Positions 1 to 64,000 of a stretch of DNA of 64,000 bases are shown here, piece by piece. Origin of the DNA: Nodularia sp. NIES-3585 (GTDB lineage: Bacteria > Cyanobacteriota > Cyanobacteriia > Cyanobacteriales > Nostocaceae); NCBI RefSeq assembly GCF_002218065.1, contig NZ_BDUB01000001.1:2383031-2447030 (forward strand), given 5' to 3'. The translations under genes and the position numbers were made by a program. Positions within the stretch are counted from its first letter, which is position 1. Each line of letters opens with the position of its first letter. The notes under the pieces were generated by a model. It did not search any database. It was given only the letters and a program-made list of their open reading frames with translations, and had not been told where the DNA came from.

Positions 1-1170
1 CAGCCTATTTATTCTGAGGCTCCACTCCAGCTGTTGCTCTTTGTCGATGGAAGACCAAAGTCTCGACAACAAGTCCAGCGTATCCGTGCTTACTTAAAAG
101 AATTGCAGGCTGAGTATAACTTTGAACTTCAAATTATCGATGTCGGGCAACAACCCTATTTAGCAGAACATTTTAAATTAGTCGCCACGCCGGCTTTAAT
201 CAAAATCCACCCGGAACCGCGACAGATTATAGCTGGGAGTAATATCATCGCCCAATTGAAAAATTGGTGGCCTCGCTGGCTAGCGGCTGTGGATGCTTAT
301 TTAAAATTGCAAGAAGATTTACAAGAACGGATTGATGACAATAGTCGCATTTCATCATCCAAATCAACAATTCATTCTGTGGCTGTTTCTGCGGAACTGA
401 TCAAACTTTCAGATGAGGTTTTTCGCTTAAAACAGGAAAAAGACAAACTTCAGGAGCAATTACAATTTAAAGATAGGGTAATTGCTATGCTAGCGCACGA
501 TCTCCGCAATCCCCTTACAGCCGCCGCGATCGCCATCGAAACTCTACAATCTAATTACAATATAGAAATGGGTGCATTTGTGCGGCTCAAACCAGCTATG
601 GCAGCACATTTATTAAAACAAGCCCGCAGTCAAACTAAGACCATTGACAGGATGATCGCTGATCTTTTGCAGGTAGGTCAGGGCAGCGATACAGAGCTAC
701 CAATAATACCACAAAAAATGGAAATTGGCAAGCTGTGCTTGGATGTGTTGTCAGAATTGAGCGATCGCTACATTGCCAAATCCCAACAAATAGACACTGA
801 TATTCCTCAAGATTTACCCAAGGTCTATGCCGATCCAGAGCGTGTGCGGCAAGTACTCATAAATTTGTTGGATAATGCTATCAAATACACACCAGAAGGT
901 GGTGTAATTACTGTCGCTGGATTACACCGGACTACCCAAAAAGTGCAATTTAGCATTGGTGACACTGGACCGGGAATTCCCATAGAAAACCGCGATCGCA
1001 TCTTTGAAAACCACTATCGGCTACAACGAGATCAAGCCATAGATGGTTACGGCATAGGCCTTTGTTTATGCCAACGCATCATTCAATCACATTACGGGCA
1101 AATTTGGGTAGATTCTGCCCCTAATGGCGGTGCATGGTTCCACTTTACATTGCCAGTCTATCCATCTTAG
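1..1170 (+). CDS. sasA: Clock-output histidine kinase SasA (5' partial)
   Basis: Sensor kinase of the circadian output path; in the family it binds KaiC through a KaiB-like domain and phosphorylates RpaA. The frame is open from base 1, so the real start lies upstream. The first ~85 residues are KaiB/thioredoxin-like ([20 protein letters not shown]). A helical linker follows, then the HisKA helix with the phospho-acceptor His of AHDLRNP (codon at 496), and an HATPase domain with N box [11 protein letters not shown]1 DTGPGIP and G2 GYGIGL. The C-terminus ([11 protein letters not shown]) is complete. No kai genes lie in the window, as is usual for sasA. The KaiB-like front end separates it from ordinary kinases. 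Confidence 0.87.
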
Positions 1171-1171
1171 T

Positions 1172-1197
1172 TAGAGAAGCGATTCATCGTGTCTCTA
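1172..1197. repeat. Imperfect 26-bp palindrome between sasA and the GGDEF gene
   Basis: TAGAGA and TCTCTA arms enclose AGCGATTCATCGTG. It has the same length and plan as the perfect palindrome at 4234-4259, so it is probably a diverged copy of one dispersed hairpin family. It lies just after the sasA stop, between convergent genes, and may act as a weak terminator. Confidence 0.5.
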
Positions 1198-1220
1198 CAA
1201 GAAAGTAGGAACAAAATTGA

Positions 1221-2279
1221 TCATTCGTGGAGCAATAAATTTTGCACAATCCGATTGCGCCCCTGTTTTTTTGCTTGATAAAGTGCCTGATCCGCAGCCA
1301 TAATTAAATCAGAAGGAGAGGATTCCCACGTAGGAGTCATAGTCGCCACTCCAATACTCATCGTGACATACTGACTAATCATAGAAGCACTATGAGAAAT
1401 TTGTAAATTACTGATACCAGTTCGCATTCTCGTGGCCACGTAAAATGCACCAGATACATCTGTGTCAGGCATAATCACAGCAAATTCTTCACCACCATAA
1501 CGCGCTACTAAATCCTGATTTTTTCGGGCGTTATCGTTTAAAACACTACCCACCTTACAGATGCAAATATCTCCGGCTGGATGACCGTATTCATCGTTAT
1601 AAAATTTAAAAAAATCAACATCGCACAAAATCAGCGATAAAGGGCATTTTGCCTGTGCTGAATTAATCCACTGAGTATTGAGATAATAGTCAAAACGGCG
1701 ACGATTAGCCAGCCCCGTTAGCCCGTCTACGTTAGCAAGATGCTGCAAAGCTAGATTTGCAGCTTCTAACTGTTTATATACTTGCGCTTGTTGTAGTAGT
1801 TTTCGTAATCGTTGACGCAATACTGCCCAATGAATTGGCTTAGTCAGGTAATCAGTGGCTCCGGCATCAAAAGCACGGTTTACAGAGTCCTGATCATCCA
1901 AACTTGTAATCATCAATATCGGGGTGCGTTCCCATAAATTTGAGATCACGTTATTACCCAAAGGAGATTCAGTATCAAGATTGTCCAATGCTGTCATCAA
2001 ATTGTTTCTGGCCATTTGCAGCAATTCTTTACAGCAAGTAAAGCCATCCATCACAGGCATTATTGCATCTAGTAACACTATATCTGGTTTAACAATCTTA
2101 TAAGTATCTAAACACTGCTTACCGTCAGCAGCCTCAACGACTCGATAACCTTCTTTTTCCATAGCTTCACGCAAAAGTAATCGGATAGTCTTGTTATCAT
2201 CAGCTACCAGAATCACCGGAGGTTTTTTAGATACAGAAAATGAGCTTATGGCTGACATGAGTTGCGTCCCACTGAACAT
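1221..2279 (-). CDS. Response regulator with GGDEF domain (diguanylate cyclase)
   Basis: Two-component output protein predicted to make cyclic di-GMP in the cytoplasm. The receiver domain (residues ~22-160) has the acidic pair D27/D28, phospho-acceptor D71 in VLLDAIMP and K147 in LTKP. It carries an extra loop of ~25 residues (about 92-117) between alpha-3 and beta-4. The GGDEF domain (~180-348) has an intact active site GGEEF at 262-266. The product-inhibition site RxxD, expected five residues earlier, reads KNQD, so feedback control may be lost. Start could be Met1 or Met8. It is convergent with sasA and has no partner kinase next to it; the input signal is unknown. Confidence 0.85.
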   Translation of the reverse strand: MFSGTQLMSAISSFSVSKKPPVILVADDNKTIRLLLREAMEKEGYRVVEAADGKQCLDTYKIVKPDIVLLDAIMPVMDGFTCCKELLQMARNNLMTALDNLDTESPLGNNVISNLWERTPILMITSLDDQDSVNRAFDAGATDYLTKPIHWAVLRQRLRKLLQQAQVYKQLEAANLALQHLANVDGLTGLANRRRFDYYLNTQWINSAQAKCPLSLILCDVDFFKFYNDEYGHPAGDICICKVGSVLNDNARKNQDLVARYGGEEFAVIMPDTDVSGAFYVATRMRTGISNLQISHSASMISQYVTMSIGVATMTPTWESSPSDLIMAADQALYQAKKQGRNRIVQNLLLHE

Positions 2280-2844
2280 GAGAGTATCGGGATAGGGAAA
2301 GAAAATCTGAGAGACAAGTTCTCTGATTACTAAATCGCCTGCGAGCGAAAGTTATTTTACATTAGTCAAACAATTTTAGATTTTAGTTCGGCGCTCAGAT
2401 TTATCTAGGGGCTTGTAAGTAAGTATGGCGAGAATAAAGCTAACTATGTGAAGTAATGTAAAAACATGGTAATTTAGCTCGTAGTAAGGGCTTTAGCCCT
2501 TAATTCAGGACTTTAGTCCTGACTACAAACCTTTAATTATTTACGATGACTTACTTACCATTAAGGAACTATTAGTCAAAATCGTGAAACAAACTGAATG
2601 ATTCAGTTGCTTTGTCTGTTTGAGATAATATTATTTCAAATAGAGATATTTATTACAAAAGATAGGTGACTTTAGATTAAAAATATTAGTATACTACGCA
2701 AATTACCAAATTTGCTGGGCAGATAACGCTTTTATCATCCAGTAGCAAGTCTGATTGTAGTGAAGGCTTTTCCACGACAACAGCCAAAAGTTTTCAACTC
2801 ACAAGTTTTTCTAAAAATAGCAAATTAATCAGAAATATTCTCAA
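2280..2844. other. Repeat-rich spacer without a gene
   Basis: 565 bases between the divergent GGDEF and CRR7-like genes. The left part is a dispersed repeat (2379-2582) interrupted by a small TA-flanked element, listed separately. The rest is AT-rich and probably holds both promoters. I see no open frame with a ribosome site and no RNA gene. Confidence 0.6.
2416..2557. mobile_element. MITE-like insertion with TA target duplication
   Basis: About 138 bp (2418-2555) flanked by TA on both sides, with 7-bp terminal inverted repeats AGTAAGT/ACTTACT. It contains two 16-bp palindromes, at 2486-2501 (AAGGGCTTTAGCCCTT) and 2506-2521 (CAGGACTTTAGTCCTG). The flanks read through as one related sequence at 40496-40558, where a single TA joins them (CTTGTACCATTAAGG); that copy is the empty site. 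TA duplication is typical of IS630/Tc1-type transposition, so this may be a non-autonomous relative. No transposase is encoded. Confidence 0.65.
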
Positions 2845-3105
2845 ATGCCAGAATCATTAATGTATCACCAGGATAACTTTGTAGTTTTAGAAACAAACCA
2901 ACCAGAACAATTTCTCACAGCCGCCGAACTATTAGACAAGCTTAAGCTTGTGCTGCAAAAAATGAGCCATCAGGAATTGCCCAGAGATTTACAAAAATTT
3001 GATTCTGTAGATACTCAAGCCCAATATTTAATTGACACTAGTTGTGAATTAGATGTTGGGACAGGAAAATATTTGCAGTGGTACGCAGTCCGATTGGAAA
3101 AGTAG
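2845..3105 (+). CDS. CRR7-like protein (chlororespiratory reduction 7 family)
   Basis: Small soluble protein of 86 residues. The pattern FVVLETNQPEQFLTAAEL, then LPRDLQKF, then a C-terminal QWYAVRLEK matches what I recall of the cyanobacterial and chloroplast CRR7 family; the plant protein is needed for stable assembly of the photosynthetic NDH-1 complex. Length fits the family. It stands alone: divergent from the GGDEF gene and followed by repeat-rich DNA. There is no signal peptide or membrane segment, so it should act in the cytosol or on the stromal-side arm of NDH-1. Assigned from motif memory, not a search. Confidence 0.68.
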   Translation: MPESLMYHQDNFVVLETNQPEQFLTAAELLDKLKLVLQKMSHQELPRDLQKFDSVDTQAQYLIDTSCELDVGTGKYLQWYAVRLEK

Positions 3106-3167
3106 CCTTGCCGTCAGAAAAGAGGAAAGGCTACGGTGTACACACAAGTCTAAAACCCTTGATTTGG

Positions 3168-3247
3168 GTAGGGTGCGTTAGGACTAAAGTCCATAACGCA
3201 CCGAGAATCTAAGATGGTGCGTTGCGCTACGCGATAACACACCCTAC
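3168..3247. repeat. 80-bp inverted-repeat element
   Basis: The outer arms GTAGGGTG/CACCCTAC close an inner hairpin GGTGCGTTA...TAACGCACC that itself contains GGACTAAAGTCC. The layered palindrome is typical of dispersed repeats in Nostocales spacers. It may fold as a terminator between the two convergent genes. Confidence 0.55.
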
Positions 3248-3308
3248 ATAAATGTAGTAATTCAATCCTTGACAAGACCTTAGCCAAATTGAAAAAAGCC
3301 TTAATTCT

Positions 3309-3397
3309 TAGGTTGGTTTGTTCGCGGTAGCGTTGCGGAGCAATCAGCATGAAACCCAACGCATTTGTTGGGTTGCGCTGTCGCTTAACCCAACCTA
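3309..3397. repeat. GGTTGGGTT-type inverted-repeat element, copy 1
   Basis: Outer arms TAGGTTGG/CCAACCTA with an inner AACCCAACGC...TTGGGTT hairpin. A related element with longer arms lies at 38939-39009; both end in GCGCTTAACCCAACCTAC or a one-base variant of it. Confidence 0.55.
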
Positions 3398-3537
3398 CAA
3401 AAAATGGCTAAGGTATTGCTTGAAGCATAAATAAATTTAGTGTCTTAGAATTATTGTGGTAGGGGATTTCCAAATCCCCCCTGCTCCCCGCTCCCTGCTC
3501 CCCTGCCTCTTGAGTCAGGATTTGAGACTACAAGCCT

Positions 3538-4095
3538 TTAACTCTTTACTTCTGGTTGAGTAACAATTGTTAATTCAATCATCTCTTCCCCAACCTCTGT
3601 AATTTTAATATCTACTCCAGGACCAAAATATCTAGTCATTTTCTCCTGTTTTTCCTGCCAACCATCAAATGAAATGTAAGGCGAATCAAATTCCAAAATT
3701 AAGGCATAAGCCCCATTAATTTCCGTTTCTCGTAAAGCTGTAACTACCGGGCGGTCTTCATCTGTGGGACTAAGACCAAGATAAGTCAGAGCTTCATCTA
3801 AATGAGCCTCTTGACCATAGCAGTATCGGGTGATGTCCTTACGGATTTTATTTTGAGTGACAGTTGCTTGCTGCTCGCGCAAAAGTAATACTGATGGCGT
3901 TGTATCTTCGCTAAAGGGTATGGGGAGAATTTCATTGGCTTTGAGCGCCAGTCCTCCTAGGAAAAGAGGAAACCCATAAAAAAACCCGACAAGATTAAGT
4001 GTGGCGTTATCAGCAGCGTAGGCGACGAAACCAACAATGATTAATATACCGCCGATGCTTAAACCGATAGTCCCCAAAGAAATTTTACGTAACAT
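3538..4095 (-). CDS. DUF2854 membrane protein
   Basis: 185-residue conserved cyanobacterial protein with plant homologues; function unknown to me. The N-terminus has two hydrophobic segments (about residues 8-28 and 32-50: IGLSIGGILIIVGFVAYAA, LNLVGFFYGFPLFLGGLAL), followed by a soluble domain of ~130 residues rich in charged and beta-type sequence, with the conserved stretch ALILEFDSPYISFDGWQ. This architecture matches the DUF2854 family. It is convergent with the CRR7-like gene. Two membrane spans and plant conservation suggest a thylakoid or plasma-membrane role, but that is inference. Confidence 0.75.
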   Translation of the reverse strand: MLRKISLGTIGLSIGGILIIVGFVAYAADNATLNLVGFFYGFPLFLGGLALKANEILPIPFSEDTTPSVLLLREQQATVTQNKIRKDITRYCYGQEAHLDEALTYLGLSPTDEDRPVVTALRETEINGAYALILEFDSPYISFDGWQEKQEKMTRYFGPGVDIKITEVGEEMIELTIVTQPEVKS

Positions 4096-4233
4096 GATCT
4101 GAGGATTTTATAAATTCTTAACAACTTAGTTTTATTATCATCGGTTATTGGCCACAATTAAGGAAGAGTTGCTCACCCAGAACCACGGATTGCTAGGATG
4201 TCTCTTGATACCCGCTATTCCTCATTCCCCTGC

Positions 4234-4259
4234 TAGAGAGGCGATTAATCGCCTCTCTA
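4234..4259. repeat. Perfect 26-bp palindrome
   Basis: TAGAGAGGCGATT followed directly by its reverse complement. It is the best copy of a hairpin family that also appears, diverged, at 1172-1197, 15538-15565, 31205-31229 and 58289-58310. Confidence 0.7.
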
Positions 4260-4314
4260 CTCAATTTTGGGTTAACTTTAAATTTGAAGCTCTTTCAAGA
4301 CGGGAAAAAAAATA

Positions 4315-4497
4315 ATGGATTTACAGACTATAAAAGAACGAATTGCCGTAGTTCAAAGCAAACGCGAGTACCTACTGAGTCTTTTAGAGCAGCCCAACTT
4401 GGGGACTTTGAGAATTGATGTCAACCAGGCTTTGGAAGAAATGGATGATTTAATTGATGAATTTAAACGGACTATTCCCGAAACAGATAATAATTAG
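4315..4497 (+). CDS. Small conserved-type hypothetical protein
   Basis: 60 residues, largely helical and acidic, with no signal peptide or membrane segment. The sequence MDLQTIKERIAVVQSKRE looks like one long amphipathic helix, followed by a second (VNQALEEMDDLIDEFKRTI), so a short helical hairpin or coiled-coil dimer is likely. I do not recognise a family. A good intrinsic terminator follows at 4528-4570, which supports a real transcription unit. A purine stretch (GACGGGAAAAAAAATA) precedes the ATG but there is no strong Shine-Dalgarno. Confidence 0.6.
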   Translation: MDLQTIKERIAVVQSKREYLLSLLEQPNLGTLRIDVNQALEEMDDLIDEFKRTIPETDNN

Positions 4498-4527
4498 GCT
4501 CAACTAAGCAACCTAAAGCACAAAATG

Positions 4528-4570
4528 GCGCTAGTACCACCGTGATTTAGCGGTTAAACTGGCGCTTTTT
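4528..4570 (+). terminator. Intrinsic terminator after the 60-residue gene
   Basis: GCGCTAGT pairs with ACTGGCGC (one G-T wobble), with a smaller ACCG/CGGT hairpin inside, followed by TTTTT. It sits 31 bases after the stop. Confidence 0.7.
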
Positions 4571-4653
4571 GCCTGTAGATGTTTTTCAGTTTTACCAGTT
4601 GAAAAGATTTATGTCTCATTCAACCAAAATTTTGCGGCAACACCTACTTTAAC

Positions 4654-5058
4654 TTAAACTTCTCCTGCACGTTCACCTAGTTGCCTGACTAAAGCAATGA
4701 GTTCAGTTGTAGAAATATCTTTCTGACAAACATCATCGAAATTAGGCATTGCCTTAGCTCCCAAAGCATTTGTATCTTCCATTGAAGAATAAGCTAGTAT
4801 CTGAGTATGGGGAGAGATTGCTTTGATATGTCTAGAAGCACTCCAACCATCCATAACTGGCATTTGTAAATCTAGAACAATTACATCAGGTTGGCAGCTT
4901 TTAACCATTTCTATAGCTTCTTCACCATTGCAGGCTAACCCAACTACTTGGAGATTTTCTTGCGCCGAAAAAGCTAGTTTTAGAGTCAAACGTGTAAGTT
5001 CGTGATCATCAACCACTAGAACACGCAAAGTCGTAGATTTGCAAGAAAGCATTAACAT
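4654..5058 (-). CDS. Single-domain response regulator (receiver only)
   Basis: 134 residues, almost all one CheY-like receiver. It has D17/D18 in VVDDHE, phospho-acceptor D63 in VLDLQMPVMDGW, S91 at the switch position and K113 in the CQKD loop, so all residues for phosphotransfer are present. No DNA-binding or enzymatic output domain follows, so it probably acts by protein contact or as a phosphorelay intermediate. No kinase gene is adjacent. The receiver resembles the front half of NarL/FixJ regulators. It is convergent with the 60-residue gene. Confidence 0.85.
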   Translation of the reverse strand: MLMLSCKSTTLRVLVVDDHELTRLTLKLAFSAQENLQVVGLACNGEEAIEMVKSCQPDVIVLDLQMPVMDGWSASRHIKAISPHTQILAYSSMEDTNALGAKAMPNFDDVCQKDISTTELIALVRQLGERAGEV

Positions 5059-5288
5059 TTAAGGAAATAAAAAGATAGCTACAACAACCTCTATAGTTTA
5101 TGGGAATAAGCACCAATAATCACTCTATCTTATGGTTGAATAAATTGTCTTTATCCATAATCAATAGACATCTCCAGCAATTAAATATGCTTGATCTAGA
5201 GGCGCTGCTAGACGGCGACATTCTTTTTAGGAGATGTCTATTGATAACTGGCAAAAAATAAAGTTTTATCCAAATAAACCCTATTTAG

Positions 5289-7520
5289 CTATTTGTCTGT
5301 GTAGTAGTAACTTTTTTTGGCATCAATCAAGTTTGCAGCTATACCAGTTGAACGTAATGCCATATTGATCAAAGTTTTTTGTGAATGAGTTTCTGGACAA
5401 TCTACGGCTTCACCTCGCACGCTATCACCAGGACGGCGTTGGATATAATTACCATCAGATTGTAATTCCCAGGCTTGACGATTATCTGCCAACATGATTC
5501 CCAAAATTTCTTGCAAATCTTTAGCAATATCTGGGTCTCTAATGGGAGTAATTACTTCTACTCGGCGATCTAAGTTGCGACGCATCCAATCAGCACTACC
5601 AATATAAATTTCCTCCTGTTCATTGTTATGGAAATAATAAATACGAGAATGTTCTAAGAAGCGGCCGATAATGCTGATCACCCGAATATTGTCACTGATG
5701 TCTTTGAGTCCTGGACGCAAACAGCAAATGCCTCGAATAATTAGATCAATTTGCACTCCAGCGCGAGAAGCTTCGTATAAAGTCGCGATAATTTGAGGAT
5801 CTACCAGGGAATTCATTTTGGCAACAATCCGCCCGGAAAAGCCTTTTTGGACATTTTCCATTTCACGATGAATTAATGCCAAAAAGCGATCGCGCATATT
5901 CACTGGTGCAACCAGCACTTCTCGATATGATTTTTGCCGAGAATAGCCTGTTAAAAAATTAAACAAATCTGTAATATCAGCACCCAATTCTTCACGGCAA
6001 CTAAATAGTCCCAAATCTGTATACAACCGCGCTGTTTTAGGATTATAGTTGCCGGTACCTATATGGACATAGCGGCGCATCCGGTCTTTTTCTCGTCGCA
6101 CTACCATGACGGTTTTGCAATGGGTTTTTAGCCCTACTAAGCCATAGACAACGTGTACACCAACTCTTTCTAAACTCCTCGCCCAGTAAATATTATTTTC
6201 TTCATCAAACCGCGCCTTTAATTCCACTAACACAGAAACTTGCTTGCCATTTTCCGCAGCTGCTATTAAAGCTTTGACTATGGGCGAGTCCCCAGAGGTG
6301 CGGTAAAGGGTCATTTTAATCGCCAGCACATTTGGGTCATGGGCTGCATGGGTGATAAAGCGGACTACAGTTGCTGAAAAGGATTGATAAGGATGGTGTA
6401 CCAGCAAATCCTTTTCCCGAATCACGGCAAAAAAGTCTTGACCTTCTTCTAATTCCAAAGCATCTGGGCTTAAACTCGGTTCTCTCAACCTCTGCAAACG
6501 TGAAGGTACTACAGACTGGCGTGGTGGTTCTTTGAGTTCGGGTAATGGCAAGGCCATAAAATACATTAAATCCCGGAGTCCTAAAAGACCATCAACTTCA
6601 TAAACATCATTTTCGGTTAAGTCTAAATCTTGCAGTAACCGAGAACGTATCGGGTCAGGGGTGTGGGATTTAATTTCTAGTCTGACGGGAGTCCCACCCA
6701 TGCGCCGTTTGCGTAATTCTTGTTCAATAGCTAAGAGCAAATCATCTGCTTCATCTTCTTCTAAGGCTAGATCAGCATCACGGGTAATGCGGAAGGGATG
6801 ATATTCTTGTATGGTCATGCCTGGAAAGAGAAACTCCAGGTTATGAGCGATCGCCTGTTCTAAAGGTACACCACTCCAGTGAGCAGTTTGTCCAGTTTCA
6901 GAAATGCCTAACTCTGGTGGTAAAGGCAAAAATCGCGGTAGCACATTGGGGACTTTCACCCTGGCAAAAAATTCTTCTTCAGTGTCTGGGTTTTTGACCA
7001 CAACTGCCAAATTCAGGCTGAGATTAGAAATGAAGGGGAATGGATGACTAGGGTCAACGGCTAGGGGAGTCAAAACCGGAAAAATTTGTTCTTTAAAGTA
7101 GTTATCTAAATAAGTCCGTTGTTTTTGATTTAAATTGATGTAGTCCAGTATATGGATACGATGACTGGCTAGGAGAGGTTGCAGGACTTCTTCAAATTGT
7201 TGGTGATGTTTTGCCACCAAGGGACTCAGGGTTGACCTAACGTCGTCTAGCTGTTTCTGTGGTGTGCGACCATCAGGAGTCAACTGGGCAACTTTCGCTT
7301 CTACTTGTTGTTTTAAAGCTGCAATCCGCACCATGAAGAATTCATCTAAATTGGCGCTAAAGATGGCCAAAAATTTTAATCGTTCCAAAAGCAGTGTCCT
7401 GGTGTCACAAGCTTCGTGGAGTACACGACTGTTAAATTCTAACCAACTTAACTCACGGTTAATGTAATATTGCGGATCGTTCAAATCAATGGGATTGGTA
7501 TTCTTTTTTGATTTCGACAT
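5289..7520 (-). CDS. ppk1: Polyphosphate kinase 1
   Basis: Makes inorganic polyphosphate from the ATP gamma-phosphate, and reverses the reaction. The 743-residue length suits the family. Order: N-terminal helical domain (YINRELSWLEFNSRVL), head domain, then two catalytic domains of the phospholipase-D-like type. Visible signatures are KMTLYRTSGDSPIVKAL, VELKARFDEENNI, YVHIGTGNYN (the histidine that carries the phosphate in the family) and IYIGSADWMRRNLDRRVE. The protein is complete. It appears monocistronic, with 230 bases to the receiver-only regulator downstream. The C-terminal tail beyond RRPGDSVRGEA is variable in the family. Confidence 0.95.
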   Translation of the reverse strand: MSKSKKNTNPIDLNDPQYYINRELSWLEFNSRVLHEACDTRTLLLERLKFLAIFSANLDEFFMVRIAALKQQVEAKVAQLTPDGRTPQKQLDDVRSTLSPLVAKHHQQFEEVLQPLLASHRIHILDYINLNQKQRTYLDNYFKEQIFPVLTPLAVDPSHPFPFISNLSLNLAVVVKNPDTEEEFFARVKVPNVLPRFLPLPPELGISETGQTAHWSGVPLEQAIAHNLEFLFPGMTIQEYHPFRITRDADLALEEDEADDLLLAIEQELRKRRMGGTPVRLEIKSHTPDPIRSRLLQDLDLTENDVYEVDGLLGLRDLMYFMALPLPELKEPPRQSVVPSRLQRLREPSLSPDALELEEGQDFFAVIREKDLLVHHPYQSFSATVVRFITHAAHDPNVLAIKMTLYRTSGDSPIVKALIAAAENGKQVSVLVELKARFDEENNIYWARSLERVGVHVVYGLVGLKTHCKTVMVVRREKDRMRRYVHIGTGNYNPKTARLYTDLGLFSCREELGADITDLFNFLTGYSRQKSYREVLVAPVNMRDRFLALIHREMENVQKGFSGRIVAKMNSLVDPQIIATLYEASRAGVQIDLIIRGICCLRPGLKDISDNIRVISIIGRFLEHSRIYYFHNNEQEEIYIGSADWMRRNLDRRVEVITPIRDPDIAKDLQEILGIMLADNRQAWELQSDGNYIQRRPGDSVRGEAVDCPETHSQKTLINMALRSTGIAANLIDAKKSYYYTDK

Positions 7521-7897
7521 AACGATCTCAGGTAGCCAGATGAAGCTCTACAGCTGGGGGACAATAAATATAGTAGATGAAATGGGGGCTTTAGGTAAGA
7601 GGAAAATTATCTGTTGGCTGTTTAACACGCGAAGGCTAAACAGTTCATGAAGTTACATATTATCCTATAAAGTTTATACCAGTAAATACTGTTAATTATG
7701 AAGTTTGTACCAAAAATTAAAATATTTTTTTCCGTATTATTTCTGATTACCTGTTTTGAAAACAGGGTTACATTGGTTACGCCAGTCAAAGATAAGTCGT
7801 TAAAAGCTTCAAGTTTAAGTAAATTTAACAGGCTTGTCTCTCGTACTGGTTGTATAAATATTAACAATTTTTTCAGAAAAAAAGTAGTAAGTTGATT
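7521..7897. other. AT-rich spacer before the small secreted-protein gene
   Basis: It carries the ppk1 promoter region and the leader of the gene at 7898. A 65-codon frame (7698-7895) begins with a hydrophobic stretch (MKFVPKIKIFFSVLFLITC) and ends two bases before the next ATG. It could be a coupled leader ORF, but the rest of it is featureless, so I do not call it a gene. Confidence 0.4.
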
Positions 7898-8287
7898 ATG
7901 AAACTCAAAGCAAAAATTGCGATCGCTCTAGTTGCAGCTACCACCAGTGTTTTTGGTCTAAGTTCTGGCGCGATCGCTGGTGAAGGTGGCGCTGCTGGTT
8001 CGGCTGCATTTACAATCACTAATGGTAGTGTAGTTGGTGTTGCTGTAGCGGCTGCGATCGGTAAAAACGATGCTGCATCCTATGCTCGTCAACAGGGCGG
8101 CGAAAACATAGCCGCTGCGCTGGGTTCTGCTGGTGCCATCACAATGAATGACATCGGAGGTACTGTGAGCATATTAGGTGCTGATGACCCAGACCTAGGA
8201 ACTGCCCAAGCAAACAGCTTGACAGCTAGCACAACACTTACAATCGGTACTGCAAGCAATGCTACTTTAGTTAACATTAATCCGTAA
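7898..8287 (+). CDS. Small secreted Ala/Gly-rich protein, paralogue 1
   Basis: 130 residues from ATG 7898; the frame could also open at TTG 7892. A clear signal peptide (MKLKAKIAIALVAATTSVFGL, cut probably after ...GAIA) precedes a mature part starting GEGGAAGSAAFTI. The mature chain is rich in Ala, Gly, Ser, Thr and Asn with almost no charge, and has alternating small/hydrophobic runs, so extended beta structure or self-assembly is plausible. It shares AAAIGKNDAA, ALGSAGAIT and the signal-cleavage region with the gene at 9097. I recognise no family. A terminator hairpin lies at 8401-8420. Likely exported to periplasm, envelope or medium. Confidence 0.75.
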   Translation: MKLKAKIAIALVAATTSVFGLSSGAIAGEGGAAGSAAFTITNGSVVGVAVAAAIGKNDAASYARQQGGENIAAALGSAGAITMNDIGGTVSILGADDPDLGTAQANSLTASTTLTIGTASNATLVNINP

Positions 8288-8400
8288 TTAGTGAAGTATA
8301 CCCTGTGGATAGTCAAAATTAACTATTAAGACTATCTCAGGTATCAATACAAATCTTTTAAATACAACCTACCAGAGATCAAGCTGGTGCTAGATATATT

Positions 8401-8420
8401 AAAGCTGCCTGTGCAGCTTT
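8401..8420 (+). terminator. Intrinsic terminator after paralogue 1
   Basis: AAAGCTGC-CTGT-GCAGCTTT, a perfect 8-bp stem with a 4-base loop, followed by the T-rich TGTTTATTT. Confidence 0.75.
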
Positions 8421-8682
8421 TGTTTATTTATAGGCGGGGTGAGCTTAAAAACGAGATTTGGATGTTATTTAATTCCTATTCCTAACAAACCTCAAATAAA
8501 CAACATCAAACATTTAAATTAAACCGTATACCTGATATCTATTCATTAACCATTCATAATTCCGGCTAAAAACTTCTATATTTCTTGATAAATTCAGTGA
8601 TCATACTATCCTTTACTCCGCTATATTCATTGAAATAGCAAAAAACTAATCTGAATATATAGCAATCATGTCCATATGTGGA

Positions 8683-8914
8683 GTGATACCAATTCTTTAC
8701 GATAGCTTGCGTGGCGTAGCCATGGATGCGCTGAATTATAGGAAGAACGTATCGCTAAAACGTTCGCGACAGCGTGCCGGAGGCATTAAGCTCCGCTTTA
8801 AGCCCAGCTATGCCGTAGGCTTTACACGTAGCGTGCGTGCAGCGCATACCACAAAGGACACAAAGTACACAAAGAAAGAAAGAAATTCAGCGCAGCTTTA
8901 CACAGAAATGGTAT
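8683..8914. repeat. Composite dispersed repeat with near-matching ends
   Basis: ATACCAATTCT at the left and AGAAATGGTAT at the right are inverted repeats with one mismatch in 11. Between them are GC-rich pieces common in Nostoc-type repeats (GCGTGGCGTAGCC, CCGGAGGCATTAAGCTCCG) and CACAAAGGACACAAAG-like runs. An open frame across it has no coding signature. Confidence 0.5.
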
Positions 8915-9096
8915 GAGCATCCTGGCAGTCTACAGAAATTTTCAGGCCATCTATCATCACAACAAACATTTAGATACTTTGTTATTTGGACATCTCTAAG
9001 CGTAATTAATGACTAACAATCACTTCATAACTTGTGTGCTGATTGCTATAGCCAGTCTGAAGTTTTTGCTAAGTAACAAATAATTAAATATAAGTG

Positions 9097-9501
9097 ATGA
9101 ATTCTACAAACAAACTAGCAATCTTCTTGTTTGCTGTCTTTGCTAGTGTCTTTGGGCTGGCAACTCAAACCCTAGCTGGAGAAGGTGGCGCAGCTGGAGC
9201 CGTAGCATTCACAATTGAGTCTGGGATGGTAACTGGAGTTGCTCAAGCCGCAGCAATTGGTAAAAATGATGCCGCCGCCACAGCTTTTAACGTTTTTAGT
9301 ATCACTGGTGCTAGAACCAATTCAGCTTCTGCACTAGGTTCTGCTGGCGCAATCACTATTAGTAATCTGGGAAATTCGGCAAATGTTCAAATGGTAGGTA
9401 CAGCAGATCCAGCACTTCACACAGCACAGCATAATCAGTTTAGTTCTAATGTAACTATCAATCTTGGTACTTCCAGTGGAAATCAACTGATCAACTTTTA
9501 A
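9097..9501 (+). CDS. Small secreted Ala/Gly-rich protein, paralogue 2
   Basis: 134 residues from ATG 9097, preceded by an alternative GTG at 9094. Signal peptide MNSTNKLAIFLFAVFASVFGL; the mature part begins GEGGAAGAVAFTI. It has the same plan as the gene at 7898: AAAIGKNDAA, then ALGSAGAIT, then an ADPALHTAQHNQ segment and a Thr/Asn-rich end. It differs by an insertion FNVFSITGARTNSA in the middle. The pair looks like a local duplication followed by divergence. Function unknown; the neighbours (outer-membrane protein, DUF4347/RTX protein) suggest a cell-surface setting. Confidence 0.75.
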   Translation: MNSTNKLAIFLFAVFASVFGLATQTLAGEGGAAGAVAFTIESGMVTGVAQAAAIGKNDAAATAFNVFSITGARTNSASALGSAGAITISNLGNSANVQMVGTADPALHTAQHNQFSSNVTINLGTSSGNQLINF

Positions 9502-9518
9502 CTAAACTTTAAATCTAG

Positions 9519-9546
9519 TAGTGGACTGACAAGCCTAAAATAGTGC
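9519..9546. repeat. 28-bp dispersed repeat, copy 1
   Basis: TAGTGGACTGACAAGCCTAA and the eight bases after it recur in inverse orientation at 39018-39045, with 27 of 28 positions identical. Confidence 0.6.
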
Positions 9547-9668
9547 ATAAGCATAAATATTGTGGGGTAAGCTCTCTAGCCCGCCCAGAACAAGCATCTT
9601 GCCTGTTCCACAAGAGAAACATAATGCAACATTTTCAGCTTGTCACGCCACTACTACAAAACTACAAA

Positions 9669-12137
9669 TTAAGGTATTGCTGGCTGAGGATTGATTTGTT
9701 CTAATTGATTGAAGTTGCGTTCCCTTTGTAACTGTTCTATTCCCTGGTCAACTCCTCGCCTTAACCGTTCAGCAGTTTGTGGGTCAAATGGATTCGCTGG
9801 ATCTCCTATCTTAAACAGGATTCTAAAAACGTTATTAGTAATACTAAAGTCGTTACCATTGGCATCTCTACCAAAGTCATATTCATTGTTATTCCAAGAT
9901 AAACTCAGAGATGGGCTATTATAATCATTACCTAATTTAAGTTGCGCCCTAGTTCCATATCGGGAACGACTGCTAGTTTCATTAATAGGTGTGTAATAAG
10001 CCGACAAGCTAAAATTATTACTGAATTTAATCTCTAAATCAGCTAATAGAGTATTAGCAATTGAATTGGGCAAAATATTGCCGAAATAGTTAACTAATCC
10101 CAAATAAACAGAATTCATATTCAGTCTAACTCCCGTTGTCACAGAACTGCCAGGAGAAATACTTATAGTGCGACCGATTGTAGTTTCTCGATCAAGGGCA
10201 TAGTTTACTCCTGTGGATAAAACAAAATTAGTAGTACGACTTACAGGGATGCTTTTAGCAACACTACCGACTAATTGACTATAATCCTCACGGTCTGGGT
10301 TAATATAACCAACTGCTCCGGCGGAGTAAGTCCAACCATCGGATGTCTGACGAGTAAAATCTCCGCCAAGATAAGCTTTAATTACGTCTCCAGTAATGAC
10401 ACCTGTGTAATATTTGAAGACATCTTGTGAACCTGTGATATTGCCAGTAAAGCTAAAATGTGGATGATAGATAGTTTTTTCTATTAATCGATTACCATCG
10501 ACAAAATTTACATCTTGCTCAAAATTTGATAGATAAATTTGAGTGTAGAAATTTTCTAGATTGGCAGTAGAAAATTCTTGGCCATTCACAGAAGACAACA
10601 AATTCATATTTGAATTCACACCGCCTTCTGCTCCTGCACTTGCTAATCTCCTCTGAGAACCAATAATTTCATATCGATTCACAGACTCAATGCTGCGGAA
10701 TGTCACTGGTGAAAGACCAATCCAGACACTATTAAAAGTTGCATTGGGAACCTGATTTAAGTTAGTTATATTCATTGGGCTTTTGGCTTCTCCAATCCCC
10801 GCATGATATATGGCAAAACTATTTGCAGGTAGCCTAGTATTATTAGCAGCTAAAAATAAATTTCTGTTAATATTTGGGTTAACTGAATTTCCCCCTCCGG
10901 TAATTTTTGGGTTAGCATCTGGTAAGAGCGTATTTCCTAATTTAAGAATTGAATTAAGTCCAAAATTAGGGTCATTTAAAATTAGCCCGTAGCCGCGAAT
11001 AGTCCGACCAATCACAGCTTTATCACTATTGGCTCTGACAACTTGCCGCACTGTTGAATAAAAACCTGTCGGCGTATTTCTATTATTTTCTTCTCTAGTA
11101 AAAAAAGGTGTGTCTCCTATGCTATTTCCAGGCAAAGCCCCAGAATTAGGGAAGTATAAATCTAGCCCGATCTCCTGACCATTTCCTCCCCTTTGAAAGC
11201 CAGGTAACCTCATTACTGCGAGGGATTCTGGTGTAACTATATCTCCTACATTACTGGTTTGATTAATGCGCGTTGGCACAAAAAAGTCTGGATCAATACT
11301 ATTTCTGTCAGTGACTAAGCCAGGTGTATATGTACATTGTTGGTCAGATGGAGTGTCTGGGAAAATACAAGAACCGACAAGGCTCATTTGGATCTGTGTA
11401 CCAAATAAAGTTTGGGGGTCTTTTCTCAGAGTTGTAACTTCACGAAATGTTCTAACAGTTTGTAATTGTATATAACTTCCTGTTTGCTCGACTGTAAAAA
11501 TGTTATCTCTAGTCAAACTTTCTTCAATCTGACTATAAATCTTGAGGATAGCATTATAATCTAAGGTTTCATTTTGATCGTCACCAAAACTAGTTAATCC
11601 AATAATTTCCCACTCTGTCAAATGACTAATAGGTATACCATTTAGGGGGAGAGCAGTTGTAAGTGGGTTAATTCTTTCTTTAGGCGCAATTCGCGGCGGT
11701 ATTGCGTAATTTGGATCTTCAGACTCAACTTCTTGAGGAGTTTCTATTAATGGTCGCTCATCAAGTTCTACAACCAGAGGGAAATCATTTATGGGTTTGG
11801 GTGTAGGTAATTGCTGTTTGTTGGCGATTTCTGAGACACTAAACTCATAAAGTGAGTTTAAATCCCCATCCGGCAAGATTGGGCTAATTTTACTACTTTG
11901 CTGGAAATTAACATCAGCAGCTTCGTATTTCTGATCTGTTTCATCTAAATCTGCTACTTTTGTCTGAGAATCAAAATCTCTAATAACTGGTTGTAATGCT
12001 ACTTTAAAATTTAAATTCACTTCTGAAATATCATGAATATTTTGATTATTAATTTCAAAAGCTAATACGGGATATTGAACAAAAATTATAAATTTTGTTA
12101 AAAGTAATGATATTTGAAACCAACGTATTGAATTCAT
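9669..12137 (-). CDS. Large exported protein, putative outer-membrane beta-barrel
   Basis: 822 residues, unrecognised family. The N-terminus (MNSIRWFQISLLLTKFIIFV... VLAFE) is a signal peptide. Residues ~45-180 are a polar, low-complexity linker, followed by a long soluble part. From about residue 560 the sequence alternates in the way of barrel strands (GNITGSQDVFKYYTGVITGD, TNFVLSTGVNYALD, FSLSAYYTPINETSSRSRYG, SLSLSWNNNEYDFGRD). No POTRA, SLH, TonB-plug or OprB motif is visible, so it is not a standard porin or Omp85. It lies opposite the two small secreted-protein genes. Outer-membrane location is inference from strand pattern and signal peptide. Confidence 0.6.
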   Translation of the reverse strand: MNSIRWFQISLLLTKFIIFVQYPVLAFEINNQNIHDISEVNLNFKVALQPVIRDFDSQTKVADLDETDQKYEAADVNFQQSSKISPILPDGDLNSLYEFSVSEIANKQQLPTPKPINDFPLVVELDERPLIETPQEVESEDPNYAIPPRIAPKERINPLTTALPLNGIPISHLTEWEIIGLTSFGDDQNETLDYNAILKIYSQIEESLTRDNIFTVEQTGSYIQLQTVRTFREVTTLRKDPQTLFGTQIQMSLVGSCIFPDTPSDQQCTYTPGLVTDRNSIDPDFFVPTRINQTSNVGDIVTPESLAVMRLPGFQRGGNGQEIGLDLYFPNSGALPGNSIGDTPFFTREENNRNTPTGFYSTVRQVVRANSDKAVIGRTIRGYGLILNDPNFGLNSILKLGNTLLPDANPKITGGGNSVNPNINRNLFLAANNTRLPANSFAIYHAGIGEAKSPMNITNLNQVPNATFNSVWIGLSPVTFRSIESVNRYEIIGSQRRLASAGAEGGVNSNMNLLSSVNGQEFSTANLENFYTQIYLSNFEQDVNFVDGNRLIEKTIYHPHFSFTGNITGSQDVFKYYTGVITGDVIKAYLGGDFTRQTSDGWTYSAGAVGYINPDREDYSQLVGSVAKSIPVSRTTNFVLSTGVNYALDRETTIGRTISISPGSSVTTGVRLNMNSVYLGLVNYFGNILPNSIANTLLADLEIKFSNNFSLSAYYTPINETSSRSRYGTRAQLKLGNDYNSPSLSLSWNNNEYDFGRDANGNDFSITNNVFRILFKIGDPANPFDPQTAERLRRGVDQGIEQLQRERNFNQLEQINPQPAIP

Positions 12138-13152
12138 ATAAAATATTTATTGTAAAATGCACCCGCAGATTAATTTATTTGTACTGTTTTTGCGTCATAA
12201 AGATTTTAGTAAATGGCAAATATCTTTAACTGACATATCATACTTCGTCCGTGAAAAAAGACCTAAAAAAGAACATTAGCTCTGCTGGCTGATCACTAAC
12301 AAAGATAAATGTAGAAGTTATTAGAGTTGAACCCCAACTAATTAAAAATTTGTGCTTATTGAAGAATAACTAGTTGAAAGTAGAAGCTGCTGAGTTCACA
12401 GGCTTCTTTTTATTAGGCCAAGTATACTGTGAACAGACTGTAAACTCTTTAGCGAATAACCAGCATCAGTAAAATCTCTGAATTTATCATAAAGATTTAA
12501 TTTAGTTCAGTAAAAATACTATTAACTGACCAACAGATTCATAAAAGTTTAATTTTATGGATAGTTAAAAACTATTCTTAGTGCAGACAATTCAGATATA
12601 TATAGGTTAGTATTATGTCGAACTTAGTTTTCCAGTCATGAATTTTCAAGGAGTCCAAACTGCAAAATGTATAATTAAACTTTTTAATCAGCCTCCAGTT
12701 GTTATTAATTATGAAGTTTTGGAAGCTATTAGAAATTTTTGACAAAGAATGTAGACAACTTCAAGTAACTCTCTGCAAAGGTTTCGTGAAAAGCACATTT
12801 AAATTCTGTCGATGTCTATTGAGTGAATTCCATTTGCTAGCGTCCCAGTTGAATATCAAACCCCCTATTAAATCAATGCCTTGACTCTCTTGTTTTTAAA
12901 ATTTGAGGTTCAATATTTAAAAGTAAGAGAAAATTATCCATAATGGTTCCTCAAAATTAATCTTGAGGCTGTACAAACAAAACATCTGAGAGGATGTTTT
13001 CAAAACATACACATATGGGAATTGTGTTTTTGTAGGCGTAAATTCTCATCGCCAAATATTTATTTTAGGCGAGATCCCTTTGCATTTGATTCAACAGCTA
13101 TTTGTTTAGGCTCAGATTTTTATTGGCTAACTCTCATTAAATACAAAAAAGC
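12138..13152. other. 1-kb divergent spacer, mostly without recognisable features
   Basis: AT-rich DNA between the putative outer-membrane protein (-) and the DUF4347 gene (+). The one clear signal is a terminator-like hairpin at 12382-12407 with no gene in front of it. Short frames at 12638-12742 and 12699-12884 lack support. Promoters of both flanking genes are expected at the two ends. Confidence 0.5.
12240..12412 (+). ncRNA. Candidate small RNA ending at an orphan terminator
   Basis: AGAAGC...GCTTCT (12382-12407) followed by TTTTATT looks like an intrinsic terminator on the + strand, yet no coding region precedes it on that strand. Upstream there is a second possible hairpin (AGTTGAACCCCAACT near 12326). 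The 5' end is a guess and I see no family match. Confidence 0.25.
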
Positions 13153-15405
13153 ATGAAACTTGCAGTCAACAACATCTCCACAATTCAGATCCAGACAAGC
13201 ATTGTCTTTATTGACACAGCAATTGCCGACTACAAAAGCTTGATAGCTGGTATCAAACCAGGCAATACTGTGGTCACCCTTGACCCTAAAAAAGATGGGG
13301 TAACACAAATTACTGAGTCACTAAAAACAGCTAAATTTAAATCAGTACATTCAGTTCATATTGTTTCCCACGGAAGCGAAGGATGTTTGCAACTTGGATC
13401 AAGCTATCTGAGTTCTACTAACCTAGATGCTTATGCAAATCAGTTACAGCAGTGGGCAGACATTTTAAACGATGATGCAAATATCCTACTCTATGGTTGT
13501 GATGTTGCTAGTGGTGAAGGCACAAAATTTGTGCAGCAAATTAGCCAAGTTACTGGAGTAACTGTTACCGCTTCCACAGATAAAACAGGATGTGCAGCTT
13601 TAGGCGGAAACTGGGATTTAGACTTTAGTAGTGGAAAAGTTGCTCCTGCTTTGGCATTCTGGCCTGAAGTCATGGAAGCTTACAACTCGGTTTTGAATAC
13701 TGCACCTGTGCTAGACAGCAGTAATGATCTGACTTTACCGACTATTAGAAGTAATATCTCAACTGCGAGTAATACTGGCGTTTTAGTTGCTGACCTGATC
13801 AAAGACCTGATTTCTGATCAGGACAATGATCGTCAAGGGATTGCTGTAACTGGGCAAACTGGTAACGGTACTTGGCAATATTCCCTGAACGGTGGTGATA
13901 CTTGGCTGAATTTTGGTGCAGTTTCAGAGACTGGGGCGACTGTACTAGCAGCTTCGACACCTCTTTACAAAGGTTCTTTAGGTGGTGAACCTGATAAACA
14001 AGGTTGGTTTCAGTTTGGGTCAGCTGCATATAATCCTGATTTAAATCGAACCTTCCCCTTTGGTGGTGGTATACAAACCGCTACTGTTGGTGGAACCAAT
14101 TTAGTCACTACCCGTTTGGGGTTCGCTGGTTATAGCAATTATAATGCTATTCAACCCATTCTCTTAAACGATGCGTTTCCGGTTCTCAATCGCAATCAAG
14201 GCTTTACCCTAAGTTTTGATCTTAAAATCAATAGTGAGTTGAACGAGAACGACAGAGCAGGATTTAGCGTTCTTGTTGTTACCAGTGACAAGACTAAGGC
14301 AATTGAATTGGGTTTCTGGTCTGATGAAATTTGGGCGCAGACTGAACCCCCGGAATTTACCCGCAGCGAAACAGAGCAAGTCTCTAGGGACACAACCACA
14401 GAATTAACTCGTTACGATTTAACCATCAAAGGCGACACTTATTCTTTATTCGCTGCGGGTGAAGAGACAGCGATTCTGACAGGTTCTCTGCGGGATTATA
14501 CGACTTTTGATGAATTAGTTTTTACTCTGCCTTACAATCCTTACGAACAACCCAATTTAATCTTTTTAGGTGATAGAACTACCAATGCAGAAGCTGATGT
14601 TACCTTATCACAGGTGGAACTTCAGACAAATACTAGAGTTCGCTTTGTACCCAATTCTGGCTTTGAAGGTACTGCTGATATTCAATTCCGCGCCTGGGAT
14701 GGTACGGATGGTGGCTTCAATGGTGCAATAGGAGTTGACACCTCAAATAACGGTGGGATAACACCATTCAGTAGTGAAAGCGAAACAGCTAGGATCACAG
14801 TTAATTCCCCAATTAACGTCATTACTGGTACTGATGGCAATGATCGCCTTTTTGGTACTAATAGTAATGACATTATCTATGGTCTTGCTGGTGATGACAT
14901 CATCTTTGGCGGTGCTGGTGATGACATCATCTTTGGCGGTGCTGGCAATGATCGCCTTTTTGGTGATGCTGGTAATGACCATCTTTATGGTGGTTCGGGT
15001 AACAACACACTATATGGTGGTCAGGGGAATGATAGTTTCTATTTTGGCGACAATCAAGTATTTGTGAGTCCCAACCTGGGAGTTGATACCATCTCTGATT
15101 TCGTTGTGGGCAATGATAAAATTGTTTTGTCCAAAGCCACATTCGCTGTGCTGGATAGTATTTTGGACGACTTTATGGTGGTAGAAAGAGATAGCGCTGC
15201 GGCTAATAGCAGTGCCGCTATTGTTTACAATTCGGGCAATGGTAGATTATTTTACAACCAAAATAGGGCGGGGAGTGGATTTGGCTCTGGCGCTCACTTT
15301 GCCACACTCAGCCGGGGGCTAAACCTGACAGCCCATGACTTTATAGTTCAGGATACCATCGACTTAGGTCAAACCGTTAGTAACTATATCCCCGATTTAG
15401 GGTGA
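13153..15405 (+). CDS. DUF4347 surface protein with RTX calcium-binding repeats
   Basis: 750 residues. The N-terminal ~165 residues are a DUF4347 domain (SIVFIDTAIADYKSLI, HIVSHGSEGCLQLG, ILLYGCDVASGEG, GGNWDLD), common at the front of large cyanobacterial adhesin-like proteins. A middle region (~170-545) has concanavalin-like beta sequence. Residues ~555-640 hold tandem hemolysin-type nonapeptides (GNDRLFG, GDDIIFGGAGDDIIFGGAGN, GNDHLYGG), which bind Ca2+ in this superfamily. An RTX C-terminal segment (DTISDFVVGNDKIVLS) follows. There is no signal peptide, as expected for type I secretion. No ABC exporter lies nearby. A terminator lies at 15538-15572. Confidence 0.88.
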   Translation: MKLAVNNISTIQIQTSIVFIDTAIADYKSLIAGIKPGNTVVTLDPKKDGVTQITESLKTAKFKSVHSVHIVSHGSEGCLQLGSSYLSSTNLDAYANQLQQWADILNDDANILLYGCDVASGEGTKFVQQISQVTGVTVTASTDKTGCAALGGNWDLDFSSGKVAPALAFWPEVMEAYNSVLNTAPVLDSSNDLTLPTIRSNISTASNTGVLVADLIKDLISDQDNDRQGIAVTGQTGNGTWQYSLNGGDTWLNFGAVSETGATVLAASTPLYKGSLGGEPDKQGWFQFGSAAYNPDLNRTFPFGGGIQTATVGGTNLVTTRLGFAGYSNYNAIQPILLNDAFPVLNRNQGFTLSFDLKINSELNENDRAGFSVLVVTSDKTKAIELGFWSDEIWAQTEPPEFTRSETEQVSRDTTTELTRYDLTIKGDTYSLFAAGEETAILTGSLRDYTTFDELVFTLPYNPYEQPNLIFLGDRTTNAEADVTLSQVELQTNTRVRFVPNSGFEGTADIQFRAWDGTDGGFNGAIGVDTSNNGGITPFSSESETARITVNSPINVITGTDGNDRLFGTNSNDIIYGLAGDDIIFGGAGDDIIFGGAGNDRLFGDAGNDHLYGGSGNNTLYGGQGNDSFYFGDNQVFVSPNLGVDTISDFVVGNDKIVLSKATFAVLDSILDDFMVVERDSAAANSSAAIVYNSGNGRLFYNQNRAGSGFGSGAHFATLSRGLNLTAHDFIVQDTIDLGQTVSNYIPDLG
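14886..14948 (+). repeat. Direct 27-bp repeat inside the RTX region
   Basis: The unit GGTGATGACATCATCTTTGG plus seven bases occurs twice in a row, encoding identical GDDIIFGGA units. It shows recent expansion of the calcium-binding repeats. Confidence 0.7.
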
Positions 15406-15537
15406 TCTTTTAGATGAGCGATACCGAACACCCCACTCTAAACCTTTGCAAATCTCTGGGAACCAGATGTGTGTACACCGTAGCCTTTCTTCGGGGTGAT
15501 TAAGGGGGGTAATTCCGGGATCTGATTCTGTAACTCT

Positions 15538-15572
15538 TGTAGAGACCTGATGGAAGGTCTCTACATTTTTTT
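15538..15572 (+). terminator. Terminator hairpin after the DUF4347/RTX gene
   Basis: TGTAGAGACC pairs with GGTCTCTACA (10 bp) around TGATGGAA, followed by seven T. The arms belong to the same TAGAGA...TCTCTA family as 4234-4259, so a dispersed palindrome appears to serve as a terminator here. Confidence 0.75.
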
Positions 15573-15671
15573 CCACCAGATGACTATTCAATTTTGTGGA
15601 TCTACTTACTTGCAAAGTCCTGTAATTTAACATTCAAGAAGAAGAACAACAGACTTTCTCTGCGTTGCTAA

Positions 15672-17099
15672 ATGTTTCAAGCTACTCGTCGCCGCCTTGC
15701 TATCTGGTATACTGCCGTAACTGCGGTTTTACTTTTAGTATTCGCCAGTGGTGTATATTTATATGTCCGCAGTACATTAATTGAACGGATTGATGATACC
15801 CTCAATCACGTAGTGGAAATTGTCGAGCGATCGCTTGTGATTGAGCCAGTCAATGGCGATGTTAAACAATTTCGGATGAATGTAGAAGCCAGTTTTCGCG
15901 ACAACGCCAGCACCGTAGAAGATGACCACATAGACCTAGAATGGTTTAGTTCTAATGGCAAATTACTTTGGTCAACCCTATCGGAACCTCTAAATATTCC
16001 CATTCATGGTAGCCATCTCGGTGAAACCGTCCGCGTCTTCAAACCAGAAACTCCCCACTCCCCACTCCCCACTCCCCACTCCCCTCTTTTACTGCGACAA
16101 GTTACCCAACGTGTGGAAGTGGGACGGCAAGTATTAGGATATCTGCGTGTTAGTCATCCTTGGTTTGAAGTGACTAAACCTAGTCGTCAGTTAATTATTG
16201 ATTTGGCTTTAGGTACTTGGTTGATGCTGTTGTCTGTCGCCGCCAGTGGCTGGTTTCTTGCGGGTAAAGCCATGGAACCAGTGGGGGAATCTTACCAACG
16301 TCTGAAACAATTTACTGCTGATGCTTCTCACGAACTCCGTAGTCCCATTACTTTGATTCAAACTAATGTGCAAGTGGCTTTGGCTGATTTAGAATTGGCA
16401 GATACACAATCTACTAGTTTTGTCAACTATCGCCAACAGTTAAAAGTTGTGGAACGCTTAACGCAGCGCTTGGGTAAGCTAGTCAATGACTTATTGTTTT
16501 TAGCAAGACAGGATAGTGGTCTTAGCAAAGATGTTTTCTCATCTTGTCCCTTAGACGCTTTGCTGATGGAAGTAGTTGAAGAACAACAACTATTAGCCAA
16601 GGAAAAAAAAATTACTTTAACTCTGGACTTAGTTGATCCTCCCGCTTTGGAAACTAGTCCCGAATTGCTAGAAGATTGGTTTACACTTCCAGGAAAATGG
16701 GAGCAACTGGTACGGTTGTTGACAAATTTGATTGGTAATGCTTTACAATACACCCCAGCAGACGGAGAGGTGTATGTACAATTGGCGCGTCTAGAGGGAA
16801 GCAATCGCGTTTCTAAAATTCGTTACAATACAGCTTTATTACAAATTAAAGTTAGTGATACTGGTATTGGTATTCCATCTGAAGCCTTACCCCGCTTATT
16901 TGACCGCTTTTATCGGGTAGATCCAGCCCGTACCCATCAGACAGCAAAGACAAATCCACAAAGTTCTACAGGTTCAGGATTAGGACTAGCGATCGCTGCG
17001 GCCATTGTCCAACATCATCAAGGTCATCTGCAAGTTGAAAGCAATATTGGCGCAGGTACAACTTTTACTGTCACTTTACCAATCACTCTGGAGTATTAA
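15672..17099 (+). CDS. Membrane sensor histidine kinase (orphan)
   Basis: 475 residues. First membrane helix ~residues 8-32 (LAIWYTAVTAVLLLVFASGV), periplasmic sensor region ~33-170, second helix ~175-197 (LALGTWLMLLSVAASGWFL), a short linker, then HisKA with the phospho-acceptor in DASHELRSPITLIQT. The HATPase domain has N box NLIGNALQYTP, G1 DTGIGIP, F box LFDRFYRVD and G2 GSGLGLAI. The plan resembles cyanobacterial kinases paired with OmpR regulators, but no response regulator is adjacent. A heptamer repeat array (16050-16084) is embedded in the sensor region and writes PETPHSPLPTPHSPLL, so this loop has probably been lengthened by repeat expansion. Confidence 0.9.
   Translation: MFQATRRRLAIWYTAVTAVLLLVFASGVYLYVRSTLIERIDDTLNHVVEIVERSLVIEPVNGDVKQFRMNVEASFRDNASTVEDDHIDLEWFSSNGKLLWSTLSEPLNIPIHGSHLGETVRVFKPETPHSPLPTPHSPLLLRQVTQRVEVGRQVLGYLRVSHPWFEVTKPSRQLIIDLALGTWLMLLSVAASGWFLAGKAMEPVGESYQRLKQFTADASHELRSPITLIQTNVQVALADLELADTQSTSFVNYRQQLKVVERLTQRLGKLVNDLLFLARQDSGLSKDVFSSCPLDALLMEVVEEQQLLAKEKKITLTLDLVDPPALETSPELLEDWFTLPGKWEQLVRLLTNLIGNALQYTPADGEVYVQLARLEGSNRVSKIRYNTALLQIKVSDTGIGIPSEALPRLFDRFYRVDPARTHQTAKTNPQSSTGSGLGLAIAAAIVQHHQGHLQVESNIGAGTTFTVTLPITLEY
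16050..16084 (+). repeat. Heptanucleotide tandem repeat (ACTCCCC x5) inside a coding region
   Basis: Five exact ACTCCCC units. Such heptamer arrays (STRR-type) are known from heterocyst-forming cyanobacteria, mostly in spacers; here the array is in frame in the periplasmic domain of a kinase. Confidence 0.85.
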
Positions 17100-17404
17100 A
17101 TTTATTTTTAATATTTGTTACTTGTGATAGATGAAAAAGTATAAGTTTATTTAATAGGCTAAGTAATAACGCTTGTAAAAAATTTCCTTTCAGACTAAAA
17201 GTCTAGGGCTACACAAACTAAGTCTCTACGAAGATTTCATGCAACCTGTGTAGATAGGTTGAGTCTGTATAGCTGCGATTTATGCTCGCTTGAAATTTTG
17301 CTGACAGTTGAATATTGCTACTTTGCAAACTTGATTGCGTAGTTATATCAACTGCTAGTTTTAGCTTTGCTAAATACTTGCATCAAAACGTTTTGGAGGT
17401 TTAT
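17100..17404. other. Spacer before the DUF2267 gene
   Basis: 305 bases, AT-rich. A weak inverted segment (TTTCAGACTAAAAGTCTAGGG) lies near 17190. GGAGG at 17395-17399 is the ribosome site of the next gene. Nothing else seen. Confidence 0.5.
17395..17399 (+). promoter_or_regulatory. Ribosome binding site that sets the DUF2267 start
   Basis: GGAGG, five bases before ATG 17405. Confidence 0.75.
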
Positions 17405-18253
17405 ATGCCAATTAGTATCAGAAAAGATGTTGCTTATATTTTGCTTAAAAAAATTAATGAGACTGGCAAAGGAATGCACGAGGTGAGATTTAATGAGGCT
17501 GATTTAGCTAGCCGTAAATTAACAACCGCCGAATTTTTAGGACATTTAGATTATTTGAATCAAAAGAATTATATTAACGCTGAGTTTACAGGTAATGCTT
17601 ATGCAAATAACCATGTTACTGATTTCATTAATCCCCAAGAAATAGTCAAGCATAATGATGCGGGTGGATTTTTACCTCACTTGATTACTTTTAAAAAGGC
17701 AGAGTTGACTGAGAAAGGTGAGAAAATGCTCAAGAAATTGGCGGCGAATCCTCCTGAAGCTTTAAAAGCAGGTTCATCGGTTCCGATTGCTACGAAAGAT
17801 ATGCCTTTTTTGGAAAAGGTGATGTTAAAAAGTGGTTTAAACGATATTTTTGACGCTAGAGACATTACAGAAGTAGTATACCGGGTGATGCGCGACTTGA
17901 TGACCACAGCCGCCGCCGACCGAGTAGAAGAGGAACTGCACAAACCAATTGAATCCACTAATAATAAATCGCTACAATTGGAAATTGCTGATTTGTGGCA
18001 TGATACAAATCCGATTGTGGGATTTTTGAGTCGGGTACGTCCACCTTGGCAAGGCCCTGGTATCTTTAAGATTGATAGCGATCGCTTCTTATTTAGAGTA
18101 GCAAATGAAGGCGGAATGCCACCTAATGCAGACCGTGAACAGGTGGTAAGGGCGGTCTTTTCTGCCACTAAAGATGAATTATCACCCGAACGAATTCAAG
18201 AGATTGCTAGCTGGTTACCAGATAAAGTGCGCCAACTCTGGGAAGAAGCTTAA
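17405..18253 (+). CDS. DUF2267-containing protein
   Basis: 282 residues from ATG 17405. GGAGG five bases upstream fixes this start; a longer frame from 17315 adds 30 residues with no ribosome site. The N-terminal ~130 residues look like a small winged-helix or YjgA-like region (HEVRFNEADLASRKLTTAEFLGHLDYLNQKNYI). The middle (MLKSGLNDIFDARDITEVVYRVMRDLMT... ADRVEEELHKP) matches the DUF2267 pattern. The C-terminal part reads as a second DUF2267-like unit (VGFLSRVRPPWQGPGIF, DREQVVRAVFSATKDELSPERI, EIASWLPDKVRQLW). DUF2267 proteins have no settled function. Soluble, no signal peptide. It ends at a hairpin (18272-18304). Confidence 0.75.
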   Translation: MPISIRKDVAYILLKKINETGKGMHEVRFNEADLASRKLTTAEFLGHLDYLNQKNYINAEFTGNAYANNHVTDFINPQEIVKHNDAGGFLPHLITFKKAELTEKGEKMLKKLAANPPEALKAGSSVPIATKDMPFLEKVMLKSGLNDIFDARDITEVVYRVMRDLMTTAAADRVEEELHKPIESTNNKSLQLEIADLWHDTNPIVGFLSRVRPPWQGPGIFKIDSDRFLFRVANEGGMPPNADREQVVRAVFSATKDELSPERIQEIASWLPDKVRQLWEEA

Positions 18254-18571
18254 AAAATCTTCGTAATCTAAAGACCCTCGATTTCTTAAAGAAGTTGGGG
18301 GTCTGAGTCTCTAGATGCTTACTAATTATTTATTATTTCATAACCTCATTCTTAAGATTGAAATAAAGGGCTGATTTTATTTACATTTCGTTCCTCTAGT
18401 TAGATTAAATAAATAAACCTAATTGTTAAATTTTAATTATTGATTTATTTCGGTCACTTATTTTTGCTGATTTAAAATTTATTTCGTCATTTTTTAGCGC
18501 TTTCTTCACTAATTCCAAAGGATTTAGAAGTTTTTAAGGACAGAAAAGTTAAGATTTTTTAGGAGTTAATC
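18254..18571. other. Spacer with terminator and promoter region
   Basis: 318 bases. The hairpin at 18272-18304 is followed by very AT-rich DNA. AGGAG at ~18560 is the ribosome site of the next gene. Confidence 0.5.
18272..18304 (+). terminator. GACCC-type hairpin, likely terminator
   Basis: AGACCCTCGATTTCTT pairs with AAGAAGTTGGGGGTCT if G-U pairs are allowed. The following TCTGAGTCTCT resembles the sequence after the hairpin at 24374-24404, so both belong to one repeat family. Confidence 0.6.
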
Positions 18572-19399
18572 ATGAATAAAAATACCCCAGCGGTACGCAA
18601 GTATACTGGATTATTCAGTGCTATTTGCGGTGGTTTACTCATTAGTGGGACAGTAATTTCTCAAAGGGCGGTAGCACAGCAACCCACTTCCCAAATTAAC
18701 CCTTGTCCTAGTATTTACTACGAAGAACCACACAATAACCGGGTTTTAGTGCCACAGGGATGTCCTCCCAACGCACTAACGCAAAAACTAGCGGCGCAAG
18801 GGATGCTTCCACCTCCTACCGCCCCGGCTACCCCCGCACCTAGTCAGATACCTTTAGGTGTAGGCGGTGAAGCATTTGGTTCAGAACCCCTGGCGGTCAA
18901 CCCCTGTCCTCGTATTTTCTACGAAGAACCACACAATAATCAGGTATTAGTACCAGAAGGATGTCCTCCCAATGCACTAACGCAACAACTGCTAGCACAA
19001 GGGATGACTCCCGGTCAAGCTGTCCCAGCGCGTCCACCAGTTACCGCAATCCAACCACCCTTACCAGCGGAACAACAACCACCTAGCACCAAGATTGCTC
19101 TGGCTAATGGTAGGGTGAATATCCGCTTGGTCAATGACACTGGGGCTGAAGTGACTTATGAAGTAATTGGCGATACACCAGCGCGATCGCTTGCAGGTAA
19201 ATCAGACACGATGCTGCGAGATTTAACTACACCAGTCACTTTGACATTCTTCCGTGAAGATGGCGGATTACTTCAGGTGAATCTCCAACCTTCAGAGGAA
19301 ACACAAATGATGGAAGTGAGATTGAACGCAACAACTGATGTCATGGAGGATAAAAACACCGTGCGGATTCAAGAGGACGGTACAGTGTTCTTAAATTAG
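18572..19399 (+). CDS. Exported hypothetical protein with an internal duplication
   Basis: 275 residues, family not recognised by name. A signal peptide (ending ...RAVAQQ) is followed by two near-identical ~36-residue units (about 43-78 and 111-146) of the form NPCP.I.YEEPHNN.VLVP.GCPPNALTQ.L.AQGM, each with two Cys that could form a disulfide, joined by a Pro-rich linker. The C-terminal ~95 residues (IALANGRVNIRLVNDTGAEV, LTFFREDGGLLQVNLQPSEE) look like a beta-sandwich. AGGAG upstream supports the start. Probably periplasmic or envelope-bound. Confidence 0.75.
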   Translation: MNKNTPAVRKYTGLFSAICGGLLISGTVISQRAVAQQPTSQINPCPSIYYEEPHNNRVLVPQGCPPNALTQKLAAQGMLPPPTAPATPAPSQIPLGVGGEAFGSEPLAVNPCPRIFYEEPHNNQVLVPEGCPPNALTQQLLAQGMTPGQAVPARPPVTAIQPPLPAEQQPPSTKIALANGRVNIRLVNDTGAEVTYEVIGDTPARSLAGKSDTMLRDLTTPVTLTFFREDGGLLQVNLQPSEETQMMEVRLNATTDVMEDKNTVRIQEDGTVFLN

Positions 19400-19496
19400 A
19401 ACTTTAGCCCAAGGGGAGGTTTTGCTCAAACCCGTGCATAAACGTTGGGGCGATCGCTTGCCTAAAGCGTTAGATATTTTACTGACTAATTAAAGA

Positions 19497-20522
19497 TTAC
19501 CGCTTGACTATTTGACTCAACCTATTAGTTAATTGCGCTTCCTTTTTGCTATCTGCAAGGGTTTGTGCCAGGACAATCGCCCGTTCATAAAAATTACGAG
19601 CAGATGGGTAATTACTTAGCTGCTCGTATAAATTAGCATAAGATTCCAAAGATTTCAATTCTTCTCTGAGATTTTGTAATTCCTGGGAAATGTTTAAACG
19701 TTGTGCTAGTAAATCCAAGGCGCGCTGATAACGTCCTACAGCACTGTGGGCGAATACTAAACCGTCAATTGCGCGTAATTGATTAGTGCGATCGCGGCTC
19801 GTTTGAGCAATTCGCAATGCTGCCCCATAAGTGCCAATTGTTTCTTGATAATCTCTGGCTTCTAAGTAGGCATCACCTAAATTATTCAGCGTATTGGCTT
19901 CACCGACAGGATCACGAGTTTGACGGCGGAAGGTTAGGGCGGTTTCATAGAGTTTAATGGCTTTGTTATACTCTCCCAGCCTGATGGCTACCAAACCTAA
20001 ATTGCTTAAAGATAGTCCTTCGCCTTCAATATTTTTGACATGACGCGCAATTGTCAGGGCTTCTTCGAGGGTTTTACCTGCGGCGATGGGTTCACCTTTT
20101 CGCAGTAACAAAGTGCTGATATTATTTAAGCCAAAAATTTGACCTTGAAAGTCTTTATTATCACGAGCGATCGCTAAACGTCGGCGCATGACATCTTCCC
20201 CTTCTTTGAGGCGATTTAGCTGGATATAAGACATTCCCAGCAAATCATATGTGAATCCTTGCGCCTTGAAATCGCCAATGGCGTGATAAATCTCCAATGC
20301 TTCTAAACCGGATGTCACTGCTTTATCAGCAAATCCCGAAGCATATTGTTGTTCACCAATCCGCAGCAATGTATCTGCTTGTTCTCTAGATTGTCGCCCA
20401 CTGGAACTACTCACAGGGCGGTGGAGTTGTTGGGTAATATCAGCAGCACTACCCACAGTAGGACTCAGTAAACCAATAAAAAGTAAAACGTAACACCCTG
20501 ATAATAAATACCGTTGTTTCAT
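19497..20522 (-). CDS. Exported tetratricopeptide-repeat protein
   Basis: 341 residues. An N-terminal signal sequence (RYLLSGCYVLLFIGLLSP) is followed by about six to seven TPR units from ~residue 48, for example GDFKAQGFTYDLLGMSYIQL, GLSLSNLGLVAIRLGEYNKA and GEANTLNNLGDAYLEARDYQ. TPR arrays of this kind make protein-protein scaffolds; no CHAT or kinase domain is attached. It is convergent with the exported protein at 18572. The partner is unknown. Confidence 0.85.
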   Translation of the reverse strand: MKQRYLLSGCYVLLFIGLLSPTVGSAADITQQLHRPVSSSSGRQSREQADTLLRIGEQQYASGFADKAVTSGLEALEIYHAIGDFKAQGFTYDLLGMSYIQLNRLKEGEDVMRRRLAIARDNKDFQGQIFGLNNISTLLLRKGEPIAAGKTLEEALTIARHVKNIEGEGLSLSNLGLVAIRLGEYNKAIKLYETALTFRRQTRDPVGEANTLNNLGDAYLEARDYQETIGTYGAALRIAQTSRDRTNQLRAIDGLVFAHSAVGRYQRALDLLAQRLNISQELQNLREELKSLESYANLYEQLSNYPSARNFYERAIVLAQTLADSKKEAQLTNRLSQIVKR

Positions 20523-20609
20523 AAAATTTACCGATACATATACATATTGCGGCTTTAGATAGAAGATTTCCGAAAATGAAGACTAGCGGCTTACGTATTT
20601 ATACATAGA

Positions 20610-21239
20610 CTACTCTGGCACAGAATCTTCGCCCAAGTAGATGACACGGATATCTGCGGGTAATTTGTCCTCTAGCATAGAATAGCCTTCCTGGAGAAAA
20701 TTGGCTACTTCCAGAGGCGATATTGTTTCTCCTTCGGCTTGCAGGTAAGCAGCAATTCTGGTTTCACTCCAGTGGAAAGTTTGAGCCATGACAACTATCA
20801 AGCGCAACATGGGTGGTAGTTGGTCTAAAGCCTGTTCTACATAGCACCATAGCGGCGGTGAAGTTTCTGAAAGTGAATAATGAATGGCTTCGGTGGGCGG
20901 TAGTTGAATTTCATTGATACAGAAAGCGGTGATATTAATCAGCCAATTTTGCAGAGTTAAAACTTCTGTGCTGGATGAAGAATCAGCTAAATTTAGTCCA
21001 CCGAGTTCGTAGTAGATATGTTTCCAAGTCAGGGCGAACAAATAATCTGCCTGCACAGGCGATCGCGCTGAATGCTGAATCAAGGTGTAAACTATGGGGC
21101 TATAACGGCAAAAAATCACTGTAAAATACTTGCCAGCATCGGGATAACTCTGAAATAGATTCAGCAGTTCCTGATCATTGTGATGAAATAGCGACTTCAC
21201 TAAGGGGTGATTAGCTTCGGGAAAATGGGGAATTTGCAT
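20610..21239 (-). CDS. Sigma-70-family-like regulatory protein
   Basis: 209 residues from the Met of MQIPHFPEANHP; an upstream Met would add 22. It shows a region-2-like part (HHNDQELLNLFQSYPDAGKYFTVIF... ADYLFALTWKHIYYEL) and a C-terminal helix-turn-helix-like region (LDQLPPMLRLIVVMAQTFHWSETRIAAYLQAEGE) in the order of ECF-type sigma factors. The typical DNA-recognition and -10 signatures are weak, so it could be a diverged sigma factor or a relative that no longer drives promoters. No anti-sigma gene is adjacent. Cyanobacterial homologues are, as I recall, annotated as sigma-70 family. Confidence 0.6.
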   Translation of the reverse strand: MQIPHFPEANHPLVKSLFHHNDQELLNLFQSYPDAGKYFTVIFCRYSPIVYTLIQHSARSPVQADYLFALTWKHIYYELGGLNLADSSSSTEVLTLQNWLINITAFCINEIQLPPTEAIHYSLSETSPPLWCYVEQALDQLPPMLRLIVVMAQTFHWSETRIAAYLQAEGETISPLEVANFLQEGYSMLEDKLPADIRVIYLGEDSVPE

Positions 21240-21414
21240 AGCTGGGAAGTGAATCGTAGTTAAAATAGTATTTACAATGCCAATCGTGCGCTTATCTGCA
21301 TACAATCTAGGCTGTAATCTGTTCGTTGCTCAAACTCAGACTACTTTAGTATTGATAAACTAATAACATCGACAATAATAAAAGTTCTCCCTTATATAAT
21401 CTTTTGGTTTGTTC

Positions 21415-22011
21415 ATGGTTATAGCAGCTAATCTGATGCCTTTCTTATTCGCCCCTCTGACTTCAGGCTCTTTTTTGTCTTCCCTGCCCTTGGATAGCTT
21501 ATTCTCCACCCAAGGGATTATGGTGATGTTGCTGGCGGCTTATGCTGGCGCTATGTGGATGTTCCTCACCAGTGCGCCCAAAGTCCACACAGTGATGGTT
21601 TCTGACTTGGAAATTGCCCGACAGTTGTATGAAGGGCTGCTAGATTTGCCAGCCGCCGAAGTACCTTTGCACTACTACTACAACTACGAACAAACTTTAG
21701 GCGCTACTGGCATTGATCCACTTTATATGTCTACCAGTCCCAGTTGGTCTAACAAGGTGATGAATAATGCTAACGATGGACTGTGGTATCAGATGAAAAA
21801 AAATACTCAGTTGCACGTCATTACCGGGGCGAGTTTGGGTCACAAAAATCAGCAACGTCATGTTTGTTTTGACCGCGACTGTTTGGATCTGATTTTATTA
21901 CGAGTGGAAATGCGCGGTTTGAAGTTCAAGATTCGCAACCAAAAGCCGCTCAATTTTTTGGTGAAGGACTATGAAGGACGCGTGATTGAAATCGCGGAAG
22001 TGGCAAATTAG
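21415..22011 (+). CDS. Glyoxalase-like-domain membrane protein
   Basis: 198 residues from ATG 21415. One hydrophobic N-terminal segment (~residues 30-48, IMVMLLAAYAGAMWMFL) is followed by a soluble part starting APKVHTVMVSDLEIARQLYEGLLDLP, which has the opening strand-helix of the vicinal-oxygen-chelate (glyoxalase/bleomycin) fold, and ending NFLVKDYEGRVIEIAEV, its usual closing strand. Metal ligands are not obvious, so catalytic activity is unproven. It lies 92 bases before the molybdoenzyme gene in the same direction. Confidence 0.6.
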   Translation: MVIAANLMPFLFAPLTSGSFLSSLPLDSLFSTQGIMVMLLAAYAGAMWMFLTSAPKVHTVMVSDLEIARQLYEGLLDLPAAEVPLHYYYNYEQTLGATGIDPLYMSTSPSWSNKVMNNANDGLWYQMKKNTQLHVITGASLGHKNQQRHVCFDRDCLDLILLRVEMRGLKFKIRNQKPLNFLVKDYEGRVIEIAEVAN

Positions 22012-22070
22012 TTATGTTGGGTGTTTCAGGTTTGAGCTGATCAACACCCAATTTGTTTATATAATCGAAC

Positions 22071-22094
22071 CGCCAAGTCGCCAAGTGCGCCAAG
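22071..22094 (+). repeat. Short CGCCAAG repeat before the molybdoenzyme gene
   Basis: Three CGCCAAG copies with 1-2 base spacing end nine bases before ATG 22104. It resembles a decayed heptamer array and occupies the place of the ribosome site. Confidence 0.6.
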
Positions 22095-22103
22095 TGAAGA
22101 AGT

Positions 22104-24362
22104 ATGTACTACACCTCACACCAATATGAAGCAGATTTCTATGGTTGGACTCAAGAGAAAACACCAGATGTCGGCGGCGGAATGCCTGTGATTAAATATT
22201 GGGCAGAAAAAACCATCTCTGCTGAAGGTGTCCAGGTTTGGCAGAAGTTATTTCACAAAAGTGCTTGTCTTTCCTGCGCGTGGGGGACAGGTGGGCAAAA
22301 GGGCGGTTTTGTCAATGAAGATGGGGAAGTTTTGCAACGTTGCGCTAAAAGTGTAGAGGCGATCGCCTCAGAATTACAAGCCGCAACTACCTTTGAAAAG
22401 CAGTATAATTTATGCCAATTACAACAATTAAATTCCCAAGCAGCGAATAATTTAGGTAGATTAAGTCATCCTTTAATTCTACGTGCCGGGAGTTCCCACT
22501 ATAAGCGCATTTCTTGGGATGAAGTGTATGAAATTGCCCAGACAGCATTTCAAAAACCACCACAGAAATTAGCTTCTTACAGTTCCGGGAGATCATCGAA
22601 TGAAGCGGCATTTTTATTACAATTGATGATGCGATCGCTTGATTCCAATAATCTCGCCGACTGTTCAGATTTGTGTCATGCAGCTTCCACGGTCGGCTTA
22701 AATCAAATGTTCGGTTCTGGAACTTCCACGGTAAGTTTAGAAAGCCTCAAACAAGCCGATTGTATAGTTTTAATAGGTTCCAACGCCCCAGCCAACCATC
22801 CCCGATTAATGAATGAATTAATCAAATTACGGGAAAGGGGCGGTAAAGTAATCATTGTCAACCCCACAGTAGAAGTTGGTTTAGTCAAATTTTCCTCCCC
22901 AGCCTATCCCATCAAATCCCTCCTAGCTGGTGGTTCCGAAATTTCCTCACTGTATCTGCAACCAATTCCCGGTAGTGATGTCGCTTTATTTGTCGGGATT
23001 CAAAAAGCTTTAATTGCCGAAAATTTAATTAAACCAGATTTTCTCCAAGTCCATACCGAAGACTGGGAAAACATTATTCAAAATGCCGAAGCTACCCCTT
23101 GGGAAACCATCACTGCAACTTGCGGTATTTCCCAAACCGAAATTATCGCCGCCGCCCGAATAATTGGCACATCTACAGGCGTAGTATTTGCTTGGGCGAT
23201 GGGAGTCACCCAACAAGAAAACGGTGTTGATAACATTCATAGTATTGCCAATACTGCCCTATTAACAGGAAATATCGGCAAACCCGGTGCAGGTACAATG
23301 CCGATTCGCGGACACTCAAACGTCCAAGGATTTGGCTCTATGGGTGTCACCATCAACTTAAAGAAGGAAATTCAGCAAGCTTTAGAAAAACTTTGGCAAC
23401 GTCCTCTGAGTCGCATTCCTGGCTACGATACCAGAGCATTAATTACAGCTGCTGAGAAGGGAGAAGTTGAGACATTAATTTGTTTGGGAGGAAATCTCTA
23501 CGCAGCCAATCCAGATTTAAACCAAGCAAAACGCGCCTTGGGTAAAATAGCCACGATTTTTTATGTCGCAACTAAACCCAATCTCGGACATTTTCACGGT
23601 TTAGCCCAGCAAAATACAATTATTCTCCCAGTATTTACACGCTTTGAAAATCCCCACAAAACCACCACCGAATCGGGTAATAATTTTGTGCGTCTCAATG
23701 ATGAGGGAAAAACTCATTTAAAAACGGCTGATTTGATTTCTGAAATAGAATTAATTACGCAAATTGCCCATAGAGTTTTAGGAGATACGCCGATAAATTG
23801 GCGCAAACTCCAAGATCCAAAGTACATCCGCGAACTAATTGCAAAAACAATTCCCGGTTACGAAAAAATTGCTGAAATTGATCAGACAGGCGAAGAATTT
23901 ACCATTGCTGGCAGAATTTTGGATACACCCAAGTTTGCCACATCTACAGGTAAAGCCAAGATGTTTGTCACTGCTTTACCAAAGTTAAAATTACCCAGTA
24001 AAGCAGATTTTGGTTTTACAGAATCAACCCCAGGAATTGTATTAATTTTGGGAACAGGTAGAAGTTATTCCCAGCACAATACAGTTGTTTATAAAGAGGG
24101 GGATTATTATCGGGGAATGCCCCATCGTAACTGTATTTTAATGAATGTTGAAGATATAGAAACAGCAGGTTTTAGCGAACATCAACGAGTAACTGTGCAA
24201 GGTGACGCAGGTAAGTTAGAAGATGTAGAAATTATTTGCGGAGACATTCGCGCAGGTGCAGCGATGATGTTTTATCCTGAAATCAACGTAATTTTTAAAG
24301 CCAAAATTGACCAGCATTCTGGTACACCTGCTTATAAAAGAGTGCCTGTATTTGTTTATTAA
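22104..24362 (+). CDS. FdhF/YdeP-family molybdopterin oxidoreductase
   Basis: 752 residues, related to formate dehydrogenase alpha subunits. Near the N-terminus is C55-x2-C58 (SACLSCAWG) with a further Cys at 80. Then come molybdopterin-binding segments (RISWDEVYEIAQ, SYSSGRSSNEAAFL, IVLIGSNAPANHPRL, GKVIIVNP, GNIGKPGAGTMPIRGHSNVQG) and the C-terminal Mo-cofactor domain (LGTGRSYSQHNT... YYRGMPHRNCILMN). YdeP-type enzymes lack the full N-terminal four-Cys Fe-S motif of true formate dehydrogenases, and that fits here. The substrate is not known. No fdhD, mob or electron-transfer subunit lies nearby. A strong hairpin follows the stop. Confidence 0.88.
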   Translation: MYYTSHQYEADFYGWTQEKTPDVGGGMPVIKYWAEKTISAEGVQVWQKLFHKSACLSCAWGTGGQKGGFVNEDGEVLQRCAKSVEAIASELQAATTFEKQYNLCQLQQLNSQAANNLGRLSHPLILRAGSSHYKRISWDEVYEIAQTAFQKPPQKLASYSSGRSSNEAAFLLQLMMRSLDSNNLADCSDLCHAASTVGLNQMFGSGTSTVSLESLKQADCIVLIGSNAPANHPRLMNELIKLRERGGKVIIVNPTVEVGLVKFSSPAYPIKSLLAGGSEISSLYLQPIPGSDVALFVGIQKALIAENLIKPDFLQVHTEDWENIIQNAEATPWETITATCGISQTEIIAAARIIGTSTGVVFAWAMGVTQQENGVDNIHSIANTALLTGNIGKPGAGTMPIRGHSNVQGFGSMGVTINLKKEIQQALEKLWQRPLSRIPGYDTRALITAAEKGEVETLICLGGNLYAANPDLNQAKRALGKIATIFYVATKPNLGHFHGLAQQNTIILPVFTRFENPHKTTTESGNNFVRLNDEGKTHLKTADLISEIELITQIAHRVLGDTPINWRKLQDPKYIRELIAKTIPGYEKIAEIDQTGEEFTIAGRILDTPKFATSTGKAKMFVTALPKLKLPSKADFGFTESTPGIVLILGTGRSYSQHNTVVYKEGDYYRGMPHRNCILMNVEDIETAGFSEHQRVTVQGDAGKLEDVEIICGDIRAGAAMMFYPEINVIFKAKIDQHSGTPAYKRVPVFVY

Positions 24363-24684
24363 AGAACAAGAAAGATCCCCGACTTCTTGAAGAAGTCGGG
24401 GATCTGAGCCTCTCGGTGTTTGCAGTGCTAACCTGGGATACTATTTTAGGGACGACAAATAATAAAATATTCCAAATTTTCTTGTGGCTAATCACCTTAA
24501 ACAATGACAAATGAAAGCAGACTTTTTATACAGATTTTGCTCGATATTTTAGTAATTTATATCGTATTAATGCTTACGCACTATATTAAACGGTATGACA
24601 TTCGATGGCATAAAAAAATAATCCCTTCTTAATTAATTGAAGAGATTATGAGGTAAAATTATATTTTTCTTGAAAACTTAGAAA
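24363..24684. other. Spacer after the molybdoenzyme gene
   Basis: 322 bases between convergent genes: the terminator at 24374-24404, then AT-rich DNA with no supported feature. Confidence 0.5.
24374..24404. terminator. Perfect 15-bp hairpin after the molybdoenzyme gene
   Basis: GATCCCCGACTTCTT and its exact complement are separated by one base. There is no T tract, so it may work by stem stability or belong to a dispersed repeat; related hairpins end the genes at 18253 and 43969. Confidence 0.65.
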
Positions 24685-25581
24685 TTAATTCAACAATTTT
24701 ACACTACTTTTTTGAGATTTCACAAAACTTCCCGCACCGACCATACCGAAAGCTAATAAACCTAAAATTGTTGATGATTCTGGAACAGATGTCTTTATGT
24801 GTGACATAGCGGCTATATCATTACCACATTCAGGAGAAAACAAAGCAGTAAACCTACCGTCAGGAAGTAAAGATGAATCAACACTTACTGCTATAGTATT
24901 AAAACCCTCAACACCAAAATAACCAAAATCAAAACCCAGGTCTTTTAAAGCATTAGAATCTAGAAGATTGACATTCCCTCGCCAAGTTCCAGAATCAATA
25001 ACATTTAAAATATGCTGACTGGAATCAATCTCAGAAGTATTAATTGGCAAATCTCCCATTGAGGGTGTTCCACCATTTTTCTTAACATAATCATGATATG
25101 CTCCTACATTTGCTAACCTCAGCCCATTAAGTGAGGACACAGATTTAGCTACCACATTGTCATAAAAGCCTAAAGCATTAACTCCAGCTTCATTATTATC
25201 AACAAAGCGTATTGCTTTTAAATTACCTTTCTCACTAGCTACATTAAAACTATCTGTAGTAAAGTTTAACAGAATATCTCCTAATGCTACGCGACCATCA
25301 TTAGCAAAACCAGAGTTAGTTCCTTCTAGAGGAAGTTTAGTAACAATTGAAAAAATAGACTTACCATTCTTTTGTGTGTAAGCCGTACCAGCAATTTCAT
25401 ATTTAGTTCCACCAACGTCATTACCACTAACACTGTCGTTTAAAGAATCGGCTGCATAATACCAATTATTATGTAAATTGGCAGCATGAACTGCTTTTCC
25501 AGAGAGAAGAGATAAACTAAGTCCAGCTATAATTACACCTGCTATTTTGACAATTATCATGGTCTTCATACTAATTACCAT
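24685..25581 (-). CDS. PEP-CTERM-type (exosortase-sorted) surface protein
   Basis: 298 residues. Signal peptide at the N-terminus (IIVKIAGVIIAGLSLSLLSG... VHAA). At the C-terminus is a sorting signal: VPESS, a hydrophobic helix (TILGLLAFGMVGAGSF) and a basic tail (KSQKSS), as in PEP-CTERM proteins cut by exosortase. The body (NNWYYAADSLNDSVSGN, GGTKYEIAGTAY, GDILLNFTTDSFNVASEKG, GFYDNVV) resembles the cyanobacterial XDD-type exosortase-dependent surface proteins. Starts at 25569 or the TTG at 25584 are also possible. The exosortase gene is not in the window. Likely exposed on the outer surface or in the extracellular matrix. Confidence 0.8.
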   Translation of the reverse strand: MVISMKTMIIVKIAGVIIAGLSLSLLSGKAVHAANLHNNWYYAADSLNDSVSGNDVGGTKYEIAGTAYTQKNGKSIFSIVTKLPLEGTNSGFANDGRVALGDILLNFTTDSFNVASEKGNLKAIRFVDNNEAGVNALGFYDNVVAKSVSSLNGLRLANVGAYHDYVKKNGGTPSMGDLPINTSEIDSSQHILNVIDSGTWRGNVNLLDSNALKDLGFDFGYFGVEGFNTIAVSVDSSLLPDGRFTALFSPECGNDIAAMSHIKTSVPESSTILGLLAFGMVGAGSFVKSQKSSVKLLN

Positions 25582-25584
25582 CAA

Positions 25585-25959
25585 AATTTGACTTGATAAA
25601 AAATTGAATGCTGAGATAGAGGCTGGTGTAGGTTAATAGCCAGTCCCCAGAAAAGTTATTTATGCTCTAAATAACCTGTAGAAATAATTTTGAACTTCCT
25701 AACTAACCTTGCAGGGTTAAGTTTTTTTGCGCTTAAGTTCAATATTTGGATTAATAGCACAGTGTTTTTACTGCTTTCTGAACCTATACGAAGACTTTAC
25801 TGTAACGTTTAACCCTTGCATAGCAAGAAAAGGTGTGATTTGGTGGGGAGTTGTATAAAAAAATTGGTAATAAAAAGTAAGTTTTTCGTGGTTGGGCATC
25901 TAAAAAAATGCTAAATTTGGTCAATATACGCGAAAAAACCTCTTTAGCGCTGCCATAGA
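25585..25959. other. Divergent spacer before the STAND gene
   Basis: 375 AT-rich bases that should hold promoters for the surface protein (-) and the STAND NTPase (+). No operator-like palindrome or RNA gene was recognised. Confidence 0.45.
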
Positions 25960-28290
25960 ATGAATATTGATGATGCCGTAAAATTTACTCAAAGTGTAAT
26001 TGAGAACCACTCGAAACAACCCCTCAACGATTGTCCAATGGCGGTGCTGAGGGGTTCGTTGCAGGGTGATAGTTATAGTGCAATAGCTAAATCATATAAA
26101 TTTGACAAAGATTATACAAAAACCGTCGGTTCTGATTTGTGGAAAAAACTTTCTGCGGCTTTGGGCGTGAAAGTTACTAAAAATAATCTCAGAAGCGTTA
26201 TAGAAAGACATTTACCTCCTGAACAACAGCAGATATTTAATGCTGAAAATTTGCCTAGATGTAATGACGAAATAATTTATATTGTTGGACGTGACGAGGC
26301 TATTAGCGATATCAACACTCTCGTTAGTCAGCGCCATAAAATCATACTTATTCAAGCAGCCGGGGGGGTTGGTAAGTCAACTTTAGCCAAGGAATATCTA
26401 AATACTCAAGGATTTGAGTTAGTATTACAACTCGAAATGGCGAAAGACAAGGAGAATATAACCGCCGTTGAAAGTGTAGTTGAAGAATGGCTAAAACAAG
26501 ACTTTCAGGAAGAACCAGGAAGAGAATTTGGAATTACCCTCACAAGATTACGACGACAACTGCAAACCCGTAAAGTGGGGATATTAATTGATAATTTAGA
26601 ACCTGCATTAGATAAGCAAGGTAGGTTTATTGAAAAACATAGTCTTTATGTAGAACTGTTCCGGGTTTTGGCTGATTCATCTGTGCAGTCTGTCACCCTA
26701 ATAACCAGTAGAGAACGTTTATCTGATGAACGTGTCAATGGTATTTGTCCTTATCCTTTATCTGTGTTGGATGTAACTGCATGGGAAGAGTTTTTTACAT
26801 CTTTCAAAATTAAAACTGATGCTGATACTCTTTCAGCAATGCACAAAGTTTATGGGGGTAATGCGAAAGCAATGGATATTCTCTTGGGGGTGATGAGAAC
26901 AGATTTTGATGGAGATATGGCTGCTTATTGGCAAGAAAATTCTACTTTGGTGGAAACGGAATTAAAAAATTTAGTCGATAGTCAATTTAACAGATTGCAA
27001 ACTTTAGATACTGAAGCTTATAAACTGCTTTGTCGCTTGGGATGCTTTCGTTATCAGGATGTACCAAGAGTTTCTAGTGATGCGCTGTTAGCTTTACTGT
27101 GGGATGTTCCTGAAGATAAGCAAAGACGTATAATTAAATCTTTGCGGAATCGGTGTGTAGTTGAGTTTGAAAAGGGAGAATATTGGTTACATCCAATTAT
27201 TCGTGAACAAGGAATAGAGAGATTGAAAAGTAGTGGGGAATGGAAGGAAGTAAATCGGAAAGCGGCTAATTTTTGGGATAGTAATATCATGAGTAATACA
27301 ACTTCTGCTGAATGTATTAAACAGTTAGAAGCTATTCATCACTACCTTATTCTTAATGATTGGAACAAAGCTAGTAAGGTAGTGGTAAAAGAAATTAGTG
27401 ATACTACGCTTGTTGCAAAACTGCGTAGTTTTGGCTACATAAGAAAATGTTTGGAAATTCTCTATTTTCTCAGGGATAAGCCTAATATTATCAATCTGGA
27501 CAGAAGTAGAATATGGGTTTACATAGGAACTGCAAATTACATAGCTGGAAAAATAAAAAGTGCTATTTATGAGTGTAAAAAAGCAATTAATCTCTTAGAA
27601 GATAATGAGAATAATTGTTGTAAATCCGAGATATATATTGATTGGAATGGTGCTTTAGCTATTTTGTATATGAATATTGGAGAATATAAAGAATCAATTA
27701 ATATATTTGCACAACTTATTCCTTTGACAGAAAGAATAGATGAAAATGGAAGGAAGTTTTTGGCTTATATCTACTCTTCCTTGTCCATATCATATTTTAA
27801 TATTGCTCAATTTGAATTATCTTTAAATTATTTAAATTTGTCATTAACTTATAAGTCGTATTTAGAAACAACAAGTAAAAGTTGGATTAAAAGTTATGGA
27901 TTTTATAATTTAATAAAAGCATTAATAGCTCATGATCAACTAAATTATGCAATTCAATTGTGTGAACAATTAACAAGTTATTCAGAATTAACTTACTTCC
28001 CGCAAGCCCAGGGGTTTGCTATGTGTGGTCTTGGAAGTATTTATAGAAAACAAGTCCGATTGCAAAATTCTTGTGAACAGTATGAGAAAGCAATATGTAT
28101 TTTTGAACAGCTAGGTGCTAAATGTGATCTAGCAGAAGCATACTACCAACTAGGTTTAACATATCAAAATATGGGTGAAACTGAGAAAAGCTACATTAAC
28201 TTTGATGAAGCTATCCGATTATTCAGCGAAATGGAAGCACCCAAGCAAGTTGAGAAAGTGGAAAAAGCTAAAAGAGGAAATATTGATTAA
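25960..28290 (+). CDS. STAND NTPase with N-terminal HTH and C-terminal TPRs
   Basis: 776 residues. Residues ~1-90 look like the helical, HTH-type vMAP-M0 domain known at the front of cyanobacterial conflict NTPases (AVLRGSLQGDSYSAIAKSYKF, VGSDLWKKLSAALG). Residues ~105-420 are an NB-ARC-type ATPase: GRDEAI entry, Walker A GGVGKST (135-141), Walker B ILIDNLE (208-214), sensor-like TLITSRERL (247-254) and a winged-helix part (LGCFRYQDVP... YWLHPIIREQ). Residues ~500-770 are TPR-like (NGALAILYMNIGEYKESI, CGLGSIYRKQVRLQNSCEQY, EAYYQLGLTYQNMGETEKSY). Such proteins are switch-like sensors, several acting in phage defence or programmed death. No separate effector domain is fused; the PIN pair downstream could supply one. 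Confidence 0.82.
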   Translation: MNIDDAVKFTQSVIENHSKQPLNDCPMAVLRGSLQGDSYSAIAKSYKFDKDYTKTVGSDLWKKLSAALGVKVTKNNLRSVIERHLPPEQQQIFNAENLPRCNDEIIYIVGRDEAISDINTLVSQRHKIILIQAAGGVGKSTLAKEYLNTQGFELVLQLEMAKDKENITAVESVVEEWLKQDFQEEPGREFGITLTRLRRQLQTRKVGILIDNLEPALDKQGRFIEKHSLYVELFRVLADSSVQSVTLITSRERLSDERVNGICPYPLSVLDVTAWEEFFTSFKIKTDADTLSAMHKVYGGNAKAMDILLGVMRTDFDGDMAAYWQENSTLVETELKNLVDSQFNRLQTLDTEAYKLLCRLGCFRYQDVPRVSSDALLALLWDVPEDKQRRIIKSLRNRCVVEFEKGEYWLHPIIREQGIERLKSSGEWKEVNRKAANFWDSNIMSNTTSAECIKQLEAIHHYLILNDWNKASKVVVKEISDTTLVAKLRSFGYIRKCLEILYFLRDKPNIINLDRSRIWVYIGTANYIAGKIKSAIYECKKAINLLEDNENNCCKSEIYIDWNGALAILYMNIGEYKESINIFAQLIPLTERIDENGRKFLAYIYSSLSISYFNIAQFELSLNYLNLSLTYKSYLETTSKSWIKSYGFYNLIKALIAHDQLNYAIQLCEQLTSYSELTYFPQAQGFAMCGLGSIYRKQVRLQNSCEQYEKAICIFEQLGAKCDLAEAYYQLGLTYQNMGETEKSYINFDEAIRLFSEMEAPKQVEKVEKAKRGNID

Positions 28291-28434
28291 CTAAACACAG
28301 ATTAAATTTATCTACTGGTTTTCCATAAATATGTTTATATTGAGTGTGTTTATCAATATCCTAGCTATCGTTTATTTATTTTGTCTAAATTAGTCATGCT
28401 AAAATATGAATTAAAAGCACTCAAGTAATTGAAT

Positions 28435-28743
28435 ATGATTCAAATAATTCTCGATGATCTAGAACCCAATCTAGTTGAAAAACTCAAATATCAAGCACAA
28501 AAACATGGACGAACTCTACAGTCTGAGTTAAAGCTAATTTTAGCACAAGCTGTTGCTGGAATTCCTCAAGACTTGAAACAAGAAAAGTTAATTCCCTTGG
28601 AAACATTAGCACAAGAGGTCAAAGAATCTTTAGATAATACAGGATATGATTCACCGGACAAGATTATCCAGTTAATTCAAGATGTGAAAAAAGAAATGGC
28701 TGATGAACATTTATTAAAAGCATATAAGCCAAATGATTCATGA
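28435..28743 (+). CDS. Ribbon-helix-helix antitoxin (FitA/VapB-like)
   Basis: 102 residues from ATG 28435; a TTG two codons upstream is possible. The N-terminus (MIQIILDDLEPNLVEKLK... AQKHGRTLQSELKLILAQAV) is a ribbon-helix-helix/Arc-type DNA-binding unit as in FitA and StbC antitoxins. The C-terminal half is acidic and helical (LETLAQEVKESLDN, LIQDVKKEMADEHLLKAYK), where a toxin-binding tail is expected. Its stop overlaps the PIN gene start by 11 bases, the usual coupling for such pairs. It probably represses its own promoter, upstream of 28435. Confidence 0.78.
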   Translation: MIQIILDDLEPNLVEKLKYQAQKHGRTLQSELKLILAQAVAGIPQDLKQEKLIPLETLAQEVKESLDNTGYDSPDKIIQLIQDVKKEMADEHLLKAYKPNDS

Positions 28744-29182
28744 TATTCCCCAAAGTATATTTTTAGATACTAATATTTATATTATTGGGGTGGCTCAGGA
28801 GAATAGTAATGAAAGAAAAATATTAGAGTTAGTTGGTTTTGAACAACCATCACCTGTAAAAATTATCGTTTCAGAAGAGTTATTTGATCAAATTTTACGT
28901 GTGTCAAAACGTTTATATGGTAAAGACTGGGGTAGTCAGATTCTTTCTCGTATTTGGCAGAAATTACAAGTTATTTACGTAAGCTTTACTTCTGAAGAAT
29001 GGCTAAATATAGAAAAATTAGGTTTAATCCCTCGTGAAGATATTGGAGTTTATTTAACTGCTAGCAAGGGAGAAACTCAGTGTTTTGTTTCTGCTAACTA
29101 TAAGCTAATTCGCTGTTTAGTTCAAGAAACAAAAGAGTTTGAATGTTTAACTCCTGAAGAATTTGTAAATAAGTATTTATAA
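28733..29182 (+). CDS. PIN-domain ribonuclease toxin (VapC-like)
   Basis: 149 residues. It begins with the PIN signature SIFLDTNIYI (D12), then VSEEL (E48/E49), then REDIGVYLTASKGE (E102/D103), and ends with FVSANYKLI, where the fourth PIN acidic position seems to be Asn122. That could weaken metal binding, or another residue may serve. PIN toxins cut RNA, often tRNA, and are held inactive by the antitoxin encoded immediately upstream. The gene is followed at once by a 91-bp inverted-repeat element and then a terminator at 29325-29352. Confidence 0.75.
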   Translation: MIHDIPQSIFLDTNIYIIGVAQENSNERKILELVGFEQPSPVKIIVSEELFDQILRVSKRLYGKDWGSQILSRIWQKLQVIYVSFTSEEWLNIEKLGLIPREDIGVYLTASKGETQCFVSANYKLIRCLVQETKEFECLTPEEFVNKYL

Positions 29183-29183
29183 C

Positions 29184-29274
29184 AGGACTTACGCAAAATT
29201 TTGAAAAAACGAACTGCAAAGGACACAAAGGACACGAAGTCAAGAGGGTTTCAGAGAGTTCTTGCGTAAGTCCT
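29184..29274. mobile_element. 91-bp MITE-like inverted-repeat element
   Basis: AGGACTTACGCAA at the left and TTGCGTAAGTCCT at the right form perfect 13-bp terminal inverted repeats. The interior holds AAAGGACACAAAGGACACGAAG. It begins two bases after the stop codon of the PIN gene. No coding capacity. Confidence 0.65.
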
Positions 29275-29324
29275 ATATAATATCTATTGTAATCGCTGTT
29301 ATTTTTATAGGCTTGTACATAGTA

Positions 29325-29352
29325 AAACTTGTAGAGGTAAGTCTACAAGTTT
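29325..29352 (+). terminator. Intrinsic terminator after the toxin gene
   Basis: AAACTTGTAGA-GGTAAG-TCTACAAGTTT, a perfect 11-bp stem, then ATGGTTTTTTC. The T run marks + strand use. Confidence 0.75.
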
Positions 29353-29384
29353 ATGGTTTTTTCTATTAAATTCTCAACTTAGGT

Positions 29385-31070
29385 CTAACTCAATTGTTCA
29401 TGCTTAAACTTGCCTTTAATGGATTTGTTAAAGTATTGACCTTTAGACGGTGCATTATCTAAGTCTTCCTTGACGCTAGGAGGTACTTTGAAGTACTCGT
29501 AAACACTGCCACTATCAAATTCAATAGTCAGTGTTTGAGTTTGGGGATTATAGCTAAATTGCCTAATCACGCTGCCTTCTGGCTTGAGTAACGGAAAGGC
29601 GATCGCATCCCGAATACTGGCACAATCAGTTAATAGCATCACCAACCGATCAATGCCAATACCTAAACCACCTGTAGGCGGCATTCCATATTCCAAAGCC
29701 GTGATAAAATCTTCATCCACACCTTGGGCTTCTAAATCACCAGCAGCCTTCAGCGCCGCTTGAGCTTCTAAACGTTCTCTTTGATCCACTGGATCTGTCA
29801 ACTCAGAGAAGCTGTTAGCAGTCTCTCGCCCCACGATAAATAACTCAAATCGTTCTACCAAACCAGGCTGAGAACGATGAGGTTTAGCTAGAGGTGAAAT
29901 TTCTACAGGATAATCAATGACAAAGGTAGGCTGAATTAAGTTTTCTTCTATCTTTTGTTCAAAAGCTTCATTCAACAATTTGCCCATTGTCGGGATATCT
30001 TCTATACCGTGAAGCCCCGCATTTTTACTCGCTACTTTCGCTTCTTCCAATGTCGAGAAAGAATTAAAATCCAAGCCTGTATATTCTTTCACTAAATCGT
30101 GCATCGTCACCCGTCGCCAAGGTGCTGATAAATCTATCGCTGTCCCTTGGTAGGTAATTTGCAGTGTGCCGAGTACCTCTTGGGCAACAGTGGTAATAAT
30201 TCCCTCTGTCAGCGCCATCATATCGTTGTAATCAACGTAGGCTTGGTAAACCTCAATTGAGGTAAATTCAGGATTGTGGCGAGTTGATACGCCCTCATTC
30301 CGAAAAATTCGCCCTAATTCAAATACCTTTTCAAAACCACCGACAATCAACCGTTTTAAATGCAGTTCTGTCGCAATTCGCAGATACAACTGCATTTCTA
30401 AGGTGTTGTGGTAAGTCACAAACGGACGCGCATCAGCACCGCCGGCTTCACTTTGCAAAACAGGCGTTTCAATTTCCAGAAAATCCCGTTCTGTCAAATA
30501 GCGACGAATCCCCGCAGTTATTTGGGCGCGACGGCGGAAGGTTTGCCGCACTTCGGGATTAACAATCAAATCAACATAGCGCTGGCGGTAGCGTTTCGCC
30601 ACATCCGTTAAACCATGCCACTTGTCGGGTAGAGGCAACAGAGATTTAGTCAGGATGCTGTATTCTTTGACATAGACAGATAATTCGCCCTTTTCAGTCC
30701 GTTTAATAGTGCCTTTGACTCCCAGAATATCACCTGCATCTGTAAGTTGTTTGAGGTGAGCGAAGGCATCAGCATCAGCCTCTCCCATGCATTCTTGGAT
30801 ACGGCTTTTCTCTAAATAAAGTTGAATAGTGCCAGTTTCATCTTGCAGGGTGAAGAAAGCCAGTTTACCGAAAACCCGACGCGCCATAATGCGTCCAGCA
30901 ACGGCAACATCTAGGTCAACTTCTTCACCACTGGGTAAATCAGCAAATTTTGTTTGCAATTCGGCTGTGTGATGAGTAGACTCCCAACGATAGGCGTAAG
31001 GATTAGATCCTAGCTGCTTGAGTTGGTTGACTTTTTCCAGCCTGGCGGCACGGATATCTTCTTCCGACAT
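29385..31070 (-). CDS. lysS: Lysyl-tRNA synthetase with C-terminal KTSC domain
   Basis: Charges tRNA-Lys; class II synthetase in the cytoplasm. 561 residues: anticodon-binding OB fold (~55-160, [20 protein letters not shown]), then the catalytic domain with motif 1 ([20 protein letters not shown]), motif 2 ([20 protein letters not shown]) and motif 3 ([14 protein letters not shown]). After the usual end come ~65 extra residues ([19 protein letters not shown]... [15 protein letters not shown]) that match the KTSC domain, a small module named from its place at the end of some lysyl-tRNA synthetases. The fusion is known but its role is not. Confidence 0.95.
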
Positions 31071-31204
31071 GGTAAGGGACTAAATAGGGCAAGATTCATT
31101 ATAGATGCTGGAAAAGTTGATAGTCATAGATATTTGTAATCTATGGACTACTTCAAGAATGCTAGGCGAGTAGAAATTAAGTATGCTTTTTCCAAAATCC
31201 TTGT

Positions 31205-31229
31205 GGAGACGTGACATGGAACGTCTCTA
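31205..31229. repeat. GAGACGT palindrome
   Basis: GGAGACGT / ACGTCTCT around GACATGGA; a diverged member of the TAGAGA...TCTCTA hairpin family. It lies 33 bases beyond the stop of the gene at 31262-31690 and may end its transcript. Confidence 0.5.
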
Positions 31230-31261
31230 CATTCTTGTTGAGCAAATGTTTGATTAAAACG

Positions 31262-31690
31262 CTAATTTTGCCCTATTTGTAGCGAATGGCGGGATGAAAT
31301 AGCCTGTATTTTCAGGTTAGTAAATTCCATGATCGCATTTACCAGGTCTTTTTGTTCTGGTGGCAAGTTGAGTTTTTTTAAGCCCTGATTGATGTCATCG
31401 CCAGAACGCATATTGTGAGCCAGTTTAGTTCGCTGGGATGAATTCAATACTGCCCCTATTTCTTTATTTCTTCTCTGACGTACAGCCTGAAGTTGTTGCT
31501 GCTCTTGCGGTGTCAGGTTAGTATCCGAAAATAAGCTAGCACCAGTATTTGTGCTATTTAACTGGGCAAGAATGATACTGGCGGTAGGATTGATTTGAAC
31601 TGGTGCAGCCAAGGCAATTCCCGGAATGAAGATCACAAAAGCCAGAATACTAGCGAATACAGATAGCCGTTTTATCAGGTAAATTGCCAT
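31262..31690 (-). CDS. Small exported hypothetical protein
   Basis: 142 residues. Signal peptide (RLSVFASILAFVIFIPGIALA) with cleavage near AAP. The mature part is helical: LTPQEQQQLQAVRQRRNKEIGAVLNSSQRTKL and LNLPPEQKDLVNAIMEF. The spacing of LTPQEQQQ and LNSSQR is reminiscent of the LTxxQ motifs of Spy/CpxP periplasmic chaperones, but that is only a resemblance. It runs in the same direction as lysS and lies upstream of it. Periplasmic location is likely; function unknown. Confidence 0.65.
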   Translation of the reverse strand: MAIYLIKRLSVFASILAFVIFIPGIALAAPVQINPTASIILAQLNSTNTGASLFSDTNLTPQEQQQLQAVRQRRNKEIGAVLNSSQRTKLAHNMRSGDDINQGLKKLNLPPEQKDLVNAIMEFTNLKIQAISSRHSLQIGQN

Positions 31691-32157
31691 ATTTTGAAGT
31701 GCCTACATCAAATTTTGTGCTGAGATATATTTCAGCAATTTTCCACTATTTTAGTTAAGGGGACAGCAGTCCACCTAGAAAGTATTATCCAACGTCAGGG
31801 AATCTGGAAAGATAAATTATGCTACAGCTTGTGTCGATACGTAAGATGCCTACCGTATAATAATGCTGAATTAATAAATACTAAGCTATTTTTTATACGA
31901 AAGCTGGCTATGTAAACTTTTCCGCCGAAACGGCGGTTAACTTAGCTTTGCCTCGGCATTCAAAAAAGCCATAAATCTCAAGACTCAGAGAGGAAATTGC
32001 CAATACCATGGGCGCAGCGTCTCCCCTTGGGAGAAGGTTAATTTTCTTCAGGCGGAAGCAGGACTCATCGCCCACATCGCCATTTGAATTAAAATGACAA
32101 GATAATAGAAATGGGGCTATTGGAATTAGAAATCACTTTGTATGGGATTAAAAGCTT
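31691..32157. other. Spacer with GC-rich hairpins
   Basis: 467 bases between divergent genes. CCGCCG-AAA-CGGCGG (31922-31936) is a strong hairpin in AT-rich DNA, and CTCCCCTTGGGAG lies near 32018. Neither has a T tract. They may be repeat pieces or parts of a leader RNA. No gene seen. Confidence 0.5.
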
Positions 32158-33696
32158 GTGATTGAGGCTGAAGTTCATTTGTCACTACATAACTTTCTGC
32201 GATCGCAGGCGGGGTTTCCTTCCTGGCCCCATCATTTAACGATGGCACGGTTGGTAGCACGCGCCTTGCGTCTAGGACGTAGTGCCTTAATTCAAGTTGG
32301 GGCGGTTTCTGGCTATCAAGGTCGTTATCGCACGAGTTTTGTAGCATCGGCTTTGATGTGGCATGGCCCTGTAATTATTGTCGCCCCAGCAGCAGTACAG
32401 CAACGTCTCCTGCAAGTGGAAATTCCTCGTCTCCAGCCGTGGCTACAAGCTAACAAACCAATCAGAACAGGCGAAGTTTGGCCAGGAAATGATTTTCAAG
32501 GGCTACTCCTCACTTCCCCTGAAGCTTGGTTAAAAGGGCAATTTACATCTGCTGATAGTTTTCCTTCCGGGATTCCCACAATTATTGATGGGGTAGATGA
32601 TTTAGAAGATTGGGTACGTCATCAGCTTACCCAAGGTATTCAACCCGATGACTGGAACCAATTTATGTTAGCTTGTCCCGACCAAGCCGAAATAATTCGT
32701 TCTGCACGGGCGCAGCTGACTCGGATTCTGTTTCAGCACCCAGCTAATCCCTATGAATGCTATTTAATTTGCCAGTCAGAATTAGAAATTTTGAGTGATC
32801 TATATTCACAACTGGAGTCAGTCGAAACATTACCAGATGCTTGGAAAAATCTCTGGCAGCAATTTACTACCTCATCTCCCCCTCATCTCCTCTGGGCAAC
32901 AATTGCCCGTCGTCAAGGGTTATTTTCTTTACATTACGCCCCGATTGAATTAGGCAAAAGTCTTAGGGCTATTTGGCACAAGCAACCAGTGGTATTAATT
33001 GGTAGTGCCTTAGAACCAGAAACTGAAGCCCCATTGTTTCGTCAGCGTTTGGGTTTAGATGACGTAACTTGCTTGAAGTTTTCCAATGATCACCAAGGGA
33101 CAGCAATTCAACTATATGTACCCCATAAATTGCCTCTACCCAATACCCCAGAGTTTCAAGCAGCATTTATTCACAAAGTTCGGACACTAGTGTGTCTGAG
33201 TGCCGCAGCGCCTGGTTTAACGGTGGTATTGGTGGGAGATGTGCCACTCAAAGCTCAAGTAGGTGCTGTTTTGGCTTCGGAGTTTGGTTCAAGGGTACAG
33301 GTGGAAAAAACTTGTTTGGATGAAAATGGGATTTTGATCAGTGGCTGGGAATTTTGGCGATCGCATCAATCGGTTTTACCAGCCCCCCATCTGTTAATTA
33401 TTGCCACTTTGCCCTTGCCATCTTTAGAAAATCCCCTCGTGGCTGGTAGAGTTGCTCATTACAAGCGATCGCATCAAGATTGGTTTCGGTTATTTTTGTT
33501 ACCAGAGGCTTTGAATGAATTACAACGAGCGATCGCACCAGTCCGAGAAAGTCAAGGCATTGTGGCTTTACTCGACAGCCGTGTAGTGAACCGGAGCTAT
33601 GGCGCGCAAGTGCTGGCTGTCCTCAGTCCTCTAGCAAGAATTAACTATCTTGATCCCAGCCTCTTTTCTCAACCTAGTGACGAAGATTCTGACTAG
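32158..33696 (+). CDS. DinG-like helicase relative with degenerate motifs
   Basis: 512 residues from GTG 32158. The front (HNFLRSQAGFPSWPHHLTMA) and end (FRLFLLPEALNELQRAIAPV... GIVALLDSRVVNRSYGAQVL) line up with DinG/XPD-type helicases, where the last part normally reads ALIRLKQGFGRLIR...GVVVILDSR. Here the Walker A region (~43-60, ALIQVGAVSGYQGRYRTSF) lacks GxGKT, the Walker B-like IIDGVDDL has no DEAH, and the motif VI arginines are replaced (QRAIAPVRE). I infer a full-length protein that no longer hydrolyses ATP. It lies just before the intron-split DUF2839 gene. It could also be a family annotated simply as hypothetical. Confidence 0.55.
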   Translation: MIEAEVHLSLHNFLRSQAGFPSWPHHLTMARLVARALRLGRSALIQVGAVSGYQGRYRTSFVASALMWHGPVIIVAPAAVQQRLLQVEIPRLQPWLQANKPIRTGEVWPGNDFQGLLLTSPEAWLKGQFTSADSFPSGIPTIIDGVDDLEDWVRHQLTQGIQPDDWNQFMLACPDQAEIIRSARAQLTRILFQHPANPYECYLICQSELEILSDLYSQLESVETLPDAWKNLWQQFTTSSPPHLLWATIARRQGLFSLHYAPIELGKSLRAIWHKQPVVLIGSALEPETEAPLFRQRLGLDDVTCLKFSNDHQGTAIQLYVPHKLPLPNTPEFQAAFIHKVRTLVCLSAAAPGLTVVLVGDVPLKAQVGAVLASEFGSRVQVEKTCLDENGILISGWEFWRSHQSVLPAPHLLIIATLPLPSLENPLVAGRVAHYKRSHQDWFRLFLLPEALNELQRAIAPVRESQGIVALLDSRVVNRSYGAQVLAVLSPLARINYLDPSLFSQPSDEDSD

Positions 33697-33803
33697 TTGA
33701 GTATTTACGTTTTGTCAATTCTAGAGCGATCGCTTCATAGCAAGCGCTATCATCAATTTTGGTACAAGTATGTTCAAACCTCATTGAATTTTAATTCTTG
33801 ATT

Positions 33804-36240
33804 ATGGGTGAAGCAAAGCGTCGTGTGCGATTCGTTGTTTAGTGAATCACGGTAACCAGTCCGTACATAACTAAACCAGTCCGACAGCAGATTACTGTCA
33901 TTAAGGGCTGAACTCTCGGTCAGATGCAAGTGCAAGTCTTGCCATTCAGACTCAGAATTGACTCCTTATCTGCCCACACTGACCAGACTCGGTTTCTGGA
34001 GGGTGAAGCTGGGAACAGGGCGCAATCAGACGACCGTTGCGGGTTGACACTGGCGCTAACAGGGAGTTCCTATGATGAAACAGAGCCTAAAAAAACGACT
34101 TATTTAGCAGGCAGGGCGCAACGCAAAATCCCTGACCTCACTGGAGTTCATTCCCGCCGTACACGCGTCGAGTAACGGCAAAGAGTCTAGGGAATCCAGT
34201 AGTTGGATTGGCTACATCTAACGGAACAATCAATCTCTCCGAGGGAACGAATAAAAACTAATTGTGGGTCTTGAGACAGTCGAATCTCAGGTAGACCAGA
34301 CGAGCGGAGGAATCCCCACAGTTAGGGTAGGACAGTCCGTAATTGGACTGAGGTGTTCAGAAAATACAAACTCCAGAAGAGAAAATGATTAGACACAGTT
34401 ACAAAACTAGTGAATCTTGGAAAGCCTTACCGTGGAAGAAATTCCGCCGAAATCTTTTCCGCCTTCAAAAGCGCGTATTTAAAGCGGTTCAAGTTGGAGA
34501 CAAGCGGAAAGCGCGGTTTCTCCAAAAGCTTATTCTAAAATCAACCTCGGCTCGATTTCTGGCAATAAGACAAGTATCTCAGCTAAATGCTGGTAAAAAG
34601 ACGGCTGGTATTGATGGGAAAAAATCGCTCTCATTTGAAGAACGCTTCAACCTTGAAGAATTACTGAAAATGAATAGTGGAAATTGGAAGCATCAAGGAC
34701 TACGGGAAATCCCAATCCCTAAGAAGGACGGGACTCCCAGAATGCTTAAGATACCCACCATCGCGGATAGAGCTTGGCAATGCCTCGCAAAATATGCACT
34801 CGAACCAGCACACGAAGCCACTTTCCACGCCAGGAGTTATGGGTTCAGAACTGGGCGCTCCGCCCATGATGCACAAAAGTACATCTTCCTAAACCTTAAC
34901 TCCAAAGCTAACGGAATAAATAAGCGAGTAATTGAACTCGATATTGAAAAGTGCTTCGATAGGATTAATCACTCAGCAATAATGGACGAACTCATTGCCC
35001 CTAAAGGCTTAAAACTCGGAATATTCCGATCTCTCAAGGCGGGAGTCAACCCAGAATTCCCCGAACAGGGAACACCTCAAGGGGGAGTGGTCAGCCCACT
35101 ATTAGCAAACATCGCACTCAACGGGATTGAGAGTATACACAGGTACCATGAGAATCAAGGACAGAGAATCACTGGTAAAACCTCAGCCAGTGATATCACC
35201 GAGCCATCAGTCCGATACGCGGATGACATGGTTATTATACTTCGACCCGAAGATGATGTAACAGAGATACTTGAAAGAATCAGCGAGTTTCTCCGCCAAC
35301 GCGGAATGAATGTAAGCCAAAAGAAAACCAAAGTTACCGCCGCGACAGATGGGTTTGATTTTCTCGGCTGGCACTTTAAAATCCAGAAAAACGGAAAGTT
35401 CAGAAGTATCCCCTCAGTGGACAACTTCAAAGCGTTCCGTAAGAAAGTAAAACACATCGTCAACAACTCGAATTATGGTGCTACCACAAAGGCTGATAAA
35501 TTAGCCTCGGTAGTTAGAGGTTGGAGAAATTACCATAAGTTCTGCAAGATGGACGGCTCCAGGAATTCCCTGTACCACATCGAAACAAGAGCTTACAAGG
35601 TATTTAACAAGGAAACCAAACAAAACCGCTATTCTAGCAAGAAATTACTAGACAAGGCATTTCCAGCAGTTCCCTACTCCGAAAATAAACACGTCTCAGT
35701 CAAAGGAACTAAATCCCCCTATGACGGAGATACAACCTACTGGAGCGAACGTAAAAGTAAGCTCTACGACGGCGAAACCTCTAAAGCTCTTAAGAAGCAA
35801 AACCATAGATGTGCTTCCTGTGGTCTGAAATTTATCGATGAGGAACGGGTACACCTGCATCACATCGACGGAAATCACGCCAACGGTCAGAAAAATAATC
35901 TAGAAGCAATTCATGAGAGTTGTCACGATTACAAACACATGAGCAAAAGCGCAAGCTAAGAACATCGGGAGCCGTGTACACGGAAACGGGTACGCACGGA
36001 TCTAACTGAGAGGTGCGGGGAATAATATCCCCCATCGACTCAAACAAAACTACACTGGGAGATAACTACGGTCAAGATACTCGCATCTTGCCTTGGGTTC
36101 CCATCACCAAAACCCAATCTGAACAGTTTATGCAGTTGACTACTCGTGGAACCTGGTTTTGTATTGGTGCTATCGTCGTCGCGTGGATAACTATCCGTTT
36201 TATTGGTCCGGCTTTCGGCTGGTGGGAAGTAGTATATTAG
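33804..36240 (+). CDS. DUF2839 small membrane protein, split by a group II intron
   Basis: Exon 1 is 33804-33824 (ATG to the second Arg of MGEAKRR); exon 2 is 36046-36240 (KTTLGDNYGQDTRILPW... to GWWEVVY). Joined, they give 71 residues, MGEAKRRKTTLG..., which matches the conserved start and the single hydrophobic helix (GTWFCIGAIVVAWITIRFIG) of cyanobacterial DUF2839 proteins. Without splicing, translation from the ATG stops after a few codons inside the intron. The junction is phase 0. Function of the family is unknown to me; one membrane span near the C-terminus. Expression depends on intron removal. Confidence 0.82.
34385..35959 (+). CDS. ltrA: Group II intron reverse transcriptase/maturase with HNH endonuclease
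   Basis: 524 residues, inside domain IV of the intron. The N-terminal reverse-transcriptase region includes RT0-like ARFLAIRQVSQLNAGKKTAG, IPIPKKDGTPRMLKIPTI, ELDIEKCFDRINH, GTPQGGVVSPLLANI and the active-site YADD (278-281). The maturase X domain follows (VVRGWRNYHKFCKMDGS). The C-terminus is an HNH endonuclease with a zinc-type C476-x2-C479 and HLHHIDGNHANGQKNNLEAIHESCH. All core motifs are present, so splicing help and retrohoming are both plausible. Bacterial, cyanobacterial-type IEP. Confidence 0.95.
   Translation: MIRHSYKTSESWKALPWKKFRRNLFRLQKRVFKAVQVGDKRKARFLQKLILKSTSARFLAIRQVSQLNAGKKTAGIDGKKSLSFEERFNLEELLKMNSGNWKHQGLREIPIPKKDGTPRMLKIPTIADRAWQCLAKYALEPAHEATFHARSYGFRTGRSAHDAQKYIFLNLNSKANGINKRVIELDIEKCFDRINHSAIMDELIAPKGLKLGIFRSLKAGVNPEFPEQGTPQGGVVSPLLANIALNGIESIHRYHENQGQRITGKTSASDITEPSVRYADDMVIILRPEDDVTEILERISEFLRQRGMNVSQKKTKVTAATDGFDFLGWHFKIQKNGKFRSIPSVDNFKAFRKKVKHIVNNSNYGATTKADKLASVVRGWRNYHKFCKMDGSRNSLYHIETRAYKVFNKETKQNRYSSKKLLDKAFPAVPYSENKHVSVKGTKSPYDGDTTYWSERKSKLYDGETSKALKKQNHRCASCGLKFIDEERVHLHHIDGNHANGQKNNLEAIHESCHDYKHMSKSAS
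35969..36002 (+). other. Group II intron domain V
   Basis: 34 nt, GAGCCGTGTACACG-GAAA-CGGGTACGCACGGATC. It keeps the AGC triad and GNRA loop of the catalytic hairpin. Confidence 0.9.
36007..36042 (+). other. Group II intron domain VI with branch-point A
   Basis: The stems TGAG/CTCA, GGTG/CATC and GGGG/CCCC leave A36038 bulged on the 3' side, seven bases from the splice site, the standard lariat position. Confidence 0.8.
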
Positions 36241-36498
36241 AATACCTGCCGCTATACTAAAACTAGAAAGTGTAGCGGAGGTTTCTAGTTTCGCGGTGAA
36301 GATTTCTAAATTTTGGGTTTTTGAGTTGACCTCAAAAATTGAAAAAATACTGGCGAAATGGCAACATACCTATTCAATGTTCAGTTATTCTCAGTCAATA
36401 TTAAGCCAGACATATTTGGTAATGATCTGGAAATTACCTGAGTATTTCTTAACCATTCCTCCCACACAGCCCACAGTTTCCAACTATCAACCTTAAAT

Positions 36499-36605
36499 TA
36501 CAGCGGTTTCCAATTATATGAGGTACATCATAGCCCCCTCATCGCTTGCACCGGAGGGGGTTGGGGGTGGGGTTTTTGTACCTCATAACATCGAGAAGTG
36601 CTGTA
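36499..36605. repeat. 107-bp inverted-repeat (MITE-like) element
   Basis: Outer ends TACAGC/GCTGTA, then TATGAGGTAC (36517-36526) and GTACCTCATA (36578-36587) as perfect 10-bp arms, with an inner AGCCCCCTC...GAGGGGGTT hairpin. This layout matches small dispersed elements of Nostocales. Confidence 0.6.
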
Positions 36606-36640
36606 TCTACCCAATTCTATAGTTTTAGGAGGATTAAACT

Positions 36641-36691
36641 GTGTCTACCGAATACTTCAACAGTAATAGACTTTCATTAAGGGACACATAG
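36641..36691 (+). CDS. Possible 16-residue peptide behind a strong ribosome site
   Basis: AGGAGG (36627-36632) stands eight bases before GTG 36641, which opens a frame MSTEYFNSNRLSLRDT ending at TAG 36691. The ribosome site is among the strongest in the window. It might be a real micropeptide, a leader peptide, or the stub of a gene destroyed downstream. No match to a known peptide (for example PatS) was recognised. Confidence 0.3.
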   Translation: MSTEYFNSNRLSLRDT

Positions 36692-37095
36692 ACTGACAAC
36701 CTGATCAGGGATATAAAAAATACTGAACTAATTTTAAAGCCTTTGCCAGAGAAGCCCTTGGCAGTCTATGTCCAAAAAAAATGATCTCCGTAACTTTTCT
36801 GTTGTTTACCAATACCAAATTTGCGTTACTGTTAAAACGGAATACTTTTAGCCATACATTTAAATTAGACAGAGATATATGAAGAGAAGGTTAAGTTTAA
36901 CAAATCTGTCTGATTAATCAAACTTACAAATTGAATAGTTTGATACCGTAAGCTAAAAGTTTATCTACTACCCTAAGCAAGGTAGTCAATAAACGATTTC
37001 ATTAAATTCTGGTAAACGTAGTGAATAGCTTACAATACCAGTGGATGAAAAAAGCTAAAGAAAATATAAAACAGACTAAAATGACTGTGGTGTCT

Positions 37096-37100
37096 GGAGG
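37096..37100 (+). promoter_or_regulatory. Ribosome binding site for a GTG start
   Basis: GGAGG, six bases before GTG 37107, decides the start of the DUF1815 gene. Confidence 0.75.
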
Positions 37101-37106
37101 ACAAAC

Positions 37107-37451
37107 GTGTTTCTGAGACTAGCGCATCAACACCGACAATTCGTTCAAGACTTGGTGATGAACCTACAAGCCTTGGCAATTGTACTAGAACGACGCGGAT
37201 ATCCTGCGTCTTGTTACACCTGCGGCGACCAGATGAATAGTGCGTCGTTTATGGTTAGCTTGGGCGACAATCACTTGATTCGATTCCTGGTATCCGATTA
37301 CGGGATTACTTGGACAGAAATGCGAGATGACCGCGAGTTAATGAAACTAGAGGGTGCAGAGGCAATTAATCAGTTGCAAGAACTGGCTAATCTTGTCAAA
37401 CAATCTACATCAGCTAGTTCAGGTAATAAAACCCTGGCCAAAAAGTGCTAG
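37107..37451 (+). CDS. DUF1815 protein
   Basis: 114 residues starting at GTG (MFLRLAHQHRQFVQDLVMNL), with GGAGG in place. The sequence AIVLERRGYPASCYTCG... SASFMVSLGDNHLIRFLVSD.GITWTEMRDDRELMKLEGAEAI is that of DUF1815, a family I know only from cyanobacteria. Soluble, with two Cys in CYTCG. Function unknown. The C-terminal tail after LANLVKQ is variable. Alone between spacers. Confidence 0.85.
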   Translation: MFLRLAHQHRQFVQDLVMNLQALAIVLERRGYPASCYTCGDQMNSASFMVSLGDNHLIRFLVSDYGITWTEMRDDRELMKLEGAEAINQLQELANLVKQSTSASSGNKTLAKKC

Positions 37452-37700
37452 GGCTGTCTGTATCTAATGGGGTACTTCAAAACAGGTTCCAATAGTCGCT
37501 CTCGCATTGGAAACCTATGGCTAGTAATTGGTAATAGGTAATTGTGGCTTAGTTTGCGATTCCACATTACCTATTCAAAATTACTCGGAAATTATTTGCT
37601 CATTGCTGGGCGATCGCGTATTTTAAGTTTTGATAATTAAAATATTATGAGAAAATTCTTGCAGATGTGAAAAATTCATAGCTGTTAAAGAAACTCAAAA

Positions 37701-38201
37701 ATGTCGGAAAAACCACCAATTTCAGCACAATTACCACCAACCAGCGCCATTGACCTGCCATCGAACCGCGAATTTGAAAGTTGGTTTGAATATCCAGTTA
37801 GAGTGCAACCCCATCATACAGACTATGCAGGTATCGTTTGGCATGGTACTTATTTAACTTGGATGGAAGAAGCCAGGGTAGAATGTTTGAGATCCATCGG
37901 CATTGAATTTGCTGATTTAGTAGCCTTAGGCTGCGATTTACCTGTTGTAGAACTTTCAATACGCTATCACCGTTCAATTCAGTTAGGTATGGCTGTAATT
38001 GTCAAAACACGCATGACTGAGGTGACTGGTGTCCGCATCAACTGGGATTATGGAATTGTCTCACCTGATGAACAACAACTCTATGTCACAGCTAAGGTGA
38101 CGCTAGTAGCATTAGACCGCGAAAGAGGTAAGATAATGCGTCAACTACCTGCGACCGTTAAGGACGCGTTAGCTAAAATTTCCACGTTACCCAATAATTA
38201 G
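37701..38201 (+). CDS. Hotdog-fold acyl-CoA thioesterase (YbgC/4HBT type)
   Basis: 166 residues. After a ~27-residue lead, the 4HBT domain starts FEYPVRVQPHHTDYAGIVWHGTYLTWMEEARVE, with the catalytic Asp of HTDYAG and the helix HGTYLTWMEEAR typical of YbgC-like thioesterases. The later strands (VVELSIRYHRSIQLGM, VRINWDYGIV) complete the hotdog fold. The family hydrolyses acyl-CoA; in cyanobacteria some members hydrolyse 1,4-dihydroxy-2-naphthoyl-CoA in phylloquinone synthesis, which cannot be decided here. Cytoplasmic. A long hairpin follows the stop. Confidence 0.82.
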   Translation: MSEKPPISAQLPPTSAIDLPSNREFESWFEYPVRVQPHHTDYAGIVWHGTYLTWMEEARVECLRSIGIEFADLVALGCDLPVVELSIRYHRSIQLGMAVIVKTRMTEVTGVRINWDYGIVSPDEQQLYVTAKVTLVALDRERGKIMRQLPATVKDALAKISTLPNN

Positions 38202-38501
38202 CAAAACAGGATGAAGAATGCAGATGCTTGGCAAACAGGTTAACGCAGGTTTGCTGGAAAATTTTATTCTGCATTCTTAGTTGTGTTTAAATTTATAGCC
38301 GTAATCCCAATTTTATGCGAGGCTGCACATCATCCTGAAATGCCTTGATTAATCCATCTTTATCTGTCTGAATCTGCGTCCATCTGCGTTCAATTATTCT
38401 TGATATTTTATTCTATGCAGCTTCATATTAATTTAGGATAAATTTTTTTCACTTACTTGGTCATAGAACTATTCTCTTGTACAAACATGATAAATCGCGT
38501 C
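38202..38501. other. Spacer with a long hairpin
   Basis: 300 bases. The hairpin at 38214-38277 dominates; ATCTGCGTCCATCTGCGTTC near 38380 is a common short Nostocales repeat. Nothing else seen. Confidence 0.5.
38214..38277. repeat. 64-nt two-stem hairpin after the thioesterase gene
   Basis: AAGAATGCAGA / TCTGCATTCTT (perfect 11 bp) encloses GCAAAC / GTTTGC. It may end the transcript of either convergent gene, or be a repeat element. Confidence 0.55.
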
Positions 38502-38687
38502 TCAATTTGGCGAAATTGTTTGAGCAATGTGCATGATCTGATGCCAAATATCTTGAGGTGTAATCCCAAAACCGATATTTAATAAAATCAGAATCGCCGC
38601 AATTGTTAAGGCATTCTTCAAAGTAGTTTTAATAATTTTCAACAAAATTACAAATACTATCCAAGCCAGAATTAACATAGGAATCAT
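38502..38687 (-). CDS. Small membrane protein, unknown
   Basis: 61 residues, mainly two hydrophobic segments (MLILAWIVFVILLKII and ALTIAAILILLNIGFGI) joined by KTTLKN, then a short tail TPQDIWHQIMHIAQTI. The two-helix hairpin looks real, but there is no family I can name. No clear ribosome site. Codon use is AT-rich like the surroundings. It could be a small thylakoid or plasma-membrane subunit. Confidence 0.5.
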   Translation of the reverse strand: MIPMLILAWIVFVILLKIIKTTLKNALTIAAILILLNIGFGITPQDIWHQIMHIAQTISPN

Positions 38688-38938
38688 CAGTATTAATTCC
38701 TTAAAAATATCCTTTGTTTAAAAGTTAAAGCAAATATTTATTCATCGAACAATTACTGTCGTAAAATTTGTGCTACAGAAACTGTAGTAACTATTAATAC
38801 TCAGTTTTTAGTAGCTTTTTTGAGCAATTGTCATTTATTAATGATACTAGGAAAAATTAATAAATTTTGGCTGAGAAAAGTTTTTATATAATAAATTAGT
38901 GAATCTTTTGGCTTGATTGTTAAATATATATAAATTAT

Positions 38939-39009
38939 TAGGTTGGGTTGACGAAAGGAAACGCATCATCATTGGCAGCGTTGGGTTGCGCTGCGCTTAA
39001 CCCAACCTA
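38939..39009. repeat. GGTTGGGTT-type inverted-repeat element, copy 2
   Basis: TAGGTTGGGTT / AACCCAACCTA (11 bp) at the ends; the right end matches the element at 3309-3397. Confidence 0.6.
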
Positions 39010-39017
39010 CGTTTAAT

Positions 39018-39045
39018 GCGCTATTTTAGGCTTGTCAGTCCACTA
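39018..39045. repeat. 28-bp dispersed repeat, copy 2
   Basis: Reverse complement of 9519-9546 with one difference (27/28). Confidence 0.6.
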
Positions 39046-39151
39046 CGAACAACGAACAATTTATATTTCTTCATGTACATTGAATTTTTCTCGCCCACTT
39101 ACTTAGTGAGGATATTGGGTTGAAATAACTATCCTCACTAATGCTTTTATA

Positions 39152-40360
39152 CTATCGAGTTGTTTGATGCAACGAAATAACCTGCGAAGAAGATTCTAAC
39201 TTGTTAGCGACTGTTAAAACTTCTTGTCTTGCCCATTTATCTGCTGCCAAAATGTCATCTAAAGCAGGATTTGTACAGTTATCATTTTGATGGCGATCGC
39301 ACACTAATTCGATACATCTGGGAATATCTAAAAATCGAATTTTCTCCTCTAAAAATAACGCCACAACCTGTTCATTAGCGGCATTTAAGACAGCCGGCAT
39401 CGAACCCCCAGCCTTCCCAGCCGCATAAGCTAACTGCATACAAGGATACTTCTGGTGGTCTGGTTCACGGAAAGTTAAATTACCAGCTTTCACCAAATCC
39501 AGCCTTTCCCAGTCAGTGTAGATCCGCTCAGGCCAAGATAAAGCATAAAGTAAAGGTAAGCGCATATCCGGCCAACCAAGTTGAGCTAAAACCGATGTAT
39601 CTTGCAACTCAATCAGCGAGTGAATAATACTCTGGGGATGAATGACAATATCAATATCTTCATAATCCAAGCCAAACAGAAAGTGAGCTTCAATCACTTC
39701 CAGACCCTTGTTCATCAAAGTAGCCGAGTCCACGGTAATTTTCCGCCCCATCGACCAGTTAGGATGTTTAAGAGCATCAGCAACCGTCACCTGGGCTAAC
39801 TTTTCTACATCCCAATCTCGGAAAGCCCCACCAGAAGCCGTGAGCAAAATTCGCCGCAAACCACCCTTGGGAATACCTTGGAGACATTGAAATATGGCTG
39901 AATGCTCGGAATCAGCCGGTAGTAATTTTACACCATGCTTTTCTACTAGAGGTAAAACCACGGGACCACCAGCAATCAAAGTTTCTTTATTCGCCAAAGC
40001 GATATCTTTACCAGCTTCTATCGCCGCAATTGTCGGTAATAAACCAGCACAACCCACAATCCCTGTAACCACAGTTTCAGCATCGCCATAACGGGCGACT
40101 TCTATAACTCCCGAAATACCAGCTAGTAAAATCGGTTGCGGGTCAAGGTCTTTGATAGCTGCTTGGAGTTCTGGCAATTTCTCCTCAGCCGAAATTGCCG
40201 CTATACTTGGTCGAAACTGCCGAATTTGAGCCGCCAACATCTCCACATTGCTTCCAGCAGCCAATCCGACAATCCGAAACTGATCTGGATACTGAGTGAC
40301 GATATCTAAAGTTTGAGTACCGATGGAGCCAGTAGAACCAACAAGAGTAATAGCTTTCAC
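39152..40360 (-). CDS. dxr: 1-deoxy-D-xylulose 5-phosphate reductoisomerase
   Basis: Second step of the MEP pathway: DXP to 2-C-methyl-D-erythritol 4-phosphate with NADPH, giving precursors for carotenoids, the chlorophyll tail and quinones. 402 residues from GTG 40360 ([21 protein letters not shown]); a longer frame to 40483 adds 41 residues without homology. The NADPH site is [18 protein letters not shown] and [16 protein letters not shown] carry the metal and substrate residues; then [42 protein letters not shown] and [10 protein letters not shown]. All family blocks are intact. Also called ispC. Confidence 0.95.
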
Positions 40361-40493
40361 AATTGCTTTAAAATTTACAGACAACTTCCAGTTTGACACT
40401 CTCCAGCCCCAGATTGTGGAGGATTCTTTGACTAAACATCTCAAGATACTGAAAATCTGCGTATGGTGTAGACAGTCAGACAATTTCGGATTT

Positions 40494-40558
40494 TAGATTT
40501 TAGTTCGACCCACAAATAAATCTAGCGACTTGTACCATTAAGGAAGTATTGGCAAAAT
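40494..40558. repeat. Empty-site copy of the repeat that hosts the 2.4-kb element
   Basis: It matches 2379-2417 plus 2556-2582 without the 138-bp insert. The joint CTTGTACCATTAAGG keeps one TA. Confidence 0.65.
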
Positions 40559-40573
40559 AGAAAAACGCAAAAA

Positions 40574-42142
40574 TTATTTAATTGGTGCAGAAATTAAGGT
40601 AAATGGGTCAGATGTGCCTAAAACTTGACCGCCAGATAAATCGATATTCTCTAAACTCGCATGATCTAATAGTAAATAATATTTATCTGACCACATTTTT
40701 GGTAAAAGCGTAATGTCTGCGGGAATAACTTGACAATCACAGTAAAAATCTAAACTAGGACGACCATAAGCAAAAGAAGTATAAACTTTGGTTCCTGGTG
40801 AAACATGGGCGCGAATTAATGCAGCCACTGGCTTTACTGCAAAGGTTTCGTTTAATTCCCAAATCCAGGATGGCGAACTCATTAATAGTCCTAAAACTAG
40901 ATACATCCCCGAAAATAACACGGGAATAAACAAGGGAATTTTGTGTTTAATTAGCCATGCTGCTACACCCATACTAATTGCCAAAATCAGACTCATGGCT
41001 ATTAACAGAGGCTGAGGATCTGCAATAGTAAAGTAAATAGATCCTCCGATACCTGCAACAGCAATAATACCTAAAAATACTGCCCAATATTTGTTAATTA
41101 AATGGCGATTTTGCCAAACTTCGCTGAGTTGCGCCCCAATTGCTAAAGCCAAAAAGGGATAAACTGGCATGATATACCACGGGAGTTTTGTTCTCATCAA
41201 AGAAATGGTGACAAAATAAACAATTGTCCCGATTAGAACTAAACGCGCCCAAGTCGTATGACGTTTTTTAACCGCTAGATATAACCCTCCAGGCAAAAAT
41301 ATCAGCCAGGGAAAACCGTATTTGGTTAACTCAACTAAATAGTACCAAGGAGGGCCACTATTACCTTCCACAGACTGCACAAGACGGTTAAAGGTTTGTG
41401 CTTGAAGATTTATTTGTAAAAAATTACTACCATAATATTGCCATTGAGCAAGATACCAAGCTAAAGGTGCAGCAATACCGAAAAACATTCCCGCCCAGAA
41501 ATAGGGGTTTTTCCACAAAGCTAATTGTCCCTCGGCGATCGCAAATAAACAAGCGATCGCACCCAGCAACAAAACTAGCATCCCCTTTGTCAGAGTAATT
41601 AGCCCCAAGCAAATCCCCACACCCAGAGCATAGTATTTATTTTTACGCGCGTTTAGGATAAAAAATAAAGATAATAAGAAAAAAGTAATACTCGCGCCAT
41701 CTAGCATCGCCAGTCTACCATGACGTACTACAGGCAAGATTGTTAAGTAAACCAAAGCAGCAAACAAAGCGGGCAAATTTTGCTGAAAAACCAAACCTCC
41801 GACTAAGTAAAGTATAGGTACTCCCAAGGCAGTTAAAATTGCACTAGGTAAGCGTGTTGTCCACTCATTCACTCCTCCCAGAGAGTAAGCCCAAGCGATT
41901 AGTAAGTGGATTAGAGGTGGTTTGTTCTGATATGGTTCATCTCCCAAGATGGGGTAAAGCCAACGCATCGAACCAACAGGAGCGCGCCAAATTTCACGAG
42001 CAACCTGTGCTACAGTACCCTCATCCCAATCCCGTAAAGGTAAGCTTCCCAAAAATAGTAGCCAGAGAATCAGAGATCCCACAACCAAGCTAAATAGCCA
42101 TTCTTTTTCTCGGAATGGACGCATATCTAAAATTACAATCAT
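40574..42142 (-). CDS. Membrane glycosyltransferase, GT39/ArnT type
   Basis: 522 residues (Met7 is an alternative start). About ten hydrophobic helices run from residue ~14 to ~430. The first loop has LPLRDWDEGTVAQVAREIWR, the acidic motif of GT-C fold enzymes, followed by the conserved YQNKPPLIHLLIAWAYSLGG... TRLPSAI. These are features of the 4-amino-4-deoxy-arabinose/dolichyl-phosphate-mannose transferase superfamily, which move sugars from lipid carriers on the outer face of the membrane. The C-terminal ~90 residues are soluble. The natural acceptor cannot be inferred. Alone in its transcription unit. Confidence 0.87.
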   Translation of the reverse strand: MIVILDMRPFREKEWLFSLVVGSLILWLLFLGSLPLRDWDEGTVAQVAREIWRAPVGSMRWLYPILGDEPYQNKPPLIHLLIAWAYSLGGVNEWTTRLPSAILTALGVPILYLVGGLVFQQNLPALFAALVYLTILPVVRHGRLAMLDGASITFFLLSLFFILNARKNKYYALGVGICLGLITLTKGMLVLLLGAIACLFAIAEGQLALWKNPYFWAGMFFGIAAPLAWYLAQWQYYGSNFLQINLQAQTFNRLVQSVEGNSGPPWYYLVELTKYGFPWLIFLPGGLYLAVKKRHTTWARLVLIGTIVYFVTISLMRTKLPWYIMPVYPFLALAIGAQLSEVWQNRHLINKYWAVFLGIIAVAGIGGSIYFTIADPQPLLIAMSLILAISMGVAAWLIKHKIPLFIPVLFSGMYLVLGLLMSSPSWIWELNETFAVKPVAALIRAHVSPGTKVYTSFAYGRPSLDFYCDCQVIPADITLLPKMWSDKYYLLLDHASLENIDLSGGQVLGTSDPFTLISAPIK

Positions 42143-43057
42143 CCTTTGACAATAATTAGATGATAGCTTTCAGTAGTGCTGAGAGCTAATAAAACACGTT
42201 TTTAACCCGCGCAGGCGGGTTTTGTATGTGTAGCCGCGACTTACAGTCGCCAAGGTGAGTAATAAATTAGACTTTTCAAACACCCTCTTAGCGCTAAAGC
42301 ACAACTACGAGCCAATTCAGTCATATTTTACATTTCATTACATAGCTTTATTTTTGCTCACCAACTTATTTATTGGCATTGCTGAATTTGAATATAAAAT
42401 TTAAAAATAAACTCTTACTCTCTGCGACTCTGCGCCTCTGCGTGCTACAAACTCATATTGCTACTCAGCAAAGCCTATTTATTTATCCAAAATTAACTTG
42501 TTCAGGCTATTGATTAGACTAACCTTAGCTATAAGTTAGTTGAATTTTCAGCATCGATAAAATAAGTGAGATGCTGCTCAAAATTATGTGGAATAAATGA
42601 GTAAACAGTATAGAGAGTAACGGCTGACTTTAGCTTAATAATGGGAAACTATATGCAGTTGATCATCGTCCGTCTACTTCATAGCAATCAAAATGTAGCA
42701 GTCAAAAAGTTAAATATTTAACTTTTTCTTAAAAAGGAAGCAATGGCAGTAAGCACTAAATTATACTTTACTCACTAGATAACCCAAATCTTCAAAAATG
42801 ATTGGTTAAGTAAAGTTAGGTATTGATGTTAAATATTGACAAGTATTATATGGCTATTGTTCAGCCAAAACCAGATTATCTAGGTTAAAGTTGAAGCTTT
42901 ATCAGCCATAGCCCACATTTCTGAAATTTCTGTAAAACTGTATCCAAAAGTTCTGGATTACCAGTGAACATCTCTGTATCTAATATTTAGAAGCAAGTGT
43001 GCTATAAAGTACCGTCAGAATTGTGACTGGTGGTTCTACCCTTGAAGGAGCTATGAA
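42143..43057. other. 0.9-kb divergent spacer
   Basis: Two small hairpins, AACCCGC-GCAG-GCGGGTT (42204-42221) and GCGACT-TAC-AGTCGC (42236-42250), and the repeat CTCTGCGACTCTGCGCCTCTGCG (within 42419-42442). The remaining ~600 bases are AT-rich with no gene recognised. GAAGGAG at 43044-43050 belongs to the next gene. Confidence 0.5.
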
Positions 43058-43969
43058 GTGGAAAACAGTAAGTCGTTTCTTTGGCCGCAAGGAATATTAA
43101 TTGCGCTGCTGGCCTTGAGTGCTACATTAAGCATGAGCTTAATGTTACTCATCAAGCCAGATGCTTCTGATGCTCAGAACAAACAAACTATAGATATCAA
43201 TAATTTATCCGCTGCTAAAGTTGGAACTCAGCAGCGCATTGAAGCATTAAAGACGGCGATGTTCACCAGTTGGCAGGAAGAAGCTAACATTAAAGGTTTA
43301 GCCTCTGCTGCACCTCCACGCTTTCAAGGAGCAATCATTAAGGAGGCAAAACTAATTAAAGGTAAGAAAGTAATTGCTCTCACCTTTGATGATGGACCTT
43401 GGCCTGAGACTACGGCACAAGTGCTAGATATTCTTAAAAAAAATAATATTAAAGGGACATTTTTTGTCGTTGGACAGAATGTGAAGAATTATCCCCACTT
43501 AGCAAAGCGAGTAGTTGCTGAAGGTCACTCTATTGCTAATCATACTTGGCATCATTGGTATCATTACATGAATCAAAAGGCGGCTACTTATGAAGTTGAT
43601 CACACCACAAATTTGATTTATCAAACTACAGGTGTGAAAACAAATTTGTTTAGACCACCAGGGGGGATCATGCATAATGGGGTGGCTGCCTATGCTAGAA
43701 GTAGTAAATATGCCATCATTATGTGGTCATCTGACTCATTAGACTATTCACGTCCTAGTGTTCCAAACTTAGTTAATAATGTTTTCAGGAACGCCACACC
43801 CGGAGGTATTGTTTTATTACACGATGGTGGTGGGAATCGTTCCCAAACTGTGCAAGCATTACCAGAAATTATTAATAAGTTTCGCCAGCAAGGCTATAGT
43901 TTTGTGACTGTTCCAGAACTTTTAACAATGGAAGATAAGGAGCAAAAATTGTTAGCAAATAAAAAGTAA
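43058..43969 (+). CDS. Polysaccharide deacetylase (NodB homology domain)
   Basis: 303 residues from GTG 43058, set by GAAGGAG seven bases upstream. One N-terminal membrane helix (ILIALLALSATLSMSLMLLI) anchors or exports the protein. The NodB domain (~residues 105-290) has the catalytic and metal residues: ALTFDDGPWPETT (Asp pair), HSIANHTWHH (two metal His), RPPGG, and a C-terminal LLHDGG His. The family removes N-acetyl or O-acetyl groups from peptidoglycan, chitin-like or exported polysaccharides; which one is unknown here. Likely acts in the periplasm. A strong hairpin separates it from gltS. Confidence 0.9.
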   Translation: MENSKSFLWPQGILIALLALSATLSMSLMLLIKPDASDAQNKQTIDINNLSAAKVGTQQRIEALKTAMFTSWQEEANIKGLASAAPPRFQGAIIKEAKLIKGKKVIALTFDDGPWPETTAQVLDILKKNNIKGTFFVVGQNVKNYPHLAKRVVAEGHSIANHTWHHWYHYMNQKAATYEVDHTTNLIYQTTGVKTNLFRPPGGIMHNGVAAYARSSKYAIIMWSSDSLDYSRPSVPNLVNNVFRNATPGGIVLLHDGGGNRSQTVQALPEIINKFRQQGYSFVTVPELLTMEDKEQKLLANKK

Positions 43970-43998
43970 TATTTATTTGGTTTGTGAATAAAGTTTAG

Positions 43999-44027
43999 AT
44001 CCCCGACTTTTTAGAAAAGTCGGGGAT
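43999..44027. terminator. Bidirectional hairpin between two convergent genes
   Basis: ATCCCCGACTTTT-TAG-AAAAGTCGGGGAT, 13 bp perfect. It shares ATCCCCGACTT with 24374-24404. It lies between the deacetylase (+) and glutamate synthase (-) stops. Confidence 0.75.
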
Positions 44028-44041
44028 ATTGTTGTTCGCAA

Positions 44042-47000
44042 TTAAACTGAACTCAACTGTTTTTCGAGAACAGCTTGGGGATTTGCTTCGGGACTATCAG
44101 CTTCAGAAGGTGGTACTAACTGCCAGAACTTAGGCAAATATTCTGTCCAATTTTGCAGAATCATTTTCGCTTTTGGTGAACCAGTGCGATCGCAATGAGT
44201 TTTAATTAATTCTTGTAGTTGTTTACCACCGGCGGCTGTCAGCACTCGCTGGATTTTGACAATTTCGGGATTGACTAATTCCGGGAATGAATTATCTTCA
44301 TCTAAGAAGTATGCTAGTCCTCCAGTCATTCCCGCGCCGACGTTACGCCCAACTTTGCCAAGGACAACAATCACGCCACCAGTCATGTACTCGCAGCAGT
44401 GATCCCCAGCCCCTTCAATCACTGCCATGCCTTTTGAGTTGCGTACAGCGAAGCGTTCTCCGGCTAAACCGTTGGCAAATAATACCCCACCAGTAGAACC
44501 ATAAAGACAGGTATTGCCAACTATCACATTTTGTGCTGGGTCATAGGTGGCCTCAGCGGGCGGTTTGATAATAATTTCACCACCGTGCATTCCCTTACCT
44601 ACATAATCGTTAGCTTCTCCTGACAGTGACAGAATCATGCCGGGAAGGTTGAAAGCACCAAAGCTTTGTCCTACACTACCTTGGAAATTGAGGTTAATTT
44701 GTCCTTCAAAACCACTATCACCATATTGGGTAGCGATCGCACCAGCCAACCGTGCGCCCACTGTTCTATCAGTGTTGACTAACCGTAAGCTTTTGCTAAC
44801 AGTAGATTGATTGCTAATAGCTGCTTGAATTTCCGCATCAGCCAGCAATTGATCATCGATCACCGCACCGTTGCTGTGGACTTCTTCATGTACCAACCAG
44901 CTACGGTCATTTTTGGCATCTGGTAGCTGAAGTAAACAGTCGAGGTTGAGTCCTTGGGTTTTGGTAACTTTAGCCTCAGCGCGTGTTGTCAACAAATCAG
45001 CCCGGCCGACGATATCCAACAAAGAACGATATCCCAGTCTTGCTAGTAGATGGCGCACTTCTTCCGCTATAAAGCAGAAGAAATTGACAACGTGTTCCGG
45101 CATTCCTGTAAACCGTTTGCGGAGTTCTTCCTTCTGAGAAGCAACACCCACAGGGCAGTTATTCGTGTGGCAAATCCGCGCCATAATACAGCCTTCAGCA
45201 ATCATGGCGATGGAACCAAAACCGAATTCCTCACCACCCATCAATGCACCGACTACCACATCCCAACCACTTTTTAACCCACCGTCTACACGCAAAATCA
45301 CTCTGTCTCGCAGGCCATTTTGCATCAAAACTCGATGTACTTCACTTAAACCCAGTTCCCAGGGTGAACCAGCGTGTTTAATTGAACTCAGAGGCGATGC
45401 GCCTGTACCACCATCATGACCAGATACTTGAATAATATCGGCGTTAGCTTTGGCTACACCAGCCGCAATCGTCCCAATACCAATTTCTGCCACCAACTTC
45501 ACTGATACCTGGGCTTTAGGGTTAATTTGGTGCAGGTCAAAAATTAGCTGTGCTAAATCTTCAATGGAGTAAATATCATGGTGGGGTGGTGGTGAAATCA
45601 AGGTCACACCGGGCTTGGAACGCCTTAACATCGCAATGTAAGGACTAACTTTTGGCCCTGGTAACTGTCCACCTTCCCCAGGTTTTGCACCTTGGGCAAT
45701 TTTGATTTCTATTTGTCTGGCGCTGCTTAAATATCCTGGTGTGACCCCAAAACGTCCTGATGCGACTTGTTTAATGGCACTAGAAGCAGTATCACCATTC
45801 CGTAATCCATGTAAATGGGGTAGAGTTGGAGATTTACCTGCTGCGTCTACATCATTGAGAACTTTATAGCGAACTGGATCTTCGCCGCCTTCCCCTGAGT
45901 TAGATTTTCCGCCAATCCGGTTCATGGCGATCGCTAAAGTTTCATGGGCTTCTCGTGATAACGCGCCTAAAGACATTCCACCAGTACAGAAGCGTTTGAG
46001 AATCTCACTGACTGATTCTACTTCTTCTAAAGGAATGGGTGAGCGATCGCTTTCAAAATCCAACAAATCACGCAAAGCTGTCACTGGTCGCCCTTGCAGA
46101 TGCTGTTTGTAAACCTCATAGTGATCATATTGCTTCCCATCCACAGCCTTATGCAGCGCCTTAGCCAATTCCGGGTTATTCATGTGGTATTCACCCTTGG
46201 GAAGACACTGAACAAAACCCAGATTTTCTAACTTCTTCGCCGTCAGTTCGGGAAAAGCCTTGCTATGGAAAGACAGCACCTCTTGCGCCAATTCACTCAC
46301 ACTCAACCCCCCAATGCGGGAAGTTGTGCCATAGAATCCCAGTTTTAATAAATCCCCACCGATACCAATAGCTTCAAAAATTTGTGCTGCTTGATAGCTA
46401 GAAAGCAGCGAAATTCCCATTTTAGAGAGAATTTTCAGTAAACCTGAATTGATCGCTTTGCGGTAATTTCCGACAGCTTCATCTAGAGTCAGGGTAGCAA
46501 TTTTACCCCGTTCCATGAAGCTTTGGGTTTTAGGTTCAAACCACCAATTGCGGACAGTATCCAAAGCTGTGTAAGGACAAACTGCATCCACACCATAACC
46601 AATCAGACAAGCAAAATGATGTGTACTCCAGCACTGGGCTGTATTCACAATCAGCGAAGTTTTTGTTCGCAATCCTTCGCGAATCAAATAATGATGTACA
46701 GCACCTACGGCTAACAAAGGCGGAATATAGGTATATTCTGTACTGATGCCATTTTCTCCTTCCAGATGACGGTCAGTCAAAATCAAAATTTTCGCACCCG
46801 CCTTGACAGATTCCGCAGCTTGTGATTGCAAAGACTCTACAGCATCTTTCAAACCATCGGGACCGTTAGCAATAGCAAACAACGTGGATAATTCCGCCGT
46901 CGCAAATCCTGATAACCGAATCGCCTCCAATTCTGTCTCAGTCAAAACTGGCGATTCTAATTTCAGTTTCCGGGCGTGTTCTGGCTTCACTTCCAGTAAG

Positions 47001-48697
47001 TTGCCCCGTTCACCCAGTTCCACATTCAGCGACATCACCAACTTTTCCCGGAGAGGGTCAATAGCTGGGTTTGTCACTTGTGCAAAACGCTGTTTGAAAT
47101 AGTCATACAGCAGGTGAGGTTTTTCTGACAGCACCGCCAAAGGAATATCATCCCCCATGCAGAAAGTCGCTTCTTTACCCTCAGCCGCCATTGGCTGAAT
47201 TACCATTTCTACATCTTCTGTGGTATAGCCAAAGGCTAATTGATGACGCAGTAAGGTTTGTTTATCAATTTGGTTTGTGGGAGAATGACCCTTGCCATTG
47301 CCATTTACAGATGAAGGCTGACTCACCAGATATTTCAGTTCTTGGCGATATTGTTTTAACCATTCCCCATAAGGATGCTGCTTGGCGATACGCTGCTTAA
47401 TATCCCAATTTTTCAGCACTTCATGATTGACTAAATCCACAGCAATCATTTGTCCTGGGCCAAGTCTGCCTTTTTCCAGGATGTTGGCTTCTGGGATGTC
47501 AACTACACCAGCTTCGGAACCGACAACAATATAGTCATCTTTAGTAATCACGTAACGTGCTGGTCTTAAACCATTCCGGTCTAATGTCGCGCCGACTTTT
47601 TCACCATCACTAAATACTAAAAGCGCCGGACCATCCCAGGATTCTTGTAGACCACTGTAATATTCGTAGAAATCGACAATTTCTGGATATTTTTGCAAAG
47701 AAGGCTGATTTTGGTATGCCTCTGGCACCATCATCATTAAAGCTTCCAACGGGCTACGTCCAGAGCGCACCATTAATTCCAGGACATTATCTAGAGTAGC
47801 TGAATCACTATTATCAATGTGAACCAAAGGCTTGAATTCATCGCATCGCCCGCCCCATACTGGATGATTCAGACTGGCTTCTCGTGCCGTCATCCAGTTG
47901 ATGTTACCCAATAAAGTATTAATTTCGCCGTTATGACCCAATAGCCGCATCGGTTGGGCTAGAGGCCACTTAGGCAGTGTATTAGTACTAAAGCGGCGAT
48001 GGTAAACAGCAAAAGCACTTTTGTAAGCTGGGTTTTTTAAATCTAGATAAAAGTCTGCCAAAATCGCAGAACGCACCATGCCTTTATAAACAATTGTGCG
48101 ACTGGACAAGGAGCAAATATAGAACTCTTCGGAAATATTTTTGGTAGCTTTGAAAATTCTTCTGCGGGTGATATATAGTTCTCTTTCTAGTTCTTCGCCA
48201 CTTTTATCGGCTGATGCTAGAAAAACTTGTTCTATCTGAGGTTGATTTTCTCTGGCTTGTCTCCCCAGTAAATTAGGTTGCACTGGTACTACTCGCCAAC
48301 CCAGTACAGTTAATTTTTCTTCTGCGGCTATTTGTTCGATTGTGGCCTTAATTTTTGCGGCTATTTCGGGATTTTGCGGCAAAAATAACATTCCCACCGC
48401 CACATTTCCCGCAGTATAGTCTTTTTGGAACAACTCCCAAGGTATAGCTGTCAATATTCCTGCACCATCACCAGAATCTTGGTCGGCGCTACATCCCCCC
48501 CGGTGTTCTAAGCAGGTCAAAGCAGCTAAAGATTTTGTCACAATTTCGTGGCTGGCATGATTCTGGCGATGAGCAATAAAACCTACACCACAGGCATCTC
48601 GTTCTTCTACTAACCACCTTTGTCCCTGATAGTTCTCTTGAGAGTTAATATCCGCAGTTTTCATTGTTTGTGATTGATGCATCGCTTTATCTTTCAT
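44042..48697 (-). CDS. gltS: Ferredoxin-dependent glutamate synthase (Fd-GOGAT)
   Basis: Turns 2-oxoglutarate and glutamine into two glutamates using reduced ferredoxin; the main route of ammonium assimilation with glutamine synthetase. 1,551 residues. A propeptide of ~35 residues precedes the catalytic Cys of [12 protein letters not shown]. Order: class II amidotransferase (to ~430), central domain, FMN barrel ([46 protein letters not shown]), the [3Fe-4S] cysteines in [19 protein letters not shown] near residue 1170, and a C-terminal beta-helix ([18 protein letters not shown]). Length and the lack of a beta-subunit gene nearby favour the ferredoxin over the NADPH enzyme. Also called glsF. 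Confidence 0.95.
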
Positions 48698-49515
48698 AGC
48701 CTGTTCCTGAGATGGTTAGTCACAAATCTTGCCAGTATTTGTGAGAAAAATTTGCTAGCCCTGAGCCTAGCCGAAGGGCTAAAGTTGGTTCCTGTGAAAA
48801 ATACATACATAACCGAAATTTAGGGAAAAAAATTTTAACTTCGGATTTCTTTTCTTCTTTAACCCTGTTAAAATTAGTGCTGTACTATTTTATACTTTTA
48901 GTGCGGATAATATGTTTAGACAAATTACCTTTGTCCTCACACCCCTTTATTGATATCGTGGTAGCGCAGCCTCGCCTTAGCCTTAGCTATGTTTTTGCTC
49001 AATTATCTATTCCCAGATTAAGATTAGCTTTCAAGTAAAACTTGTTTGGCTTACGAATAACACAACTTAGTTTTGAAGGCCGAAATAATCCTGATTCATT
49101 CACAAAATCAGAGTATTACACAACATGACCATTTGACAATTCCTACAAATATCTGTTGTTGTATATATTAGTTTATTGTTTACTGATCATGTAATCCGTA
49201 TTGCTACAAGACAGACCTCACTTAAATAGCAATCATTGGTGAGGATGAAATATTCTCACCCAGTTTAAAGCCCTCAAACTACTGTGTATAGTCTGAATCA
49301 AACAAGTGATAGTTAAAACACTTACTAACAGTGCTTTTAGTGGTATGATTACTTTTTGAATCTTACAAGAGATAGATAGCCAATATACAGAATATCATAT
49401 TTATTCAAAAATTAAATCACTATTTTTTAAGATTTCCTCACAATTAGTTAGCTAGTTTCTGGGGTGATATAACAAATTAGTTCCTTTCTGAATAAAGTAC
49501 CAACTAAATTAAATT
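48698..49515. other. 0.8-kb divergent spacer upstream of gltS
   Basis: AT-rich. A small hairpin TAGCCCT...AGGGCTA (48756-48781) lies in the gltS leader. I looked for an NtcA-type GTA-N8-TAC site and did not find a convincing one. No gene seen. Confidence 0.45.
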
Positions 49516-51510
49516 ATGATAAAAATGTCAAATCGCCGCATCAGAAAACATCACAGCGCTATTGGCAAAAAGGCTAAACAAAGGTTGTTCCGATTTGTAG
49601 CGCCAATAATCGTGGCAATTACGATATTATCTTTATCTGCTACCCAAGCTCCTAGCGCCCAAAAATTCCCCATTAATACCAAACCAACCGCTGATGAGTT
49701 GTTCGCCCAGTCAGGCACATCTTCAGTTACAGCATTAGCATCTGGGAACCAAATTACCCTCAATGGTCGTACCTTGTCAGGGGCTTGGTTGCAGCAACGC
49801 GGCACAGACGGTCAGGTAAAAACTCATCTGAGTGATGGAGCTTTTAGGCAGTTTATTGGAGTAGATTTTTTAAGCAGCAACAGTGCAGTTAGGCAACCAG
49901 TAGAGTGGTTTTCGTCAAACCAGCCGTTGGTTTTAGCCACAAGGTTGTTAAAAGGGTATCGCTATCTGGATATTACTAATTTTGCCCAAACAGCAGGTTG
50001 GCAATTGCAAGCCAATGGTAATATTTTAGCGATCGCTATTCCACAAGCTCAAGTCAAAGCTATTCGTCAGAGTCAGCAACCTTCAGGTGTAAGTAATCCT
50101 CCTTTCCAATCAGCTCGCATCGTCTTAGATTTAGATCGCCCAGCACCTTGGCAACTTTCCCAAGGCTTACCCATAACTATACCTGTTGTCCCTGGTACAG
50201 CAACCCGCCAATCAACCACACCACCTAACAGAGAGTGGGTAGTGATCATCGAAGGTACAGCCGACCCTGCTTTAATCCAACAATATGCGCCACCAACGTC
50301 ACTACCGAATCTGTCCCCACAACCTGCACAACCAACTCCTGACCCATTAATTAGACAATTAGAGGTGGTCAACAACCGGACAATTATCAGTCTGAGTGTG
50401 CCGTTTGGGATGACTCCCCAAATCATTACCTTATCAGACCCTAATCGCTTGGTCATTGATCTTCGTGCCGATGCCTTGGTACAACGAAATATTAATTGGG
50501 CTGAAGGATTGCGCTGGCGACAGCAATTTGTGAATTTAGGTACAGAACGTTTTCCTGTAGTTTGGTTAGATATTAATCCCCGCCAAGCTGGGTTAACCTT
50601 AAGACCCATTGGCACACAAAGCAACACCCAGACAGGGACTGCACCGTTAATTCAAATGGCACAGCAGTCTTCAGCAGTAGCAGCAATTAACGCTGGTTAT
50701 TTCAACCGCAATAATACATTACCTTTGGGGGCAATTCGTCGGGATGGTCAGTGGTTATCAGGGCCAATTCTCAACCGGGGAGCGATCGCTTGGAATGATT
50801 CTGGGCAATTTTACTTAGGTCGTCTCACCTTACAAGAAACTTTAAACGCTCCCAATAATCAGAGATTGCCGATTTTATTTCTGAATAGTGGCTACGTTCA
50901 GAGTGGTATAGCTCGTTATACCCCAACTTGGGGAAATAGCTACACTCCTTTAACAGACAACGAAATTCTCGTAGTTGTCCAAAAAGACCGAGTGACAAAT
51001 CAGTTACCAGGTGGTAAAGCTGGTGAAACAGCCGTTCCCATTCCCCAGGATGGCTACCTTTTAACCTTACGTGCGAATGCTACCAATACTGCATCACAAC
51101 TGCCTATTGGTGCAACAGTCAGCATTACTAGCAGCACTAATTCGGCTGACTTTAACCGCTATCCTCACATCATGGGAGCAGGACCGCTGTTAGTACAAAA
51201 CAATCAAATTGTCCTTGATGCCCAAAGCGAAAAATTCAGTAACGCTTTTAGTACACAAAAAGCTATTCGCAGTGGCATTTGTACAACAGCCAGCGGCTCT
51301 TTGATGATTGCTGCTGTACACAATCGTGCTGGTGGATTAGGGCCAACCTTAGCGGAACACGCCCAATTAATGAAGAATATTGGTTGTGTGAACGCCCTCA
51401 ATTTAGACGGTGGTAGTTCAACTAGTCTTTATTTAGGAGGACAACTACTCGACCGTTCCCCGAATACGGCTGCACGTGTCCACAACGGCATTGGCATTTT
51501 CTTGAAATAA
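49516..51510 (+). CDS. Phosphodiester glycosidase-family exported protein
   Basis: 664 residues (Met4 is an alternative start). A basic N-terminus and a hydrophobic segment (FVAPIIVAITILSLSATQ) act as signal or anchor. The middle (~120-340) has AMIN-like beta sequence (ARIVLDLDRPAPWQL, NRLVIDLRADAL) that in other proteins binds the cell wall. The C-terminal ~300 residues match the NAGPA/DUF2233 domain: AINAGYFNRNNTLPLGAIRRDGQWLSG, HIMGAGPLLV, and NALNLDGGSSTSLYLGG. The family cleaves sugar phosphodiesters or acts in exopolysaccharide handling. Periplasmic or envelope location is likely. Confidence 0.85.
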   Translation: MIKMSNRRIRKHHSAIGKKAKQRLFRFVAPIIVAITILSLSATQAPSAQKFPINTKPTADELFAQSGTSSVTALASGNQITLNGRTLSGAWLQQRGTDGQVKTHLSDGAFRQFIGVDFLSSNSAVRQPVEWFSSNQPLVLATRLLKGYRYLDITNFAQTAGWQLQANGNILAIAIPQAQVKAIRQSQQPSGVSNPPFQSARIVLDLDRPAPWQLSQGLPITIPVVPGTATRQSTTPPNREWVVIIEGTADPALIQQYAPPTSLPNLSPQPAQPTPDPLIRQLEVVNNRTIISLSVPFGMTPQIITLSDPNRLVIDLRADALVQRNINWAEGLRWRQQFVNLGTERFPVVWLDINPRQAGLTLRPIGTQSNTQTGTAPLIQMAQQSSAVAAINAGYFNRNNTLPLGAIRRDGQWLSGPILNRGAIAWNDSGQFYLGRLTLQETLNAPNNQRLPILFLNSGYVQSGIARYTPTWGNSYTPLTDNEILVVVQKDRVTNQLPGGKAGETAVPIPQDGYLLTLRANATNTASQLPIGATVSITSSTNSADFNRYPHIMGAGPLLVQNNQIVLDAQSEKFSNAFSTQKAIRSGICTTASGSLMIAAVHNRAGGLGPTLAEHAQLMKNIGCVNALNLDGGSSTSLYLGGQLLDRSPNTAARVHNGIGIFLK

Positions 51511-51550
51511 CAATAGTCAGGGTGCAGGGTGCAGGGGAGAAGAAACTTCC

Positions 51551-51578
51551 CAATGACCAATGACCAATGACCAATGAC
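51551..51578 (+). repeat. Heptamer tandem repeat (CAATGAC x4)
   Basis: Four exact CAATGAC units followed by a partial CAATCC; a second type of STRR array, in the spacer after the glycosidase gene. Confidence 0.85.
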
Positions 51579-51780
51579 CAATCCTTTTTTAAAGTTAAGG
51601 ATAAGCTGTTATTTGTTGGATGAAGACTTGGTATAGAAACCGCATTTTTGGCAGTAATCCTTTACACCTTTAAGTTGAATTTTGCTATGTTTAACAGAGT
51701 ACAACTAAATTCATGAATTTTACGGTTGTAAAATTACGCCAAATTTTTCCATTAATGTTTAAGAGTAATGACGGTTTGTT

Positions 51781-52221
51781 ATGTCGATTAATGAGGTAAC
51801 TATGGCTCAACTTCAAGAAACCACACAAACTAACACTCTGCCTCTACCCGTGGCGATCGCTAATAAAGGCGTTGCTGCAACTGAGCTGCGTCCTTGGGGT
51901 GCTTTTACAGTTTTGGAAGAAGGGCGAGGATATAAAATCAAACGTATCGAAGTCAAGCCTGGACACCGCCTCAGTCTGCAAATGCACCATCACCGCAGCG
52001 AACACTGGATTGTTGTATCTGGTACAGCTAGGGTTGTTTGTGGTGAGCAAGAAGTCTTGTTGAGCAATAATGAATCAACCTATGTCCCTCAATGTACTTC
52101 TCATCGTCTAGAAAATCCTGGTGTAATTCCTTTAGTGTTAATTGAAGTCCAAAATGGCGAATATTTAGGTGAAGATGATATTATTCGCTACCAAGATGAC
52201 TATGCCCGGACTAAGGTTTAA
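51781..52221 (+). CDS. Mannose-6-phosphate isomerase-type cupin
   Basis: 146 residues; ATG 51802 (MAQLQETTQ) is an alternative start. One cupin domain: RPWGAFTVLEEGRGYKIKRI, then the metal-ligand run LQMHHHRSEHWIVVSG, then VPQCTSHRLENPGVIPLVLIEVQ and GEYLGEDDIIRYQDDY. This equals the C-terminal isomerase domain of type II mannose-6-phosphate isomerase/GDP-mannose pyrophosphorylase, here without the transferase part. It should interconvert mannose-6-phosphate and fructose-6-phosphate, for nucleotide-sugar and polysaccharide synthesis. Confidence 0.87.
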   Translation: MSINEVTMAQLQETTQTNTLPLPVAIANKGVAATELRPWGAFTVLEEGRGYKIKRIEVKPGHRLSLQMHHHRSEHWIVVSGTARVVCGEQEVLLSNNESTYVPQCTSHRLENPGVIPLVLIEVQNGEYLGEDDIIRYQDDYARTKV

Positions 52222-52620
52222 CACCATAAGGGACAAAATTTTCTTGTGGAGCAAGCAGCCAAGATTCCTGCTAATCACCAAGGACGGGCAGGATACCCAT
52301 CCCATAAGAAAGGATAATTTATTTTCTGGTGTTCCCTAACAGCTCTGTTCAAGGTGTAATAATCACTCCCGCCCGGCTTCCGGTTCCCCTGCTTCTTCTG
52401 TCCCTACCGAAATTTAGGTGGGGACTAGGAGTGAATAATGATATGCTTATGTAATAATAGTTATCTACTAATAAACAGACAAGATTAGAACTGTCTAATC
52501 CAGCAGAGGCTCATACCTACTCAAAAAAATCAAAAAAAGATTTTTGGTCAAGTGTGATTTTTGTACTTCACCCGTCTGTAAAATTTTAAGATGGGGTTTT
52601 TTATTGCCAAAATAAATTCC
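52222..52620. other. Spacer before the IscA-like gene
   Basis: 399 bases. A wide inverted repeat TCACTCC (52363-52369) / GGAGTGA (52428-52434) is visible. The short in-frame extension 52591-52620 is not counted as coding. Nothing else seen. Confidence 0.45.
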
Positions 52621-52959
52621 ATGATTCACCTGAGTCAAGCAGCTATCAGTGAAATTGGTCGATTACAGTTAAAACAGCAACCAAACGCTTTGTTGAGATT
52701 AACAATTAAGCTAGGTGGCTGTTCTGGTTGGTTTTATGATCTGTCTTTTGATCAAACTGTAAAAGCTGATGATCGCGTTTTTGACCTCAGCAGTATTAAA
52801 GTTGTCATAGATGACGAAAGCTTAAATTATGTCAATGGGTTAGCATTGGATTATTCAGAAGATTTAATGGGTGGGGGTTTTCGCTTCCACAACCCTCAAG
52901 CGATCGCTACCTGTGGCTGTGGTAACTCTTTTTCTATTGCTACATCAAGCCATGTTTAA
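52621..52959 (+). CDS. HesB/IscA-family iron-sulfur assembly protein
   Basis: 112 residues from ATG 52621 (MIHLSQAAISEIGRLQ), the usual family start; ATG 52591 would add ten residues. A-type carrier fold with the three conserved cysteines, one in KLGGCSGWFYDLSF and two in ATCGCGNSFSI. Such proteins carry or deliver Fe-S clusters or iron. The central part (DDRVFDLSSIKVVIDDESLNYVNGLALDYSEDLMGGGFRFHNP) is typical. It lies 98 bases before rpsL in the same direction and may share transcription with it. Not linked to nif genes here. Confidence 0.88.
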   Translation: MIHLSQAAISEIGRLQLKQQPNALLRLTIKLGGCSGWFYDLSFDQTVKADDRVFDLSSIKVVIDDESLNYVNGLALDYSEDLMGGGFRFHNPQAIATCGCGNSFSIATSSHV

Positions 52960-53057
52960 CTAAAGAAATCTATAAGTTTGACATAAAAGCCAGAAAAAAG
53001 ATATAATCAGGATTTGTTAAAACTTAGACCTCTAAGCAGCTTTACGCGCTGTAACTC

Positions 53058-53441
53058 ATGCCAACAATACAGCAACTCATACGTACTGAACGCGAAAAAG
53101 CGCGTCAGAAAACGAAATCTCCAGCTCTGAAGCAATGCCCACAACGCCGGGGTGTTTGTACAAGAGTATACACAACCACACCTAAAAAGCCTAACTCAGC
53201 TCTACGTAAAGTAGCAAGAGTAAGACTGACCTCTGGATTTGAAGTCACAGCTTACATTCCAGGTATCGGTCACAACTTACAAGAACACTCAGTAGTCATG
53301 ATTCGTGGCGGTCGGGTAAAAGACTTACCAGGTGTGAGATACCACATTATCCGTGGCACCTTAGATACAGCTGGAGTCAAAGACCGTAAGCAAGGGCGTT
53401 CCAAGTATGGAACCAAGCGTCCGAAAGAAGCGAAAAAATAG
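53058..53441 (+). CDS. rpsL: Ribosomal protein S12
   Basis: 127 residues. Small-subunit protein at the decoding centre. It has the universal blocks [74 protein letters not shown] and a basic tail [14 protein letters not shown]. First gene of the str cluster rpsL-rpsG-fusA-tuf-rpsJ. Lys at the TPKKPN position is the wild-type, streptomycin-sensitive form. Confidence 0.98.
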
Positions 53442-53793
53442 GCAATCAGCGATTAATCGTATTGGATGACGATTGAGCTTCTTCGCTCAAAAGCGCCGAA
53501 GAATAGAAAAATGAGCGGTGCTTGCTGCTGATTTTAAATCTCGCTAAAACCTGATGAAGCTGGCAGAAGTAGGTAACTTTAAGCAGTATCCAGCAAACAG
53601 ACCGCAGCGGTTGCATCTAAATATTAAAATTTATGATGTTATCGCCTTCTCTAGTTGTAGTGAGTAAATCAATCAGTCAGTCTCGCTGCAACTGTAGAGA
53701 AAAAAAGACAAAGTTTGAACGGCGGCTTCTCCGCCTATATCCAGTGTCTGATAGCATATAATTTCGTTGCCAAATCCGAATTAAAGGTAAAGT
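53442..53793. other. Unusually long gap between rpsL and rpsG
   Basis: 352 bases. A hairpin TTGAGC-TTCTTC-GCTCAA (53473-53490) follows rpsL; the sequence after it is A-rich, not T-rich. The segment may hold a second promoter for rpsG-fusA-tuf. No small gene recognised. Confidence 0.5.
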
Positions 53794-54264
53794 ATGTCTC
53801 GTCGTGGTGTTATTCAAAGGCGTCCAGTTCCGCCTGATTCCGTATATAACAGTCGCCTGGTAAGCATGATAATCCGGCGGGTGATGCGTCATGGCAAGAA
53901 ATCACTGGCTGCAAGGCTGGTTTATGATGCCATGAAAACTATAGAAGAACGCACTGGTGCTGCTCCTTTGGAAACCTTTGAAAGAGCAGTGCGAAACGCC
54001 ACACCTTTGGTGGAAGTAAAAGCTCGACGAGTTGGTGGAGCAACCTACCAAGTACCGATGGAAGTTCGCTCAGATCGCGGTACAACTCTAGCCTTACGCT
54101 GGCTAGTAAATTTCTCCAGGTCTAGACCCGGCCGCACAATGGCAAGTAAATTAGCTAATGAGTTAATGGACGCTGCCAACGAAACCGGGAATGCAATTCG
54201 TAAACGCGAAGAAACACACCGGATGGCAGAAGCTAACAAAGCTTTTGCACACTATCGTTACTAA
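53794..54264 (+). CDS. rpsG: Ribosomal protein S7
   Basis: 156 residues; binds the 3' major domain of 16S rRNA and starts assembly of the head of the 30S subunit. Signatures: [77 protein letters not shown] and [10 protein letters not shown]. Complete. 143 bases separate it from fusA; that gap has a direct repeat CGGTATATCG(T/C)GGA. Confidence 0.98.
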
Positions 54265-54396
54265 GAAAAGCAGCGGTATATCGTGGATCTAAAAACGGTA
54301 TATCGCGGACTCACAAACATAAATACGGTTTTCCGTAGAAGTATAGAATCTTAACAAAGAGTAATATACAAGATATCATGAGGCAAAAACTATAAT

Positions 54397-54402
54397 AGGA
54401 GG
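54397..54402 (+). promoter_or_regulatory. Ribosome binding site of fusA
   Basis: AGGAGG, five bases before GTG 54408; supports the GTG start. Confidence 0.8.
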
Positions 54403-54407
54403 CTACT

Positions 54408-56486
54408 GTGGCACGTACCATCCCGCTAGAGAGAGTACGCAATATCGGTATTGCGGCGCATATAGATGCGGGCAAGACAACGACAACCGAGAGAATATTG
54501 TTTTACTCTGGCATTATTCATAAAATTGGCGAAGTTCATGAAGGAACTGCCGTCACCGACTGGATGGCTCAGGAGCGTGAGCGGGGAATTACCATCACCG
54601 CTGCTGCGATCACCACCAGTTGGAAAGATCATCAAATTAACATTATCGATACTCCAGGACACGTTGACTTCACAATTGAAGTAGAACGTTCCATGCGCGT
54701 GTTAGATGGCGTAATCGCAGTATTTTGTTCAGTAGGTGGCGTGCAACCACAGTCGGAAACAGTGTGGCGACAAGCAGACCGCTACAAAGTACCTCGCATC
54801 GCCTTTATCAACAAAATGGATCGTACAGGCGCGAACTTCTATAGAGTTCACGACCAAATGTGCGATCGCCTGCGTGCTAATGCTATTGCCATTCAACTGC
54901 CAATTGGTAGTGAAACTGAATTTCGCGGCATCGTTGATCTGGTACGGCAACGTGCCTATATTTATAACAACGACGAAGGAACGGATATCGAAGAAACAGA
55001 TATCCCCGCCGAAATGCAAGATAAGGCAGCAGAATACCGCACCAAGCTCATAGAAGCTGTGGCAGAAACTAGCGATGTTCTGATGAATAAGTACTTCGAG
55101 GGAGAAGAACTTACAGAAGCAGAAATTCGTACTGCCCTGCGTAAAGGTACAATTGCGAATAAGATTGTGCCAGTACTTTGCGGCTCGGCATTTAAAAACA
55201 AAGGCGTACAGTTGATGCTGGATGCGGTGGTAGATTATCTACCAGCACCAACTGAAGTACCAGCAATCCAAGGTACATTACCCAATGGTGAGACTATTGA
55301 GCGTCAAGCTGATGACAATGAACCGCTGTCAGCTCTAGCGTTCAAGATTATGGCTGACCCCTACGGTCGTCTGACCTTTGTTCGTGTTTATTCTGGTGTT
55401 CTCAAAAAAGGTAGCTACGTTCTCAACGCTACCAAGAACAAAAAAGAGCGCATTTCCCGTCTGGTGATTTTGAAAGCAGATGAACGTATGGACGTGGATG
55501 AAATGCGGGCTGGCGATTTGGGAGCAGCCTTGGGATTAAAAGATACCTTGACAGGTGATACCATCACTGATGAAGGATCACCAGTAATTCTGGAATCTCT
55601 ATTCATTCCTGAGCCTGTGATCTCGGTAGCGGTTGAACCCAAAACCAAGAATGACATGGACAAGCTCTCCAAAGCTCTGCAATCTCTTTCAGAAGAAGAC
55701 CCCACCTTCCGTGTCCACGTTGATGCGGAAACAAATCAAACCGTGATTGCCGGCATGGGAGAACTACACCTGGAAATCCTGGTAGACCGGATGTTACGAG
55801 AATTCAAAGTAGAAGCGAATGTCGGTGCGCCGCAAGTAGCTTACCGCGAAACAATTCGTAAAGCAGTCAACAAGGTAGAAGGGAAATTCATTCGCCAAAG
55901 TGGTGGTAAAGGTCAATACGGTCACGTTGTGATCAATTTGGAACCAGGCGAACCCGGTACGGGCTTTGAATTTGTTTCTAAGATTGTCGGCGGTACTGTA
56001 CCTAAAGAGTACATCAGTCCCGCAGAACAAGGAATGAAGGAAAGTTGCGAATCCGGTGTTTTAGCTGGATATCCATTGATTGACGTGAAAGCAACTTTGA
56101 TTGATGGGTCATACCACGATGTAGACTCTTCAGAAATGGCTTTCAAAATTGCTGGCTCAATGGCAATGAAAGAGGCAGTATTGAAAGCTTCACCCGTACT
56201 TTTAGAACCTATGATGAAAGTTGAGGTAGAAGTTCCCGAAAACTACCTTGGGGATGTAATGGGCGACCTGAATTCCCGTCGTGGGCAAATTGAGGGTATG
56301 GGATCTGATGATGGTCTTGCCAAAGTAACGGCTAAAGTCCCATTGGCAGAAATGTTTGGTTACGCTACTGATATCCGCTCGAAGACCCAAGGTCGGGGCA
56401 TCTTCTCAATGGAATTTAGCCGCTACGAAGAAGTACCTCGCAACGTGGCTGAAGCAATCATAGCGAAAAGTAAAGGGAACGCTTAA
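54408..56486 (+). CDS. fusA: Elongation factor G
   Basis: GTPase that moves tRNAs and mRNA through the ribosome after peptide transfer, and helps recycle it with RRF. 692 residues from GTG. GTP-binding motifs: G1 [10 protein letters not shown], switch region [12 protein letters not shown]3 DTPGHVDF, G4 NKMDR, G5 CGSAFKN. Later domains are recognisable ([48 protein letters not shown]). Complete and typical. It lies 22 bases upstream of tuf and is probably cotranscribed. Confidence 0.98.
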
Positions 56487-56508
56487 TTAAAAAAGGAAAC
56501 GAGCATTC

Positions 56509-57738
56509 ATGGCACGCGCAAAATTTGAAAGGACTAAACCCCACGTTAATATCGGTACAGTTGGCCACGTTGATCATGGTAAAACTACTTTAACAGCAGC
56601 TATTACCATGACTCTGGCTGCTATGGGTCAAGCTACAGGTAAAGGCTACGACCAAATTGATAATGCCCCCGAAGAAAAAGCGCGGGGTATCACCATCAAT
56701 ACAGCTCACGTTGAGTATGAAACCGGCGAGCGGCACTATGCTCACGTAGATTGTCCAGGACACGCTGATTATGTAAAAAACATGATCACTGGTGCGGCTC
56801 AAATGGATGGTGGTATTCTCGTAGTTTCGGCTGCTGATGGCCCCATGCCCCAAACCCGTGAACATATCCTGCTGGCAAAGCAAGTAGGTGTTCCCAGTCT
56901 AGTTGTCTTCTTGAACAAGGAAGACATGGTAGATGACGCAGAACTACTAGAGTTGGTGGAATTGGAAGTCCGCGAGCTATTATCTAGCTACGATTTTCCT
57001 GGTGACGACATTCCCATCGTCACAGGCTCCGGTCTCAAAGCACTGGAAAAAATGACTGCTAACCCCAAAATTCAAAAGGGTGAAGATGAGTGGGTAGACA
57101 AAATCTACGCCCTCATGGAAGCAGTCGATTCTTACATTCCCACTCCTGACCGTGCTATAGATAAGCCCTTCCTGATGGCTGTGGAAGATGTGTTCTCCAT
57201 CACAGGTCGTGGTACAGTGGCCACTGGTCGGATTGAACGTGGTAAGGTCAAAGTCGGCGATAACGTGGAACTGGTGGGCATTAGAGATACCCGCAACACC
57301 ACTGTTACTGGCATCGAGATGTTCAAGAAGAGTCTCGACGAAGGTATGGCTGGAGATAACGCTGGTGTACTTCTACGTGGTATCCAGAAGGCTGATATTG
57401 AACGCGGTATGGTAATCGCCAAACCAGGTTCTATTACTCCTCACACTCAGTTTGAAGGTGAAGTGTACGTCCTGACAGAAAAAGAAGGCGGTCGGAAGAC
57501 TCCATTTTTCTCTGGCTACCGTCCTCAGTTTTACGTGCGGACAACTGATGTAACCGGCACAATCAAAGCCTTTACTTCCGATGATGGTAGTGAAGCAGAA
57601 ATGGTTATGCCCGGAGATCGCATCAAAATGACAGTAGAACTGATCAACGCGATCGCTATTGAGCAAGGAATGCGCTTCGCGATTCGTGAAGGTGGCCGCA
57701 CCATTGGTGCTGGTGTCGTCTCTAAAATTCTGAAGTAA
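56509..57738 (+). CDS. tuf: Elongation factor Tu
   Basis: Brings aminoacyl-tRNA to the ribosome as a GTP complex. 409 residues: [15 protein letters not shown] (G1), [13 protein letters not shown] (switch I), [20 protein letters not shown] (G3), NKEDM (G4) and GSGLKAL (G5), then beta-barrel domains 2 and 3 ([52 protein letters not shown]). Length fits cyanobacterial EF-Tu, slightly longer than E. coli. AAAAAAGGAAACG precedes the ATG. A strong hairpin follows. Confidence 0.98.
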
Positions 57739-57757
57739 TACCTTTTTGTCCCATAAC

Positions 57758-57795
57758 AAAGGAGCAGAGATGGTAGAATTCCTCTCTGCTCCTTT
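57758..57795 (+). terminator. Strong hairpin between tuf and rpsJ
   Basis: AAAGGAGCAGAGA and its exact complement TCTCTGCTCCTTT (13 bp) around a 12-base loop, followed by the pyrimidine-rich CTCTTCCTTC. It probably ends most fusA-tuf transcripts before rpsJ. Confidence 0.75.
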
Positions 57796-57912
57796 CTCTT
57801 CCTTCTGGGATTATGTAAAATTACGGTTTACAAAAATCAGACCGCTTAGGTCAAAATCCCCCAAAATTGTCAAAAGAATCACAAATATTCATCAGAACCT
57901 GGAAAATTAAAG

Positions 57913-58230
57913 ATGGCAACTCTACAGCAGCAGAAAATTAGAATTCGTTTACAGGCTTTTGACCGTCGCTTATTAGATACATCTTGCGAGAAGATTGTAG
58001 ACACGGCTAACAGGACGAACGCTACAGCCATAGGCCCAATTCCTTTACCCACAAAACGCAAAATCTACTGTGTGCTGCGATCGCCTCACGTAGATAAGGA
58101 TGCACGGGAACACTTTGAAACCCGCACCCATCGCCGGATTATTGACATTTATCAGCCTTCTTCTAAAACTATTGATGCCCTGATGAAGCTAGATTTACCC
58201 TCTGGTGTGGACATTGAAGTAAAACTATAA
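57913..58230 (+). CDS. rpsJ: Ribosomal protein S10
   Basis: 105 residues. Component of the 30S head; also pairs with NusB in antitermination in other bacteria. Signatures: [87 protein letters not shown]. In many bacteria rpsJ opens the S10 operon; in cyanobacteria it closes the str cluster, as here. The hairpin upstream implies partial or independent transcription. Confidence 0.98.
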
Positions 58231-58789
58231 TTTAGTCATTGGTCTTTGGTCATTAACACTAATGTCAAGACATGATAAATCACTTCTCTAGACGCGATAA
58301 ATCGCGTCTAAAGGAAAACAAAAAATTAAGTAAAAATTGTAGGGTGGAAAAGCGATATGCTTTGCAGCTGCGCTGAGTGCAAAATACACGCTCCGCGGTA
58401 AGTGCAGCTATGGCCGTTAGGGCTTTACGCGATCGCTGAACCTACCTTTGCCATAAGTGTAAACGGTGGGTTAGGTTACAACTCTAGCAAATGTCGCTAT
58501 TGCTCATCTGATGTTGCGTGCCTAATCTACCCTACAAATTGGAAATTTTTTGATTTGTTAGTCCCTAATTACCCGCGGATTCGGTCTAATTTTGATCAAA
58601 CCCAGCGACAGTTCTATTTTTATGGGACTAAAATGCGTTAAATTAAATGCTATAAATATTTACCCTTCAGAGCGAAAAATTTATCTGTTGGGCTTTTTAT
58701 TGCCTGGGAAACAAATGATAGAATATAAACAAAGTACGGGAAAAGCAGAGAATAATAAATTTTAAAATTAAATTTATACCAAGGTAACA
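58231..58789. other. Spacer after rpsJ with dispersed repeats
   Basis: 559 bases. The palindrome at 58289-58310 is followed by a GC-rich composite repeat (58340-58450: GGTGGAAAAGCGATATGC, GCGATCGC). A 79-codon frame at 58402-58641 runs across repeats and is not believed. The end is AT-rich promoter-like DNA. Confidence 0.55.
58289..58310. repeat. Perfect 22-nt palindrome
   Basis: TAGACGCGAT-AA-ATCGCGTCTA. Member of the TAGAGA/TAGACG hairpin family; it may terminate rpsJ transcripts. Confidence 0.65.
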
Positions 58790-59437
58790 ATGACATCTTC
58801 TTCTAAAATTGCAGTTCGTGAACTACCTCTGTTCCCGTTACCTGAAGTAGTTCTATTTCCCAGTAGACCATTACCCCTACACGTCTTTGAATTTCGCTAC
58901 CGAATCATGATGAACACGATTTTGGAGAGCGATCGCAGGTTCGGCGTGTTGATGGTCGATCCAGTTGAAGGTAAAATAGCCAACGTTGGTTGCTGTGCAG
59001 AAATAATTCATTACCAACGAATGCCAGATGACCGCATGAAAATGTTGACTTTGGGACAGCAAAGGTTTCGTGTCTTAGAGTATGTTCGTGAAAAGCCTTA
59101 CCGTGTGGGCTTAGTCGAGTGGTTAGAAGACCAGCCACCAACCCAAGATTTACGTCCTTTGGCTAGTGAGGTAGAACAACTGCTGCGAGATGTAGTGCGT
59201 CTTTCAGCCAAGTTAACTGAACAAAATATGGAATTGCCCGAAGAATTACCTGCTCTACCCACAGAACTTTCTTATTGGGTGGCAAGTAACCTTTACGGTG
59301 TGGCCTCAGAGCAGCAGGCATTGCTAGAAACGCAGGATACTGTGCTTCGTCTGGAAAGAGAAGCGGAAATTTTGACTACGACTCGCAATCATTTAGCAGC
59401 CCGTGCTGTTCTTAAAGATACTTTTAATAATTCGTAA
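58790..59437 (+). CDS. Lon substrate-binding-domain protein
   Basis: 215 residues. It consists of the LonSB (LON N-terminal) domain without the AAA+ or protease parts: ELPLFPLPEVVLFPSRPLPLHVFEFRYRIMMN, RRFGVLMVD, CCAEIIHYQRMPDDRMKMLTLGQQRFRV. A helical C-terminal part follows (LLRDVVRLSAKLTEQNMELPEE, YWVASNLYG). Stand-alone LonSB proteins are common in cyanobacteria; some may act as substrate adaptors, but this is not established. Cytoplasmic. Convergent with pheA. Confidence 0.85.
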   Translation: MTSSSKIAVRELPLFPLPEVVLFPSRPLPLHVFEFRYRIMMNTILESDRRFGVLMVDPVEGKIANVGCCAEIIHYQRMPDDRMKMLTLGQQRFRVLEYVREKPYRVGLVEWLEDQPPTQDLRPLASEVEQLLRDVVRLSAKLTEQNMELPEELPALPTELSYWVASNLYGVASEQQALLETQDTVLRLEREAEILTTTRNHLAARAVLKDTFNNS

Positions 59438-59502
59438 CAATGCTCCGCCCCGGTACGCTCTCAGCAAAGCTGTGCCGCAGGCTACGCCAACTTAATTACG
59501 GG

Positions 59503-60372
59503 TTACGGCTCAATGCTGATTGGTAGGACATGATAGCTGCCAAAAATCTTGATGATTTCCGCATAGGTAGTCAATTGTGCTAAAGCGGATTGCATTTGTG
59601 CTTGTTTTGCATCTGCTTCTAAGTCAATAAAAAACAAGTATTCTCCAAGCGATCGCTTGGTTGGTCGAGATTCAATACGGCTCAGATTAATCCCTAGTTG
59701 AGCAAATACTTGTAGAGGTTTTACCAGCGATCCTGGTAAATTTGCCGGCACACTGAAGGCTAGAGAAGTGTGAGTAGGACTTGCTGATCTATTGATTAGA
59801 TCGTATTGACTTTGACTGACCACCCAAAAGCGAGTACAGTTTTCTGGATAGTCGTTGATATTACTGGCTAATATCGGCAGATTATAGATTTGAGCCGCAC
59901 GTCTGGATGCGATCGCAGCTGCTGTTAAGTCCTGATCTAGTCTTTGTAATGATTCAGTTGTCGAATTGCTTGGTATCAGCTGCACATTTGGGAGAATTCG
60001 CCCCAACCATCCTTGACATTGTGCCAAAGCTTGGGGGTGAGAATAAACAGTTTGGATGCTTTCTAAACTAGTGGCACTGGAAATCAAGGTATGGGCAATG
60101 GGCATAACCAAAGCTAATTGAATTTGTAAAGTATCCAACTGCCAAAGTGTATCCATTGTCATTGTCACACTGCCTTCAATAGAATTTTCTACTGGCACAA
60201 CAGCTAACTGGGTTTGTCCACTAGCAACAGCTTGGAGTGATTGGGCAATGCTGGGATACGGACGACACATAGCTTGAGTCGCTGTTTGTTGAGCTAGCCA
60301 GTTGGCATAAAAAACAGTTGCTTGTTCTGCGTAAGTGCCAGGAGGCCCTAAATGGGCAATGGATATAGTCAC
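59503..60372 (-). CDS. pheA: Prephenate dehydratase
   Basis: Turns prephenate into phenylpyruvate for phenylalanine synthesis. 289 residues without a chorismate mutase part, the usual monofunctional form. The dehydratase domain begins IAHLGPPGTYAEQA and has VVPVENSIEGSVTMTMDTL, YSHPQALAQCQGWL and the catalytic NCTRFWVVS (Thr-Arg-Phe). The C-terminal ACT domain (LPGSLVKPLQVFAQLGINLSRIESRPTK... GEYLFFIDLE) binds phenylalanine for feedback inhibition. All key residues present. Confidence 0.93.
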   Translation of the reverse strand: MTISIAHLGPPGTYAEQATVFYANWLAQQTATQAMCRPYPSIAQSLQAVASGQTQLAVVPVENSIEGSVTMTMDTLWQLDTLQIQLALVMPIAHTLISSATSLESIQTVYSHPQALAQCQGWLGRILPNVQLIPSNSTTESLQRLDQDLTAAAIASRRAAQIYNLPILASNINDYPENCTRFWVVSQSQYDLINRSASPTHTSLAFSVPANLPGSLVKPLQVFAQLGINLSRIESRPTKRSLGEYLFFIDLEADAKQAQMQSALAQLTTYAEIIKIFGSYHVLPISIEP

Positions 60373-60612
60373 AGAGTTAAGTCCTGAGTCATTTTTTTGC
60401 GGTTTATAGACTGTATCATAGGCAAAATTGGTCTTTTATAACTGAAATATTAGTCTAGCTGGCAATTCAATTTTATAATATATTAAATGCAATTTTGCCA
60501 AGATTTACAGTCAATTAGATTTGCTGTAAATCTTGCTGTTTTCAAATTAAAATTCATAAAATTATAATTTAATTAATAATAGAAGTATTAAACAACTAGG
60601 GACTTTGAATTT

Positions 60613-61209
60613 ATGGCTACCCAGTTTACTGCTTCCCAAACCGTAAAAATTAATGTTCCACCACAGCCTATTCCCATTCAATACTACTTGCGTCAGCCTC
60701 AACGTCTAGTTAATGCTTTAGCTGACAACAGTCGGATACATCAGCTTTCCGATGAAGTATTTCGCTTGAAAATGCGTCCGCTCACCTTTATGTCCCTGAG
60801 TATTCAACCCACCGTAGATTTGAAAATTTGGGCAGAATCCAATGGGACTATTAAATTGCGATCGCTAAGTTGTAAGATACTTGGCTTTGAGTACATTAAC
60901 CAGCGCTTCGCTTTAAATTTACAAGGACATTTGTCTTTGCACCAGCTAAACGAAGTTACCAGCCTCCAAGGACAAGCCGACTTAAAAGTGCAGGTAGACT
61001 TACCACCACCATTTTGCTTTACTCCCAAGGCAATTCTAGAAACCACTGGCAATGCTTTGCTCAAGAGTGTACTGTTGACAGTTAAGCAACGCTTATTACA
61101 TCAACTTTTAGCTGATTATCGTTGCTGGGTAACATCACAAATGTCAGAAAACTCATTAGATAAAGACAGTGCGGAATTGCCAATGGGTAAATCGGTGAAT
61201 AATTTTTGA
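60613..61209 (+). CDS. DUF1997 protein
   Basis: 198 residues. DUF1997 is found in cyanobacteria and plastids; function unknown to me. Seen here: [68 protein letters not shown] and FTPKAILETTGNALLKSVLLTVKQRLLHQLLADYRCW. The mixed beta-strands and a long C-terminal helix suggest a lipid- or membrane-associated binding fold, which is only inference. No signal peptide. Divergent from pheA and convergent with rnhB. Confidence 0.82.
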   Translation: MATQFTASQTVKINVPPQPIPIQYYLRQPQRLVNALADNSRIHQLSDEVFRLKMRPLTFMSLSIQPTVDLKIWAESNGTIKLRSLSCKILGFEYINQRFALNLQGHLSLHQLNEVTSLQGQADLKVQVDLPPPFCFTPKAILETTGNALLKSVLLTVKQRLLHQLLADYRCWVTSQMSENSLDKDSAELPMGKSVNNF

Positions 61210-61494
61210 AACTTTCACCAATTGTGTAACATTAGTGATCACAACTTTAAGCAAGCAGTAACTACCAGACCTTCCCCCTAAAAATCCCTAGTTGTTTTTA
61301 ACTCAAAATTATGGCTACGCCAGCTATCCCCATAGCGAAACCCGCGAATTGCGAATTAGTATTACATTCTCCGGGCATCTACAACGTTAAATAGACTTAT
61401 CCGAAAATTAGGTTTTTACCCTGGCTGTACAAGGCTTTGCTGCTCATTTGCGGATATGTCTAATCAACTAATTCCACTCCCCACTGCCCATTCT

Positions 61495-62184
61495 CTAACG
61501 AATTTGACAAGGACGAAAAGATTTGCGATGCAGTCGTGATGCCCCGTATTGTTGCAGCGCGACCAAATGCTTTTGGCTACCATATCCCTTATTTTTCTCC
61601 AGATGGTATGAAGGATATTTCGATGCCAAACGCATAATCAAGTCGTCGCGCCAAACCTTAGCCACAATACTAGCAGCTGCAATAGTTAGCGATCGCTCAT
61701 CCCCCTTCACTATTGTTTCTTGCCGCACTCGCAAATCCTTAATCAGCTGATTGCCATCAACCAAGCATAGCTGAGGCTGTACCTTCAGTTTCAGCACAGC
61801 CCGCTTCATCGCCAACAACGTCGCCTGCAAAATATTTATTTGATCAATTTCAGCACTGGAAGCAAAACCAATTCTCCAATCCGTCGCCAACTCACAAATT
61901 TGCTTTGCCAGCTGAATTCTCCGACAACTCGACAGCTTTTTACTGTCCTTAATATTAGCTGCTATCAGCTTTGGCAAAGCACAAGCAGGCAAAATCACCG
62001 CCGCTGCCACCACAGGACCAAACAGCGCCCCCCGCCCAACTTCATCTATCCCCGCAACCAATGCCGGAAGCTCGGATAAACTTGACTCTAAGGGTAGTGT
62101 GTTTGGTGACAACTCCAGCCAAATCTTCTCGTCTGGGAGTGCTGGTAAACAAATATCTGCGGCATTCGGCCTCGCCTTCACCAT
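61495..62184 (-). CDS. rnhB: Ribonuclease HII
   Basis: Cuts RNA in RNA-DNA hybrids and single ribonucleotides in DNA. 229 residues from ATG 62184 (a GTG is one codon earlier). The first ~45 residues are an extra N-terminal lead; then VAGIDEVGRGALFGPVVAAAVIL with the Asp-Glu pair, DSKKLSSCRR, LVDGNQLIKDL (Asp) and VKGDERSLTIAAASIVAKVWRDDLI (Asp). YPSYHLEKNKGYGSQKHL is the C-terminal family block. It lies seven bases after the rne stop, so both are probably cotranscribed. Confidence 0.95.
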   Translation of the reverse strand: MVKARPNAADICLPALPDEKIWLELSPNTLPLESSLSELPALVAGIDEVGRGALFGPVVAAAVILPACALPKLIAANIKDSKKLSSCRRIQLAKQICELATDWRIGFASSAEIDQINILQATLLAMKRAVLKLKVQPQLCLVDGNQLIKDLRVRQETIVKGDERSLTIAAASIVAKVWRDDLIMRLASKYPSYHLEKNKGYGSQKHLVALQQYGASRLHRKSFRPCQIR

Positions 62185-62191
62185 CACACCG

Positions 62192-64000
62192 TTAATTATC
62201 CTCAGATGTAGCCGAATCTGAATCCAGAGCAGAAGAACGGCGACGGCGGCGACGGTTACCCACAGAAGTTTTGCTGACTAAATCTTCCTCAGCCTTGTCT
62301 TCCGAACTTGGGGCTGCATCGGGATTTTTTACACGTTCAACTACGCTCAGGGGTTTCTCTTCTGGCTCCACTTCGGATGTATCCACTTCATTACTTACTG
62401 TTTTCACAGCAGTTGAATTTGAAGTCGATTCACTGACTTTAGTTCTCAAAGCATCAGGGCCAATAACATTAATAATTACAGACTTAGAATTTTTAACCTC
62501 CTGATCTAACTTCACCAAAGGAGAAACCCCCATCAAAGCAAACACATCTTGCTCTTCCAAGGTCATTTCTACACTTCTAATTTCTGGCGGTTCCACCACA
62601 GGCTTCACAGGCTCCACCTTCGTCACCTTAGCCCGTTCAGACCTTTCATGCCAACCTGACTTCCCTATATGAGGAGAAGGAATTTCTGAAGTCGAATCTC
62701 CCAAATCTGGGACTGAGCGTAGCCGAAGTTCAGCGTTGGACTGAGCGCTCACACCGAAGTCTTCAGCATCCGCATCCAAATCTAGCTCATGGTCAAAACC
62801 GACAGTTCGCGGAGTCACCGGACTTATGTCTACGCTACGCAAGCTATCATCTTTTGCTGGGCTGCCATTTATCCCAGAGCGATTCCGACTAATGCGTGTA
62901 CGGCGAGTTTTGTCGGTTGGTTCTTGATAGCTGGGATGATTAATTAAATCCAAAGGCCTCATATCAGCGACAGCATCGAAAACTTCTCCGAATGTATCAG
63001 CACTTTCCCGTGGTTCAGGAATGCGATTTGTGGGCAGACGTGGTTCCTTCTGAGGCAAAGATACTTTAGACTGAGAGTAGCTGAAATCAGAACGATCCGG
63101 TAATTCTGCCGTTATGGGCAATCGTGGTTCTGTGTCTCCAGGCAAACGCACAATATGTCCCACACCACCACAAGTTGGGCAAGTATTACCAAACAATTCG
63201 TAAATATTTTGACCTTGGCGCTTACGAGTCAGTTCGACCAAACCCAATTCTGTTAATTGGGCAATCTGAGGACGAGCCTTATCTGCCTTCAGTGCCTTAT
63301 TAAAGTGTTCTAAAACTTGTAACTGGTCACGCCGCGATTCCATGTCAATGAAATCAACCACAATTACACCTGCAATATTTCGCAGACGTAACTGACGAGC
63401 AATTTCTGTTGCGGCTTCGCAGTTTGTCCATAAGACTGTTTCCCTGGCTGTGGCGGAACGGGTGAAGGAACCAGAGTTCACATCCACAACTGTTAACGCC
63501 TCTGTTGGCTCAATGATAATATAACCCCCAGAAGGCAAATCTACCCTCGGTTTCAGAGCTTCTTTAATTGCTGCACTGATGCGGAAATACTCTAAAATTG
63601 GAGAGCGATCGCGGTGATGGTCAATTAAAACCCCCTGTGGTGTTTGACCGCCACTCCAGTTCTGCAAATACTGCTTAACTCGTTTCAAACCTGTGCTGGA
63701 ATCCACCACAATCCGATTCACATCAGCACCGTACATATCCCGCAAAACACGCTGGATGAAGTCATCATCCCGATTCAGCAGGGCTGGCGCACGGGTAGAA
63801 TGTGCCTCTTGCTGAATGGCATCCCATTGCTTTTGCAGCACTTCCAAATCTTCAATAATCGCTTCCTCTGGTTTGCCTTCCGCCTCAGTCCGCACCAACA
63901 AACCCATACCCGCGGGCTTAATCAAAATCGCTAAGGCGCGTAAACGGTTGCGCTCACTTTCACTTTTAATTCGTCGGGATAAATTTACACCTCTACCATA
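62192..64000 (-). CDS. rne: Ribonuclease E/G, C-terminal part (5' end outside)
   Basis: Main endoribonuclease for mRNA decay and rRNA processing. The frame is open to base 64000, starting inside YGRGVNLSRRIKSESERNRL, so the N-terminus with most of the S1 domain lies outside. Catalytic magnesium aspartates are in TVVDVNSGSFTR and VVDFIDMESRRDQL; the Zn-link is NTCPTCGG. After the catalytic part comes a long polar, presumably unstructured tail. It ends with the arginine block RRRRRRSSA, which in cyanobacteria binds polynucleotide phosphorylase. rnhB follows directly. Confidence 0.95.
   Translation of the reverse strand, partial: YGRGVNLSRRIKSESERNRLRALAILIKPAGMGLLVRTEAEGKPEEAIIEDLEVLQKQWDAIQQEAHSTRAPALLNRDDDFIQRVLRDMYGADVNRIVVDSSTGLKRVKQYLQNWSGGQTPQGVLIDHHRDRSPILEYFRISAAIKEALKPRVDLPSGGYIIIEPTEALTVVDVNSGSFTRSATARETVLWTNCEAATEIARQLRLRNIAGVIVVDFIDMESRRDQLQVLEHFNKALKADKARPQIAQLTELGLVELTRKRQGQNIYELFGNTCPTCGGVGHIVRLPGDTEPRLPITAELPDRSDFSYSQSKVSLPQKEPRLPTNRIPEPRESADTFGEVFDAVADMRPLDLINHPSYQEPTDKTRRTRISRNRSGINGSPAKDDSLRSVDISPVTPRTVGFDHELDLDADAEDFGVSAQSNAELRLRSVPDLGDSTSEIPSPHIGKSGWHERSERAKVTKVEPVKPVVEPPEIRSVEMTLEEQDVFALMGVSPLVKLDQEVKNSKSVIINVIGPDALRTKVSESTSNSTAVKTVSNEVDTSEVEPEEKPLSVVERVKNPDAAPSSEDKAEEDLVSKTSVGNRRRRRRSSALDSDSATSEDN

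What the first reader, a model, noticed from the sequence alone, without database searches (positions are those of the whole stretch)
33804..36240. Intact group II intron interrupts a DUF2839 gene after codon 7
Seen: ATGGGTGAAGCAAAGCGTCGT followed by GTGCGATTCG at 33825, and a 34-nt domain V plus a domain VI with bulged A36038 seven bases from ...CTCAAAC. Joining at these sites restores MGEAKRR|KTTLGDNYGQ, the expected start of DUF2839, in phase 0. Most bacterial group II introns sit between genes or in mobile DNA; one inside a conserved housekeeping-type gene makes its expression depend on splicing. Exon end GTCGT has complementary ACGAC in two intron loops (34030-34034, 34095-34099).
Basis: partly seen in the sequence, partly recalled or inferred. 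Interest (0 to 1): 0.75.

Follow-up and report, generated by a model that had tools for sequence, protein, structure and literature searches.

The report
Mobile intron homing into DUF2839 gene
A mobile self-splicing type of RNA element sits inside the genome's only copy of a small gene found in most cyanobacteria, at a spot where related elements have landed more than once in other species, so the gene should work only if its message is spliced.

Summary
A 2,221-nt group II intron (33825-36045), with an open 524-aa reverse transcriptase/maturase/HNH ORF and good domains V and VI, splits DUF2839 after codon 7. Three same-genus species have the exact empty site. The genome has no other DUF2839 match.

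The same junction is occupied in 9 of 217 genomes of the family (4 genera); each of the nine has one DUF2839 match. Introns here moved between genera: G000 and G533 introns are 95.4% identical, their host flanks 78.4%; G516 and G533 flanks are 94.0% identical, their introns 72.9%. Two intron lineages use the site, and an IEP tree rejects a single origin (AU p 0.019). The site encodes MGEAKRR, almost invariant in 113 uninterrupted loci.

Comparative pairing puts EBS1 at 34165-34170 and EBS2 at 34102-34107.

In G001 (by scaffold length N. spumigena CCY9414) the copy has YGDH for YADD and N505H in HNH with an open ORF, as in a splicing-only intron; its genome paper calls an RT:HNH gene, probably this one, 'free-standing'. 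Splicing is inferred; no RNA was examined.

The parts
33804..33824 (+). DUF2839 exon 1 (codons 1-7, MGEAKRR)
   Evidence: Sequence; the heptapeptide is the same in 109 of 113 uninterrupted loci, 4 having S at position 4.
33813..33818 (+). IBS2 (GCAAAG)
   Evidence: Exon partner of EBS2 by comparative scan.
33819..33824 (+). IBS1 (CGTCGT)
   Evidence: 5 of 6 pairs with EBS1 in the window copy.
33825..36045 (+). group II intron, 2221 nt
   Evidence: Exact empty sites in G002-G004. Seven complete introns at the same site in other genomes and one split by a contig end, G480.
34102..34107 (+). EBS2 register (ATTTAG here; ATTTGC in G001, G430, G516, G529, G480)
   Evidence: Best of about 540 scanned positions for IBS2 in ten relatives (51 of 60, next 38). 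Only 3 of 6 pairs in the window copy, which has one extra A.
34165..34170 (+). EBS1 (GCGTCG) in a terminal loop
   Evidence: Best of about 540 scanned positions for IBS1 in ten relatives (52 of 60, next 35); partner-shuffle control 0 of 20000.
34208..34208 (+). candidate EBS3 nucleotide (U), opposite exon 2 first base A
   Evidence: Complementary to the +1 exon base in 8 of 9 introns; the best of about 540 columns scanned, next best 7 of 9, so suggestive only.
34385..35959 (+). intron-encoded protein (524 aa): RVT_N, RVT_1, GIIM maturase domain, HNH
   Evidence: Pfam matches; nearest solved relative 6me0_C, a maturase reverse transcriptase, E 5.4e-68. NCBIfam group_II_RT_mat scores 287.7, just under its cut-off of 300.
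35216..35227 (+). RT active-site motif YADD (residues 278-281); YGDH in G001
35810..35938 (+). HNH endonuclease domain (residues 476-518); N505 is H in G001
35967..36045 (+). domains V and VI
   Evidence: Rfam RF00029, 50.5 bits; fold.
36038..36038 (+). predicted branch-point A
   Evidence: Unpaired in the domain VI fold, 7 nt from the 3' splice site.
36046..36240 (+). DUF2839 exon 2 (codons 8-71 and stop)
   Evidence: PF10999 positions 8-67; dN/dS 0.08-0.15 between G000 and its four congeners.

Best explanation
This is a mobile, maturase-encoding group II intron (protein closest to the TeI4h-type cyanobacterial maturase) resident at a homing site in the only DUF2839 gene. Shown by sequence: exact borders, the empty site in relatives, an open RT/maturase/HNH ORF, guide elements EBS1 and EBS2 identified by covariation with exons, the same junction occupied in nine genomes of four genera by two intron lineages, and intron divergence that disagrees with host divergence. 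Inferred: the transcript is spliced with the help of the encoded maturase to restore MGEAKRR|KTTLG..., and the intron ribonucleoprotein retrohomes into empty DUF2839 alleles of other cyanobacteria after horizontal transfer. Targeting almost invariant codons keeps the site available, and splicing spares the host gene. In G001 the copy appears to have lost mobility functions while keeping the maturase.
For: Borders and empty sites. Domains V/VI; 5' ribozyme half with 151 consensus pairs, 81 of them with a compensatory change in at least one of 10 introns (no shuffled control for this count). IEP domains and nearest solved relative. EBS1 68 of 72 and EBS2 59 of 72 pairs over 12 introns, 0 of 20000 partner shuffles reaching either; both are top positions in a scan of the 5' half. 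Nine of 217 family genomes carry ATG GGN GAR ... RR|GTGYG, reversed-pattern control 0; all nine show MGEAKRR followed by a related intron, with DUF2839 exon 2 after it (in G480 on another contig). One PF10999 match per genome in all nine. Intron vs host identity: G000-G533 0.954 vs 0.784; G001-G510 0.955 vs 0.768; G000-G001 0.932 vs 0.902; G516-G533 0.729 vs 0.940. Forced monophyly of the eight complete site introns rejected, AU p 0.019; G480 is 90% identical to G516/G529 and 71-73% to the other lineage over its first 1014 nt. EBS1 of site introns pairs 5-6 of 6 with this site in 9 of 9, EBS1 of introns from other sites 0-4 in 9 of 9; EBS2 3-5 against 0-3. Exon 2 dN/dS 0.100 between G000 and G001. 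IEP ORF open in 8 of 8 complete site copies.
Against: No RNA was examined, so splicing and mobility are inferred. EBS1-IBS1 has one T.T mismatch in 7 of the 9 site copies and the window's EBS2 pairs only 3 of 6 in strict register; relaxed pairing could mean lower efficiency. Most of the family lacks the occupied junction, so the intron is not needed. DUF2839 function and essentiality are unknown. The two AU p-values (0.014; 0.019) are moderate. The single-sequence fold of the 5' half is not better than shuffles (z -0.88). For G001 the open frame alone is weak evidence of maturase selection: with 30 random substitutions 24% of simulated ORFs stay open, and its 10 nonsynonymous to 13 synonymous private changes are not clearly different from sister G510's 7 to 16.
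Confidence: 0.88

Rival explanations
1. The intron was inherited vertically from an old ancestor at this site and lost precisely in most descendants; there was no homing between genera.
For: Occupied by similar introns in two species of the window's genus and five of another genus. Overall IEP synonymous divergence between G000 and G001 (0.220) is like that of six neighbouring genes (0.210-0.345).
Against: G000-G533 introns 95.4% identical, host 78.4%; G516-G533 introns 72.9%, host 94.0%. G000's IEP groups with G430, G533 and G534 (support 83) while G001's pairs with G510 (support 100). Residues 1-331 have dS 0.115 (0.07-0.17), below every neighbouring gene's point estimate, though the intervals overlap for four of six; residues 332-524 have dS 0.482 (0.32-0.73).
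Confidence: 0.04
2. The insertion is a dead end: the transcript is not spliced, and DUF2839 is lost or made in altered form from a GTG inside domain VI (36013, 75-aa ORF).
For: The reading frame from GTG 36013 into exon 2 is open.
Against: It would drop MGEAKRR, conserved in 113 of 113 loci apart from A4S in 4. Exon 2 keeps low dN/dS in interrupted species (0.08-0.15 for G000 against congeners). Both exons are intact in the eight complete cases. The IEP ORF is open in 8 of 8.
Confidence: 0.06
3. The intron has a regulatory role: splicing efficiency sets DUF2839 expression, and this has kept the intron.
For: It is held at one site in several genera, and the RT and HNH motifs are degenerate in G001 while the ORF is kept.
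Against: 208 of 217 family genomes do not show the occupied junction; a patchy, horizontally moving distribution is what a selfish homing element predicts.
Confidence: 0.08

Closest known systems
TeI4h and relatives, Thermosynechococcus elongatus group IIB introns (PMC2882425, passages seen)
   Same: Related RT/X/D/En protein (6me0_C, E 5.4e-68; that this entry is TeI4h is recalled); sits in a putatively essential single-copy gene (tRNA-Ile) with good EBS/IBS pairing; native YAGD motif parallels the degenerate YGDH in G001.
   Different: Host is a tRNA gene in one genome; here a protein gene, at a site occupied in nine genomes by two lineages.
Trichodesmium erythraeum introns, including the Tery_4732 twintron (PMC4649490, passages seen)
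   Same: Cyanobacterial group II introns interrupting a small conserved gene of unknown function; splicing shown in vivo there.
   Different: Nested twintron; no recurrent cross-genus occupation is described in the passages I saw.
O.i.I2 in radC of Oceanobacillus iheyensis (PMC4424553, passages seen)
   Same: Bacterial intron in a conserved gene with an RT-degenerate but open IEP; that 2015 review calls it the only known bacterial example of a degenerate IEP.
   Different: ML class; the IEP here is closest to a TeI4h-type protein.
Group II introns in a bacterial heat-shock operon and in Geobacillus recA (titles seen in the PMC4424553 reference list; papers not opened)
   Same: Housekeeping protein genes interrupted by group II introns.
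   Different: Different lineages and sites; not compared here.

Membership tests
Group II intron | Domain V catalytic hairpin and domain VI with bulged branch A | tested here: met
   RF00029 50.5 bits over model 1-77 of 77; A36038 unpaired.
Group II intron | 5' GUGYG and 3' AY ends | tested here: met
   GTGCG...AAAC in the window; many related copies end ACC, so the penultimate A is not a rule in this family.
Group II intron | Exon recognition by EBS1/EBS2 | tested here: met
   68 of 72 and 59 of 72 pairs over 12 introns, 0 of 20000 shuffles; the window's own EBS2 gives 3 of 6.
Group II intron | IEP with RT and maturase (X) domains in domain IV | tested here: met
   RVT_1 E 3e-36, GIIM E 9.4e-8; the ORF lies between the 5' ribozyme half and domain V.
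Group II intron | Splicing in vivo | not testable with these tools
   No RNA data available.
IIB / chloroplast-like (TeI4h-type) class | IEP relationship to the T. elongatus-type protein | tested here: met
   Best solved relative 6me0_C (5.4e-68), next 7uim_D (3.9e-38); no formal class tree was built, and the link of 6me0 to TeI4h is recalled.
IIB / chloroplast-like (TeI4h-type) class | EBS3-IBS3 pairing | tested here: inconclusive
   U34208 complementary to +1 in 8 of 9 introns, best of about 540 columns.
Site-specific homing element | Same junction occupied in distinct hosts, with intron divergence unlike host divergence | tested here: met
   9 of 217 genomes; identity matrix and AU test.
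Site-specific homing element | Retrohoming activity | not testable with these tools
   Needs a mobility assay.

The most novel reading that the evidence does not exclude
Codon 7 of DUF2839 is a standing harbour for group II introns in this cyanobacterial family: two separate lineages (six and three of the nine genomes) carry nearly the same guide (EBS1 mostly RCGTCG, EBS2 mostly ATTTGC) for an almost invariant codon stretch, jump between genera into it, and in N. spumigena one has shed RT and endonuclease function while its maturase keeps the host gene alive, a step from mobile element to obligatory splicing intron.
Probability: 0.5. Interest if true: 0.72.

Novelty: new member of a known kind. 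Interest (0 to 1): 0.6.

Why it matters
Bacterial group II introns are described as mostly outside housekeeping genes (PMC4424553, passages; PMC6003770, start of abstract in a listing). Here a gene present in nearly all sampled cyanobacteria is a repeated landing site, with active-looking and degenerate copies at the same junction and empty alleles in congeners. That makes the passage from mobile retroelement to splicing-only intron directly testable with natural allele pairs, and annotations of these loci (a DUF2839 with a wrong start, a 'free-standing' RT) may need correction.

Tried and rejected
Rejected: my early worry that G001's 3' end (ACC) is a defect; many family members end so. Replaced: a first reading of G000/G001 as one vertically inherited intron with a mosaic 3' part; the later tree puts G001's copy with G510 and G000's with G430/G533/G534. 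Corrected on checking: I had taken G480 for a third lineage; it is 90% identical to G516/G529 over 940 aligned positions, so two lineages, not three. Not useful: single-sequence fold of the 5' half (z -0.88); promoter/terminator scan (7 promoter-like sites against a shuffle mean of 3.7, 3 terminator-like against 2.9, none of the three on the + strand); Rfam with relaxed threshold gave no further family in the intron. Four of the 13 genomes hit by the 19-mer in the family (G565, G582, G585, G591) and the hits in G674, G617, G697, G632 and G059 are not at DUF2839; G702 has a related intron at another site and an uninterrupted DUF2839. The order draw (11 of 388) added no DUF2839 case beyond the family list. 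One search lists only part of its matches, so it cannot give the fraction interrupted. Literature: nine searches over open-licence papers; no listing named an intron in DUF2839, and the one paper holding the word DUF2839 was not opened. Papers opened, by passages only: PMC4424553, PMC4649490, PMC8919778, PMC3610870, PMC4094844, PMC2882425.

Full report
OBSERVATION. Exon 1 is 33804-33824, the intron 33825-36045, exon 2 36046-36240. The spliced protein matches DUF2839 PF10999 from position 1 to 67; the ORF downstream of the intron alone matches 8-67. Rfam reports one group II match in the window, domains V-VI at 35967-36045, and the fold leaves A36038 unpaired 7 nt from the 3' end. The encoded 524-aa protein has RVT_N, RVT_1, GIIM and HNH matches and is closest among solved structures to 6me0_C.

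HOST GENE. The genome (5.77 Mb, 100% complete by the tool's estimate) has one PF10999 match. In 60 genomes (own included) 59 have the gene; 57 of those 59 matches start at position 1 and two, G000 and G001, at position 8; G023 had none. In a class-wide draw 378 of 388 genomes have the family. Exon 1 peptide MGEAKRR is identical in 109 of 113 uninterrupted loci and differs by A4S in 4 (the loci are not all independent, G002 is in twice, and 80 came from a search that used MGEAKRRK as one of six patterns). Empty sites in G002, G003 and G004 show the exact joint.

GUIDES. I aligned the 5' halves of related introns at different sites and asked which intron hexamer follows the exon ends. Twelve introns (not all independent) give 68 of 72 EBS1-IBS1 pairs and 59 of 72 EBS2-IBS2 pairs; shuffled partners give means of 32.8 and 31.0, and 0 of 20000 shuffles reach the observed values. 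I had chosen the registers by eye, so I scanned about 540 positions: 34165 and 34102 are the top starts, well clear of the next (52 vs 35; 51 vs 38 of 60 in the ten relatives).

A RECURRENT HOMING SITE. A junction pattern (codons 5-7 plus intron start) hit 13 of 217 family genomes, of which nine are at DUF2839; a stricter pattern from ATG hit the same nine, reversed-pattern control 0: G000, G001, G430, G480, G510, G516, G529, G533 and G534, in 4 genera. All nine are introns of this family after MGEAKRR; eight are complete with exon 2, and G480 is split by a contig end, its 3' end and exon 2 lying on another contig. Each of the nine genomes has exactly one PF10999 match. An order-wide draw hit 11 of 388 with no further DUF2839 case, and a class-wide draw 1 of 388, G000 itself. 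These are lower bounds, since introns with other 5' ends are missed.

HORIZONTAL MOVEMENT. Intron identity and host identity (700 nt upstream plus exon 2) disagree strongly: G000-G533 0.954 vs 0.784, G001-G510 0.955 vs 0.768, G516-G533 0.729 vs 0.940. In the IEP tree six site introns form one group, G516 and G529 fall among introns from other sites, and forcing all eight together is rejected (AU p 0.019). G480, not in that tree, is 90% identical to G516 and G529 over its first 1014 nt, so there are two lineages at the site. Within the window's genus, G000 and G001 as sisters are rejected on a 5,189-column local alignment (AU p 0.014), and their introns have different nearest relatives, so they were probably acquired separately. 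EBS1 of site introns pairs 5-6 of 6 with the site in 9 of 9; in nine introns from other sites the score is 0-4; EBS2 gives 3-5 against 0-3. Seven of nine site copies, from both lineages, share the same T.T mismatch, which fits guide exchange or shared descent better than independent convergence; this is unexplained.

A DEGENERATE COPY. G001's contig length, 5,462,271, equals that of the N. spumigena CCY9414 scaffold, so I take it to be that strain. Its IEP has YGDH for YADD and H for N505. Of the 28 other loci compared with the window's IEP (some are the same copy), 23 cover the YADD position: 22 read YADD and L158 reads YAND. Against its sister G510, G001 has 10 private nonsynonymous and 13 synonymous changes (neutral expectation about 3.5 to 1; G510 has 7 and 16); seven of the ten lie at residues 202-281, two in HNH, one at 416 (only sites where the other five agree were counted). 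The frame is open over 535 codons, which alone is weak evidence: 24% of simulated ORFs stay open after 30 random changes. It is the only full-length match to this IEP in G001, the other two being short. The genome paper reports a 'free-standing' RT:HNH gene, nsp10420, and one intron in total; I infer from type and gene numbering that nsp10420 is this IEP. Loss of RT function is likely, not proven; TeI4h with YAGD had mobility 2.5x10^-5 % at 37 C, rising to 3.4% with YADD.

OTHER INSERTIONS. A relative in G031 splits an NAD kinase gene in sense: the pieces match NF002731 at 2-173 and 175-304. Two others sit in TnpB-like genes.

VERDICT. A known kind of element in an unusual and repeatedly used place. 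Splicing and retrohoming remain inferred.

Noticed in passing
L149:1-3407 (G031:C274): A related intron (76.5% identical) splits an NAD(+) kinase gene in sense orientation; pieces match NF002731 at 2-173 and 175-304.
   Followed up: partly
L115:2165-4383 (G001): The 2013 N. spumigena CCY9414 genome paper counts one intron and a 'free-standing' RT:HNH gene nsp10420, probably the IEP of this overlooked group II intron.
   Followed up: partly
L158 (G022:C1:5528808-5532100): Another copy of the family has YAND in place of YADD with no stop in the matched frame.
   Followed up: no
L159 (G037:C35): Intron whose 3' flank reads like the start of another group II RT, suggesting a twintron.
   Followed up: no
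L205 (G430): Site intron is 2357 nt, with about 137 extra bases near intron position 405.
   Followed up: no
34165-34170 and site copies in L205-L211: Seven of nine site introns from both lineages share the same EBS1 mismatch against IBS1; the hexamer ACGTCG would pair fully (wobble allowed) with CGACGT or CGGCGT, Arg-Arg codons found in 0 and 2 of 113 loci.
   Followed up: partly
L174 (G000:C1:3405500-3411500): Two further open RT frames (601 and 613 codons, 40-42% identical to this IEP) lie close together elsewhere in the same genome.
   Followed up: no
L212 (G702:C218): A related intron sits after AAACGCCGT at a place other than DUF2839, while that genome's DUF2839 match is uninterrupted.
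   Followed up: partly
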